The notes under the pieces were generated by a model. It had not been told where the DNA came from, ran no database searches, and worked only from the letters and a program-made list of their open reading frames with translations. DNA of 40,147 bases from an uncultured Porphyromonadaceae bacterium (GTDB lineage Bacteria > Bacteroidota > Bacteroidia > Bacteroidales > Muribaculaceae). Positions 1-40,147 of this stretch are shown in pieces; the first letter of the stretch is position 1; the number at the start of each line of letters is the position of its first letter. Position numbers and translations under genes: made by a program. The DNA lies in assembly GCA_947175665.1 (NCBI GenBank), contig CAMWNR010000008.1, positions 1-40,147 of the forward strand, given 5' to 3'.

Positions 1-19
1 TGATGTGTATAATAGACAG
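1..19 (+). other. Nextera/Tn5 mosaic-end adapter remnant at the contig start
   Basis: The first 19 bases match the 19-base Tn5 mosaic end used in Nextera libraries (AGATGTGTATAAGAGACAG) at 17 positions; only bases 1 and 13 differ. The nrdG reading frame is broken by stops exactly within these bases and becomes clean right after them. This is best read as untrimmed adapter sequence, not genome. Confidence 0.88.
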
Positions 20-375
20 GTCATAACCCCGATTCGTGGAACTTCGATGGAGGTGTCGAAATGACCCTTGATGAAATATTGGCGATAATTGAAGAGGAAG
101 ATTTCGATGTCACTCTGACCGGAGGTGACCCGCTTATGCAACCCGAAAAGGTCAGGTACTTAACCAAGGCAATCAAACAGAGATTCAATAAAAATATATG
201 GTTATATACCGGATTTACAATTTCACAAATACGTCTTTCTCCCGAATTACGCAAGGGAGTCGAGTATATTGACACTATCGTAGAAGGTCCGTTTAAAATC
301 GCTCTGCGCAACACTGATCTGCTATTTCGCGGGTCATCCAATCAGCGCATAATTCACCTCAATCATATACCTTAA
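20..375 (+). CDS. nrdG: Anaerobic ribonucleotide reductase activating protein, 3' part only
   Basis: Radical SAM enzyme that generates the glycyl radical on class III ribonucleotide reductase (NrdD) under anaerobic conditions. The visible part starts at codon 22-24 with HNPDSWNFDGG, the stretch that follows the last cysteine of the CxxxCxxC cluster motif; bases 20-21 (gt) fit the end of that Cys TGT codon, whose first base lies under the adapter. Further on come TLTGGDPLMQPE, a glycine-rich SAM-contacting strand, and WLYTGFT, typical of NrdG. About 117 residues of a protein usually near 155 are present. The 5' end and the probable nrdD partner lie outside the window. An ATG at 61 is internal and not the real start. 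Identification rests on these motifs and is fairly secure. Confidence 0.85.
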
Positions 376-567
376 TATAGCATTCCCAACCCCTCAAAAT
401 CGCACTCATATTCTCTCCCCTCTCCTCAATTCACTCAGCCCGCTGACCTCCTCATACTGCAAGACTGAATAGTGTGCATATCCGTGTCTTTGCGTTAGTA
501 TTTCTTGCGGGTAGGAGCCTAATTTAGATTTTGCAATATTTTTATAGACTCAATAATTTTTTTTTCG
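376..567. other. Intergenic region between nrdG and the ftsY promoter
   Basis: This gene-free stretch is pyrimidine-rich at its start (376-440). No convincing ORF, hairpin terminator or RNA gene was recognised in it. Confidence 0.4.
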
Positions 568-575
568 TAATTTTG
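568..575 (+). promoter_or_regulatory. Probable -7 promoter element for ftsY
   Basis: TAATTTTG fits the Bacteroidetes TAnnTTTG -7 consensus. No TTG lies at the usual 19-20 bp upstream, so only the -7 box supports it. A start near 582 would give ftsY a leader of about 170 nt. Confidence 0.45.
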
Positions 576-600
576 TATCCATTATGTATATTTAATATTT

Positions 601-713
601 TACTCTTATGGTAGAGTATTATATACCTGGTGATACTTATATAATGCAGTGAGTTTACTTGGATTATTAACTTAGCGAATTGACTATTATTATGCCGAGT
701 ATGCAGCATACGG
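601..713 (+). promoter_or_regulatory. Structured 5' leader of ftsY (two hairpins)
   Basis: Two perfect small hairpins lie between the promoter and ftsY: TACTCT (601-606) pairs with AGAGTA (613-618), and GTATG (699-703) pairs with CATAC (707-711), with flanking CC/GG. They may be a regulatory leader or simply AT-rich UTR structure. No known riboswitch class was recognised. Confidence 0.3.
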
Positions 714-754
714 GAAATGAGTATCATTTTATTTAAAAACCGATTATTTATTAT

Positions 755-1723
755 ATGGGATTCTTTAACAAACTTTTTTCTCGCGAAAAAAAGGAGAAAC
801 TTGATCAGGGACTCGAAAAAACTAAAGAAGGTGTATGGTCGAAAATTACTCGCGCGGTTGCGGGTAAATCTACTATCGATGATGAGGTGCTCGATAATCT
901 TGAAGAAGTTTTCATTACCTCTGACGTAGGAGTCGATACCACCCTCGAAATAATAGACCGTATCCAGAAGCGAGTGGCAAAAGATAAGTATGTTTCGACT
1001 CAGGAACTCCATAATCTCCTTTCTGAGGAGGTTTCTGATATGATCGTACCTCCTACTCTCGATGGTGAAGAGGTGCTTGAGGATTTTCAGGTTCCCGCTA
1101 ATAATCGCCCTTACGTTATTCTGGTCGTGGGCGTGAATGGGGTAGGTAAAACTACTACAATAGGTAAACTCGCTCACCAATATAAAGCAGCAGGCAATAA
1201 GGTTATACTCGGTGCCGCTGACACATTTCGCGCTGCAGCCATCGACCAACTTGAACTGTGGGGTCAACGCGCAGGTGTAACTGTAATAAAACAGCAAATG
1301 GGTTCTGACCCCGCAGCAGTAGCCTTTGACACAGTCAGCGCGGCCAAAGCCCAAAATGCAGATGTAGTAATCATTGACACAGCCGGCCGACTTCACAATA
1401 AAGCCGGTCTGATGAGAGAGTTGGAAAAAATCGGTAAGGTTGTAAAGCGCGTAGTGCCGGAGGCTCCGCAAGAAGTATTGCTCGTACTTGACGGTTCTAC
1501 TGGTCAAAATGCTTACGAACAGGCCGAACAATTCTCTGCCGTTACAAATGTCAATGCGCTCGCTATCACCAAACTTGACGGGACTGCCAAGGGTGGTGTA
1601 GTAATCGGTATCTCTAATAAACATAAGATACCTATCAAATATCTCGGACTCGGCGAAAAACCGGAAGATCTGCAGATTTTTAATGCTAAGGAATTTGTAA
1701 AATCTTTATTTGATAAGAAGTAA
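755..1723 (+). CDS. ftsY: Signal recognition particle receptor FtsY
   Basis: SRP-type GTPase that receives ribosome-SRP complexes at the inner membrane and hands nascent membrane proteins to the Sec translocon. The 322-residue protein has a short charged N-terminus, an NG-domain helical bundle (about 25-110), P-loop GVNGVGKTTT at 126-135, the DTFRAAA insertion-box segment at 156-162, DTAGR at 208-212, TKLD at 272-275 and a C-terminal GLGEKPEDL motif. It lacks the long acidic A domain of E. coli FtsY, as is usual in Bacteroidetes. The ATG at 755 follows an AT-rich leader without a Shine-Dalgarno sequence. rimO follows 108 nt later on the same strand. In related genomes this pair normally follows rpmB-rpmG-DUF4295, here 16 kb away. 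Confidence 0.97.
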   Translation: MGFFNKLFSREKKEKLDQGLEKTKEGVWSKITRAVAGKSTIDDEVLDNLEEVFITSDVGVDTTLEIIDRIQKRVAKDKYVSTQELHNLLSEEVSDMIVPPTLDGEEVLEDFQVPANNRPYVILVVGVNGVGKTTTIGKLAHQYKAAGNKVILGAADTFRAAAIDQLELWGQRAGVTVIKQQMGSDPAAVAFDTVSAAKAQNADVVIIDTAGRLHNKAGLMRELEKIGKVVKRVVPEAPQEVLLVLDGSTGQNAYEQAEQFSAVTNVNALAITKLDGTAKGGVVIGISNKHKIPIKYLGLGEKPEDLQIFNAKEFVKSLFDKK

Positions 1724-1778
1724 CTCATCGGTAACTATCAAAATTTAAGCAAGTTAGATTTTTCCAACGAATATATAA

Positions 1779-1806
1779 GAATCCGGATAGTATAATTCCG
1801 GTTTCT
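1779..1806 (+). terminator. Weak hairpin between ftsY and rimO
   Basis: CCGGA (1783-1787) pairs with TCCGG (1797-1801), extended by GAA/TTC across a T-T mismatch, followed by a T-rich but interrupted run. It may attenuate rather than end transcription. Confidence 0.35.
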
Positions 1807-1831
1807 TGTTATCTCTTTACTTTGTCTGGCC

Positions 1832-3148
1832 ATGTCTTATAAAAAAGGAAGAATTGACGTCATCTCAATGGGATGCTCTAAAAACCTCGTTGATTCCGAG
1901 CGCTTACTAAGGCGATTGGAAGCAAAAGGCTATACATCTTGTCACGATAGCGAGAACCCATGCGGCGAATGGGTTATGGTCAATACATGCGGTTTTATCG
2001 GTGATGCTAAAGAGGAGTCTATCAATCTTATCCTTGAACTCGCCAATGCTAAAAATGAAGGTAAAATAGGCAATATCGCTGTCATGGGTTGCCTGTCTGA
2101 AAGATATCCGGGTGAGTTAAAGTCTGAGATTCCGGAGGTTGATAAGTGGTATGGTAAGTTTAATTGGTCTCAATTTGTAGAGCAACTCCCTACTCTTTCA
2201 CCTATCGATACACCAAAAGTTTGGGAGCGCAATCTGACCACTCCCCCGTGGAGTGCATTTCTTAAAATCTCCGAAGGATGCAATCGTTTTTGCGCTTTCT
2301 GCGCAATCCCTTTGATTACCGGACGCCATCATTCCAGACCTAAAGATGAGATTCTTGAGGAAGTTAAAAGTTTGGTTTCTAAAGGAGTTGTTGAATTTAA
2401 TGTTATTGCTCAGGATCTCTCTTCGTATGGTAAGGATCTCCCGGCACCGCAATCGGGTATGTCCGGTCTGGCCGACCTGATTTCGGATATGGCTGATATA
2501 CCCGGCGTGGAGTGGATCAGACTCCACTATGCTTACCCGGCTGATTTCCCGATGGATATCCTTGATGTAATACGCGAAAAGAAGAATGTGTGCAAGTATC
2601 TTGACATCGCTCTCCAGCATATCTCTGACCCGGTATTAAAGAATATGCGTCGCCATATCACTAAAGATGAGACTCTTAGTCTAATCAGCACGATTCGCGA
2701 CAGAGTACCCGGCATACGCCTGCGCACAACATTGATGACGGGATTCCCGGGCGAAGGTGAGCAGGAATTTGAAGAGTTGCTCGATTTTGTAAAGTCTCAA
2801 CGGTTTGACCGTATGGGCGCTTTTGCTTATTGTGAAGAAGATGATACTTGGGGTGCAAAAAATCTTGAGGATTCAATTAGTCAAGAGGTTAAGGAAGCAC
2901 GACTCGACAAACTTATGGCTCTGCAAGAAGAAATAGCCCTCTCTCTAAATGAAGAACTTATAGGTAAAAGGGTTAAGGTACTCGTAGAGAGACATGACGG
3001 CAACGACTCCATCGGACGTACTGAATTTGATTCTCCCGAAGTTGACCCTGAAGTTATTATAAAGGGGGCGTCTCTACCTCTCGGTAAGTTTGTAGAGGTG
3101 GTGATTACCGAGGCTTACCCCTTTGAGATTATAGGTGAGGTAATCTGA
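1832..3148 (+). CDS. rimO: Ribosomal protein S12 methylthiotransferase RimO
   Basis: Radical SAM methylthiotransferase that adds a methylthio group to the conserved aspartate of ribosomal protein S12. The 438-residue protein has the N-terminal UPF0004 domain with cluster cysteines C15 (MGCSKN), C53 (NTCGFI) and C87 (MGCLSE), the radical SAM motif C150-C154-C157 (GCNRFCAFC), and a C-terminal TRAM domain from about 375. The GCSKNLVDSE and RHHSRP signatures separate RimO from the tRNA enzyme MiaB. The gene is full length. Its last 192 bases plus 23 bases downstream are repeated exactly in tandem immediately after it, leaving a fragment at 3171-3363. A TTACTTTG string (1817-1824) just ahead of the ATG might be a degenerate promoter. 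Confidence 0.96.
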   Translation: MSYKKGRIDVISMGCSKNLVDSERLLRRLEAKGYTSCHDSENPCGEWVMVNTCGFIGDAKEESINLILELANAKNEGKIGNIAVMGCLSERYPGELKSEIPEVDKWYGKFNWSQFVEQLPTLSPIDTPKVWERNLTTPPWSAFLKISEGCNRFCAFCAIPLITGRHHSRPKDEILEEVKSLVSKGVVEFNVIAQDLSSYGKDLPAPQSGMSGLADLISDMADIPGVEWIRLHYAYPADFPMDILDVIREKKNVCKYLDIALQHISDPVLKNMRRHITKDETLSLISTIRDRVPGIRLRTTLMTGFPGEGEQEFEELLDFVKSQRFDRMGAFAYCEEDDTWGAKNLEDSISQEVKEARLDKLMALQEEIALSLNEELIGKRVKVLVERHDGNDSIGRTEFDSPEVDPEVIIKGASLPLGKFVEVVITEAYPFEIIGEVI

Positions 3149-3385
3149 TTTTCCTCACCCCTCTTTCTACACTTATAGGTAAAAGGGTTAAGGTACTCGT
3201 AGAGAGACATGACGGCAACGACTCCATCGGACGTACTGAATTTGATTCTCCCGAAGTTGACCCTGAAGTTATTATAAAGGGGGCGTCTCTACCTCTCGGT
3301 AAGTTTGTAGAGGTGGTGATTACCGAGGCTTACCCCTTTGAGATTATAGGTGAGGTAATCTGATTTTCCTCACCCCTCTTTCTAC
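2956..3385. repeat. Exact 215-bp tandem duplication of the rimO 3' end
   Basis: Unit 1 is 2956-3170 and unit 2 is 3171-3385, identical by reading. Each holds the end of rimO, its stop and 23 bases of the following spacer. The junction has 2 nt of microhomology (AC, also seen at 3386-3387). The parent gene is intact. Confidence 0.95.
3171..3363 (+). pseudogene. Duplicated C-terminal fragment of rimO
   Basis: This is the second copy of the last 64 rimO codons, mostly the TRAM domain, ending at the duplicated stop codon. It has no start codon or promoter of its own and cannot be functional alone. It arises from the 215-bp tandem duplication or from an assembly error of the same shape. Confidence 0.9.
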
Positions 3386-3413
3386 ACATTGATAATCAGC
3401 AGATTGCTAAATA

Positions 3414-4454
3414 ATGAACTTTTTTATTTTCCGACTCCCCGGTCATTCTAATATTTACCATGGTTTTTGTGCTGATGTGAAACATGGCCTTGATGACGGA
3501 TTCATATTCTCTCGTTATGGAGAGTCGAATTGCATTTTCTCCATCCCTTTTGTTAATACTCCTGTTGATTATGATTTAATTAACAAGTGGGTGATGGAAA
3601 ATGACACTGAGTATTTTAAGTCCAATGGCGCATTACCTTTATCGACACCTAAAGATTCTCACTTTGAACTTATTAACAATTGCATCGGAGAGATCAGCAG
3701 ACTTGAGTCTGACTCGGGAGTCAAGGCAAAAATAATAGCGTCGCGCATATTCAACATACCCACCGACGCGAGTGCTACAGAAATTTTCGACAGACTCTGC
3801 ACAAGGTATCCTGATGCGGCCGTATTTCTCTTTTCAACCTCAGATTTCGGTACCTGGATAGGTGCTACTCCCGAGGTTATACTTGAAAGAGATGGCAATT
3901 CTCTACACTCTGTGGCCCTCGCAGGTACCCGACCGGCGGCTTGCATAGACTCCCCTTGGGATAAAAAAAATATCGACGAACAGAGTATCGTTACTTCATT
4001 TATCCAAAATATATTTCTCCGCAGCAACTTAAAACCTGAAATAACAGGCCCGTATACTAAGAGATGCGGACCTGTAATACATCTCGAGACCAAAATAAGC
4101 ACCGTCATGGATAAGGTGCCAGATGAGAATATCTCATCAGAACGAGACCTTTTCACATCTCTGCTTTCCACCTTAGCACCTACTCCGGCCATAAGTGGAT
4201 TTCCTCGCAAAGAAGCAATGGACTTCATTGAAAAAAATGAATTGCACTCCCGCCAATGCTATGGAGGGATGGTTGGGATTTACTCCGCCGATAACTCTCT
4301 GCATACTTACGCCACTCTGCGATGCGGACACTATTCGGCATACGAAAAAAGAATTTCCTTATATGCCGGTGGCGGAATTACCCACGATTCTGACCCCACC
4401 TCAGAGTGGGAAGAGACAGAAATAAAGTTATCTACGGTAGCGTCATTAATATAA
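3414..4454 (+). CDS. menF: Isochorismate synthase (chorismate-binding enzyme)
   Basis: Converts chorismate to isochorismate, the first step of menaquinone synthesis. The 346-residue protein has the chorismate-binding fold signatures: a GATPEVILE strand, an ALAGTRPA segment, HLETKIS, then from about residue 261 SGFPRKEAMDFI and the CYGGMVGIY strand, and near the C-terminus YAGGGI followed by SDPTSEWEETEIK, the metal and substrate-binding end of the family. It is shorter than E. coli MenF (about 430) but near the usual size in Bacteroidetes. Anthranilate or aminodeoxychorismate synthase is less likely because no glutamine amidotransferase partner is near and the rest of the men pathway lies in the window. 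The remaining men genes sit 22 kb downstream; in Bacteroides, as I recall, menF heads that operon. Confidence 0.88.
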   Translation: MNFFIFRLPGHSNIYHGFCADVKHGLDDGFIFSRYGESNCIFSIPFVNTPVDYDLINKWVMENDTEYFKSNGALPLSTPKDSHFELINNCIGEISRLESDSGVKAKIIASRIFNIPTDASATEIFDRLCTRYPDAAVFLFSTSDFGTWIGATPEVILERDGNSLHSVALAGTRPAACIDSPWDKKNIDEQSIVTSFIQNIFLRSNLKPEITGPYTKRCGPVIHLETKISTVMDKVPDENISSERDLFTSLLSTLAPTPAISGFPRKEAMDFIEKNELHSRQCYGGMVGIYSADNSLHTYATLRCGHYSAYEKRISLYAGGGITHDSDPTSEWEETEIKLSTVASLI

Positions 4455-4475
4455 TCTCTTTTCTCTGTGCCTCGA

Positions 4476-4566
4476 ACGATAAATCTATATTATCCCTGAC
4501 TATATGTAAACACGCGCGGTGAGTAAAATGAAAATAATTAAGATTTAGAGAAGTAAAATTTATCGT
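4476..4566. repeat. 9-bp inverted repeat upstream of the DUF2975 gene
   Basis: ACGATAAAT (4476-4484) and ATTTATCGT (4558-4566) are perfect inverted copies separated by 73 bp, ending just before the -33 box of the following promoter. They could be operator half sites, or chance in an AT-rich spacer. Confidence 0.3.
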
Positions 4567-4580
4567 TTATCAATAATTTT

Positions 4581-4611
4581 TTTGTACAATTCAATTAAAT
4601 TATTATTTTTG
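4581..4611 (+). promoter_or_regulatory. Promoter of the DUF2975/HTH gene pair
   Basis: The -33 box TTTG (4581-4584) is followed after 19 bp by the -7 box TATTTTTG (4604-4611), a textbook Bacteroidetes sigma-ABfr promoter. Expected start near 4617, about 20 nt before the ATG. Confidence 0.7.
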
Positions 4612-4637
4612 CAGTCGCAATTATTACAAGAAATAAT

Positions 4638-5309
4638 ATGAGAAAAACCTGGATATATCTTCTCTCCGTTGCTATAATAGGTATAGTCTGCGCCTCTGTA
4701 CTACTGCCCGGCATTAAAATGATTTCACATTTTAGCGAGGGATTTACAGCGGGCTATAATGCCGGAGTTAAAGGGGAACCCAAGGCCACACCCACCGAAT
4801 TGGAAGTCCCAATAAATATGACATTTACCCCCACCGGACAGACTTATTTTCAACCCAATGATTCAATCGTATTCGCCAACGGAGAGAAACTACCCATTCT
4901 TATAGATTCAGTCGCTGTACTGGCTCCGCAGAAAAACGTACCCTCTTTTTGGCAATGGCTTATTATTATAGCATATCCTATTGAGATAATATTGCTGATA
5001 CCTTTGATATGGACCTTTATCAAGTTTATCATTAATATCTCACGTCAGGATATTTTTATAAGGAAGAATGCCAAGTTGCTTCGCAAATTTTCATATATCC
5101 TTCTTATTATCACTATATTTGAAATACTCACCGGCATCGGCCACGAATCGATATTCCATGCACTTTCTCTCTCTATGCAGGGATACTCTATTGATGCCAA
5201 CTGGTCTTTCCCTTGGAGTGATCTCCTGCTCAGTGCAATAGGATTGCTTATGGCCGAAATCTGGATGCTCGGTATCAAAATCCGTGAAGATCAAGAATTA
5301 ACAATTTAA
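4638..5309 (+). CDS. DUF2975 family membrane protein
   Basis: Inner-membrane protein of unknown function, 223 residues. Four membrane segments are visible at about 6-25, 104-131, 151-170 and 194-213. Residues 26-100 between the first and second segments form a polar, probably extracytoplasmic, region. After the second segment comes QDIFIRKNAKLLRKFSY, close to the conserved (P)F..eN...LR signature of DUF2975. The family is known for sitting next to a small YozG-like HTH protein, and exactly such a gene follows 14 nt later, so the two probably form one regulatory unit. What it senses is not known. A strong promoter lies immediately upstream. Confidence 0.75.
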   Translation: MRKTWIYLLSVAIIGIVCASVLLPGIKMISHFSEGFTAGYNAGVKGEPKATPTELEVPINMTFTPTGQTYFQPNDSIVFANGEKLPILIDSVAVLAPQKNVPSFWQWLIIIAYPIEIILLIPLIWTFIKFIINISRQDIFIRKNAKLLRKFSYILLIITIFEILTGIGHESIFHALSLSMQGYSIDANWSFPWSDLLLSAIGLLMAEIWMLGIKIREDQELTI

Positions 5310-5323
5310 TATTTTCCCGATTT

Positions 5324-5533
5324 ATGCCAATAATAGTCAATCTTGATGTAATGATGGCCCGACGGAAAATATCTTTGGGCGATTTAGCGGATAAGATGGG
5401 TATCACCCCCTCTAATCTCTCAATACTTAAAACCGGGAAGGCAAAAGCCATCAGGTTTTCAACATTGGAAAGTATTTGTCAGATTCTCGAATGCCAACCT
5501 GCCGACATACTTGAATATAAGCCTGACGAGTAA
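5324..5533 (+). CDS. Small Cro/C1-type HTH regulator (YozG-like)
   Basis: DNA-binding protein of 69 residues consisting almost only of an XRE/HTH_26 domain. The helix-turn-helix is read at roughly 17-36 (SLGDLADKMGITPSNLSIL), followed by the KTGKAKAIRFSTLESICQILECQPADIL stretch typical of this family. It lies 14 nt after the DUF2975 membrane gene and is surely cotranscribed with it. This pair is widespread in Firmicutes and Bacteroidetes; the membrane partner may control the regulator, but that is inference. No target operator can be named, although a 9-bp inverted repeat lies ahead of the operon promoter. Confidence 0.82.
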   Translation: MPIIVNLDVMMARRKISLGDLADKMGITPSNLSILKTGKAKAIRFSTLESICQILECQPADILEYKPDE

Positions 5534-5567
5534 CTAATGAAAATCAATATTATTAATCTATATTTTT

Positions 5568-7610
5568 ATGAATAAGTACAGCCTATTACTCTTGGCAGTC
5601 GCAGCCGGATCAGTACTGTCCGCTTCTGCCGAAGAGCATCTGAAATCGCTTGATGGCAAAGGTATCTCTCAAAATATACCTGCCTCTGAAGATTTTTATC
5701 GTCACGTTAATCAGCATTGGATGGATGCAAATCCCCTGAGCCCGGAGTATTCCCGCTATGGCCAATTTAACATCCTTACCGATTCGAGCAATAACCGCGT
5801 GCGCCGCATTGTGACCGGTCTGGCATCTAAAAATCCCGAACCCGGTACAATCGCCTACAAGATTTCCGCTCTTTACGAGTCAGGTATGGACTCCGTAAAG
5901 CGCAACCAACTCGGTGCCAAACCTATTCAGGATGTAGTTAAGAAGATCGATTCAACACCTGCCTCGGAGATGACTGATCTTCTTCTCTGGATGCATAAAT
6001 ATTATGCCGCACCTTTCTTTAGTGCATATCCTCAGGAAGACCTTAATAATTCCGCCGAATATGCTATGTATATCGGTTCAGGTGGTCTGACTCTTGGTGA
6101 CAGAGATTATTATCTGGTCAAAGATGCTGACAATAAGAAGATCCGCGACGCTTATCTCAAACTTATTGAGAAGGATATGATGCTCTCAGGGTTCTCTAAA
6201 AAGGATGCCAAGCGTATCGCCAAGAATGTTCTTAAAGTCGAGACTCTTATCGCTGACTCTACCTGGACTCGCGAACAGACCCGTGATATGCACGCTCTCA
6301 ACAACGTTCGTTCTATCGACTGGGTTAAATCTACTTGTCCCAATATCCCGTGGGATCGCTTCTTTAAAGAGACTATGAAGATCGATACCCCCGATCAGTT
6401 TATCGTAACCGAGATCAATACCGTTAAGCAGGCCGATAAACTTATCTCTACTCTTCCTGCCCGCGAAATCAAGGATTATTATCTCTGGCAGTTTGTGCAG
6501 GATGCCGCTCCTTATCTGAGCGATGACTTCAGCGACGCTCATTTTGAATTTAATAAGGTTATGAGCGGTGTCGAGAGTCAGCAACCCCGTTGGAAGAGAG
6601 TACTCGGTGCTACCGAAGGTCGTCTCGGCGAAGCGGTAGGTGAACTTTATGTTGAGCAGTACTTCCCCGAATCTTCTAAAAAATATATGGAGGGTCTGGT
6701 AGAAAACCTGCGCACTGCTCTGGGCAAACACATCATCAACCTCCCCTGGATGAGCGATGAGACCAAACTTGAAGCGATCAAGAAACTCAATGCCATCACC
6801 GTTAAGATCGGCTATCCCGATAAGTGGAAAGATTATTCTACTCTCAATATCGACCCCTCTCTCTCTTATTATGAGAACATTCATAATGCTAATCTCTGGC
6901 ATAACGATGAGTACCTCGCCAAGTGGGGTAAACCCGTAGATCGCTCTGAATGGGGTATGACTCCGCAGACTATCAACGCTTACTACAATCCGCTTAATAA
7001 CGAAATCGTTTTCCCGGCCGGTATCCTGCAGGCTCCCTTCTTTGACGCAAATGCAAGCGATGCCGAGAATTACGGTGGTATCGGCGTGGTAATCGGCCAC
7101 GAACTTACCCACGGTTTTGACGACCAGGGGTGTAACTTTGACGCAGTAGGCAATATGAACAACTGGTGGACCGCCGAAGATGCAAAAGCATTTGCCGAAT
7201 TGACTCAAGGTCTTGCAAACCAGTTTGATCAGGTTGAAGTACTTCCCGGCGTTATGGCCAACGGTTCGTATACCCTCGGTGAGAATATCGCTGACCAGGG
7301 TGGACTGCGTGTAGCGATGACTGCATTCCTTGACTCTCAAAAGAAAAAGGGTGTGGATATTAAGGCCGAAGAGGCTAAAATCGATGGTATTGACCCCATT
7401 CAGGTATTCTACATGAATTACGCTAATCTCTGGGCTCAGAATGTACGCGATGCAGAGAAGAAAAAACTCACTATGACAGATGTACACTCTCTGGGCGAAA
7501 ACCGCGTGAACGTGACACTTAAGAATATCGCTCCCTTTATGGACGCTTTCGATATTAAAGAGGGTGACAAAATGTATCGCCCCGCCTCTGAGCGTATCGT
7601 AATCTGGTAA
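5568..7610 (+). CDS. pepO: M13 family zinc metallopeptidase (PepO/neprilysin type)
   Basis: Secreted zinc endopeptidase cleaving small peptides. It has 680 residues, the usual family size, with a signal peptide (hydrophobic 4-18, probable cleavage near SASA-EE at 21-22). The M13 N-terminal domain runs from about 40 to 420. The catalytic domain carries NAYYNPLNNEIVFPAGIL (470-487), HELTH at 511-515 with catalytic E512, and third zinc ligand E572 in GENIADQGG. The C-terminus ends in RPASERIVIW, and the final Trp is typical of the family. Cell location should be periplasm or outside; no lipobox cysteine is seen. A strong terminator follows. The last 8 codons and that terminator are included in an exact 315-bp tandem duplication. 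Confidence 0.96.
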   Translation: MNKYSLLLLAVAAGSVLSASAEEHLKSLDGKGISQNIPASEDFYRHVNQHWMDANPLSPEYSRYGQFNILTDSSNNRVRRIVTGLASKNPEPGTIAYKISALYESGMDSVKRNQLGAKPIQDVVKKIDSTPASEMTDLLLWMHKYYAAPFFSAYPQEDLNNSAEYAMYIGSGGLTLGDRDYYLVKDADNKKIRDAYLKLIEKDMMLSGFSKKDAKRIAKNVLKVETLIADSTWTREQTRDMHALNNVRSIDWVKSTCPNIPWDRFFKETMKIDTPDQFIVTEINTVKQADKLISTLPAREIKDYYLWQFVQDAAPYLSDDFSDAHFEFNKVMSGVESQQPRWKRVLGATEGRLGEAVGELYVEQYFPESSKKYMEGLVENLRTALGKHIINLPWMSDETKLEAIKKLNAITVKIGYPDKWKDYSTLNIDPSLSYYENIHNANLWHNDEYLAKWGKPVDRSEWGMTPQTINAYYNPLNNEIVFPAGILQAPFFDANASDAENYGGIGVVIGHELTHGFDDQGCNFDAVGNMNNWWTAEDAKAFAELTQGLANQFDQVEVLPGVMANGSYTLGENIADQGGLRVAMTAFLDSQKKKGVDIKAEEAKIDGIDPIQVFYMNYANLWAQNVRDAEKKKLTMTDVHSLGENRVNVTLKNIAPFMDAFDIKEGDKMYRPASERIVIW

Positions 7611-7641
7611 ATAATCATTTCTACCTGATTTATAATCTCAC

Positions 7642-7680
7642 AATCTGCCTTTGCAAATCTTGCGAAGGCAGATTTTTTTT
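7642..7680 (+). terminator. Rho-independent terminator of pepO
   Basis: AATCTGCCTT (7642-7651) pairs perfectly with AAGGCAGATT (7665-7674), followed by a T run. The right arm overlaps the promoter of the next gene. Confidence 0.88.
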
Positions 7681-7690
7681 CTTAATTTTG
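7660..7690 (+). promoter_or_regulatory. Promoter, first copy, ahead of the truncated patatin ORF
   Basis: TTG (7660-7662), 20 bp, TAATTTTG (7683-7690). The ATG at 7695 begins only 4 nt after the -7 box, so the transcript should be leaderless or nearly so. Confidence 0.65.
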
Positions 7691-7694
7691 TAAC

Positions 7695-7925
7695 ATGCAA
7701 TTAAAAATTGACGGTCTACTCGAACGCATCGGTCTTAACCCTAAACCACCTCGCATCGGTTTCGCTTTCAGCGGGGGAGGTGCCAAGGGTTTTACCCATA
7801 TCGGTGCTATGATGGCTTTTGAGAAGTTTGGAGTCTCTGCCGACATTATCTCCGGTGTCTCAGCCGGGAGTATCGCCGCAGTTTTATATGCCGCCGGCCT
7901 CTCTGAGCGTATCGTAATCTGGTAA
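7695..7925 (+). pseudogene. Truncated patatin copy fused in frame to the PepO tail
   Basis: The first 69 codons of the patatin-like gene run in frame into the last codons of pepO, giving a 76-residue chimera ending in ERIVIW. It keeps the GGGAKG oxyanion loop and the GVSAG nucleophile motif but lacks the catalytic aspartate, so it should be inactive. It has its own complete promoter copy and could be expressed. It is a by-product of the 315-bp tandem duplication, if that is real. Confidence 0.85.
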
Positions 7926-7956
7926 ATAATCATTTCTACCTGATTTATAATCTCAC

Positions 7957-7995
7957 AATCTGCCTTTGCAAATCTTGCGAAGGCAGATTTTTTTT
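7957..7995 (+). terminator. Second copy of the pepO terminator
   Basis: Identical to the hairpin at 7642-7680, shifted by 315 bp: arms 7957-7966 and 7980-7989, followed by a T run. Confidence 0.85.
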
Positions 7996-8005
7996 CTTAA
8001 TTTTG
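7975..8005 (+). promoter_or_regulatory. Promoter of the intact patatin gene (second copy)
   Basis: TTG (7975-7977), 20 bp, TAATTTTG (7998-8005), then ATG at 8010. As in the first copy, the start codon nearly coincides with the expected transcription start. Confidence 0.65.
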
Positions 8006-8009
8006 TAAC

Positions 8010-8822
8010 ATGCAATTAAAAATTGACGGTCTACTCGAACGCATCGGTCTTAACCCTAAACCACCTCGCATCGGTTTCGCTTTCAGCGGGGGAGGTGCCA
8101 AGGGTTTTACCCATATCGGTGCTATGATGGCTTTTGAGAAGTTTGGAGTCTCTGCCGACATTATCTCCGGTGTCTCAGCCGGGAGTATCGCCGCAGTTTT
8201 ATATGCCGCCGGCCTCTCACCGCAGGATATCATAGATTGTTTTCAAGAGTATGATGAATTCAGCAATTATACTCAACTCACTATCCCGAAGACGGGGCTG
8301 TTTAAACTCGATCGGTTTGCCAAATTGCTTGACTCCTGGCTCCCGGTAAAACATCTGGAAGATTTGCGGATACCTACCGTAGTATGCGCTACCGACCTTG
8401 ATGCCGGTAAATCGGTAGGTTGGTCTAAAGGTGAAATAATACCCCGAGTTCTCGCTTCCTGCAGTATCCCCATCATCTTCCCTCCCGTTGAAATAAATGG
8501 CGTAAAATATGTTGACGGGGGAGTACTCCGTAACCTCCCGGCGTGGGCCATACGTAAACATTGCAAAATTCTATACGGTCTCAACTGCTCTCCTCTTAAT
8601 CGCAATTATAAATATAAAGATACTCTTCTCGATATTACTTTACGTACTTACAACCTGATGTCTAAGGCTAATACCCTGCAGGATCTGAATATATGCGATT
8701 TTGTAGTCAGAACTTCCGGCAGCGCTCGCTTTGGCACCTTTGATCTGCACGCTTTGCAAAAAGCCGTTAAGATAGGTTATGATGCTACTTGTAAAGTACT
8801 TGAATTATCCATTAAATCCTAA
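8010..8822 (+). CDS. Patatin-like phospholipase
   Basis: Serine lipase/acyl hydrolase with a Ser-Asp dyad, 270 residues, acting on lipids or acyl esters. The oxyanion hole is FSGGGAKGFTHIG (residues 25-37), the nucleophile is S56 in GVSAG (54-58) and the catalytic Asp is D169 in the DGG motif (169-171). It lacks a signal peptide and the outer-membrane barrel of PlpD-type proteins, so it is probably cytoplasmic, like RssA-type proteins. The start is fixed by the promoter 4 nt upstream and by the MQLKIDGLLERIGL opening. A GH13 gene follows 14 nt later, suggesting cotranscription. The true substrate is unknown. Confidence 0.9.
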   Translation: MQLKIDGLLERIGLNPKPPRIGFAFSGGGAKGFTHIGAMMAFEKFGVSADIISGVSAGSIAAVLYAAGLSPQDIIDCFQEYDEFSNYTQLTIPKTGLFKLDRFAKLLDSWLPVKHLEDLRIPTVVCATDLDAGKSVGWSKGEIIPRVLASCSIPIIFPPVEINGVKYVDGGVLRNLPAWAIRKHCKILYGLNCSPLNRNYKYKDTLLDITLRTYNLMSKANTLQDLNICDFVVRTSGSARFGTFDLHALQKAVKIGYDATCKVLELSIKS

Positions 8823-8836
8823 TATCAAGTATTTAT

Positions 8837-10624
8837 ATGACTAAAGGTGATAACATAATCGGTCGCGGTTCACAGCGCCCTATAATATATCAGACCTTTC
8901 CTCGTATCCTCACCAATACCTCTGACGTTAACATCCCCGACGGTAAAATCACCCAAAACGGTTCCGGAAAATTAAATGACTATACTCCCCGTTTGCTTCG
9001 ATCGCTGAAGGATATGGGGGTTAACTGTATATGGCTGACCGGCGTAATCGAGCATGCCACAAAATCAGATTTCACTTCTTATGGCATCCCCCTCGACAAT
9101 CCTAACGTGGTAAAGGGTGAGGCCGGATCACCATACGCCATTAAAGACTATTACGATGTTGATCCTGCTATAGCAGTAAATCCGGCAGAGAGAATCAAGG
9201 AGTTTGAGGAGTGTGTGGAGCGTATTCATAAAGCCGGTATGAAAGTTCTGATAGACTTCGTACCTAATCACACCGCTCGAATATATCACTCTGATATGGC
9301 TCCCGATGGAGTGGAAGATTTCGGTGCTTCAGATAATAAAACTTATTATTTCGCTCCCCACAATAACTATTACTATATTCCCAATCAGCAATTTTCTCCC
9401 GATTTTTGCATAGCATCTGAGGGTAGCGAACCATATATCGAGTTTCCGGCAAAGGCTACCGGAAATGATTGCTTCTCTGCATTTTGCGGCCGAAATGACT
9501 GGTATGAAACTGTAAAATTAAATTATGGCCACGATTATGGTGATAATTCCGACCATTTCACTCCGGTGCCGGACACCTGGCTGAAGATGCTCAATATACT
9601 GAGATATTGGGTATCTAAAGGTGTTGACGGCTTCAGATGCGATATGGTGTTTATGGTTCCGTTGGCATTCTGGCATTGGGCTATACCGCAGGTTAAGGAG
9701 GTGAATCCCGATACCCTGTTTATCGGTGAGATTTATGATGTAGGTTTATATCGTCCTTTTCTTGATTACGGATGTTTTGATTACCTGTATGATAAGGTAA
9801 ACCTTTACGACAAACTCGTAGGTATCGAGCGTTATAATTTCTCAGCGGCTCAACTCACATCGGCTTGGCAGACTGTAGACGGCATCGGTGATAAGATGTT
9901 AAACTTCCTTGAGAACCATGATGAAGTAAGATTCGGCTCGATTGAGTTTGCCGGTGATCCTTCTAAAGTTATCCCCTATCTGGTTGTCAGCAGCATGTTA
10001 TCTTCCGGTCCGTATATGATATATTATGGTCAGGAGTTAGGAGAATCCGCTACCGAAAACGAGGGCTTCGCAGGGTTTAACAACCGATCTACCATTTTTG
10101 ACTACTGGAGTTACGATGTTATGCGCCGATGGTATGACAATGGTAAATGCTCAGTGGCGAAATTGACCGCTCATGAGAAGTGGTTGCGAAAAGTCTACTC
10201 TACCGTTTTAAATCTATGTAACGATAATGCGGCTCTACGCGAGGGGCATTTCTTTGACTTGATGTATGCCAATCTAAATTCTTATGATTTTGACCCTCAC
10301 TCTTGCTTCGCATTTTTACGCTATACCGATGAGGAGGCTCTCCTGATCGTGACAAACTTCAGCGACTCGGAAAAAAATCTTAAAATCAATATCCCCGACC
10401 TCGCCTTCGATATGGCTCACCTTCATGAAGGGGAATTGCACACCGTCGACTTGCTATGGAACGACAATATCCGGTTAACTATCTCAAGAACAGAACCTTT
10501 ATCTATTACTGTCAAAGGTAAGAATGCACTTGTCTTACCCCTATCCGGAGCCAAGCAGCCTGAGATATTTCCTGATAAGGTCTCAAAAAATCCGAAAAGA
10601 GCGAGCAAATCAGCAAAAAAATGA
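8837..10624 (+). CDS. Cytoplasmic GH13 alpha-amylase family enzyme
   Basis: Alpha-glucan-acting glycoside hydrolase of 595 residues without a signal peptide. The GH13 barrel is complete: LIDFVPNHT (conserved region I), GFRCDMVF with nucleophile D269 (region II), FIGEIYD with acid/base E298 (region III) and FLENHDEVR with D362 (region IV). A C-terminal beta domain carries LLIVTNFSDSEKNLKI, as in many amylases and maltases. The end is lysine-rich (about 580-595). It could hydrolyse maltodextrins or storage glycogen; exact specificity (amylase, cyclomaltodextrinase, transferase) cannot be read from sequence alone. It follows the patatin gene by 14 nt, and prs starts 37 nt later behind its own -7 box. 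Confidence 0.9.
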   Translation: MTKGDNIIGRGSQRPIIYQTFPRILTNTSDVNIPDGKITQNGSGKLNDYTPRLLRSLKDMGVNCIWLTGVIEHATKSDFTSYGIPLDNPNVVKGEAGSPYAIKDYYDVDPAIAVNPAERIKEFEECVERIHKAGMKVLIDFVPNHTARIYHSDMAPDGVEDFGASDNKTYYFAPHNNYYYIPNQQFSPDFCIASEGSEPYIEFPAKATGNDCFSAFCGRNDWYETVKLNYGHDYGDNSDHFTPVPDTWLKMLNILRYWVSKGVDGFRCDMVFMVPLAFWHWAIPQVKEVNPDTLFIGEIYDVGLYRPFLDYGCFDYLYDKVNLYDKLVGIERYNFSAAQLTSAWQTVDGIGDKMLNFLENHDEVRFGSIEFAGDPSKVIPYLVVSSMLSSGPYMIYYGQELGESATENEGFAGFNNRSTIFDYWSYDVMRRWYDNGKCSVAKLTAHEKWLRKVYSTVLNLCNDNAALREGHFFDLMYANLNSYDFDPHSCFAFLRYTDEEALLIVTNFSDSEKNLKINIPDLAFDMAHLHEGELHTVDLLWNDNIRLTISRTEPLSITVKGKNALVLPLSGAKQPEIFPDKVSKNPKRASKSAKK

Positions 10625-10625
10625 T

Positions 10626-10633
10626 TAAATTTG
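10626..10633 (+). promoter_or_regulatory. Probable -7 promoter element of prs
   Basis: TAAATTTG fits TAnnTTTG and lies 28 bp before the prs ATG. No TTG is present at the -33 position, so this is a single-box call. Confidence 0.45.
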
Positions 10634-10661
10634 CACAACTTAACTCCATTTTTACAATATT

Positions 10662-11606
10662 ATGAGCAATAGTCTCCCCCCCATTAAGGTCTTTGCCGGC
10701 TCAAAAAGCCTTTATCTTGGCGAAGCCATTTGCAAAGATCTGGGAATCGAACTCGGCAAAATGAAGATTGAGCATTTTGCCGATGGTGAATTCGAAGTAG
10801 GCTTTGAGGAATCTATCCGCGGAGCCGAGGTTTACCTCGTACAGAGTACCTTCCCCAACTCCGACAATCTCATGGAATTACTCCTGATGATTGATGCCGC
10901 CAAGAGAGCATCTGCAGGAAAGGTTATCGCTGTTATCCCATATTTCGGATGGGCAAGACAGGATCGTAAGGATAAGCCTCGTGTGTCGATCGCTGCCAAA
11001 CTCGTAGCAGACCTTCTGAGTGTAGCCGGCATAGACCGCCTTATCACCATGGATCTCCATGCTGATCAGATTCAGGGTTTCTTCAATGTGCCTGTCGATC
11101 ACCTATATGCTTCATCTATTTTCATTCCGTATCTCGAAAGTCTGCATCTTAAGGATATGGTTATCGCTTCTCCCGACGTAGGTGGTGCTAAACGTGCTAA
11201 TTCTTACGCTAAGTATTTTGACGTACCTCTCGTACTTTGTCATAAGCAGCGTGCCAAGGCCAACGTAGTTGAAAAGATGACTGTAATCGGTGATGTAGAA
11301 GGTAAAAATGTAGTGCTGATTGACGACATCGTTGATACCGCCGGCACTATTACCAAGGCTGCCGACCTCCTCCTCTCATTCGGTGCTTCATCAGTAAGAG
11401 CCCTCTGCTCACACCCCGTAATGTCTGATCCCGCAACTGATCGAGTTGTATCTTCCGGACTCACAGAGATTATCTTCACAGATTCTATCCCCTACGTTAA
11501 AGAGAACGATAAGGCTACCATTCTCCCGGTTGCCAAGTTGTTTGCCGATACAATCCGTCGTATCCACAACAACCAGTCGATCTCTTCTCAATACCTTTTC
11601 AAATAA
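10662..11606 (+). CDS. prs: Ribose-phosphate pyrophosphokinase
   Basis: Makes PRPP from ribose 5-phosphate and ATP, the shared precursor of nucleotides, histidine, tryptophan and NAD. The 314-residue class I enzyme shows the FAGSKS opening (about 11-16), HFADGE (38-43), the flexible-loop arginines around FGWARQDRKDKPRVS (95-109), H133 in the MDLHADQIQGFF motif, and the PRPP-binding loop DDIVDTAGT (221-229). Cytoplasmic, probably a hexamer as in the family. A strong terminator follows at 11634. nadE, which lies in the pathway to NAD that uses PRPP, is 8 kb away and not linked. Confidence 0.97.
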   Translation: MSNSLPPIKVFAGSKSLYLGEAICKDLGIELGKMKIEHFADGEFEVGFEESIRGAEVYLVQSTFPNSDNLMELLLMIDAAKRASAGKVIAVIPYFGWARQDRKDKPRVSIAAKLVADLLSVAGIDRLITMDLHADQIQGFFNVPVDHLYASSIFIPYLESLHLKDMVIASPDVGGAKRANSYAKYFDVPLVLCHKQRAKANVVEKMTVIGDVEGKNVVLIDDIVDTAGTITKAADLLLSFGASSVRALCSHPVMSDPATDRVVSSGLTEIIFTDSIPYVKENDKATILPVAKLFADTIRRIHNNQSISSQYLFK

Positions 11607-11633
11607 TTAATTACATACCATAATACTCCTCAG

Positions 11634-11666
11634 GAGGTTGCGCCCGGATTGCGCAACCTCTTTTTT
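11634..11666 (+). terminator. Rho-independent terminator of prs
   Basis: GAGGTTGCGC (11634-11643) pairs perfectly with GCGCAACCTC (11651-11660) across a 7-nt loop, followed by six T. It separates prs from the convergent tamB-like gene. Confidence 0.93.
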
Positions 11667-11746
11667 ATATCCCATGCGCCTGCTCTTCGCAGATTTTATC
11701 CGGATTATGCTTTTTATATGAGTGATGAGATTCGAGGTACCGGTTA

Positions 11747-14700
11747 TTAGTTATGAGTAGAATCGGGTATCTGTTTTACGTTGAGCGTATCCGGGCGATC
11801 AGACTTTTCCGACTTTTCCGACTTTTCCGATTTTTTGCGACGTGGCAAGAGAGTGTCAAAGTCTTTGCGCCACACTAATCCTATTCCCTGTGTGGTTAGC
11901 GCGGATTTCAGGTAATAGTTCTGGTCATTAAAGTGGTTATATGCTTTAAGACGGAAATTACCAGATCTGTTAAGCAAATATTCTATATCAAAATCACCTA
12001 TAAAGGTTGTACTGCTCGTAGAGGGGTCTCTATAACCAAAGTTACCGTTGATCAGCAACCGGTTGTTAAACAATCTCGATGATAATGCCACATCTACCTG
12101 CAGATCGCTGAAGTCTCCTTTGTCAGATCTTAATGATGGCGCAACCGTTACTTTATCGGTCAATTGCCCCAGTATATTCTGCAGTTGCGAAGATAACGTT
12201 GACGATGCCACCGACGCCCATTCTCCTCCGGTGTTGGAATTGCCGGAATAGTCCGGTGTATAGAATCTGTTGAGTGCAAGCAGGTATATCATCTGCATAT
12301 TCATCATATCATCTGACGATATTATACTGCGCACCTTCTGTTCTACCTCCGAATTTAAAGTAGGTAATTCTATGTCAAACTTTATATCCGGCGAATTGAG
12401 ATCTCCTGTCACGAGCAACATTGCATCGACGGGTACATTAACCCGATTGAGATCTTTATCGGTGGCAAAACTGGCATCAAGATCTGTCAGATTGGTATTC
12501 ACTCTATACGCGCCTCTGATGTTGAGCATCGCCGCCATAGGATCTCCGTTAAACGAGATGCTGCTGCCGTCTTTAATAATGAAATCCTTGAGTATCAGAT
12601 CTTGCAATGAGAAGTTATAGGTACCCTCACTCAGAGTGTATTTGCCATACATACGCAATTCATCACTCTCCGTGCTGTATCCGAGATTCATCGAACCCTC
12701 TCCGCGGGCTGTAATCTTATCTCCCGCTACCGGATCCATCACTAATGTCAACTTTGCCGATGGAGTGATAGTGGCTCTGATATCCATTGCAAACACCGTT
12801 GGCGGTCCCGCAGATGCCTCGATCTTGCGGTTGAAGGCTTTTACTATTTCATCGGGTTCAGACAATTTTACTTCCATCTGACTCTCGGTCAGGCTCTTTT
12901 TGCGATCGGTAAAGGTTAAGAACTGGTAATTGATCGCTTCTTTCGAATCGTCTAATACAAATGTAAACTCCGAGTTTTCTTCGGTTGTCATATCTGCAAT
13001 CAGACGTATATACTCCTCGTCACCAACTATTCTACCCGTACCCGAACCGAATATCTTACCGTACCATACAGGATTTATCGCTGCATTGGTATTATACAAT
13101 AATAACTTATCGGCCTCGGTAATCCTGAAATCAAACTCCGGACGATGGAAGTTGTCATGTTCAAGTATTCCCGACAGATACCCCTTATGACCGTATAAAT
13201 CATGCAGTTCAAACCTTGGTATCATAATTTTGCCGGGGTCGATTATTATGGAGTCTGAACCTGTATAGGTTACATTGGAGTAATCAACCTTAATCGCTAC
13301 TGAGTCGGCCAGCATACGACCTTTCATATTCACGTCCTTAAAGGTGCCATAAAGGAGTGCTTTGCCCGATGCGCGTCCATCTACATGTGATGTAAATGCC
13401 TTCATAAAATATTGTAGGAATCCAACCCTTACCTTATCGGCGCCAAAGTCAAATGAGAGTGAATCCTTCCCGATCCAGATACCTCCGTCTACAGTCGCGG
13501 CATATCTGCCGTTTTCGTGTATATCGGCATATATTCCCACCCTCTTCTTAGTTACATCAAAGTCTCCCTTCAGGTCTCCGTCGCCGAGTACACAATTATT
13601 ATAACTTAGATCGTTGACATGCAGTCGCTCGGTATATGCCTGCATATTCTTGGAGAGCAAGCCTCTACCTACTGCGATTCCGGTAGCATTACCTCCAAAT
13701 TGTGCCACATCTATATTGAGAGTATCAAAGACATAGTTTAAATCTATATCTTGCAACACTACTCTGACCTCATCATCTAATGAGGGTGATGCTACACCTC
13801 CGATATTGATATATTGGTCTCCATGCCCTAATGAGAGTCCGGTAACTGCAATTCGCTTGTCGGCATAATCTATTTGAGACTCGCTCATATCCCACTCGGC
13901 ATGATTGAGATATATTTTAGATGGGTGTATCGTTACATTAAGTTCTTTACCTGCCGAGTTTAGCATCGTTTTTTCGGATGCGCTTATAAATAAGTCGCCA
14001 TAGAATGCACCGTTACTTCCGGGATTGAAATGTATTCCTACGTTGGCCGTTTCAGGTGTGGTATTAAGATCTATACCTAAATTTAGTATACCTTTCTTGG
14101 TGGGAATCGAACTAAAGATGTTTCCCCTACCCTCACCATCCTTGACACTGAGATTAAGAGCGGTGTGCTGTATGAGTTTGTCTTTACCTTGCTGTATATA
14201 CGGAGCATCAATCTTGAGGTCAACCGTATTATCTTCGGAATTCCAACCACCCGTTATAGTAGCCTCATATAGCAGATTGACCGGGAGATTCAGATAATCT
14301 ATCCACCCTCCGTTTCTGAATATTACAAACCGGAAATCTCCCCTCTCAACCGACTCCCGGTCGACATGAGGTGACGGTACAAATGTCGGTAATGCCCGGG
14401 CTATAATGTTTTGTACCGAATTTACACACCCGGTCGGAGTGAAGGTGCCGGTAATTTCTCCGGCAAACCAGTCGCTCGTTACAGCATAGTATCTGTTGCC
14501 GCTATTCTCTATCCCCGCTTCTAAATCTAATTTATTGAGTGATAAAACTTTGCCGTTTTTAAGATTTTCCAATCCGAGATTTGAAAATTTCGCATTGCCG
14601 CTAAGATTATCTATATTATTTCCTTGTAAATCTATATCAAATTCTCCTGACAGCAACATCTGTTGGATTGCAGGTAATTCATGAGAAATAGCATCTGCCG

Positions 14701-16459
14701 GAGTACTCCCTTTTAATCCGAGGATACCGGGACGACATTTGTCTAACACTCCGTTCAGGATAATTCGCGAGTCGGTACCATTTACCATGACTTCTCCATT
14801 GATACCGAAATGCAGATTTTTATCTCCTGATTCGATCTCAAGTTTTGTATAGTTGCCCTCTTTCTCTATATACGCGCTGACATCGCTGAGGTCGTACGAA
14901 TTTATTTCGGCAGAGGGGATTTTAAAAGATAGTTCCGCGCTTGGTATTAATGATGATATGGTACTGATTTTGGACTCCGGAATACCGTCAGATTGTAACA
15001 GGCCGGATAAATAACCCTTTTCGAATATGCGATTGTTGAACTGCGCCTCTCCGTCAAGATACATCTCCACTCCTCCTATAGCGGGAATAAACAACATTCT
15101 GCCCGCTTCTATTCCGGAAGTTGCTAAGTTGAATTTCAACTTGCCGAGATTATGCTCTTCTGCAAGCAACAACGCATCCATATCAAAATCGCCGTAACCG
15201 CTTTTAAACAGGAGGTTCAACGATCCGTTATTTTTTATTAAATCACTCTCACCCGATACCCGAAGTTCCACACTCCCGGCATTTTTAATTGATTCGCATA
15301 CCTTTGGTGGAAGTAGATCTCCAAATACTTCTATCAATACGCTATTAAATTCAGCACCACTCTTTAATGCCAATTCTTCTAATTCAAGATTGCGGATACC
15401 GGTAACTCTTGACAACGAATCAGTTACGGTAGCAAGCGACATATTGTTGACATTGAGCGACATATCACCCTCACTTTCAGAAATAGCCAACTTATTGAGT
15501 TTCAACCCTTTCAAACCTCCTGTAGCCTGCAACCGAAGATCAAATTTATTTTTGAAGTTCTTCAATGCGGGATAAAATGCGGCAAATTCACTTGGCACAC
15601 AATCCGTTATATCTATTTCTAAATCTACCGTTTCCGAGGTCAGCCATTTTTTTAAACCCCCTTTTGTTTTAATCGGCAACGTCAGATCTGATAAGCGCAA
15701 TGTAGTCTTTTCTAACTGCAATACAAAATCATGGACATCTATATCACCTCCGTTTAATACGGATACCTTAGAGGCAATCTTCTCGACTTTAAGGCCCGGA
15801 GATAATACAAATGCCAGGCGGCGCAGGTCAAACTCCATATCCTCATTACTGAGGCGGGGAATATTTACGTCAGCACTCAGTGAGGTAATTTTGAGATGAT
15901 TATAGTCTATAACATCATTCGGTTTGCGTCCGCACCAAAGTTTGTCAAAACTTATCGTTCCTTTACGAAGCACTACATTGCAGATGCGCAAATCAAACTT
16001 TGTAGGGGGTTTATTCTTATCCTTAGGCGCAAACGCATCTATAAGAAATTGTATATTGAGCGGCGACCCTTCTTCTGACTGCGTTATTTTTATATCGGGG
16101 GATATTAGTTCAGAATATGTGATCATAATCTTGCCATGACGCACTAACTCCCAGAGACTGATACCCGCACCGACTTTATCTATCTCGATACAAGTTTTTT
16201 CAGTCATCGGTTCGTAAAGTTTCACATCCCTTATGACTACCTCATTAAATGGACGTATCGTCACGTCACCTATCTCAACCCTTGAATTGCACAGTTGCGA
16301 CAATTCTTTCTGTGCCACATTGCAGATATATCTCTGTATAGGAGGCAGGCTCAACAAAACATAAAGCAAGACCCATATAGCGCATACAAGTGCTACAGAC
16401 GTGAAGATAATGCTCCTCACGACTTTATAAAACCATTTCAATTGCTCGCTCTTGCTCAT
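11747..16459 (-). CDS. tamB: TamB-like translocation and assembly module protein (DUF490)
   Basis: Very large envelope protein, 1570 residues, anchored in the inner membrane by a single N-terminal helix (about 16-37) with the rest in the periplasm. Long beta-rich repeats form the AsmA/TamB-type groove that in this superfamily carries lipids or helps outer-membrane protein assembly. The N-terminus has the AsmA-like opening LPPIQRYICNVAQKEL plus the VEIGDVTIRPF strand. The C-terminal DUF490 domain (about the last 330 residues) includes RSIISSDDMMNMQMIYLLALNRF and LSSRLFNNRLLINGNFGY. A charged tail with three EKS repeats ends the protein. It is divergent from tsaD and shares a 198-bp spacer with it. 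In Bacteroidetes no TamA partner is normally adjacent, and none is seen here. Confidence 0.88.
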   Translation of the reverse strand: MSKSEQLKWFYKVVRSIIFTSVALVCAIWVLLYVLLSLPPIQRYICNVAQKELSQLCNSRVEIGDVTIRPFNEVVIRDVKLYEPMTEKTCIEIDKVGAGISLWELVRHGKIMITYSELISPDIKITQSEEGSPLNIQFLIDAFAPKDKNKPPTKFDLRICNVVLRKGTISFDKLWCGRKPNDVIDYNHLKITSLSADVNIPRLSNEDMEFDLRRLAFVLSPGLKVEKIASKVSVLNGGDIDVHDFVLQLEKTTLRLSDLTLPIKTKGGLKKWLTSETVDLEIDITDCVPSEFAAFYPALKNFKNKFDLRLQATGGLKGLKLNKLAISESEGDMSLNVNNMSLATVTDSLSRVTGIRNLELEELALKSGAEFNSVLIEVFGDLLPPKVCESIKNAGSVELRVSGESDLIKNNGSLNLLFKSGYGDFDMDALLLAEEHNLGKLKFNLATSGIEAGRMLFIPAIGGVEMYLDGEAQFNNRIFEKGYLSGLLQSDGIPESKISTISSLIPSAELSFKIPSAEINSYDLSDVSAYIEKEGNYTKLEIESGDKNLHFGINGEVMVNGTDSRIILNGVLDKCRPGILGLKGSTPADAISHELPAIQQMLLSGEFDIDLQGNNIDNLSGNAKFSNLGLENLKNGKVLSLNKLDLEAGIENSGNRYYAVTSDWFAGEITGTFTPTGCVNSVQNIIARALPTFVPSPHVDRESVERGDFRFVIFRNGGWIDYLNLPVNLLYEATITGGWNSEDNTVDLKIDAPYIQQGKDKLIQHTALNLSVKDGEGRGNIFSSIPTKKGILNLGIDLNTTPETANVGIHFNPGSNGAFYGDLFISASEKTMLNSAGKELNVTIHPSKIYLNHAEWDMSESQIDYADKRIAVTGLSLGHGDQYINIGGVASPSLDDEVRVVLQDIDLNYVFDTLNIDVAQFGGNATGIAVGRGLLSKNMQAYTERLHVNDLSYNNCVLGDGDLKGDFDVTKKRVGIYADIHENGRYAATVDGGIWIGKDSLSFDFGADKVRVGFLQYFMKAFTSHVDGRASGKALLYGTFKDVNMKGRMLADSVAIKVDYSNVTYTGSDSIIIDPGKIMIPRFELHDLYGHKGYLSGILEHDNFHRPEFDFRITEADKLLLYNTNAAINPVWYGKIFGSGTGRIVGDEEYIRLIADMTTEENSEFTFVLDDSKEAINYQFLTFTDRKKSLTESQMEVKLSEPDEIVKAFNRKIEASAGPPTVFAMDIRATITPSAKLTLVMDPVAGDKITARGEGSMNLGYSTESDELRMYGKYTLSEGTYNFSLQDLILKDFIIKDGSSISFNGDPMAAMLNIRGAYRVNTNLTDLDASFATDKDLNRVNVPVDAMLLVTGDLNSPDIKFDIELPTLNSEVEQKVRSIISSDDMMNMQMIYLLALNRFYTPDYSGNSNTGGEWASVASSTLSSQLQNILGQLTDKVTVAPSLRSDKGDFSDLQVDVALSSRLFNNRLLINGNFGYRDPSTSSTTFIGDFDIEYLLNRSGNFRLKAYNHFNDQNYYLKSALTTQGIGLVWRKDFDTLLPRRKKSEKSEKSEKSDRPDTLNVKQIPDSTHN
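11802..11828. repeat. Three 9-bp tandem repeats in the tamB tail
   Basis: GACTTTTCC is repeated three times (11802, 11811, 11820), with a degenerate fourth, encoding SEK/EKS triplets in the C-terminus of the minus-strand TamB-like protein. Such repeats can vary in copy number in frame. Confidence 0.85.
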
Positions 16460-16545
16460 ACTATATGTAGCCGGTTAAGAATGTCCCCCAATATTTTTTT
16501 TAGATTATGGCAGACAGAAAAACGGATAACATGATTATTAGAGTA

Positions 16546-16553
16546 CAAAATTA
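16546..16553 (-). promoter_or_regulatory. Probable -7 promoter element of tamB
   Basis: On the minus strand this reads TAATTTTG, the Bacteroidetes -7 consensus, about 87 bp ahead of the tamB ATG. No clear -33 TTG is seen. Confidence 0.45.
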
Positions 16554-16563
16554 ACGAATTTAA

Positions 16564-16593
16564 TTGGATTGATAATTTTTTTAGTTAATTTTG
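16564..16593 (+). promoter_or_regulatory. Promoter of tsaD
   Basis: TTG (16564-16566), 19 bp, TAATTTTG (16586-16593). Expected start near 16599, giving a leader of about 60 nt. Confidence 0.65.
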
Positions 16594-16657
16594 TTATCAA
16601 GAATATCTACGGATTGACACAATCTGTTAAGTAAGTATCTTAACCGACACAAGCATA

Positions 16658-17683
16658 ATGAATGTAATATTAGGAATAGAATCATCATGCGATGATACCT
16701 CGGCGGCAGTGCTTATTGACGGCATCCTGCGCTCTAATGTCATTGCCGGCCAGAAAGTACATGAGGCTTACGGGGGTGTGGTACCTGAATTGGCATCCCG
16801 CGCCCATCAGAAGAATATACTGCCGGTAGTGAGTGAGGCTATACGACAGGCAGGTATTAAAAAAGAGGATTTGACTGCTATAGCATATACCCGCGGACCG
16901 GGCCTGTTAGGGTCTCTCTTAGTTGGCACCTCTTTCGCTAAAGGATTATCTTTAGGTCTTAATATTCCGCTAATTGATGTCAATCACCTTCAGGCTCACG
17001 CCCTGTCGCATTTTGTAAAAGAGAATCCCGAGGATGAGACTCCCTCTTTTCCTTATATGTGTCTTCTGATTTCGGGCGGCAATTCGCAAATTATCATTGT
17101 AAAGAGTCCGGAGGAGATGGAGATCGTAGGCAAAACTATCGATGATGCCGCAGGTGAAGCATTTGATAAATGCGCTAAAGTGATGGGACTCCCCTATCCG
17201 GGAGGCCCGCATATTGATCGCCTCGCTGCAGAGGGTAACCCTGATGCCTTTAAATTTTCAAAACCTCATATCCCCGGTCTCGATTATTCTTTTTCCGGGT
17301 TAAAGACCAGTTTCCTCTACACACTTCGGGATAACCTCAAGCAGAATCCTGACTTTATTGAGGAGAATAAGGCCGACTTGGCAGCCTCGCTTCAAAAAAC
17401 AATTATCGATATCCTGCTCGATAAATTAGCAAAAGCAGTCAAGATCTATCAACCCCGCGAAATTGCAATCGGCGGAGGGGTTTCTGCTAATTCAGGTGTA
17501 AGAGAAGCGGTAAAAAAATTCTGTGATGAGCGAGGTATCAGAAGTTGGATTCCAAAAAGGGCTTTCACTACCGATAATGCAGCGATGGTGGCTATTGCCG
17601 GTGCCTTGAGATTTTCTAAAGATTACAACACAGATTATTCTCTTCCACCATACGCCCGAACTACAATCTCTAATCAAGATTAA
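16658..17683 (+). CDS. tsaD: tRNA N6-threonylcarbamoyladenosine transferase TsaD
   Basis: Transfers the threonylcarbamoyl group from TC-AMP to A37 of ANN-decoding tRNAs, the last step of t6A synthesis, with TsaB and TsaE. The 341-residue Kae1/Qri7 family protein shows GIESSCDDTS at 6-14, the AHQKN segment at 49-53, metal ligands H110 and H114 in NHLQAHALSH, LLISGGNSQ, the GEAFDKCAKVMGLPYPGGP signature, and the third ligand D306 in TTDNAA. Full length. It begins the tsaD-cinA-like pair ahead of the ribosomal protein genes. The other t6A enzyme, tsaC, lies at 22010; tsaB and tsaE are not in the window. Confidence 0.97.
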   Translation: MNVILGIESSCDDTSAAVLIDGILRSNVIAGQKVHEAYGGVVPELASRAHQKNILPVVSEAIRQAGIKKEDLTAIAYTRGPGLLGSLLVGTSFAKGLSLGLNIPLIDVNHLQAHALSHFVKENPEDETPSFPYMCLLISGGNSQIIIVKSPEEMEIVGKTIDDAAGEAFDKCAKVMGLPYPGGPHIDRLAAEGNPDAFKFSKPHIPGLDYSFSGLKTSFLYTLRDNLKQNPDFIEENKADLAASLQKTIIDILLDKLAKAVKIYQPREIAIGGGVSANSGVREAVKKFCDERGIRSWIPKRAFTTDNAAMVAIAGALRFSKDYNTDYSLPPYARTTISNQD

Positions 17684-17718
17684 CCCACCGAATATAATCT
17701 ATAACCACTTATATTACC

Positions 17719-18504
17719 ATGAGCACAAATAATCCTGAGCAAGATAAGCGACCCACATTTACTGAAAAGCGACATATTGTAATATATGGATATACGCGCG
17801 AGGAACTCGACAAAGTAATGCGTCATTTTGAAGAGACTCTGCCGGAGTATGTCAAGATCAGTATCGACACCACTCATCTTGTCACCACAATTACACTGAC
17901 AGGAATTCATAGCGGAATAGAATTATTGCGCTTCCATCTTAATAAACTACATCGTAATCTTAATGATATATTTACCGAAGATGTAGTCGCTATGGAGGAG
18001 ACAACTCTGGCTGAAACACTCGGAATGCTGTTGAAGGAACGCGAACTCACCATCGCTTGCGCCGAGAGTTGCACCGGAGGGAATCTCGCGCACCGTATAA
18101 CAGAGATACCCGGTTCGTCGGCATATTTCCTCGGCAGCGTAGTGAGTTACTCTAACGATGTAAAGGCGGAGATATTGAAAGTGCCACGCGAAGCGATATC
18201 GACTCATGGAGCAGTCAGCCGTCAGGTTGTCACTGCTATGGCAGAGGGTGTTGCAAAACTCATGCACTCCGACTGCGCCATTGCTACATCCGGAATAGCC
18301 GGACCTGACGGCGGGTCGAAGTTCAAACCGGTTGGCACAGTGTGGATGGCGGTTAAGTATGGGGAGCATATAGAAACCGAGTGTATGCACTTCCCCGGTG
18401 ACAGGATTCAGGTAATAGAAAGCGCAACTAATCATGGCATGGTTATGTTGCTCAATCTTCTGCGTAAACACTATACTATCGAAGAAGATTTTAACGACGA
18501 GTAA
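17719..18504 (+). CDS. CinA-like protein with C-terminal NMN amidohydrolase domain, lacking the MoCF domain
   Basis: The C-terminal domain (about 95-255) is the CinA/PncC deamidase that turns nicotinamide mononucleotide into nicotinate mononucleotide: LTIACAESCTGGN with catalytic S117, VVSYSNDVK with K149, HGAVS at 163-167, and TSGIAGPDGG (190-199) where TGIAGP is usual. Residues 18-90 resemble the middle domain of full-length CinA (IVIYGYTREELDKVM, then a TTITLTG strand). The roughly 170-residue MoCF/ADP-ribose pyrophosphatase domain that normally precedes it is absent, and the 36-nt spacer to tsaD leaves no room for it. At 261 residues it is between E. coli PncC (about 165) and full CinA (about 415). 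Probably cytoplasmic pyridine nucleotide recycling. Confidence 0.87.
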   Translation: MSTNNPEQDKRPTFTEKRHIVIYGYTREELDKVMRHFEETLPEYVKISIDTTHLVTTITLTGIHSGIELLRFHLNKLHRNLNDIFTEDVVAMEETTLAETLGMLLKERELTIACAESCTGGNLAHRITEIPGSSAYFLGSVVSYSNDVKAEILKVPREAISTHGAVSRQVVTAMAEGVAKLMHSDCAIATSGIAGPDGGSKFKPVGTVWMAVKYGEHIETECMHFPGDRIQVIESATNHGMVMLLNLLRKHYTIEEDFNDE

Positions 18505-18537
18505 CCGTCTGCAGTACCTGATTACTCACTCCCAAAC

Positions 18538-18623
18538 TCAAAATCGTAACTCCAAGAGTCAAAATCATAACTCCAAAGAGTCAAAATCATAACTCCAAAG
18601 ACTCAAAATCATCTCTCCAAGAA
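18538..18623. repeat. Array A: four imperfect 21-22-bp direct repeats
   Basis: Units start at 18538, 18559, 18581 and 18603. Each begins TCAAAATCRT and continues with a CTCC-containing half. There are no spacers, so it is not a CRISPR. It lies between the cinA-like stop codon and the rpmB promoter, and shares its period and first ten bases with array B. Confidence 0.9.
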
Positions 18624-18664
18624 ATCAAAAGCAACAAATAATATAAAAAAAGAATTAGCAATAG

Positions 18665-18695
18665 TTGCATAAATCAGATGATTTTTGTAACTTTG
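18665..18695 (+). promoter_or_regulatory. Promoter of the rpmB-rpmG-DUF4295 operon
   Basis: TTG (18665-18667), 20 bp, TAACTTTG (18688-18695), a perfect TAnnTTTG box. Expected start near 18702, leaving a leader of about 115 nt. The gene-free stretch 18505-18817 otherwise holds array A and the leader hairpin. Confidence 0.75.
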
Positions 18696-18722
18696 CACTG
18701 ATTTTGTGGCACATCCTGTAAA

Positions 18723-18749
18723 GTCTTTAAAAATGATGCACTTAAAGAC
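18723..18749 (+). promoter_or_regulatory. Leader hairpin of the rpmB operon
   Basis: GTCTTTAA (18723-18730) pairs perfectly with TTAAAGAC (18742-18749) across an 11-nt loop, inside the untranslated leader. It has no T run and is not a terminator. It could be an autoregulatory r-protein leader, but no known class was recognised. Confidence 0.4.
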
Positions 18750-18817
18750 GATATGAGAACTGAGATGGCGGCCAGGAATCACAATAAAAGTTTTTTAAGC
18801 AAAAAAATTTAACAGCC

Positions 18818-19081
18818 ATGTCAAAAGTTTGTCAGATTACCGGCAAGAAAACCCAGGTGGGCAATAATGTGTCTCACTCAAAGCGCCGCACCAAGCGCAA
18901 ATTTGAAGTGAACCTCCACAAGAAAAAATTCTACTGGGTAGAGCAGGATATGTGGATTGAACTCGTAGTTTCAGCACATGCCCTCCGCATTATCAACAAA
19001 ATCGGTCTTAACGCAGCGCTCAAAAGAGCAGAAGCAGAAGGCAATCTCGATTTCAGAAACATCAACATCCTTTCACTCTAA
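18818..19081 (+). CDS. rpmB: 50S ribosomal protein L28
   Basis: Large-subunit ribosomal protein bL28, 87 residues, the usual length in Bacteroidetes. It opens with [22 protein letters not shown], the L28 signature, and has [13 protein letters not shown] followed by [19 protein letters not shown]. Basic and cytoplasmic. It is the first gene of a three-gene ribosomal operon with rpmG 86 nt downstream. The start is supported by the motif and by the promoter and leader ahead. No zinc-binding cysteine set is present. Confidence 0.97.
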
Positions 19082-19167
19082 AAGGGGATCAGACTTTTTT
19101 AGTTTCCGGTAACATATCTCCGGTTCTTTAAAATGTCAACCCTGCATAAGCAATTCTATTTACAATT

Positions 19168-19356
19168 ATGGCAAAGAAAGCTAAAGGCAATCGAGTGCAA
19201 GTGATTCTCGAGTGCACCGAACACAAGGCAAGCGGCATGCCCGGTATGTCTCGTTACATTACCACTAAAAACCGCAAAAATACACCCGGACGTCTGGAGT
19301 TGAAAAAATACAACCCCATCCTCAAAAAAATGACCATCCACAAAGAAATAAAATAA
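19168..19356 (+). CDS. rpmG: 50S ribosomal protein L33
   Basis: Large-subunit ribosomal protein bL33, 62 residues. It has [18 protein letters not shown], the [23 protein letters not shown] core typical of the family, and a basic end. Only one cysteine is present in the positions where zinc-type L33 has four, so this is the zinc-independent form. It lies between rpmB and a DUF4295 gene, which starts 11 nt after its stop. Confidence 0.97.
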
Positions 19357-19367
19357 GCATCTGAACT

Positions 19368-19517
19368 ATGGCAAAGAAAACCGTCGCGTCTCTTCAAAAA
19401 GGTGAAGGACGCACCTATAGCAAAGTCATCAAAATGGAGAAATCTCCCAAGACAGGCGCTTATGTCTTCAAAGAGGAAATGGTGCCTAACGACGCAGTAC
19501 AAGCCGCTCTCAAATAA
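19368..19517 (+). CDS. DUF4295 small basic protein (probably ribosomal protein bL38)
   Basis: A 49-residue basic protein beginning MAKKTVASLQKGEGRTY and ending MVPNDAVQAALK. It belongs to DUF4295, which in Bacteroidia regularly follows rpmB and rpmG. From memory, the structure of the Flavobacterium johnsoniae ribosome revealed a small Bacteroidia-specific large-subunit protein, bL38, and I believe it is this family; that link could not be checked here. It starts 11 nt after rpmG and ends just ahead of a strong terminator, so it is the last gene of the operon. In Bacteroides ftsY normally follows, but here it does not. Confidence 0.85.
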   Translation: MAKKTVASLQKGEGRTYSKVIKMEKSPKTGAYVFKEEMVPNDAVQAALK

Positions 19518-19574
19518 TTTCGGCTTCTATTCAATATGCTCCCTGCTGACTTTGTCAGTATAGCAACCTGATTT

Positions 19575-19617
19575 CCGCACAATCGATACTTCTTTCGATT
19601 GTGCGGTTCTCTTTTTT
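19575..19617 (+). terminator. Terminator of the rpmB operon
   Basis: CCGCACAATCGA (19575-19586) pairs perfectly with TCGATTGTGCGG (19595-19606), followed by a T-rich run. Very stable 12-bp stem. Confidence 0.93.
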
Positions 19618-19651
19618 ATCCTTATGTCTCTTAATTAGCGATTTAGGCAGA

Positions 19652-19761
19652 TTTCAAAATGATGTGTAACACTTTTCAAAATGATGTGTAACACTTTTCA
19701 AAATGATGTGCAATACGTTTCAAAATCATGTTTAACACGTTTCAAAATCATGTTTAACACG
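19652..19761. repeat. Array B: five contiguous 22-bp tandem repeats
   Basis: Units start at 19652, 19674, 19696, 19718 and 19740, each beginning TTTCAAAATSATGT. Units 1 and 2 are identical, units 4 and 5 are identical, and unit 3 is intermediate, which suggests stepwise growth. Units 1-2 contain GTGTAACAC, a small inverted repeat that could bind protein. With the terminator at 19575 this fills most of the gene-free stretch 19518-19947; the rest is the nadE upstream region, with a degenerate -7 box TAAATTCG at 19811. Confidence 0.95.
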
Positions 19762-19947
19762 AGGTGATTTAAATTTAAACAGTTTCTTAGATTATCTCAA
19801 CTTTTTTAGTTAAATTCGCATTAATGGCTTTTATTCCGGAATGGTAATTATTTGATAAGAGATAATACTTTTTCAGTATGCCTGATATCATTCAGAATAT
19901 TACATTTGGGAATAATTGCACTTTATTGTTTATATTTTAAGAAAGTA

Positions 19948-21915
19948 ATGAAAAAGGGTGAGTTCCGTTATTGCGGTTTGTGTCGTATTGCCGCTGCCAT
20001 ACCATTTGTTGCATTAGGCGATGTATTGTCTAATACCAACAATATTATTGATATTATCAATCATAATCGGGATTGCGACGTTATTCTATTTCCTGAGTTA
20101 TCTGTGACCGGATATACTTTGGGTGACCTCGTTCTTCAATCTCTTCTTCTTGATAAGGCAGTTGATGGATTACAACAAATAAAATTAGCATCGGCTGATT
20201 CGGATGCTATTATCGCTGTTGGTGCCCCGATTCGTAAAAATAATAAGATTTATAATTCTGCTGTCCTGTTTCATAATGGTAAAATTTTAGGAGTCGTACC
20301 GAAATCGTATATCCCTAATTATTCTGAATTTTATGAGCGCAGATGGTTCGAACCGGGTATTAACGTCAAAAATCAATCTGTGTGTATAGGTGATGATGAA
20401 GTCCCGTTTGGTAGCGATCTTATATTTGAGTGTGGCGCAATGAAGATAGGTGTCGAGATCTGCGAAGATCTTTGGGTCACCATACCCCCCTCTTCTCATC
20501 TCGCCATGGCAGGCGCAAACATCATCCTGAATCTGTCGGCTTCCAATCATACTATCGGTAAGCAGGCTTATCGCAGGTCTCTTATTTCGCAACAGTCGGC
20601 AAGATGCCGATGCGTTTACGCATATTCTTCGGCAGGTAGAGGTGAGTCCTCGACCGATCTGGCAATACCCGGTTACTCTGCTATCGCGGAAAACGGCTCC
20701 ATCTTAATCGCTTCTGAAGATTTCCCGCTTGATCAGACCGTGGTAACGCGCAATGTCGATCTGCAGAAAATAGAGGCTGACAGGATTCATTATAATACCT
20801 TTAATGATTTCTCTTCTGATGAGGGTTTCAGATTTATATCTGTCAATTACAAAAATCGTAAGGCGGAAAATCATGATGATTCTGTCTCGGTCGATATTAA
20901 TCCCCATCCATTTGTGCCTTCTGACCCCGGACATAGAAATGAAAATTGCAGTGAGATAATTGCAATTCAGTGTCATGCTCTGGCTCAACGGCTTAAGACT
21001 ATCCATTGCGATAAACTGGTAATCGGTGTATCGGGTGGCCTGGATTCTACCCTCGCTCTGCTCGTAGCATGCAGGACTTTTGATATGATGGGTATCTCTC
21101 GCAAGGGTATACACGGCATAACAATGCCGGGTCTCGCTACAACGTCAAAAACCCGCAATAACGCCTGGCAATTAATGAAATTGCTCGGTATTACATCTAT
21201 CGAAATACCTATTGGGAAGGCCGTAGAACAGCATTTTAAAGATATTGACCAAGACCCTGATACTCACGATGCCACCTACGAAAATTCACAGGCTCGCGAA
21301 CGTACCCAGATCATAATGGATTATTCCAATAAGATCGGGGGAATTGTACTCGGCACCGGTGATCTCTCGGAGTTGGCGCTCGGATGGTGCACCTATAATG
21401 GCGATCAGATGTCTATGTATGGCATCAACGCTTCTATCCCTAAAACCCTGATACGTTATCTGGTGGAGTGGTTTGCTGACCGCACGCCTAATGAGAAGGA
21501 GCGGGATGTATTGATCGATATCGTTAATACTCCCATCTCTCCCGAACTTGTGCCGGCTAAAGATGGCGATGATAGCATAGCGCAAAAAACAGAAGATCTC
21601 GTAGGTCCATACGAGTTACACGATTTCTACCTTTATCATGTATTACGTTATGGGGCTTCTCCGAAAAAAATCTATTTTTTGGCCAAGGAAGCATTTAAAG
21701 ATAAATACGATGAGGCAGTAATACATAAGTGGCTGATTAACTTTTATCGTCGATTCTTCTCACAACAATTTAAACGCTCATGTATGCCCGACGGACCCAA
21801 AGTGGGTTCCGTATGCCTCTCTCCGAGAGGAGACTGGCGCATGCCCTCAGATGCGTCAGCGGCTATGTGGCTCAGAGAATTGGACGATATAGACCCCATG
21901 TCGAAAGAAAAGTAA
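19948..21915 (+). CDS. nadE: Glutamine-dependent NAD(+) synthetase
   Basis: Amidates nicotinate adenine dinucleotide to NAD using glutamine. The start is set at ATG 19948, where KKGEFRYCGLCRIAAAIPFV aligns with the usual family opening; a longer frame from 19852 adds 32 unlikely hydrophobic residues and would begin close to the probable promoter. The 655-residue protein joins a nitrilase-type glutaminase (E50 in FPELSVTGY, K119 in VPKSYIPNY, C172 in GVEICEDLW) to an ATP-pyrophosphatase synthetase domain with SGGLDS at 362-367, then GTGDLSELALGW and the KRSCMPDGPKVGSVCLSPRGDWRMPSD end typical of long NadE. All key residues are present. tsaC follows 94 nt downstream. Confidence 0.95.
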   Translation: MKKGEFRYCGLCRIAAAIPFVALGDVLSNTNNIIDIINHNRDCDVILFPELSVTGYTLGDLVLQSLLLDKAVDGLQQIKLASADSDAIIAVGAPIRKNNKIYNSAVLFHNGKILGVVPKSYIPNYSEFYERRWFEPGINVKNQSVCIGDDEVPFGSDLIFECGAMKIGVEICEDLWVTIPPSSHLAMAGANIILNLSASNHTIGKQAYRRSLISQQSARCRCVYAYSSAGRGESSTDLAIPGYSAIAENGSILIASEDFPLDQTVVTRNVDLQKIEADRIHYNTFNDFSSDEGFRFISVNYKNRKAENHDDSVSVDINPHPFVPSDPGHRNENCSEIIAIQCHALAQRLKTIHCDKLVIGVSGGLDSTLALLVACRTFDMMGISRKGIHGITMPGLATTSKTRNNAWQLMKLLGITSIEIPIGKAVEQHFKDIDQDPDTHDATYENSQARERTQIIMDYSNKIGGIVLGTGDLSELALGWCTYNGDQMSMYGINASIPKTLIRYLVEWFADRTPNEKERDVLIDIVNTPISPELVPAKDGDDSIAQKTEDLVGPYELHDFYLYHVLRYGASPKKIYFLAKEAFKDKYDEAVIHKWLINFYRRFFSQQFKRSCMPDGPKVGSVCLSPRGDWRMPSDASAAMWLRELDDIDPMSKEK

Positions 21916-21930
21916 ATACCGTATCAACAT

Positions 21931-21989
21931 ATTTTTGTGGGAAGCAGTCTTAAATTATGCGCGATTCTTACTATCTTTTCCACAAAAAT
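21931..21989. repeat. 10-bp inverted repeat between nadE and tsaC
   Basis: ATTTTTGTGG (21931-21940) and CCACAAAAAT (21980-21989) are perfect inverted copies 39 bp apart, ending 4 bp before the tsaC -7 box. Could act as an operator or as a long hairpin that ends nadE transcription. Confidence 0.5.
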
Positions 21990-21993
21990 TTGC

Positions 21994-22001
21994 TATCTTT
22001 G
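21994..22001 (+). promoter_or_regulatory. Probable -7 promoter element of tsaC
   Basis: TATCTTTG fits TAnnTTTG and ends 8 nt before the ATG at 22010, which implies a leaderless or almost leaderless transcript. No -33 TTG was found. Confidence 0.5.
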
Positions 22002-22009
22002 ATATAAAT

Positions 22010-22582
22010 ATGGAGAAAGACTTTGAATTAGATTTATCCAATGCCCTCGATGCATTACGCTCGGGGGGAGTAATCCTTTACCCTACAGACACCATCTGGG
22101 GGTTAGGGTGCGATGCCTGTAATCAGGAGGCTGTGGCTAAAATCTATTCAATCAAGAAGCGTGAAGACTCTAAAAGTATGCTTTCGCTCGTCGGTTCACG
22201 GTCAATGCTTGCAGACTGGGTTTCTGAAATACCTGAGAAACTTAAACGTATTATGGATGAGTATGATACCCCGGTAACATGCATCTACCCTACTCCCGTC
22301 AATCTTGCCGAGAACCTTTTGGCAGATGACGGATCAGCCGGATTAAGAGTTACAGGCGAGGATTTCTCTTCTCGTCTTTGTCTGGCCTTCGGCAAACCGA
22401 TTGTCTCCACTTCGGCCAATATAAGCGGCAAAGCGGCTCCTCGGTTTTTCGATGAAGTAGAAAATGAAATACGTGATAAGGTTGACTATATTGTAAGATA
22501 CCGTCAGGACGACACCACACCTCGCTCAGCAAGCAGGATAGTTAAAATCCTGCCTGACAATACTGTTCTGACCATACGTTAA
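22010..22582 (+). CDS. tsaC: Threonylcarbamoyl-AMP synthase (YrdC/Sua5 family)
   Basis: Makes TC-AMP from threonine, bicarbonate and ATP, the first step of t6A tRNA modification. The ATG at 22010 (MEKDFELDLSNAL) is preferred over an upstream in-frame ATG at 21935, because the latter lies before the promoter and adds a stretch not seen in the family. The 190-residue protein, normal for the family, shows GGVILYPTDTIWGLGCDA, the KKREDSKSM nucleotide/substrate loop, the PTPVNLAENL region, SAGLRVTG, and STSANISG. It complements tsaD in the same window. Confidence 0.94.
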   Translation: MEKDFELDLSNALDALRSGGVILYPTDTIWGLGCDACNQEAVAKIYSIKKREDSKSMLSLVGSRSMLADWVSEIPEKLKRIMDEYDTPVTCIYPTPVNLAENLLADDGSAGLRVTGEDFSSRLCLAFGKPIVSTSANISGKAAPRFFDEVENEIRDKVDYIVRYRQDDTTPRSASRIVKILPDNTVLTIR

Positions 22583-22602
22583 CTGCAATAGTAATATAGG
22601 AA

Positions 22603-24036
22603 ATGAAAGGGAAAATGGTTTCTATCAAGATTCAGCGGTGGCGGTATGTAGGGATTGACCTGCTTACCACCAATATCGCTTTTTTCCTTTTCAATTATGT
22701 CAGATACCTTATTCACATTCACGTAACCCATAAAGAGGATGCTCTATCTTTTCTGACTTACATCTTTAGCCCCAAACTGGTAACTGAGCAGATTCTCCTC
22801 CCCATTTTATTTTTAGGTGTATATTGGTTGTCAGGATATTATAACTCTCCTTTCGGTCGATCTCGTTTAAGCGAATTTTCCACTACTTTCTTCAGTACTC
22901 TCTTCAATTCGCTCCTGATCTTCCTGACTCTCCTCATAAATGACCAGTTGCCTACGCGCACCTTAAATTACGAACTCCTGTTTATACTTATTCTGCTTCA
23001 GTTCGTATGCGTATATACCGGACGTTTCATATTGACTTCTAATGCTTTAAAGAAGTTGGCCAAGAATGAGTGGAGTTTCAACACCGTCATTATAGGTGAT
23101 TCTCCTAATGCACTTAACACAGCATCCCGTATTACCAATGCCGGTACCAATTTAGGCTATACTGTATTGGGGTATATCCCGATCGAGGGTGAAGTGAGTG
23201 CAACTCAACCTCACCCGGTCATTTCAGACCGGCATCTTGAGTTGCTATGCAAAAAAAAGAGTGTGGACCAACTGATTATTTCAGCCGAAAAAGGTGATGA
23301 GCAGATCATACTCTCCACTCTTTATAAATACATATCTTACGGTGTTCCTATTAAGATATCCCCCTCCTCCCTTTCATATCTCACCTCTCACATACGTTTA
23401 GCCGACATTCAGGCCGAGCCGTTTGTAGACCTCTCTACTCCATCTATGAGCGACTTCCAGAAAAATCTGAAACGTGTGATTGATATACTTGCCTCCTCTC
23501 TGGCCATGCTTATTTGCGCACCTTTATATGCGGCAATCGCCATAATGGTCAAGAGTGGTTCGAAGGGACCGGTATTCTATTCTCAGGAGAGAATAGGTTA
23601 TCGGCAAAAACCTTTCAAGATTTATAAGTTCAGGAGTATGCGCATAGATGCCGAGCAATCAGGGCCGCAACTCTCTGAGGAGGATGACCCGCGTATCACA
23701 AAAGTAGGTCATGTCTTGCGCAAATACAGATTGGATGAGATACCTCAGTTCTGGAATGTGCTGAAGGGTGAGATGTCGCTTGTAGGGCCGCGTCCGGAAC
23801 GCGAATTTTATATACGGCAGATTATAAAAGAGGCCCCATATTATACCCTGTTACAGCAGGTAAAACCGGGGTTGACATCTTGGGGTATGGTTAAGTTCGG
23901 CTATGCCAAGAATGTTAAGGAAATGGTAGAGCGTTCTAAATTTGACCTCCTGTATCTGGCTAATATGTCGGTACTGATGGATTTTAAGATACTTATACAT
24001 ACTGTCAAGACAGTTGTGATGGGAAAAGGGGTATAA
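22603..24036 (+). CDS. Polyprenyl-phosphate glycosyl-1-phosphate transferase (WcaJ-like sugar transferase)
   Basis: Membrane enzyme that moves a sugar phosphate from a nucleotide sugar onto undecaprenyl phosphate, starting exopolysaccharide or O-antigen units. The 477-residue protein has four to five N-terminal membrane helices (about 12-130), a cytoplasmic CoA-binding-like domain (VIIGDSPNALNTASRI, about 160-260), one more membrane segment (IDILASSLAMLICAPLYAA) and the catalytic domain: PVFYSQERIGY, KIYKFRSMR, RKYRLDEIPQFWNVLKGEMSLVGPRPE and KPGLTSWG. These are the hallmarks of the PNPT family. It stands alone, with no polysaccharide cluster nearby. An internal ATG at 22615 is an alternative start. 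The ClC gene begins 12 nt after its stop. Confidence 0.92.
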   Translation: MKGKMVSIKIQRWRYVGIDLLTTNIAFFLFNYVRYLIHIHVTHKEDALSFLTYIFSPKLVTEQILLPILFLGVYWLSGYYNSPFGRSRLSEFSTTFFSTLFNSLLIFLTLLINDQLPTRTLNYELLFILILLQFVCVYTGRFILTSNALKKLAKNEWSFNTVIIGDSPNALNTASRITNAGTNLGYTVLGYIPIEGEVSATQPHPVISDRHLELLCKKKSVDQLIISAEKGDEQIILSTLYKYISYGVPIKISPSSLSYLTSHIRLADIQAEPFVDLSTPSMSDFQKNLKRVIDILASSLAMLICAPLYAAIAIMVKSGSKGPVFYSQERIGYRQKPFKIYKFRSMRIDAEQSGPQLSEEDDPRITKVGHVLRKYRLDEIPQFWNVLKGEMSLVGPRPEREFYIRQIIKEAPYYTLLQQVKPGLTSWGMVKFGYAKNVKEMVERSKFDLLYLANMSVLMDFKILIHTVKTVVMGKGV

Positions 24037-24048
24037 AAAAGAATATTG

Positions 24049-25851
24049 ATGGCTTACAAAGAGACTCATAATAAATATACCGATGCCTGGATGAAGTTTG
24101 TGTTATGGCGCGAACGGCATATCAAGGAGAATCAGTTTGTATATCTCGTGGCACTCATAGTGGGCGTGATATGCGGTTTTGCAGCGCAGTTGCTCAAATT
24201 TCTGATTCACTTTATATCCGGCCTTCTTACTTCTCACCTTTCATCTACTACAGCAAACTGGACTTATCTTGTATATCCTGTTATCGGCATACTGATAGTG
24301 ACCTTGTTTGTAAAATATGTAGTTAAAGATGATATATCACACGGTGTGACCAGGGTGCTTTATGCCATTTCACAACGCAAGTCAAGACTTAAGAAAAAGA
24401 ATTGCTACGCATCACTTATCGCCTCCTCTATCACTATCGGCTTTGGCGGTTCTGTGGGAGCGGAGGGTCCTATAGTGTTTACCGGGGCGGCTATCGGTTC
24501 AAATATTGGTCAGGCTTTCCGACTGTCGCCTAAATTGCTCATGATTCTGGTAGGTTGCGGTGCCGCTGCCGGTATTGCAGGCATTTTCCGCGCTCCTATA
24601 GCGGGTATGCTTTTCACCTTGGAGGTGCTTATGATTGATTTTACAGGTGCCACTGTCATGCCGTTGCTCATCGCTTCTATCTCCGGTGCTACCGTAGCCT
24701 ATATCTTCGAAGGGTACAACGCCGAGTTCTTCTTCTCGCAGAGTGAGCCTTATATGACTCGTAAAATACCCTATACCATAATCTTAGGCATTCTCTCAGG
24801 TTTTGTGTCGCTTTACTTCACCCGATGCATGTTTTTTATGGAGGGGATGTTTGGCAAGGTTAAGTCGACATGGCTTAAAATCGTTATCGGTGGGGTGATT
24901 CTCGCTCTGCTCATCTTCCTGTTTCCTCCTCTGTATGGTGAGGGTTATGGCGCTATCAATTCGTTGCTTGACGGTAATGTAAGTTCGATTGTGGAGGGGT
25001 CGCTGTTTTATCTGGATCGCGAATCTGTCTGGTTTATAGCGTTGTATATCGGCTTGATAATCTTAATGAAGGGGTTTGCCACCTCGGCCACCAACGGTGC
25101 CGGTGGTGTGGGCGGTACTTTTGCCCCCTCGCTCTTTGTAGGTGCTATGACCGGTTTCGTATATGCTTATATTCTTAATAATCTTGACATTGGCATTGAT
25201 ATAAGCAATAAAAATTTTGCATTGATGGGTATGGCCGGAGTTATGAGCGGAGTAATGCACGCTCCGCTTATGGCAATCTTCCTTACCGCTGAGATGACCG
25301 GAGGCTACGAACTCTTCCTCCCGCTGCTAATTGTATCTACTTTGAGTTATATGACTATCAGGATTTTTCTCCCTTATAGTATATATTCCATGCGTTTGGC
25401 TCAGCGCGGTAAATTGATGACTAATGAGAAGGATCAGGCCGTACTTACACTTCTGAAAATAGATAATCTGATCGAACGTGATTGCACACCGGTCCATCCG
25501 GAGATGAGTCTAAAAGAGATGGTGGATGTTATTGCCGCGTCCCATCGAAATATCTTCCCCGTTATTGATGCCGACCAAAAATTGAAAGGCATCGTTCTCC
25601 TTGACGATATAAGAAATATAATGTTCCGGCCGGATCTGTATCGCACTATGCATGTGTCTCGATTTATGGCAATGCCTCCTGCTAAGATTACTGTCACCGA
25701 TACAATGGAGAATGTTATGAATACTTTTGACAAAACCAATGCATGGAATCTCCCGGTAGTTGACGGGGATGGCAGATATGTAGGATTTGTAAGTAAATCA
25801 AAAATATTCAATTCATACCGTAGAGTTTTGCGCCATTATTCTGATGATTAA
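24049..25851 (+). CDS. ClC family chloride channel/transporter with C-terminal CBS pair
   Basis: Anion channel or H+/Cl- exchanger of the inner membrane, 600 residues. The membrane part (about 30-440) has FGGSVGAEGP with the gating glutamate E139 and GGVGGTFAPSLFVGAMTG near the pore. At the position of the internal proton glutamate (E203 in the E. coli protein) the alignment RAPIAGMLFTLEVLM places V193, as in ClC channels, so proton coupling may be lost; this is inference. The conserved first pore motif GSGIPE appears as DDISHGV. Residues about 470-600 form two CBS domains that may bind adenine nucleotides. ATG 24049 is chosen over a TTG one codon upstream. Confidence 0.92.
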   Translation: MAYKETHNKYTDAWMKFVLWRERHIKENQFVYLVALIVGVICGFAAQLLKFLIHFISGLLTSHLSSTTANWTYLVYPVIGILIVTLFVKYVVKDDISHGVTRVLYAISQRKSRLKKKNCYASLIASSITIGFGGSVGAEGPIVFTGAAIGSNIGQAFRLSPKLLMILVGCGAAAGIAGIFRAPIAGMLFTLEVLMIDFTGATVMPLLIASISGATVAYIFEGYNAEFFFSQSEPYMTRKIPYTIILGILSGFVSLYFTRCMFFMEGMFGKVKSTWLKIVIGGVILALLIFLFPPLYGEGYGAINSLLDGNVSSIVEGSLFYLDRESVWFIALYIGLIILMKGFATSATNGAGGVGGTFAPSLFVGAMTGFVYAYILNNLDIGIDISNKNFALMGMAGVMSGVMHAPLMAIFLTAEMTGGYELFLPLLIVSTLSYMTIRIFLPYSIYSMRLAQRGKLMTNEKDQAVLTLLKIDNLIERDCTPVHPEMSLKEMVDVIAASHRNIFPVIDADQKLKGIVLLDDIRNIMFRPDLYRTMHVSRFMAMPPAKITVTDTMENVMNTFDKTNAWNLPVVDGDGRYVGFVSKSKIFNSYRRVLRHYSDD

Positions 25852-25943
25852 TATCCCTTATGGATAATTTGCCTTATCTGGATTGTAATGTGCGGATATT
25901 CTGCCCATATAAAGTATCTTTTCTGTTTTAACGAAAAAATTAT

Positions 25944-26897
25944 ATGATGAATAAGCAAGATCTTAAAATAGTATTTTTTGGAACTCCTGAATTTGCTGTA
26001 GAAAGCCTCGATGCACTTGTAAAAAAGGGGTATAACATAGCCACGGTAGTGACTATGCCCGATAAACCTGCAGGCCGCGGGAAAAAGATTCAGATGAGCG
26101 ATGTTAAGAAGTATGCTCTCGAACACGATCTGCCTGTTCTTCAACCTGAAAAATTGAAATCCCCGGAGTTTGTAGAAACATTGCGAAATATAAATGCCGA
26201 TCTCTTTATTGTCATCGCTTTCCGCATGCTCCCTGAGATTGTATGGAGTATGCCTCGACTCGGTACATTTAACCTGCATGGCTCTCTGCTCCCTAAATAC
26301 CGAGGTGCCGCTCCTATCAATCATGCTATAATGAATGGGGAGACCGAAACAGGTATCACCACCTTTTTTCTCAAACATGAGATTGATACGGGCGATATGA
26401 TACAGCAGCGCAGTATCCCAATCGGTGAGGATGATAACGTAGGTATCATCTACGACAGACTGATGCACCTCGGTGCTGAGGCTGTGACCGATACGGTGGA
26501 TAGTATTATCAATGGCACTCTGCAGACTCAGCCTCAGCCTGAGGGGGATTTTATTCCGGCACCCAAGATTTTTAAGGATACTTGCAAAATTGATTGGAAT
26601 CGCAGTCAAAAGGAGATTCATGATTTTGTAAGAGGTTTGTCGCCTTACCCTGCGGCTTGGTGCAAAATGATAGAGAAGTCCGGCAAACCATCGGATGTCA
26701 AAATTTATGCAACTTCCCGTAAAAACATCCCGGATAATTTATCGTTATCTCCCGGCGAAGCGGCCGTGGTGGGTAAACACCTTTACGTCGGTACCGCTTC
26801 ATCACCTGTCGAAATACTTACATTACAACCTGCCGGCAAAAAGCAGATGCCCGCAGAAGCGTTCATTTTAGGTTATCATCCCCAAAAATTTGAATAA
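25944..26897 (+). CDS. fmt: Methionyl-tRNA formyltransferase
   Basis: Formylates initiator Met-tRNA using 10-formyl-tetrahydrofolate. 317 residues, standard length. The N-terminus has VFFGTPEFAV (10-19); the catalytic triad is N110, H112 and D148, in FNLHGSLLPKYRGAAPIN and KHEIDTGDMI. The C-terminal anticodon/OB-like domain runs from about 205. Two adjacent ATG codons (25944, 25947) are possible starts. It lies 92 nt after the ClC gene and 36 nt before menD. A def (deformylase) partner is not in the window. Cytoplasmic. Confidence 0.97.
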   Translation: MMNKQDLKIVFFGTPEFAVESLDALVKKGYNIATVVTMPDKPAGRGKKIQMSDVKKYALEHDLPVLQPEKLKSPEFVETLRNINADLFIVIAFRMLPEIVWSMPRLGTFNLHGSLLPKYRGAAPINHAIMNGETETGITTFFLKHEIDTGDMIQQRSIPIGEDDNVGIIYDRLMHLGAEAVTDTVDSIINGTLQTQPQPEGDFIPAPKIFKDTCKIDWNRSQKEIHDFVRGLSPYPAAWCKMIEKSGKPSDVKIYATSRKNIPDNLSLSPGEAAVVGKHLYVGTASSPVEILTLQPAGKKQMPAEAFILGYHPQKFE

Positions 26898-26933
26898 ACA
26901 GTAGGATAACTCTTTATTGAAATCTAATTAGCA

Positions 26934-28697
26934 ATGCTGGATACCGGTAAAAAAATCGTACAGGATTTATTTAATATTCTTGAATCGCATGGTGTGACGC
27001 AGGTTGTCTGTTCGCCTGGCTCAAGAAATATGCCGCTTCTCATGGCCGCCGATGCTCGTGAGAAGTTAAACAAGATTGTGGTGATAGATGAGCGCACAGC
27101 CGCTTTCGTAGCCTTAGGTATTGCTCAGCAGTCTAATACGCCTGTGGCGCTGGTGTGCACTTCCGGTACTGCTTTGCTCAACTATTCCCCGGCTATTGCC
27201 GAGGCCTATTACCAAGGCTACCCCCTGATTGTTATTTCTGCTGACCGCCCCAAGGAGTGGATAGATCAGGATGATTCTCAAACTTTGCGTCAGTTTGACG
27301 CTTTGGCCAATTTCGTAAAAAAGAGTTATGATGTCGATGATACTATACATTGCTCTGATTCTCTTTGGTATGCCAACCGGATTTTTAATGACGCGTTGAT
27401 AAATGCTACCCGTCCCAAGCAGGGTCCGGTACACATCAATATCCGCCTCTCAGTCCCTCTCGATATTACCGATACCACTGAAACTACTGCTCACTTTGCG
27501 ACGCGCACCATTTTGCGTCACAATTCACCTGCTGTTTACTCCAGAACCGAATTACAAACCTTTGCCAAACAATTAATCGGCAAAAAAGTAATGGTGATAG
27601 CGGGGTTTATGAAACCTGACGCTAAAGTCAATGAGCAGTTGAAGAAGTTCGCTCGCCATGATAATGTAGTGGTGATGGCCGAAACGATTTCAAACCTTCA
27701 CCTCCCCGATGAGGCCTACGTGATTGATCCGGCTTTATCTATTCTGAAGAATTGGGATGAAACTGCGCTTGATACTATGATTCCTGATATAGTCATAACT
27801 ATGGGGGGAGCACTTGTATCAAGAATGCTTAAGGAGTTCCTGCGCAAAGCGGCTGCAAGTAATAAGAATCTCGAGCATTGGTCGTTTGGCGAACAGGAGT
27901 ATGTAGTGGATTGTTTTAAAGCACTGACTCTCAAGATTGAAGATTATCCCGCTCCAGTTATCGGTCAGATCAGTGCAGAAATGGCTCACCAGATTAAGAT
28001 TAATAATGCGCGCCCGGATAACGATCCTGATAAATTTGCTTCTTCCGACAATATCAAAGAATTTAAAAATAACTGGGATATTATCCGTAAAGCCGCATCG
28101 CACCGCTTGTTATCTCTTGCTGAAAACGCACCGTGGAGTGAAATGAAAGCACTTCATTACATATTCTCCAATATACCCGCGGGGTGCAATATTCAGTTGT
28201 CTAACGGTACACCTGTCAGATACAATCAAATTCTTACCCGCAGGATACCGCATACTGTTTTTTGTAATCGCGGAGTTTCCGGGATAGAGGGTTCTACTTC
28301 TACTGCTGTGGGATTTGCCTCATCATCCTCTCACCCCTGCCTCCTTATTACCGGTGATATGTCGGCCGCTCATGATTTGGGCGGCTTGTTGACGGCTGCC
28401 AATCTTAATTCCCACATAAAGATCGTTATTATTAATAATGCGGGTGGAGGCATTTTCAGATTTGTCAAATCTACGAGAAGTTGGGATAAGAGAGAGGATT
28501 ATCTTTGTGCGGATCCTAAGGCAGACTTCACCAAACTTGCCGATGCTTTTGGCTTCGGTTATAATGTAGCCGATTCTTACGAGTCGCTTATTAAGAAGTT
28601 TAAGATATTTATAGAGCAGACCGGAAGGAGTATTTTAGAGATTAAGGTGCCCCCGACACTAAGTGCCGAGATTCTTAAAGAAGCACTGAGACAATAA
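26934..28697 (+). CDS. menD: SEPHCHC synthase MenD
   Basis: Thiamine diphosphate-dependent enzyme that joins 2-oxoglutarate-derived succinic semialdehyde to isochorismate, giving SEPHCHC in menaquinone synthesis. 587 residues. It shows VVCSPGSRNMPLL, the ThDP-activating E53 in IDERTAAFVALG, and the C-terminal ThDP/Mg motif GDMSAAHDLGGL running to INNAGGGIF. Full length. It heads the men block D-B-C-E in this window, 36 nt after fmt. Its substrate is supplied by menF, which here lies 22 kb upstream. Confidence 0.96.
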   Translation: MLDTGKKIVQDLFNILESHGVTQVVCSPGSRNMPLLMAADAREKLNKIVVIDERTAAFVALGIAQQSNTPVALVCTSGTALLNYSPAIAEAYYQGYPLIVISADRPKEWIDQDDSQTLRQFDALANFVKKSYDVDDTIHCSDSLWYANRIFNDALINATRPKQGPVHINIRLSVPLDITDTTETTAHFATRTILRHNSPAVYSRTELQTFAKQLIGKKVMVIAGFMKPDAKVNEQLKKFARHDNVVVMAETISNLHLPDEAYVIDPALSILKNWDETALDTMIPDIVITMGGALVSRMLKEFLRKAAASNKNLEHWSFGEQEYVVDCFKALTLKIEDYPAPVIGQISAEMAHQIKINNARPDNDPDKFASSDNIKEFKNNWDIIRKAASHRLLSLAENAPWSEMKALHYIFSNIPAGCNIQLSNGTPVRYNQILTRRIPHTVFCNRGVSGIEGSTSTAVGFASSSSHPCLLITGDMSAAHDLGGLLTAANLNSHIKIVIINNAGGGIFRFVKSTRSWDKREDYLCADPKADFTKLADAFGFGYNVADSYESLIKKFKIFIEQTGRSILEIKVPPTLSAEILKEALRQ

Positions 28698-28713
28698 CAT
28701 AAACATCTTAATT

Positions 28714-28753
28714 ATAGAAATTTATATTAAAATTACAACTATAGAGATTTATA
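28714..28753. repeat. Two near-identical 13-bp direct repeats before menB
   Basis: ATAGAAATTTATA (28714-28726) and ATAGAGATTTATA (28741-28753), one mismatch, 27 bp apart. They lie in the AT-rich menD-menB gap. They may be chance. Confidence 0.4.
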
Positions 28754-28768
28754 CAAATAAATATACTT

Positions 28769-29584
28769 ATGGATAATTGGATTACAATTAAAGAATATAC
28801 CGACATTCTTTTTCAGAAAAAAGAGGGTGTTGCTAAAATTACTATCAACCGACCCCGCGTATATAATGCATTCCGACCTCTTACAAATCAGGAGATGTTA
28901 GATGCCATGCGCATTTGTCGCGAGGATAACTCCATTCGCGTTGTAGTGCTGACAGGTGCCGGTGATAAGGCTTTCTGCTCGGGTGGCGACCAGCACTATA
29001 AAGGTCACGGAGGATACATTGATGCTGATGGTACTCCCAGACTTAACGTACTTGATCTGCATAAGGCCATTCGCTCCCTCCCCAAACCTGTCATAGCAAT
29101 GGTTAACGGGTATTCAATAGGGGGCGGAAACGTACTTAATGTAGTCTGCGACCTCTCTATTGCATCTGAAAATGCTCGTTTCGGCCAGACCGGGCCCAAA
29201 GTGGGTAGTTTTGATGCCGGTTTCGGAAGTTCGTATCTCGCTCGCTGTGTGGGTCAGAAAAAAGCACGCGAAATCTGGTTTTTATGCCGCCAATATACTG
29301 CTGCCGAGGCACTTGAAATGGGGATGGTTAACGCGGTAGTACCCTTTGACAAGTTAGAGGAAACTACCATGGAATGGTGTCGTGATATTATGAAGCGTTC
29401 CCCTCTGGCCATTCGCATGATCAAGCGCGCGCTCAATGCCGAACTTGATGGCCAGCATGGTCTAATGGAATTTGCCGGTGATGCCACTCTGATGTATTAT
29501 CTTATGGATGAAGCACAGGAGGGCAAAAATGCTTTTCTTGAGAAACGTGATCCCGATTTTGACCAGTTCCCGATGTTCCCGTAA
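28769..29584 (+). CDS. menB: 1,4-dihydroxy-2-naphthoyl-CoA synthase MenB
   Basis: Crotonase-fold enzyme that closes the naphthoquinone ring of o-succinylbenzoyl-CoA. 271 residues. It contains [10 protein letters not shown] (66-75), the oxyanion glycines 118-120 in NGYSIGGGN, the [14 protein letters not shown] stretch with catalytic D149, and [13 protein letters not shown]. The QTGP motif resembles the bicarbonate-dependent type I enzymes such as E. coli MenB rather than type II enzymes with an Asp there. It follows menD by 71 nt, a gap holding two near-identical 13-bp repeats. menC begins 2 nt after its stop. Confidence 0.97.
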
Positions 29585-29586
29585 TT

Positions 29587-30645
29587 ATGCGTCTGGCTAT
29601 TTGTCCTTATATGCTTAAATTCAAGCAACCTGCGGGTACTTCCCGCGGTATAATGCTTGAGAAACCCACTTATTTACTGAAATTGTGGGATGAGAGGATG
29701 CCCGAGGTATTCGGTTTGGGCGAGGCGGCGGTGTTTCCGGGTCTGTCGCCCGAGGCCGATTATCGTTATGAGTATAAACTCATGGAGTTGCTGGCCAATG
29801 TGGCGATAGGGCGACCTACCGACCTTTCGCATCACTCTTCTATACAGTTTGGCTTCGAGCAGGCTCTAAGGGATTTTGCTTCCGGTGGTCGCCATATCTA
29901 TTTCCCCTCTCCTTTTACTGCCGGTGAGGAGACTATCACTATAAACGGCCTTGTGTGGATGGGAAGTTACGAAGAGATGAAGCGCAGAGTGGAAGAGAAA
30001 GTCAAAGCGGGCTTCAAATGTATTAAACTTAAGATCGGTGCTATTGACTGGGATAAGGAGTTGTCGCTGATTAGCGCACTGCGCAAGGATTATTCTCCCG
30101 AACAACTCACTATCAGGGTAGATGCCAACGGTGCATTCTCGATGGAAAATGTATTCCTGCGTCTTAAACAACTTGCCGATCTTGGGGTACACTCCATTGA
30201 GCAACCTATCCCGCAGGGATTCCCTGACCTTATGAGATTTATATGCGAGACTTCTCCCCTCCCCATTGCTCTCGATGAAGAACTGATAGGTATATCAGGA
30301 CTTGAAAAGAAAAAAGAATTGCTCAATTTTATCAAGCCCTCATATATTATCCTTAAACCTGCTCTTTGCGGTGGCTTCTCGGGTGCCGAGGAGTGGATAT
30401 CGGTGGCTGAGGATTCAGGTATCGGCTGGTGGATTACCTCTGCTTTGGAATCTAATGTAGGTCTGGACGCATTAGCACAGTTCACATCTACGCTACATAC
30501 CGATATTCCGCAGGGGTTGGGAACCGGAGGATTGTATACCAATAATTTTAATCTTCCGCTCACCCTGACAGGCGAAAAACTCGGTTATGACCCCACGATG
30601 CAAATTGATCAATCTCAATTTCTGAATCTTGATTGGAAAGCATGA
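29587..30645 (+). CDS. menC: o-Succinylbenzoate synthase MenC
   Basis: Enolase-superfamily dehydratase converting SHCHC to o-succinylbenzoate. 352 residues. The catalytic pair K147-x-K149 is in CIKLKIG; metal ligands lie in IRVDANGAFS, SIEQPIP and ALDEEL; the second acid/base lysine is in ILKPALCGG. It sits directly between menB (2 nt) and menE, whose ATG overlaps its TGA stop as ATGA. Related dipeptide epimerases share this fold, but the operon position makes MenC the clear choice. Confidence 0.95.
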   Translation: MRLAICPYMLKFKQPAGTSRGIMLEKPTYLLKLWDERMPEVFGLGEAAVFPGLSPEADYRYEYKLMELLANVAIGRPTDLSHHSSIQFGFEQALRDFASGGRHIYFPSPFTAGEETITINGLVWMGSYEEMKRRVEEKVKAGFKCIKLKIGAIDWDKELSLISALRKDYSPEQLTIRVDANGAFSMENVFLRLKQLADLGVHSIEQPIPQGFPDLMRFICETSPLPIALDEELIGISGLEKKKELLNFIKPSYIILKPALCGGFSGAEEWISVAEDSGIGWWITSALESNVGLDALAQFTSTLHTDIPQGLGTGGLYTNNFNLPLTLTGEKLGYDPTMQIDQSQFLNLDWKA

Positions 30646-31649
30646 CATATCAGGAGTTTATAAAAGAGTGGTCTGATAATAATCCTTTTTTTACCGCACA
30701 TACCAGTGGCTCAACGGGAATCCCTAAAGAGATACAAATATCTCGAGAGGTTGCCATAGAGAGTGCAAAACGTACGATCGTGTATTTTCAAATCAATGAA
30801 AATACACGATTGCATAGTTGCATCTCACCCGATTTTATAGGGGGTAAGATGATGGCCGTACGCGCCGCTCTGGCTGACGCTCATTTAAGTTGGGAAACAC
30901 CCTCAAATCATCCTGTCCTTATCACCGTCGATAATCATGGCAATAGAATAGTACCTGATTTCGTAGCCGTTGTTCCCTCTCAGATGCTGGGAATAATGGA
31001 GTTATTAAACAGTTCGTCACTCTCGGCAGATGAGAAATCCAAGATTCGCACAAACACGGTATTTCTGTGTGGCGGAGCACCGGTTAACGACAATCTTGCC
31101 GGCAGAATTATCAAGGAAAATTTACGCGCCTTCGAAAGTTACGGTATGACGGAAACCTGCTCGCACATAGCGTTGCGCAGGGTTGGACAGGATTTCTTCA
31201 CCCCTCTCGACTCTATTACAGTCACTACCGATAAGCGTCAATGCCTTGTTATAGAGGTGCCGCATCTCAATCCTATAGTCACTAATGACATTGCCTTTCT
31301 GAATACCGATGGTTCTTTTCGTATTCTGGGTAGATATGATAATGTTATAATCTCAGGCGGGAAAAAGATTTTTCCCGAAGAGATTGAGAAGACATTACAA
31401 CCGGGCCTTTCACCTTATGATGTTACGGATATTATGGCTTACGGACGTAAAGATAATCTCTGGGGTGAAATACTCTGTATAGACATTGAGTGTGATAAGG
31501 AGACCGACAATGTAAATATAATAGAAATTTGTCGTAATCTTGCCGCCTCTCTTCTACCCTCCTGGCAACGTCCTAAACAGATACGAATAGTCTCCCGGTT
31601 ACCCAGAACACCAAACGGGAAACTTGACCGCAAAATCAGCGCAAAATGA
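30642..31649 (+). CDS. menE: o-Succinylbenzoate-CoA ligase MenE
   Basis: Adenylate-forming enzyme activating o-succinylbenzoate with CoA. The ATG at 30642 overlaps the menC stop (ATGA) and is preferred over a TTG three codons upstream. 335 residues, shorter than the usual 450 or more, but such short forms are common in Bacteroidetes. Motifs: TAHTSGSTGIPKEI (phosphate loop), FESYGMTETCSHIA, GRYDNVIISGGKKIFPEEIE (hinge), and a C-terminal catalytic lysine in TPNGKLDRK. It ends the men block. menA, menG and a DHNA-CoA thioesterase are not in the window. Confidence 0.94.
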   Translation: MTYQEFIKEWSDNNPFFTAHTSGSTGIPKEIQISREVAIESAKRTIVYFQINENTRLHSCISPDFIGGKMMAVRAALADAHLSWETPSNHPVLITVDNHGNRIVPDFVAVVPSQMLGIMELLNSSSLSADEKSKIRTNTVFLCGGAPVNDNLAGRIIKENLRAFESYGMTETCSHIALRRVGQDFFTPLDSITVTTDKRQCLVIEVPHLNPIVTNDIAFLNTDGSFRILGRYDNVIISGGKKIFPEEIEKTLQPGLSPYDVTDIMAYGRKDNLWGEILCIDIECDKETDNVNIIEICRNLAASLLPSWQRPKQIRIVSRLPRTPNGKLDRKISAK

Positions 31650-31681
31650 GATATTTATTAGGATAAACACTTAAATTTTAT

Positions 31682-31689
31682 TACCTTTG
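31682..31689 (+). promoter_or_regulatory. Probable -7 promoter element of the secreted amylase
   Basis: TACCTTTG fits TAnnTTTG and lies just after menE. No TTG is at the -33 position. A start near 31695 gives a leader of about 200 nt. Confidence 0.5.
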
Positions 31690-31744
31690 TAAATATTTCG
31701 CAAATACAGCGAATGTAAAAAAGACCACGGAAAGAATACTGTTA

Positions 31745-31806
31745 TCCGGTCGGCATAAGTAAGTTTTATCTTCACCTTACGGAGCGATGCTTGCATCTAA
31801 ACCGGA
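31745..31806 (+). promoter_or_regulatory. Possible three-way-junction RNA in the amylase leader
   Basis: TCCGGT (31745-31750) pairs with ACCGGA (31801-31806), enclosing two hairpins: GTAAG (31759-31763) with CTTAC (31776-31780), and GATG (31786-31789) with CATC (31794-31797). The layout resembles a small regulatory RNA element, but no riboswitch class was recognised. Confidence 0.35.
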
Positions 31807-31895
31807 GAATTAGAAAAATTTTATCGAAAGCGACCGAACTTAAAACTGACTAAAAGGCTTAATTCTTACATAATTTTCAATTAAAATCTTAACAC

Positions 31896-34316
31896 ATGAA
31901 AAAAATCTTACTTCCGTTGCTGATGGTGCTTGCTGCCATCATGCCGTCAAGTATGAACGGTGCCAATCAGTATGGCATTCCGGAGAAGATTCAGGACGGC
32001 AATATCCTGCATTGCTTTGACTGGACCTTTGCAGACATAAAAAAGGAATTACCTAATATAGCCGCTGCAGGTTTTGGTGCGGTTCAGGTTTCTCCCGTTC
32101 AGGGCAACTGCGCTACTAACGCTGAGTGGTTTTACGCGTATATGCCCTACGATTTCAAATTCCGTACCAATGGAAACGGCTCAAGCGCTGCTCTTAAGGA
32201 TCTTTGTACTGAAGCATCTAAATACGGAATCAAAATAGTAGTTGACGTTGTAGCAAACCATATCAATCAGGCTGCAAATTACCACGATACATGGTGGGAC
32301 TCTAACGGCCGTATCCGCTGGAACGGTGGCGTGGACTATGGCAATCGCTATTCTATCACTCATAACCAACTCGGTGAGTATGGTGATGTAAACTCGGAAG
32401 ATTCACAGGTACAGGCGCGTGCCAAGGCTTTCCTCGAAGATCTCAAAGCACTCGGTGTGGCCGGTATCAGATGGGATGCTGCAAAACACATAGGTCTCCC
32501 CTCCGAAGGTTGTAATTTCTGGAGCCAGATGGCATCTGTAGCCGGTCTCTGGCATTATGGTGAAATCCTCGATGGCCCCGGTGGTGATAAGTACAAACTT
32601 CTTAAAGAATATACCAATTATATCGGCGTTACCGATTCTGAATATTCTAAATGGTGTCTTAATGAAGTGAATTCAGGTCGAGTACCTTCAGGTGGTCAGA
32701 GTTGGGGTGCTAACGGTGTGCCTACAAGTGCTATAGTACTTTGGGCTGAAAGTCACGACGACTATTCTAACGATGGTCAGTATGGTCAGAATACCGCCCT
32801 CATCTCTCAAGACAAAATGGACCGTGCATACGCTATCTCGGCTTGCCGCAAAAATGAGACCGCTCTCTATTTCTCTCGCCCCTCGGCTACTACCCGCACC
32901 ACTATCAAGATGGGTCAGAAGGGTAGTACTCATTTTACCTCTAAAGAGGTTGCCGAAGTCAACAACTTCCGTAACGCTATGGTAGGTACCGATGATTATT
33001 ACTCTTCTTCTAACGGTGTTGCTTGCATCACCCGTAAAGGGGGCGGTGCGGTTATCGTAGTCGGTGCAGGTGGCAGCAGAAGCGTAAGTGTTCCCAATGG
33101 CGGTGCATACGTACCTGCCGGCAAATATGTCGACAAAGTATCGGGCAACACATTTACCGTGACTTCTTCTACCATTTCAGGTCAGACCGGTTCTACAGGT
33201 ATCGCAGTTATTTATGGAGAAGTTACTCGCGAACCGATGGTGACTCTTTCTCCTGCTGGTGGTGAATTCTATAATACTCTCACCATTACCATTACTCCCG
33301 AAAACTTTAAATCAGCATGGTATAAACTCGGCAATGGTGCGCAGACTACACTTACCGGAACTAAAACAATCACTATCGGTGCCGATATGAGCGTTGGCCA
33401 AAGCGTAGTCCTCTCTTGGAGTGCTACCGATGACAAGGGTGTCACTAAGACCGGTTCGGCTACATATAAGAAAGTCGAAAAAGTTGTTCCCGCCAATCCT
33501 TACGTTTACTTTGAGAATACCTCCGGCTGGAGCAATCCGACCGTATGGGCTTGGAATGATGATGCTAACTGTAACATGAATGGCTATTGGCCCGGTGATG
33601 CCATGACCAAGCAGGCTGACGGTAAATATTTATGGACCGCTCCCGATGGCAAAGTACCTACCAAGATAATTTTTTCTGACAGTGGCGCTCCTCAGACCGC
33701 TGACCTTGAGTTTGTAAACGGTGCTACTTACAAAGCAGACGGTTCTTACTCAGGTGGTGGTGGTGATACTCCCACTCCTCCCACTCCCGGCCCCTCTGAT
33801 ATGCCCGACGAACTTTACATCCTCGGAGACCTCTCTACCGGTGCATGGAATACTATGTCAGGAGTTAAGATGACTAAATCCGGCTCTCTCTTTATTGCCG
33901 ATGAGGTAACATTTACCGCGGCCTCAGGTGAGACTAAATGTTACTTCAATCTCACTGACGCTCTCGGATCTTCTTGGGATATCCTTAACGCTACAGCCAA
34001 CCGTTATGGCGCAGCCTCTGAAGGCGCTATACTTGATATTAACGGTTCTTCGGCTATGCTCAAATATGCTAACGGAGTTAATGCTTCGGGTTGCTTGTCA
34101 TGGATGATCAATCCCGGCAAATATTCTATTGTAGCAGATTTTGACAATATGATTGTAAAGGCTCTCCCCGCAGGTTTTACCGCGGTTGAAGAGATTGAAG
34201 TGGCTGATGAAGCACCTGTATACTTCACACTGCAGGGCGTGAAAGTCAACGAACCTGCTGCCGGAATCTATATCAAAGTACAAAACGGCAAGAGCACTAA
34301 AGTAGTAATCCGCTAA
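31896..34316 (+). CDS. Secreted multidomain GH13 alpha-amylase
   Basis: Extracellular or cell-surface starch-degrading enzyme, 806 residues. Signal peptide about 1-23. The GH13 domain has VVDVVANHI (region I), GIRWDAAKH with nucleophile D194, HYGEILDG with E223 and AESHDDYSN with D288. Then come a chitobiase-like beta domain (about 446-530), a CBM26-like starch-binding module (about 536-618, rich in Trp and Tyr), a Gly/Pro/Thr linker (619-634), a SusE/SusF-like starch-binding domain (about 637-755) and a short tail (about 773-806, YFTLQGVKVNEPAAGIYIKV) like the C-terminal sorting tails common in Bacteroidales. No lipobox is seen. No SusC/D pair is adjacent. Confidence 0.93.
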   Translation: MKKILLPLLMVLAAIMPSSMNGANQYGIPEKIQDGNILHCFDWTFADIKKELPNIAAAGFGAVQVSPVQGNCATNAEWFYAYMPYDFKFRTNGNGSSAALKDLCTEASKYGIKIVVDVVANHINQAANYHDTWWDSNGRIRWNGGVDYGNRYSITHNQLGEYGDVNSEDSQVQARAKAFLEDLKALGVAGIRWDAAKHIGLPSEGCNFWSQMASVAGLWHYGEILDGPGGDKYKLLKEYTNYIGVTDSEYSKWCLNEVNSGRVPSGGQSWGANGVPTSAIVLWAESHDDYSNDGQYGQNTALISQDKMDRAYAISACRKNETALYFSRPSATTRTTIKMGQKGSTHFTSKEVAEVNNFRNAMVGTDDYYSSSNGVACITRKGGGAVIVVGAGGSRSVSVPNGGAYVPAGKYVDKVSGNTFTVTSSTISGQTGSTGIAVIYGEVTREPMVTLSPAGGEFYNTLTITITPENFKSAWYKLGNGAQTTLTGTKTITIGADMSVGQSVVLSWSATDDKGVTKTGSATYKKVEKVVPANPYVYFENTSGWSNPTVWAWNDDANCNMNGYWPGDAMTKQADGKYLWTAPDGKVPTKIIFSDSGAPQTADLEFVNGATYKADGSYSGGGGDTPTPPTPGPSDMPDELYILGDLSTGAWNTMSGVKMTKSGSLFIADEVTFTAASGETKCYFNLTDALGSSWDILNATANRYGAASEGAILDINGSSAMLKYANGVNASGCLSWMINPGKYSIVADFDNMIVKALPAGFTAVEEIEVADEAPVYFTLQGVKVNEPAAGIYIKVQNGKSTKVVIR

Positions 34317-34392
34317 TCTGTACATTTATCACGATATCAATTACTATATGTAAACCGATATCTGATACAATCCCCGCAAGGGTTCCCTTAAC

Positions 34393-34456
34393 TGACCCGC
34401 ATCAGAATGATTTAATTCATTTAGATGCGGGTCACTCATTTTCATTTTTAACACTT
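34393..34456 (+). terminator. Terminator of the secreted amylase gene
   Basis: TGACCCGCATC (34393-34403) pairs perfectly with GATGCGGGTCA (34424-34434); an inner AATGA/TCATT stem extends it. A T-rich run follows. Confidence 0.88.
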
Positions 34457-34481
34457 TAGGCCGCTATTCTCAAGACTCATT

Positions 34482-34513
34482 TTTGGATAATTAAAAAAAA
34501 TGCTGTAAATTTG
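34482..34513 (+). promoter_or_regulatory. Promoter of the Crp/Fnr-type regulator
   Basis: TTTG (34482-34485), 20 bp, TAAATTTG (34506-34513). Start expected near 34519, which rules out a GTG start at 34513. Confidence 0.7.
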
Positions 34514-34584
34514 TGTTAAATAACATAAGAGGCCGATATTTGAGTTCTTATATTTACTCAAATATCATCGCCGGATACTACGGT

Positions 34585-35286
34585 ATGATCAAAAAAAGTA
34601 CTTTTGAGAAAATAATCAGCGAGGATATGGCCGAGATGTGGAATGCTCTACGTCCCGACGAGAAACGTATTGTGACTGAGAATTTCACAATACAGAACTT
34701 TAAAAAAAACCAGATCATATATGCAGAAAAGGAGACTCCCGAAATGCTGTGGTGTCTTCTTAAAGGTAAGGTTAAAATGTATAAAAGCGGTATCGGTGAC
34801 CGCGTACAGATACTCAGACTTTACCGCCCCGTACAGTATTTCGGCTATCGCGCTTATTTTGCTCAGGAACCTTACGTAAGTTCGGCAGCCGCTTTTGAGG
34901 CCTCTACTCTTGGCGCTATCCCTATGCATATTGTCGATGACATTATCAGAAAAAATAATGATCTGGCAATGTTCTTTATCCACGAACTTTCGCGAAACCT
35001 CGGTGGTTCGGATACCAAGATTGTAAATCTTACACAAAAACATATACGTGGCAGACTGGCCGACTCGCTCCTGCTACTCGCGGACAACTACGGTCTGGAA
35101 GAGGATGGTGCCACCATCAAAATTTATCTCAGCCGTGAGGATCTTGCCAATTTATCTAATATGACTACTTCAAATGCTATCCGCACCCTTACTGCATTTG
35201 TAACCGAAAAATTGATACTCGTGGATGGCAGAAAGATAAAAATTATCAACGAACCTCAATTACGTAAAATATCAAAATTCGGTTAA
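34585..35286 (+). CDS. Crp/Fnr family transcriptional regulator
   Basis: DNA-binding regulator of 233 residues. The cyclic nucleotide-binding-like fold spans about 25-125 (FKKNQIIYAEKE, LLKGKVKMYKSG, then LYRPVQYFGYRAYF), a dimer helix follows at about 125-150, and the winged HTH lies at about 155-220 with the recognition region SREDLANLSNMTTSNAIRTL. It lacks the N-terminal cysteine cluster of FNR and a clear cAMP-binding set, so its signal is unknown. The start at ATG 34585 is chosen because the upstream GTG at 34513 overlaps the promoter. It stands alone, convergent with the lpx operon. Whether it controls the neighbouring amylase is open. Confidence 0.9.
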   Translation: MIKKSTFEKIISEDMAEMWNALRPDEKRIVTENFTIQNFKKNQIIYAEKETPEMLWCLLKGKVKMYKSGIGDRVQILRLYRPVQYFGYRAYFAQEPYVSSAAAFEASTLGAIPMHIVDDIIRKNNDLAMFFIHELSRNLGGSDTKIVNLTQKHIRGRLADSLLLLADNYGLEEDGATIKIYLSREDLANLSNMTTSNAIRTLTAFVTEKLILVDGRKIKIINEPQLRKISKFG

Positions 35287-35345
35287 TCGATACCCCGATC
35301 GCTTTTTGCGGTATTATTAAAAATTTTCCTCTTATCCTTTCAAGA

Positions 35346-35377
35346 TCAATGATACAGTGATTCAATGATGCAGTGAT
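35346..35377. repeat. Tandem pair of 16-bp repeats
   Basis: TCAATGATACAGTGAT (35346-35361) is followed directly by the same unit with one change (35362-35377). It lies between the Crp-type gene and the shared terminator. No function can be named. Confidence 0.85.
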
Positions 35378-35427
35378 ATTGATTCCAAATAAATTTATTG
35401 ATTCGATACATTTTACTCCAAACTTAT

Positions 35428-35474
35428 AATAATTAACCCCGCCATAATGAAATTTTATGGCGGGGTTAATTATT
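35428..35474. terminator. Bidirectional terminator between the Crp-type gene and lpxA
   Basis: A perfect 20-bp inverted repeat (35428-35447 with 35455-35474, loop of 7) with a core of CCCCGCC/GGCGGGG and AT-rich flanks. It is suitable for ending both convergent transcripts. Confidence 0.88.
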
Positions 35475-35490
35475 AATTGATAATATCCTA

Positions 35491-36264
35491 TCAGAAGGCT
35501 GAGCGAATTATGCCTCGCTGAGAATTTTCTACAAATGAGAGTATCTCATCGCGCGTTTCTGACGGCTCGATATTCTCTCTGATCTGTCGTATGGCATTGG
35601 TTACATTCAGATCACTCAGATATAGTATACGATACACCTCTGTAATAATCTGGATACGTTCAGGCGAGAAACCATGACGATGCATACCGACAGTGTTAAG
35701 ACCTACGTATGAGATCGGCTCACGGGCAGCCTTTACAAATGGAGGTATATCTTTATTTACCAAGGCCCCGCCCTGTAACATTATATTCTTACCTAAATGG
35801 CAGAACTGATGCACAAGGCTGCCACCTCCAATCACGGCACAATCATCTACAATAACCTCACCGGCAAGTTGAGTGGCGTTGGAGATTATAACTCCGTTAC
35901 CTATACGGCAATCGTGAGCAATATGAGTATATGCCATAATCAGACAGTTCTCGCCCACTCGCGTCTCACCTTTTGACGCTGTACCGCGATTTACAGTGGC
36001 ACATTCACGTATCGTAGTACCATTGCCGATTATGGCCAATGTATCCTCTCCTTTAAATTTAAGATCCTGAGGCACACCGGCTATAACTGCACCGGGAAAA
36101 ATCTTTACACCGTCACCTATTCGAGCACCGGGGAAGATTGTAACATTATTTCCTATTTCACAATTATCCCCGATCTCTACATTATCGTATATGCAGGTAT
36201 AAGGACCTATCTTAAGGTTATTTCCGATTTTTGCATCGGAATCAATATGATACATATTGCTCAT
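35491..36264 (-). CDS. lpxA: Acyl-ACP:UDP-N-acetylglucosamine O-acyltransferase
   Basis: First enzyme of lipid A synthesis, placing a 3-hydroxyacyl chain on UDP-GlcNAc. 257 residues, standard. The protein is mostly left-handed beta-helix of hexapeptide repeats (about 6-180), with the catalytic base H117 in THIAHDC and the FPGAVIAGVPQDLKFKGE loop, followed by a C-terminal helical domain (about 190-257). Its ATG shares one base with the stop of lpxC-fabZ (TAATG), indicating translational coupling. It is the last gene of the minus-strand lpxD, lpxC-fabZ, lpxA operon. Confidence 0.97.
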   Translation of the reverse strand: MSNMYHIDSDAKIGNNLKIGPYTCIYDNVEIGDNCEIGNNVTIFPGARIGDGVKIFPGAVIAGVPQDLKFKGEDTLAIIGNGTTIRECATVNRGTASKGETRVGENCLIMAYTHIAHDCRIGNGVIISNATQLAGEVIVDDCAVIGGGSLVHQFCHLGKNIMLQGGALVNKDIPPFVKAAREPISYVGLNTVGMHRHGFSPERIQIITEVYRILYLSDLNVTNAIRQIRENIEPSETRDEILSFVENSQRGIIRSAF

Positions 36265-37646
36265 TACTTATTCTTGATAATTTGAGCCATAAATTCTGCC
36301 TCACATACAATCTTCTCTCCCACAAAAGCATAGCCTTTGACTACAGCGCATCCACGACGTATCTCTGTCATAAGGCTTACATTGAGAAGAAGCGTATTTC
36401 CGGGAACTACTTTCTGGCGGAATTTCACATTATCTATCTTTAGGAAATATGTAGAATATTTCTCGGGATCTTCAAGATAATTCAGCACCAGCACTCCTGC
36501 CGCCTGTGCCATAGCCTCAACCTGAAGCACACCGGGCATTACAGGTTCCTGCGGGAAGTGTCCCTGGAAGAACGGTTCGTTGACGGTGACATTCTTAACA
36601 GCGACCACGTGCTTTCTGTCAACCTCTATGATTTTATCTATGAGCAAGAACGGATAACGGTGAGGGAGAAGTTTCTTGATGCCGTTTACGTCAATTATCG
36701 GAGCCACGTTGGGATCATATACCGGTGATTGGATTTCAGTATGTTTTACCTCTTTACGCAGCATTCTCGCAAATTTGTTATTGACAGTATGACCCGGGCG
36801 TATGGCTACAACTCGACCTTTAAGCGGACGGCCTACAAGTGCAAGATCTCCTATGAGATCCATAAGTTTATGGCGAGCAGGCTCATTATCCCATTTCAAA
36901 GGTGTGGGGTTAATGTAACCAAGACCTTTTAACTCCTGATGATCTACATTTACAAGATCACAAATTGCATTTATTTTCTCCTGTGATACCGGCTCATCGT
37001 AAATTACAATAGCATTATCCAGGTCACCTCCCTTTATGAGACCATGTTGCAAAAGTTTCTCTATCTCCCGCACAAATACAAACGTACGGGCTGAGGCTAC
37101 CTTTGAGCCGAAGTCTTCCAGATTGTCAAGAATAGCAAACTGATTGGGGATTACGGGAGAATTGTATTCTACCATTACCTCTACACTAAAACCATCATCG
37201 GGATATATAGTGATAGAAGAACCGGTCTCCTCATCCTTGAGTTTGGTCTTGCTTTTGATAATGTAATAATCTTTTTCTACGCCCTGCTCCTCAACTCCTA
37301 CATTTTCTATGCACTCGATATACGGTGCAGCCGAGCCGTCGAGAATCGGCATCTCGGGGCCATTCAGTTCTATGGTACAGTTATCAATACCCGATGCATA
37401 TAAGGCAGCCATAGCATGCTCGATGGTGGAGACTCTCACATCTCCTGCTCCGATCACAGTGCCGCGGGTAGTATCGACTACTTTCTCAGCAAGTGCCGGA
37501 ATCTCGGGAGCGCCCTCTATATCCACACGCTTGAATTTAATACCATTTCCTACCGGTGCAGGGTTAAATGTAGCCTTTACAACTACTCCTGCGTGGAGTG
37601 TTTTACCTTCAATGCTGAAGGGGGCTTTTAAAGTCAGTTGATCCAT
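36264..37646 (-). CDS. lpxC-fabZ: Bifunctional LpxC deacetylase / FabZ dehydratase
   Basis: Fusion of two enzymes. Residues about 1-305 are the zinc deacetylase LpxC, the committed lipid A step: ligands H77 (STIEHAMAAL), H259 and D263 (ARHKLMDLIGD), and catalytic H286 (RPGHTVNN). Residues about 315-460 are the 3-hydroxyacyl-ACP dehydratase FabZ with LPHRYPFLLID, H363 in GHFP and E377 in PGVLQVEAMAQ. This fusion is characteristic of Bacteroidetes. The start at 37646 (MDQLTLKAPFSIEGKTLHAG) matches the usual opening and length of about 460; a longer frame from 37703 adds 19 unconvincing residues. It lies 133 nt after lpxD and overlaps lpxA by one base. Confidence 0.97.
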   Translation of the reverse strand: MDQLTLKAPFSIEGKTLHAGVVVKATFNPAPVGNGIKFKRVDIEGAPEIPALAEKVVDTTRGTVIGAGDVRVSTIEHAMAALYASGIDNCTIELNGPEMPILDGSAAPYIECIENVGVEEQGVEKDYYIIKSKTKLKDEETGSSITIYPDDGFSVEVMVEYNSPVIPNQFAILDNLEDFGSKVASARTFVFVREIEKLLQHGLIKGGDLDNAIVIYDEPVSQEKINAICDLVNVDHQELKGLGYINPTPLKWDNEPARHKLMDLIGDLALVGRPLKGRVVAIRPGHTVNNKFARMLRKEVKHTEIQSPVYDPNVAPIIDVNGIKKLLPHRYPFLLIDKIIEVDRKHVVAVKNVTVNEPFFQGHFPQEPVMPGVLQVEAMAQAAGVLVLNYLEDPEKYSTYFLKIDNVKFRQKVVPGNTLLLNVSLMTEIRRGCAVVKGYAFVGEKIVCEAEFMAQIIKNK

Positions 37647-37707
37647 ATATAGATTTATATTTATTATTCTTATTAATGTTAGTATACCTCTTCGGGTCAG
37701 CAATGCT

Positions 37708-37752
37708 AACCGGCTTACAACCTTAAATATACTCCTGAAGTATAATCCGGTT
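37708..37752 (-). promoter_or_regulatory. Nested hairpin in the lpxD to lpxC-fabZ gap
   Basis: AACCGG (37708-37713) pairs with CCGGTT (37747-37752), enclosing TATACT (37728-37733) paired with AGTATA (37739-37744) and a 5-nt loop. It could be an attenuator, a processing site or a protein target. No T run follows on the minus strand. Confidence 0.4.
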
Positions 37753-37779
37753 TTATTTGCTTAAAAATATACTATGGTA

Positions 37780-38769
37780 TTATTTGTTGAAAAGTTTTTC
37801 CAAACGTTTCAAATATACTTGATTTTTAGCAAACTGACGGGCTTCTATCGCTGGGTATCCTATAAGTCGCTTGCCATCACCGACATTGTTGGGTATCCCC
37901 GATTGTGCCCCGAATTCATTACCATTACCTACGCGTATATGACCGGCAAATCCACATTGTCCGCCTACTCGGTTAGAGTTGCCTATCTTAGTGCTTCCGG
38001 CCACTCCTGTCTGTGCGGCAAATACATTATTCTCCCCTATCTCAACATTATGAGCCACCTGCATCAGATTATCGAGTTTTGTGCCTTTACCTATGCGGGT
38101 ACTACCGAATGTGGCACGGTCGATACAACTGTTAGCACCGATCTCCACATCATCCTCTATGATGACATTCCCTATCTGCGGTATCTTCTCATATATTACA
38201 CCTTTAGGTGCGAAGCCAAAACCGTCAGCACCTATAACCGTGCCTGAATGCAGTATACATCTTGATCCGATATGGCAACCTTCATATATGCGCACCCCGG
38301 CACGGATTATAGTGCCGTCACCGATTACAACACCGTCGCCAATATAGCACTGCGGGTATATCTCTACTCCGGTACCTATGCGAACTCCCTTTCCTATATA
38401 AGAAAACGCCCCTAAATATACGTCTTCGGGTATGTTGACTCCCTCCGATACATAAACAGGTTGCTCGATACCACGACGGCGTGGCTTTACAGACTCCATA
38501 GCCATCAGTAATTCGGCAAGTGAGGAATATGCATCTTTAACCCTTATCAGGGTCGGGCGTATGGTACCTTCATATTCGAAATCATCATTTACAATAACTA
38601 CTGATGCCTCAGTATCATATATGTAATGAGAGTACTTCGGATTGGCTATAAAAGTGATCTGGCCTTTGCCCGCTTCTTCTATCTTACCGAATCCGGTTAT
38701 TTCAATATTTTCATCCCCTTCTACTCGGCCATTAATCATGCCCGCAAGTTGAGCAACTGTAATTTGCAT
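37780..38769 (-). CDS. lpxD: UDP-3-O-acylglucosamine N-acyltransferase
   Basis: Third acylation-path enzyme of lipid A, adding the N-linked 3-hydroxyacyl chain. 329 residues, slightly shorter than the common 340-350. An N-terminal uridine-binding domain (about 1-100, with [13 protein letters not shown]) precedes a long left-handed beta-helix of hexapeptides (about 105-300) with catalytic H240 in MQVAHNV, then a short C-terminal helix. First gene of the operon; a 133-nt gap with a nested hairpin separates it from lpxC-fabZ. Confidence 0.96.
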
Positions 38770-38872
38770 ATCGTTTCTTGATGTTTGAAGTGTTTGATAA
38801 CGCTTTCAAACTGCAAATTTCGTAAATTTTTCTGAATTCCCAATAAATTCCACTCTTTTCCCGCTCCATTTT

Positions 38873-38880
38873 CAAAAATA
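38873..38880 (-). promoter_or_regulatory. Probable -7 promoter element of the lpx operon
   Basis: On the minus strand this reads TATTTTTG, about 104 bp before the lpxD ATG. No clear -33 box was seen. Confidence 0.4.
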
Positions 38881-38935
38881 TGTTGATAAACATATATTAA
38901 CTGCGTTACAATTCTACTCAATATTACATTTTTTA

Positions 38936-38967
38936 TTTGTCAAAGAGATTAAATTTATCTAATTTTG
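38936..38967 (+). promoter_or_regulatory. Strong promoter ahead of the structured gene-free region
   Basis: TTTG (38936-38939), 20 bp, TAATTTTG (38960-38967). It faces away from lpxD, and no protein-coding gene follows for 530 bp, so it probably drives an RNA gene. Start expected near 38974. Confidence 0.75.
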
Positions 38968-38973
38968 CAAGAT

Positions 38974-39224
38974 AAGAAAGTGGGTGTAGTCTGTACTTAT
39001 CCGGATACAATCACTTATTGAAGTTGTTTAAACTTATTTCTTCGTTAAGATTTCGTCAGATTTTTGAGTGGATTTCTCCATCCGAAGAGGGAGTTTAGCG
39101 TGCTAAGCGACCGATGAGGAGGAAGAAAGCCGCCAAAAAGATGGCGGAAGATTAATGAAGAGATTATAAAATTCACAACATTTTACGATTATATTCAATC
39201 GTAAATAAGGTTATACAACTTCAA
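38974..39224 (+). ncRNA. Candidate structured non-coding RNA, 6S-like layout
   Basis: No ORF with codon signal is present. TTGAAGTTGT (39018-39027) pairs perfectly with ACAACTTCAA (39215-39224) as a closing stem. Inside, 39036-39048 pairs with 39152-39164 (13 pairs, two of them G-U). Between these stems the 5' strand is only 8 nt, while the 3' strand is about 50 nt and carries a perfect 9-bp hairpin (39182-39190 with 39197-39205). The apical arm holds GTTTAG/CTAAGC (39093-39108) and CCGCC/GGCGG (39130-39147). A closing stem, a central bubble with a 3'-side hairpin and an apical arm is the general plan of 6S RNA, and the length (about 207 nt between stem ends) is near. Family membership is inference; SRP RNA, tmRNA and RNase P signatures were not found. 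Confidence 0.5.
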
Positions 39225-39233
39225 AAATATAGT

Positions 39234-39264
39234 TTTGATTTATTGGATTTTTTTGCTATTTTTG
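39234..39264 (+). promoter_or_regulatory. Promoter of pckA
   Basis: TTTG (39234-39237), 19 bp, TATTTTTG (39257-39264). Start expected near 39270, giving a leader of about 228 nt. Confidence 0.72.
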
Positions 39265-39269
39265 CACTG

Positions 39270-39498
39270 AAATTCAGAAGGTGAGGAGCCGTTGATTTTT
39301 TTACGCGCTTTTAACCTTTAGTTTAGAGGATGCTTACTTTTAAAAGTAAACACGCACTTAATCTAAACGAGGCATTAGATTGTTATAAACAATAGAGGTA
39401 GAGTATCCGCGCTGTTATGCCGTATCTACCCGAGACTGACAGGTAAAAACATACATAAATATTAATAACCCGTTTAAAATCAATTATTCTCAAAAACT
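39270..39498 (+). promoter_or_regulatory. Long structured 5' leader of pckA
   Basis: GTTTAGA (39321-39327) pairs with TCTAAAC (39362-39368) and encloses the palindrome TTACTTTTAAAAGTAA. TTGTT/AACAA (39380-39392) forms a small hairpin, and GGTAGA (39397-39402) pairs with TCTACC (39425-39430). No known riboswitch was recognised. With the RNA candidate and two promoters, this accounts for the 729-bp gene-free stretch 38770-39498. Confidence 0.45.
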
Positions 39499-40147
39499 AT
39501 GGCAGAATTAGATTTGGCACAGTATGGGATTAAGGATGTGAAGAAAATCATCCACAACCCCTCTTACGAAGAACTTTACAAGGATGAAACCAACCCCGAA
39601 CTCACAGGTTACGAAAAAGGTATTCAGACTGACCTCGGTGCTGTAGACGTAATGACTGGTATCTACACCGGCCGTTCGCCCAAAGACAAATATCTTGTTA
39701 AGGATGAAGTTACCGAGAACACCGTATGGTGGACTTCTGAGGAATATAAAAACGACAATAAGCCCATCACTACCGAAGTATGGGACGAACTCCGCGAAAA
39801 GGCTGTCAAGGAACTTTCTGACAAGACTCTCTATGTAGTAGACCTCTTCTGCGGTGCTAACCCCGCTACCCGTCTTGCCGTACGCTTCATCATGGAGGTG
39901 GCTTGGCAGGCTCACTTCGTTACAAACATGTTTATACGTCCCTCTGAGGAGGAACTCAAAGACTTTAAGCCTGACTTCGTTGTATTCAACGCTTCTAAGG
40001 CTAAGGTTGAAAATTACAAGGAACTCGGCCTCCACTCTGAGACTGTAGTGGCATTCAACATCAAGGAGCGCCAGCAGGTTATCCTCAACACTTGGTATGG
40101 TGGTGAGATGAAGAAGGGTATGTTCTCTATGATGAACTACTTCAACC
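39499..40147 (+). CDS. pckA: Phosphoenolpyruvate carboxykinase (ATP), 5' part
   Basis: Interconverts oxaloacetate and phosphoenolpyruvate with ATP/ADP; in anaerobic Bacteroidales it usually works toward oxaloacetate, fixing CO2 on the route to succinate. The first 216 codons are visible and the gene runs off the window; the family is about 535 residues. Seen: [17 protein letters not shown], substrate-binding [44 protein letters not shown], and [18 protein letters not shown] at the edge, a conserved block that includes a metal-binding lysine. The ATG at 39499 is fixed by this opening. It has its own promoter and a long structured leader. Confidence 0.96.

Follow-up and report, generated by a model that had tools for sequence, protein, structure and literature searches.

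What is the strongly structured block of DNA lying between two protein genes near the end of this sequence? The window, i.e., the whole stretch of DNA analysed, comprises 40,147 nucleotides of a contig (CAMWNR010000008.1) from an uncultured bacterium of the family Muribaculaceae. An earlier note, made from the sequence alone, had read the block as a promoter-driven RNA gene with the layout of 6S RNA, namely a divergent 6S RNA or an undescribed structured RNA. The gap between the flanking genes, which that note named lpxD and pckA and put at 530 bp without genes, measures 729 bp according to the list of open reading frames (ORFs), and two promoters lie within it:

38936..38967, + strand: promoter P1, with the -33 element TTTG at 38936-38939, a 20-nt spacer and the -7 element TAATTTTG at 38960-38967, pointing into the element
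39234..39264, + strand: promoter P2, with TTTG at 39234-39237 and TATTTTTG at 39257-39264, directly past the element and 5' of the next gene

The promoter said to face the block is present in the sequence as P1, which conforms to the Bacteroidota type (consensus TTTG / TAnnTTTG; PMC7366714); a scan for the sigma-70 consensus, which does not model Bacteroidota promoters, found 5 sites where 5.2 were expected by chance. Strong pairing had also been rightly noted, as the segment 38972-39240 folds with a minimum free energy of -91.5 kcal/mol against -52.3 (sd 4.5) for shuffles (z -8.73), none of the 200 shuffles doing as well. The perfect 10-bp outer stem (TTGAAGTTGT/ACAACTTCAA) is there too, and is formed by the pairing of a transposon's own inverted repeats, described below. 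The central bubble and two apical hairpins, on the other hand, are replaced in the computed fold by a single long hairpin with one apical stem. As for the 9-bp hairpin on the 3' side, it exists in the window copy but is not conserved among copies: two of the four full copies in the genome possess it (the window copy and L002) and two lack it (L003 and L004), and a paired run of at least 7 bases occupies the site in 13 of 40 copies. The 229-nt leader of the downstream gene (39270-39498) folds little better than its shuffles (z -1.42).

The note saw no recognised family signature in the block and proposed a search of Rfam, and indeed no Rfam 15 family matched the whole window at gathering scores. 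Searching 38770-39520 up to E=10 returned a single match, on the other strand, with E 4.1 and 11.8 bits against a cut-off of 86. Nine other loci searched up to E=0.1 gave five matches, all away from the elements, i.e., one tRNA (L274) and, at 1947-2115 of L269, four models of eukaryotic miRNAs. 6S RNA has been seen experimentally in Bacteroides (PMC7366714); its model RF00013 found no match in the bacterium's own genome and was positive in 5 of 14 control genomes, and the second 6S model, RF01685, was silent in the own genome and equally so in its control genomes. The own genome does hold a Bacteroidales-1 RNA (RF01693, 108 bits) at C15:23346-23540 (L007), which is not claimed here as a 6S RNA. 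A hammerhead-like reading of the motif CUGAUGA...GAA was discarded, the motif being present without the three surrounding stems.

The nature of the block emerged from its copies. BLAST of 38930-39490 against the own genome (2.33 Mb in 166 contigs) recovered the structured block alone at five further places, namely three full copies of 97-99% identity and two fragments of 96-97% identity at contig ends, a location which suggests that the element breaks assemblies. The element has matches in 63 of the 111 genomes of its genus (26 of the 46 that are of good quality), and the 20-bp end was found at no more than one mismatch in 10 of 12 genomes tested, up to 90 times, a reversed control pattern occurring 0 times. 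Plasmid and phage records held no match to the window copy. Boundaries were set by comparison with other copies and by analysis of target duplications:

39020..39222 (203 bp), RNA strand +: MITE (miniature inverted-repeat element), GAAG...CTTC
39020..39038, + strand: left terminal inverted repeat GAAGTTGTTTAAACTTATT, to which the ends of IS5-family elements are almost identical
39204..39222, - strand: right terminal inverted repeat AATAAGGTTATACAACTTC, diverged in the window copy
39017..39019, no strand: left flank triplet ATT, the right triplet being AAA at 39223-39225, i.e., the window copy lacks an intact duplication

The terminal inverted repeats are roughly 20 bp long and show compensated changes at both ends, and no ORF of 60 aa or more in the ORF list lies inside the element. 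Among 79 of 89 element pairs (length 190-210 or 176 bp, flanks of at least 12), the 3-bp flanking triplets are identical in 52 copies, where random re-pairing predicts 14.8, and are AAT/ATT in 38 of these 52; the other 27 have no identical triplets. A 1-bp target duplication, as a first flank tally had it, was abandoned, since the duplication is of 3 bp once the ends are trimmed to GAAG...CTTC. At L127, one copy is inserted in another with ATT on both sides, at a place where other copies read GATTGCC. Transposition is strongly supported by this anatomy, and, on the evidence of its copies and ends, the window block is a copy of a short mobile DNA element (MITE) and not a 6S gene. The same ends also bound a 253-bp element with a different interior (L055, 2219-2471), and in G020, G051 and G055 end pairs stand merely 44-92 bp apart.

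A divergent 6S RNA, or any other stand-alone small RNA gene driven from the promoter at 38936, would account for that promoter, the length and the long-hairpin outline. It has to contend with a multicopy mobile repeat flanked by duplications at its ends, a promoter lying outside the element, an Rfam silence broken by the one other-strand match alone, and the absence of RF00013 from a genome when 5 of 14 controls are positive. In addition, the bubble and the 3' hairpin are not conserved, the consensus fold being a long helix with symmetric G.A motifs and no conserved central bubble. We give this reading practically no credence.

A transposase from elsewhere probably moves the MITE, and IS5-family elements of related genomes are candidates for its source. 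A 957-bp element in G085, flanked by GTT triplets and with ends almost identical to those of the MITE, codes for a transposase of 276 aa that matches NF033580 ("IS5 family transposase") at 3.7e-39, above the cut-off, and PF13340 at 8.5e-14; protein searches with this transposase gave matches in 39 of the 111 genus genomes, fragments and distant homologues included. Ends were checked at 30 loci, which yielded eight full-length elements of 957-961 bp, two shorter pairs (L154, L157) and 20 loci with no pair. Identical triplets flank five of the eight (L143, GTT; L144, ATT; L145, AAT; L147, ATT; L152, AAT), the triplets differ at L146 and L148, and L149 is cut off. The insertion sequences (IS) with identical triplets belong to G085, G001, G026, G070 and G067 and show 0-2 mismatches per 14-bp end, the transposase reading frame of the G067 copy (L140/L152) being broken. 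When the eight IS loci were searched with model R2 of the RNA described below, no RNA module was found (one match, 16.2 bits, E 0.11). The 957-961 bp IS5-family elements in related genomes are the likely mobilisers. The own genome has no match to the G085 transposase protein and none to PF01609, a domain present in 8 of 10 genomes searched, and scanning it for the end pattern at 0-1 mismatch, as judged by eye, disclosed no new end pair; lacking a transposase match, its copies may now be immobile or stranded. In G085 (C160, L133/L138), an end-matched IS5-family element is apparently nested in a longer element whose inverted repeats start CACGGCTGACGCATCTTAA.

If the ends explain mobility, the interior calls for an explanation of its own. 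Its features in the window copy are the following:

39035..39165, + strand: conserved RNA core (model R1), matched by R1 at 140.9 bits with the window copy in the training set, and showing covariation
39053..39148, + strand: apical domain (model R2), common to elements with unrelated ends, matched by R2 at 90.6 bits with the window copy in the training set
39084..39117, + strand: tandem G.A motif, GAAGA at 39084-39088 facing GATGA at 39113-39117, with the apical hairpin at 39093-39108

Alignment A1 contains 40 of 83 oriented copies, at less than 93% identity and not selected by pattern, on which RNAalifold finds 58 pairs, 35 of them kept with both sides changed. In covariation tests made without phylogeny correction and on a structure derived from the same alignment, the 46-pair core has 94.4% of its cells paired versus 80.0% when shuffled, both-side changes in 32 of 46 pairs versus 20.5 (sd 1.9) in shuffles, and a covariation score of 0.484 versus 0.198, and 0 of 500 shuffles reach any of five measures. 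Sliding the partner by 1-3 columns makes pairing fall to 46-55%. The compensatory changes in relatives that the earlier note had proposed to look for are therefore found, within a test of that design, and its alternative of an undescribed structured RNA has held up, as the helices covary and no Rfam family matches. Tandem G.A pairs recur along the helix: G.A/A.G occupies columns 66-67/98-99 and 69-70/95-96 in 37-39 of the 40 copies, with an A-U between these two apical tandems in all 40, and G.A occurs at columns 73-74/91-92 in 32-33 copies, at columns 31-32/132-133 in 24 and 33, and partially at columns 41-42/122-123 (31 and 20 copies). For the apical domain taken separately, 24 of the 26 pairs of R2 show both-side changes. 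Alignment A4 covers 53 of 62 apical domains (L044, L097, L203, L214, L240, L249, L262, L264 and L266 being left out), and the invariance of GAAGA/GATGA in it is by construction, because A4 was largely chosen by a fixed pattern. Taken together, comparative evidence strongly supports an interior that would fold into an RNA hairpin of about 130 nt kept by selection.

Selection could conceivably act on the hairpin as DNA, where a single-stranded fold would join the ends for transposase or excision and no RNA function would exist. The closing stem is after all made by the inverted repeats, the RNA orientation shows no bias relative to neighbouring genes (27 v 20), and G.T wobbles and tandem G.A pairs form in DNA too. 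Since both insertion orientations occur, however, a DNA fold should favour no strand, and one strand is clearly favoured: G.U cells outnumber A.C cells 201 to 20 in A1 and 106 to 21 in a second tally (34 of 41 matches in Duncaniella muris), and the core strand is the more stable as RNA in 40 of 40 copies (mean -75.8 versus -54.7 kcal/mol for the other strand). As insertions occur in both orientations, this asymmetry points to RNA, and we regard selection as DNA alone as improbable. With a selected RNA hairpin as the preferred reading, the next question is when that RNA would be made.

According to a simple ORF heuristic, 73 of 74 loci are intergenic, with few (3) in convergent and many (22) in divergent gene pairs; between tandem genes, the RNA strand runs along transcription in 27 cases and against it in 20 (p 0.38), and orientation-dependent cis-regulation was rejected on that absence of strand bias. 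Within 50 bp of the edges of 82 copies, 35 Bacteroidota -7 boxes read into the element and 9 away from it (p 1e-4), the inward ones being at the 5' end of the RNA in 20 cases and at its 3' end in 15, from which it appears that copies tend to be placed downstream of a promoter, whichever end it faces. At 52 bp from P1, the window copy is barely outside the 50-bp count. Could it be a cis-regulatory leader of the downstream gene, named pckA in the earlier note? The element does precede that gene, and its RNA has the gene's orientation, but copies are present at many other places in this genome and in others, and P2, downstream of the element, would allow expression of the gene in the element's absence; this reading seems very unlikely to us.

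The RNA turned out to extend beyond elements with the ends of the window copy. Model R1, i.e., the core without ends, had matches in 146 of the family's 225 genomes and in 20 of 26 genera, with at most 15 candidates scored per genome, a number often reached, and several of these loci have ends quite unlike those of the window element. In the own genome, four end families bear the module, namely GAAGTTGTTTAAAC, GAAACTGTTTAAATTTATGT, GAGTGTGTTTACTTTTAAA and GACCCCAACCCACAAGAAATG. Among 25 copies tested whose ends belong to families other than that of the window element, 21 have identical flanking triplets, invariably TAA/TTA; the four with differing triplets include L326, the only GAAACTGTTTAAA copy. 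Target triplets of IS5 elements follow ANT/TNA rules, and TAA/TTA presumably fits IS5 subgroups. One such end family touches the window itself: a 32-bp palindrome at 39326-39357, in the leader of the downstream gene and with TTA on each side, is, judging from its halves, two abutting MITE ends of the GAGTGTGTTTACTTTTAAA family, i.e., a second insertion without interior, its ends having 3 and 2 mismatches to the GAGTGTGTTTACTTTTAAA end and being the sole matches in the window at up to 4 mismatches.

Scanning named genomes for the motif gave at least 111 stretches, and among those listed 98 were of Bacteroidales type by title (including Muribaculaceae, Prevotella, Barnesiella, Alistipes, D. muris, Alloprevotella and Xylanibacter) and 13 were not. 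R2 was then counted in 13 genomes or records chosen through pattern matches. Four Bacteroidales strain or isolate genomes have 16 to 59 matches each, i.e., 41 in D. muris DSM 103720, 51 in Alloprevotella sp. Lung230, 16 in Xylanibacter caecicola and 59 in Muribaculaceae Isolate-036. Over 392 genomes drawn across the phylum (strict filters, 10 candidates scored each), three match, namely the own genome, G627 of the same order with at least 10 matches, and G437 of the same class; among the rows listed, four other genomes of the same order have no match. The G437 match (C3:458728-458823, L328), in another order of the class, is single and weak (38.8 bits). In these samples, the predicted RNA has a patchy distribution in the order and is seldom found elsewhere in the phylum. 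Two contigs of the viral catalogue IMG/VR (L315, L323) carry the module at 82.9 bits, the core of L315 being identical to copies of Muribaculaceae Isolate-036 (L347 v L349); the contigs are perhaps host sequence.

Outside the phylum, two Verrucomicrobiales metagenome-assembled genomes (MAGs) had 4 and 7 R2 matches, with best E values of 3.7e-8 and 7.1e-8. A Kofleriaceae MAG had 18 (best E 8.7e-7) and a Nannocystineae MAG had 9 (best E 1.8e-6), both groups belonging to the Myxococcota. There was no R2 match in four further MAGs that had been motif-positive before, two from Acidobacteria and one each from Omnitrophota and Actinomycetota. Eight off-phylum loci were viewed, and inverted repeats flank the RNA in several, weak ones in others. 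R1, searched in 92 of 123 loci, is not always in step with R2, as L266 (Acidobacteria) reaches 33.9 bits with R1 yet its genome has 0 R2 matches, and L213 (Nannocystineae) has no R1 match though its genome has 9 with R2. Homology across phyla, i.e., with Verrucomicrobia and Myxococcota, is likely.

Some loci hold the module twice. Among the matches of the R1 locus search and the R2 matches listed (34 of 41 in D. muris, 49 of 59 in G690, 48 of 51 in G688 and 16 of 16 in G689), module pairs less than 400 bp apart are convergent in 16 cases, on the same strand in 4 and divergent in 0. The convergent pairs comprise 10 from one element family of D. muris, 5 from the R1 locus search and 1 in G690, and the same-strand pairs are L252 and three in G690. 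The cases in which both modules were seen inside one pair of ends are the D. muris family, L259, L263 and L274. A convergent pair yields a sense-strand module whichever side is transcribed, but the same-strand pairs show that this does not hold as a rule. The argument from doublets is modest because the 10 D. muris doublets are one family and four pairs are on the same strand.

How might such an element live? We think it quite probable that the window block is a non-autonomous IS5-type MITE carrying a selected RNA module. An IS5-family transposase encoded elsewhere would act on the ends of about 20 bp, and insertion would take place mostly at AAT/ATT triplets, with 3 bp duplicated and often directly past promoters. 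A neighbouring promoter, e.g., P1, would then read through the core strand, and the transcript would form a single long hairpin in which tandem G.A pairs recur, a fold conserved through compensatory change. It is possible, though we rather doubt it, that the RNA works in read-through transcripts for the persistence of the element, the likeliest means being attachment to a common host factor that makes insertion into 5' leaders tolerable; that factor would recognise the tandem G.A helix, and with two convergent modules, transcription arriving at either end would meet one in sense. Against this reading, the RNA strand between tandem genes is not biased with transcription (27 v 20) and promoters point inward at both ends (20 v 15), neither of which has to follow from an RNA that acts purely in cis. 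The window element, between two promoters, is probably near neutral.

A broader proposal, which we hold tentatively and consider less likely than not, is that the apical domain, which has two or three tandem G.A motifs around GAAGARG...CYGATGA, is a transferable RNA, selected in its own right and captured by many unrelated ends. It would have spread across Bacteroidales, Verrucomicrobia and Myxococcota and would bind a widely conserved cellular component, convergent doublets having evolved to supply a sense copy from either strand; the RNA, and not the ends, would be the lasting unit. Bacterial MITEs are usually seen as shrunken IS elements with empty interiors. One RNA fold in elements with unrelated ends raises the question of which RNA a transposon needs. 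The predicted RNA is abundant and testable in common gut bacteria, and annotation would gain a new RNA family from it.

How does this element compare with known systems? With 6S RNA (RF00013, RF01685) it shares in outline a long hairpin of about 200 nt; it differs in being multicopy and mobile, in matching neither RF00013 nor another Rfam model and in having no conserved central bubble. The IS5 family (NF033580; PF13340/PF01609) offers a transposase, nearly the same ends and 3-bp duplications, but the MITE has its ends alone in common with it, the eight IS loci searched with R2 giving no RNA module. Also known are the MITEs with IS5-type ends of Porphyromonas gingivalis, i.e., BrickBuilt, MITE293, MITE700 and PgRS (PMC4596501), which are likewise found in Bacteroidales and match IS5-family elements at their ends, BrickBuilt being intergenic with predicted long stem-loops (PMC4596501). 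By contrast, BrickBuilt and PgRS hold tandem repeats and BrickBuilt has no BLASTn match beyond its species (PMC4596501), and the parts of that paper drawn on here describe no covarying RNA domain common to several end families (PMC4596501). Among the titles and abstract openings searched, no description of one RNA domain common to unrelated-ended elements was found. Small mobile repeats that are largely intergenic and have proposed RNA structures are known as ERIC/IRU, NEMIS/Correia and CIR (PMC2229807), and effects on mRNA stability or processing have been reported for ERIC and NEMIS (PMC2229807). These are separate families in their own lineages (PMC2229807); unlike them, the module described here is a single RNA found throughout an order, and probably in several phyla, within elements whose ends are unrelated.
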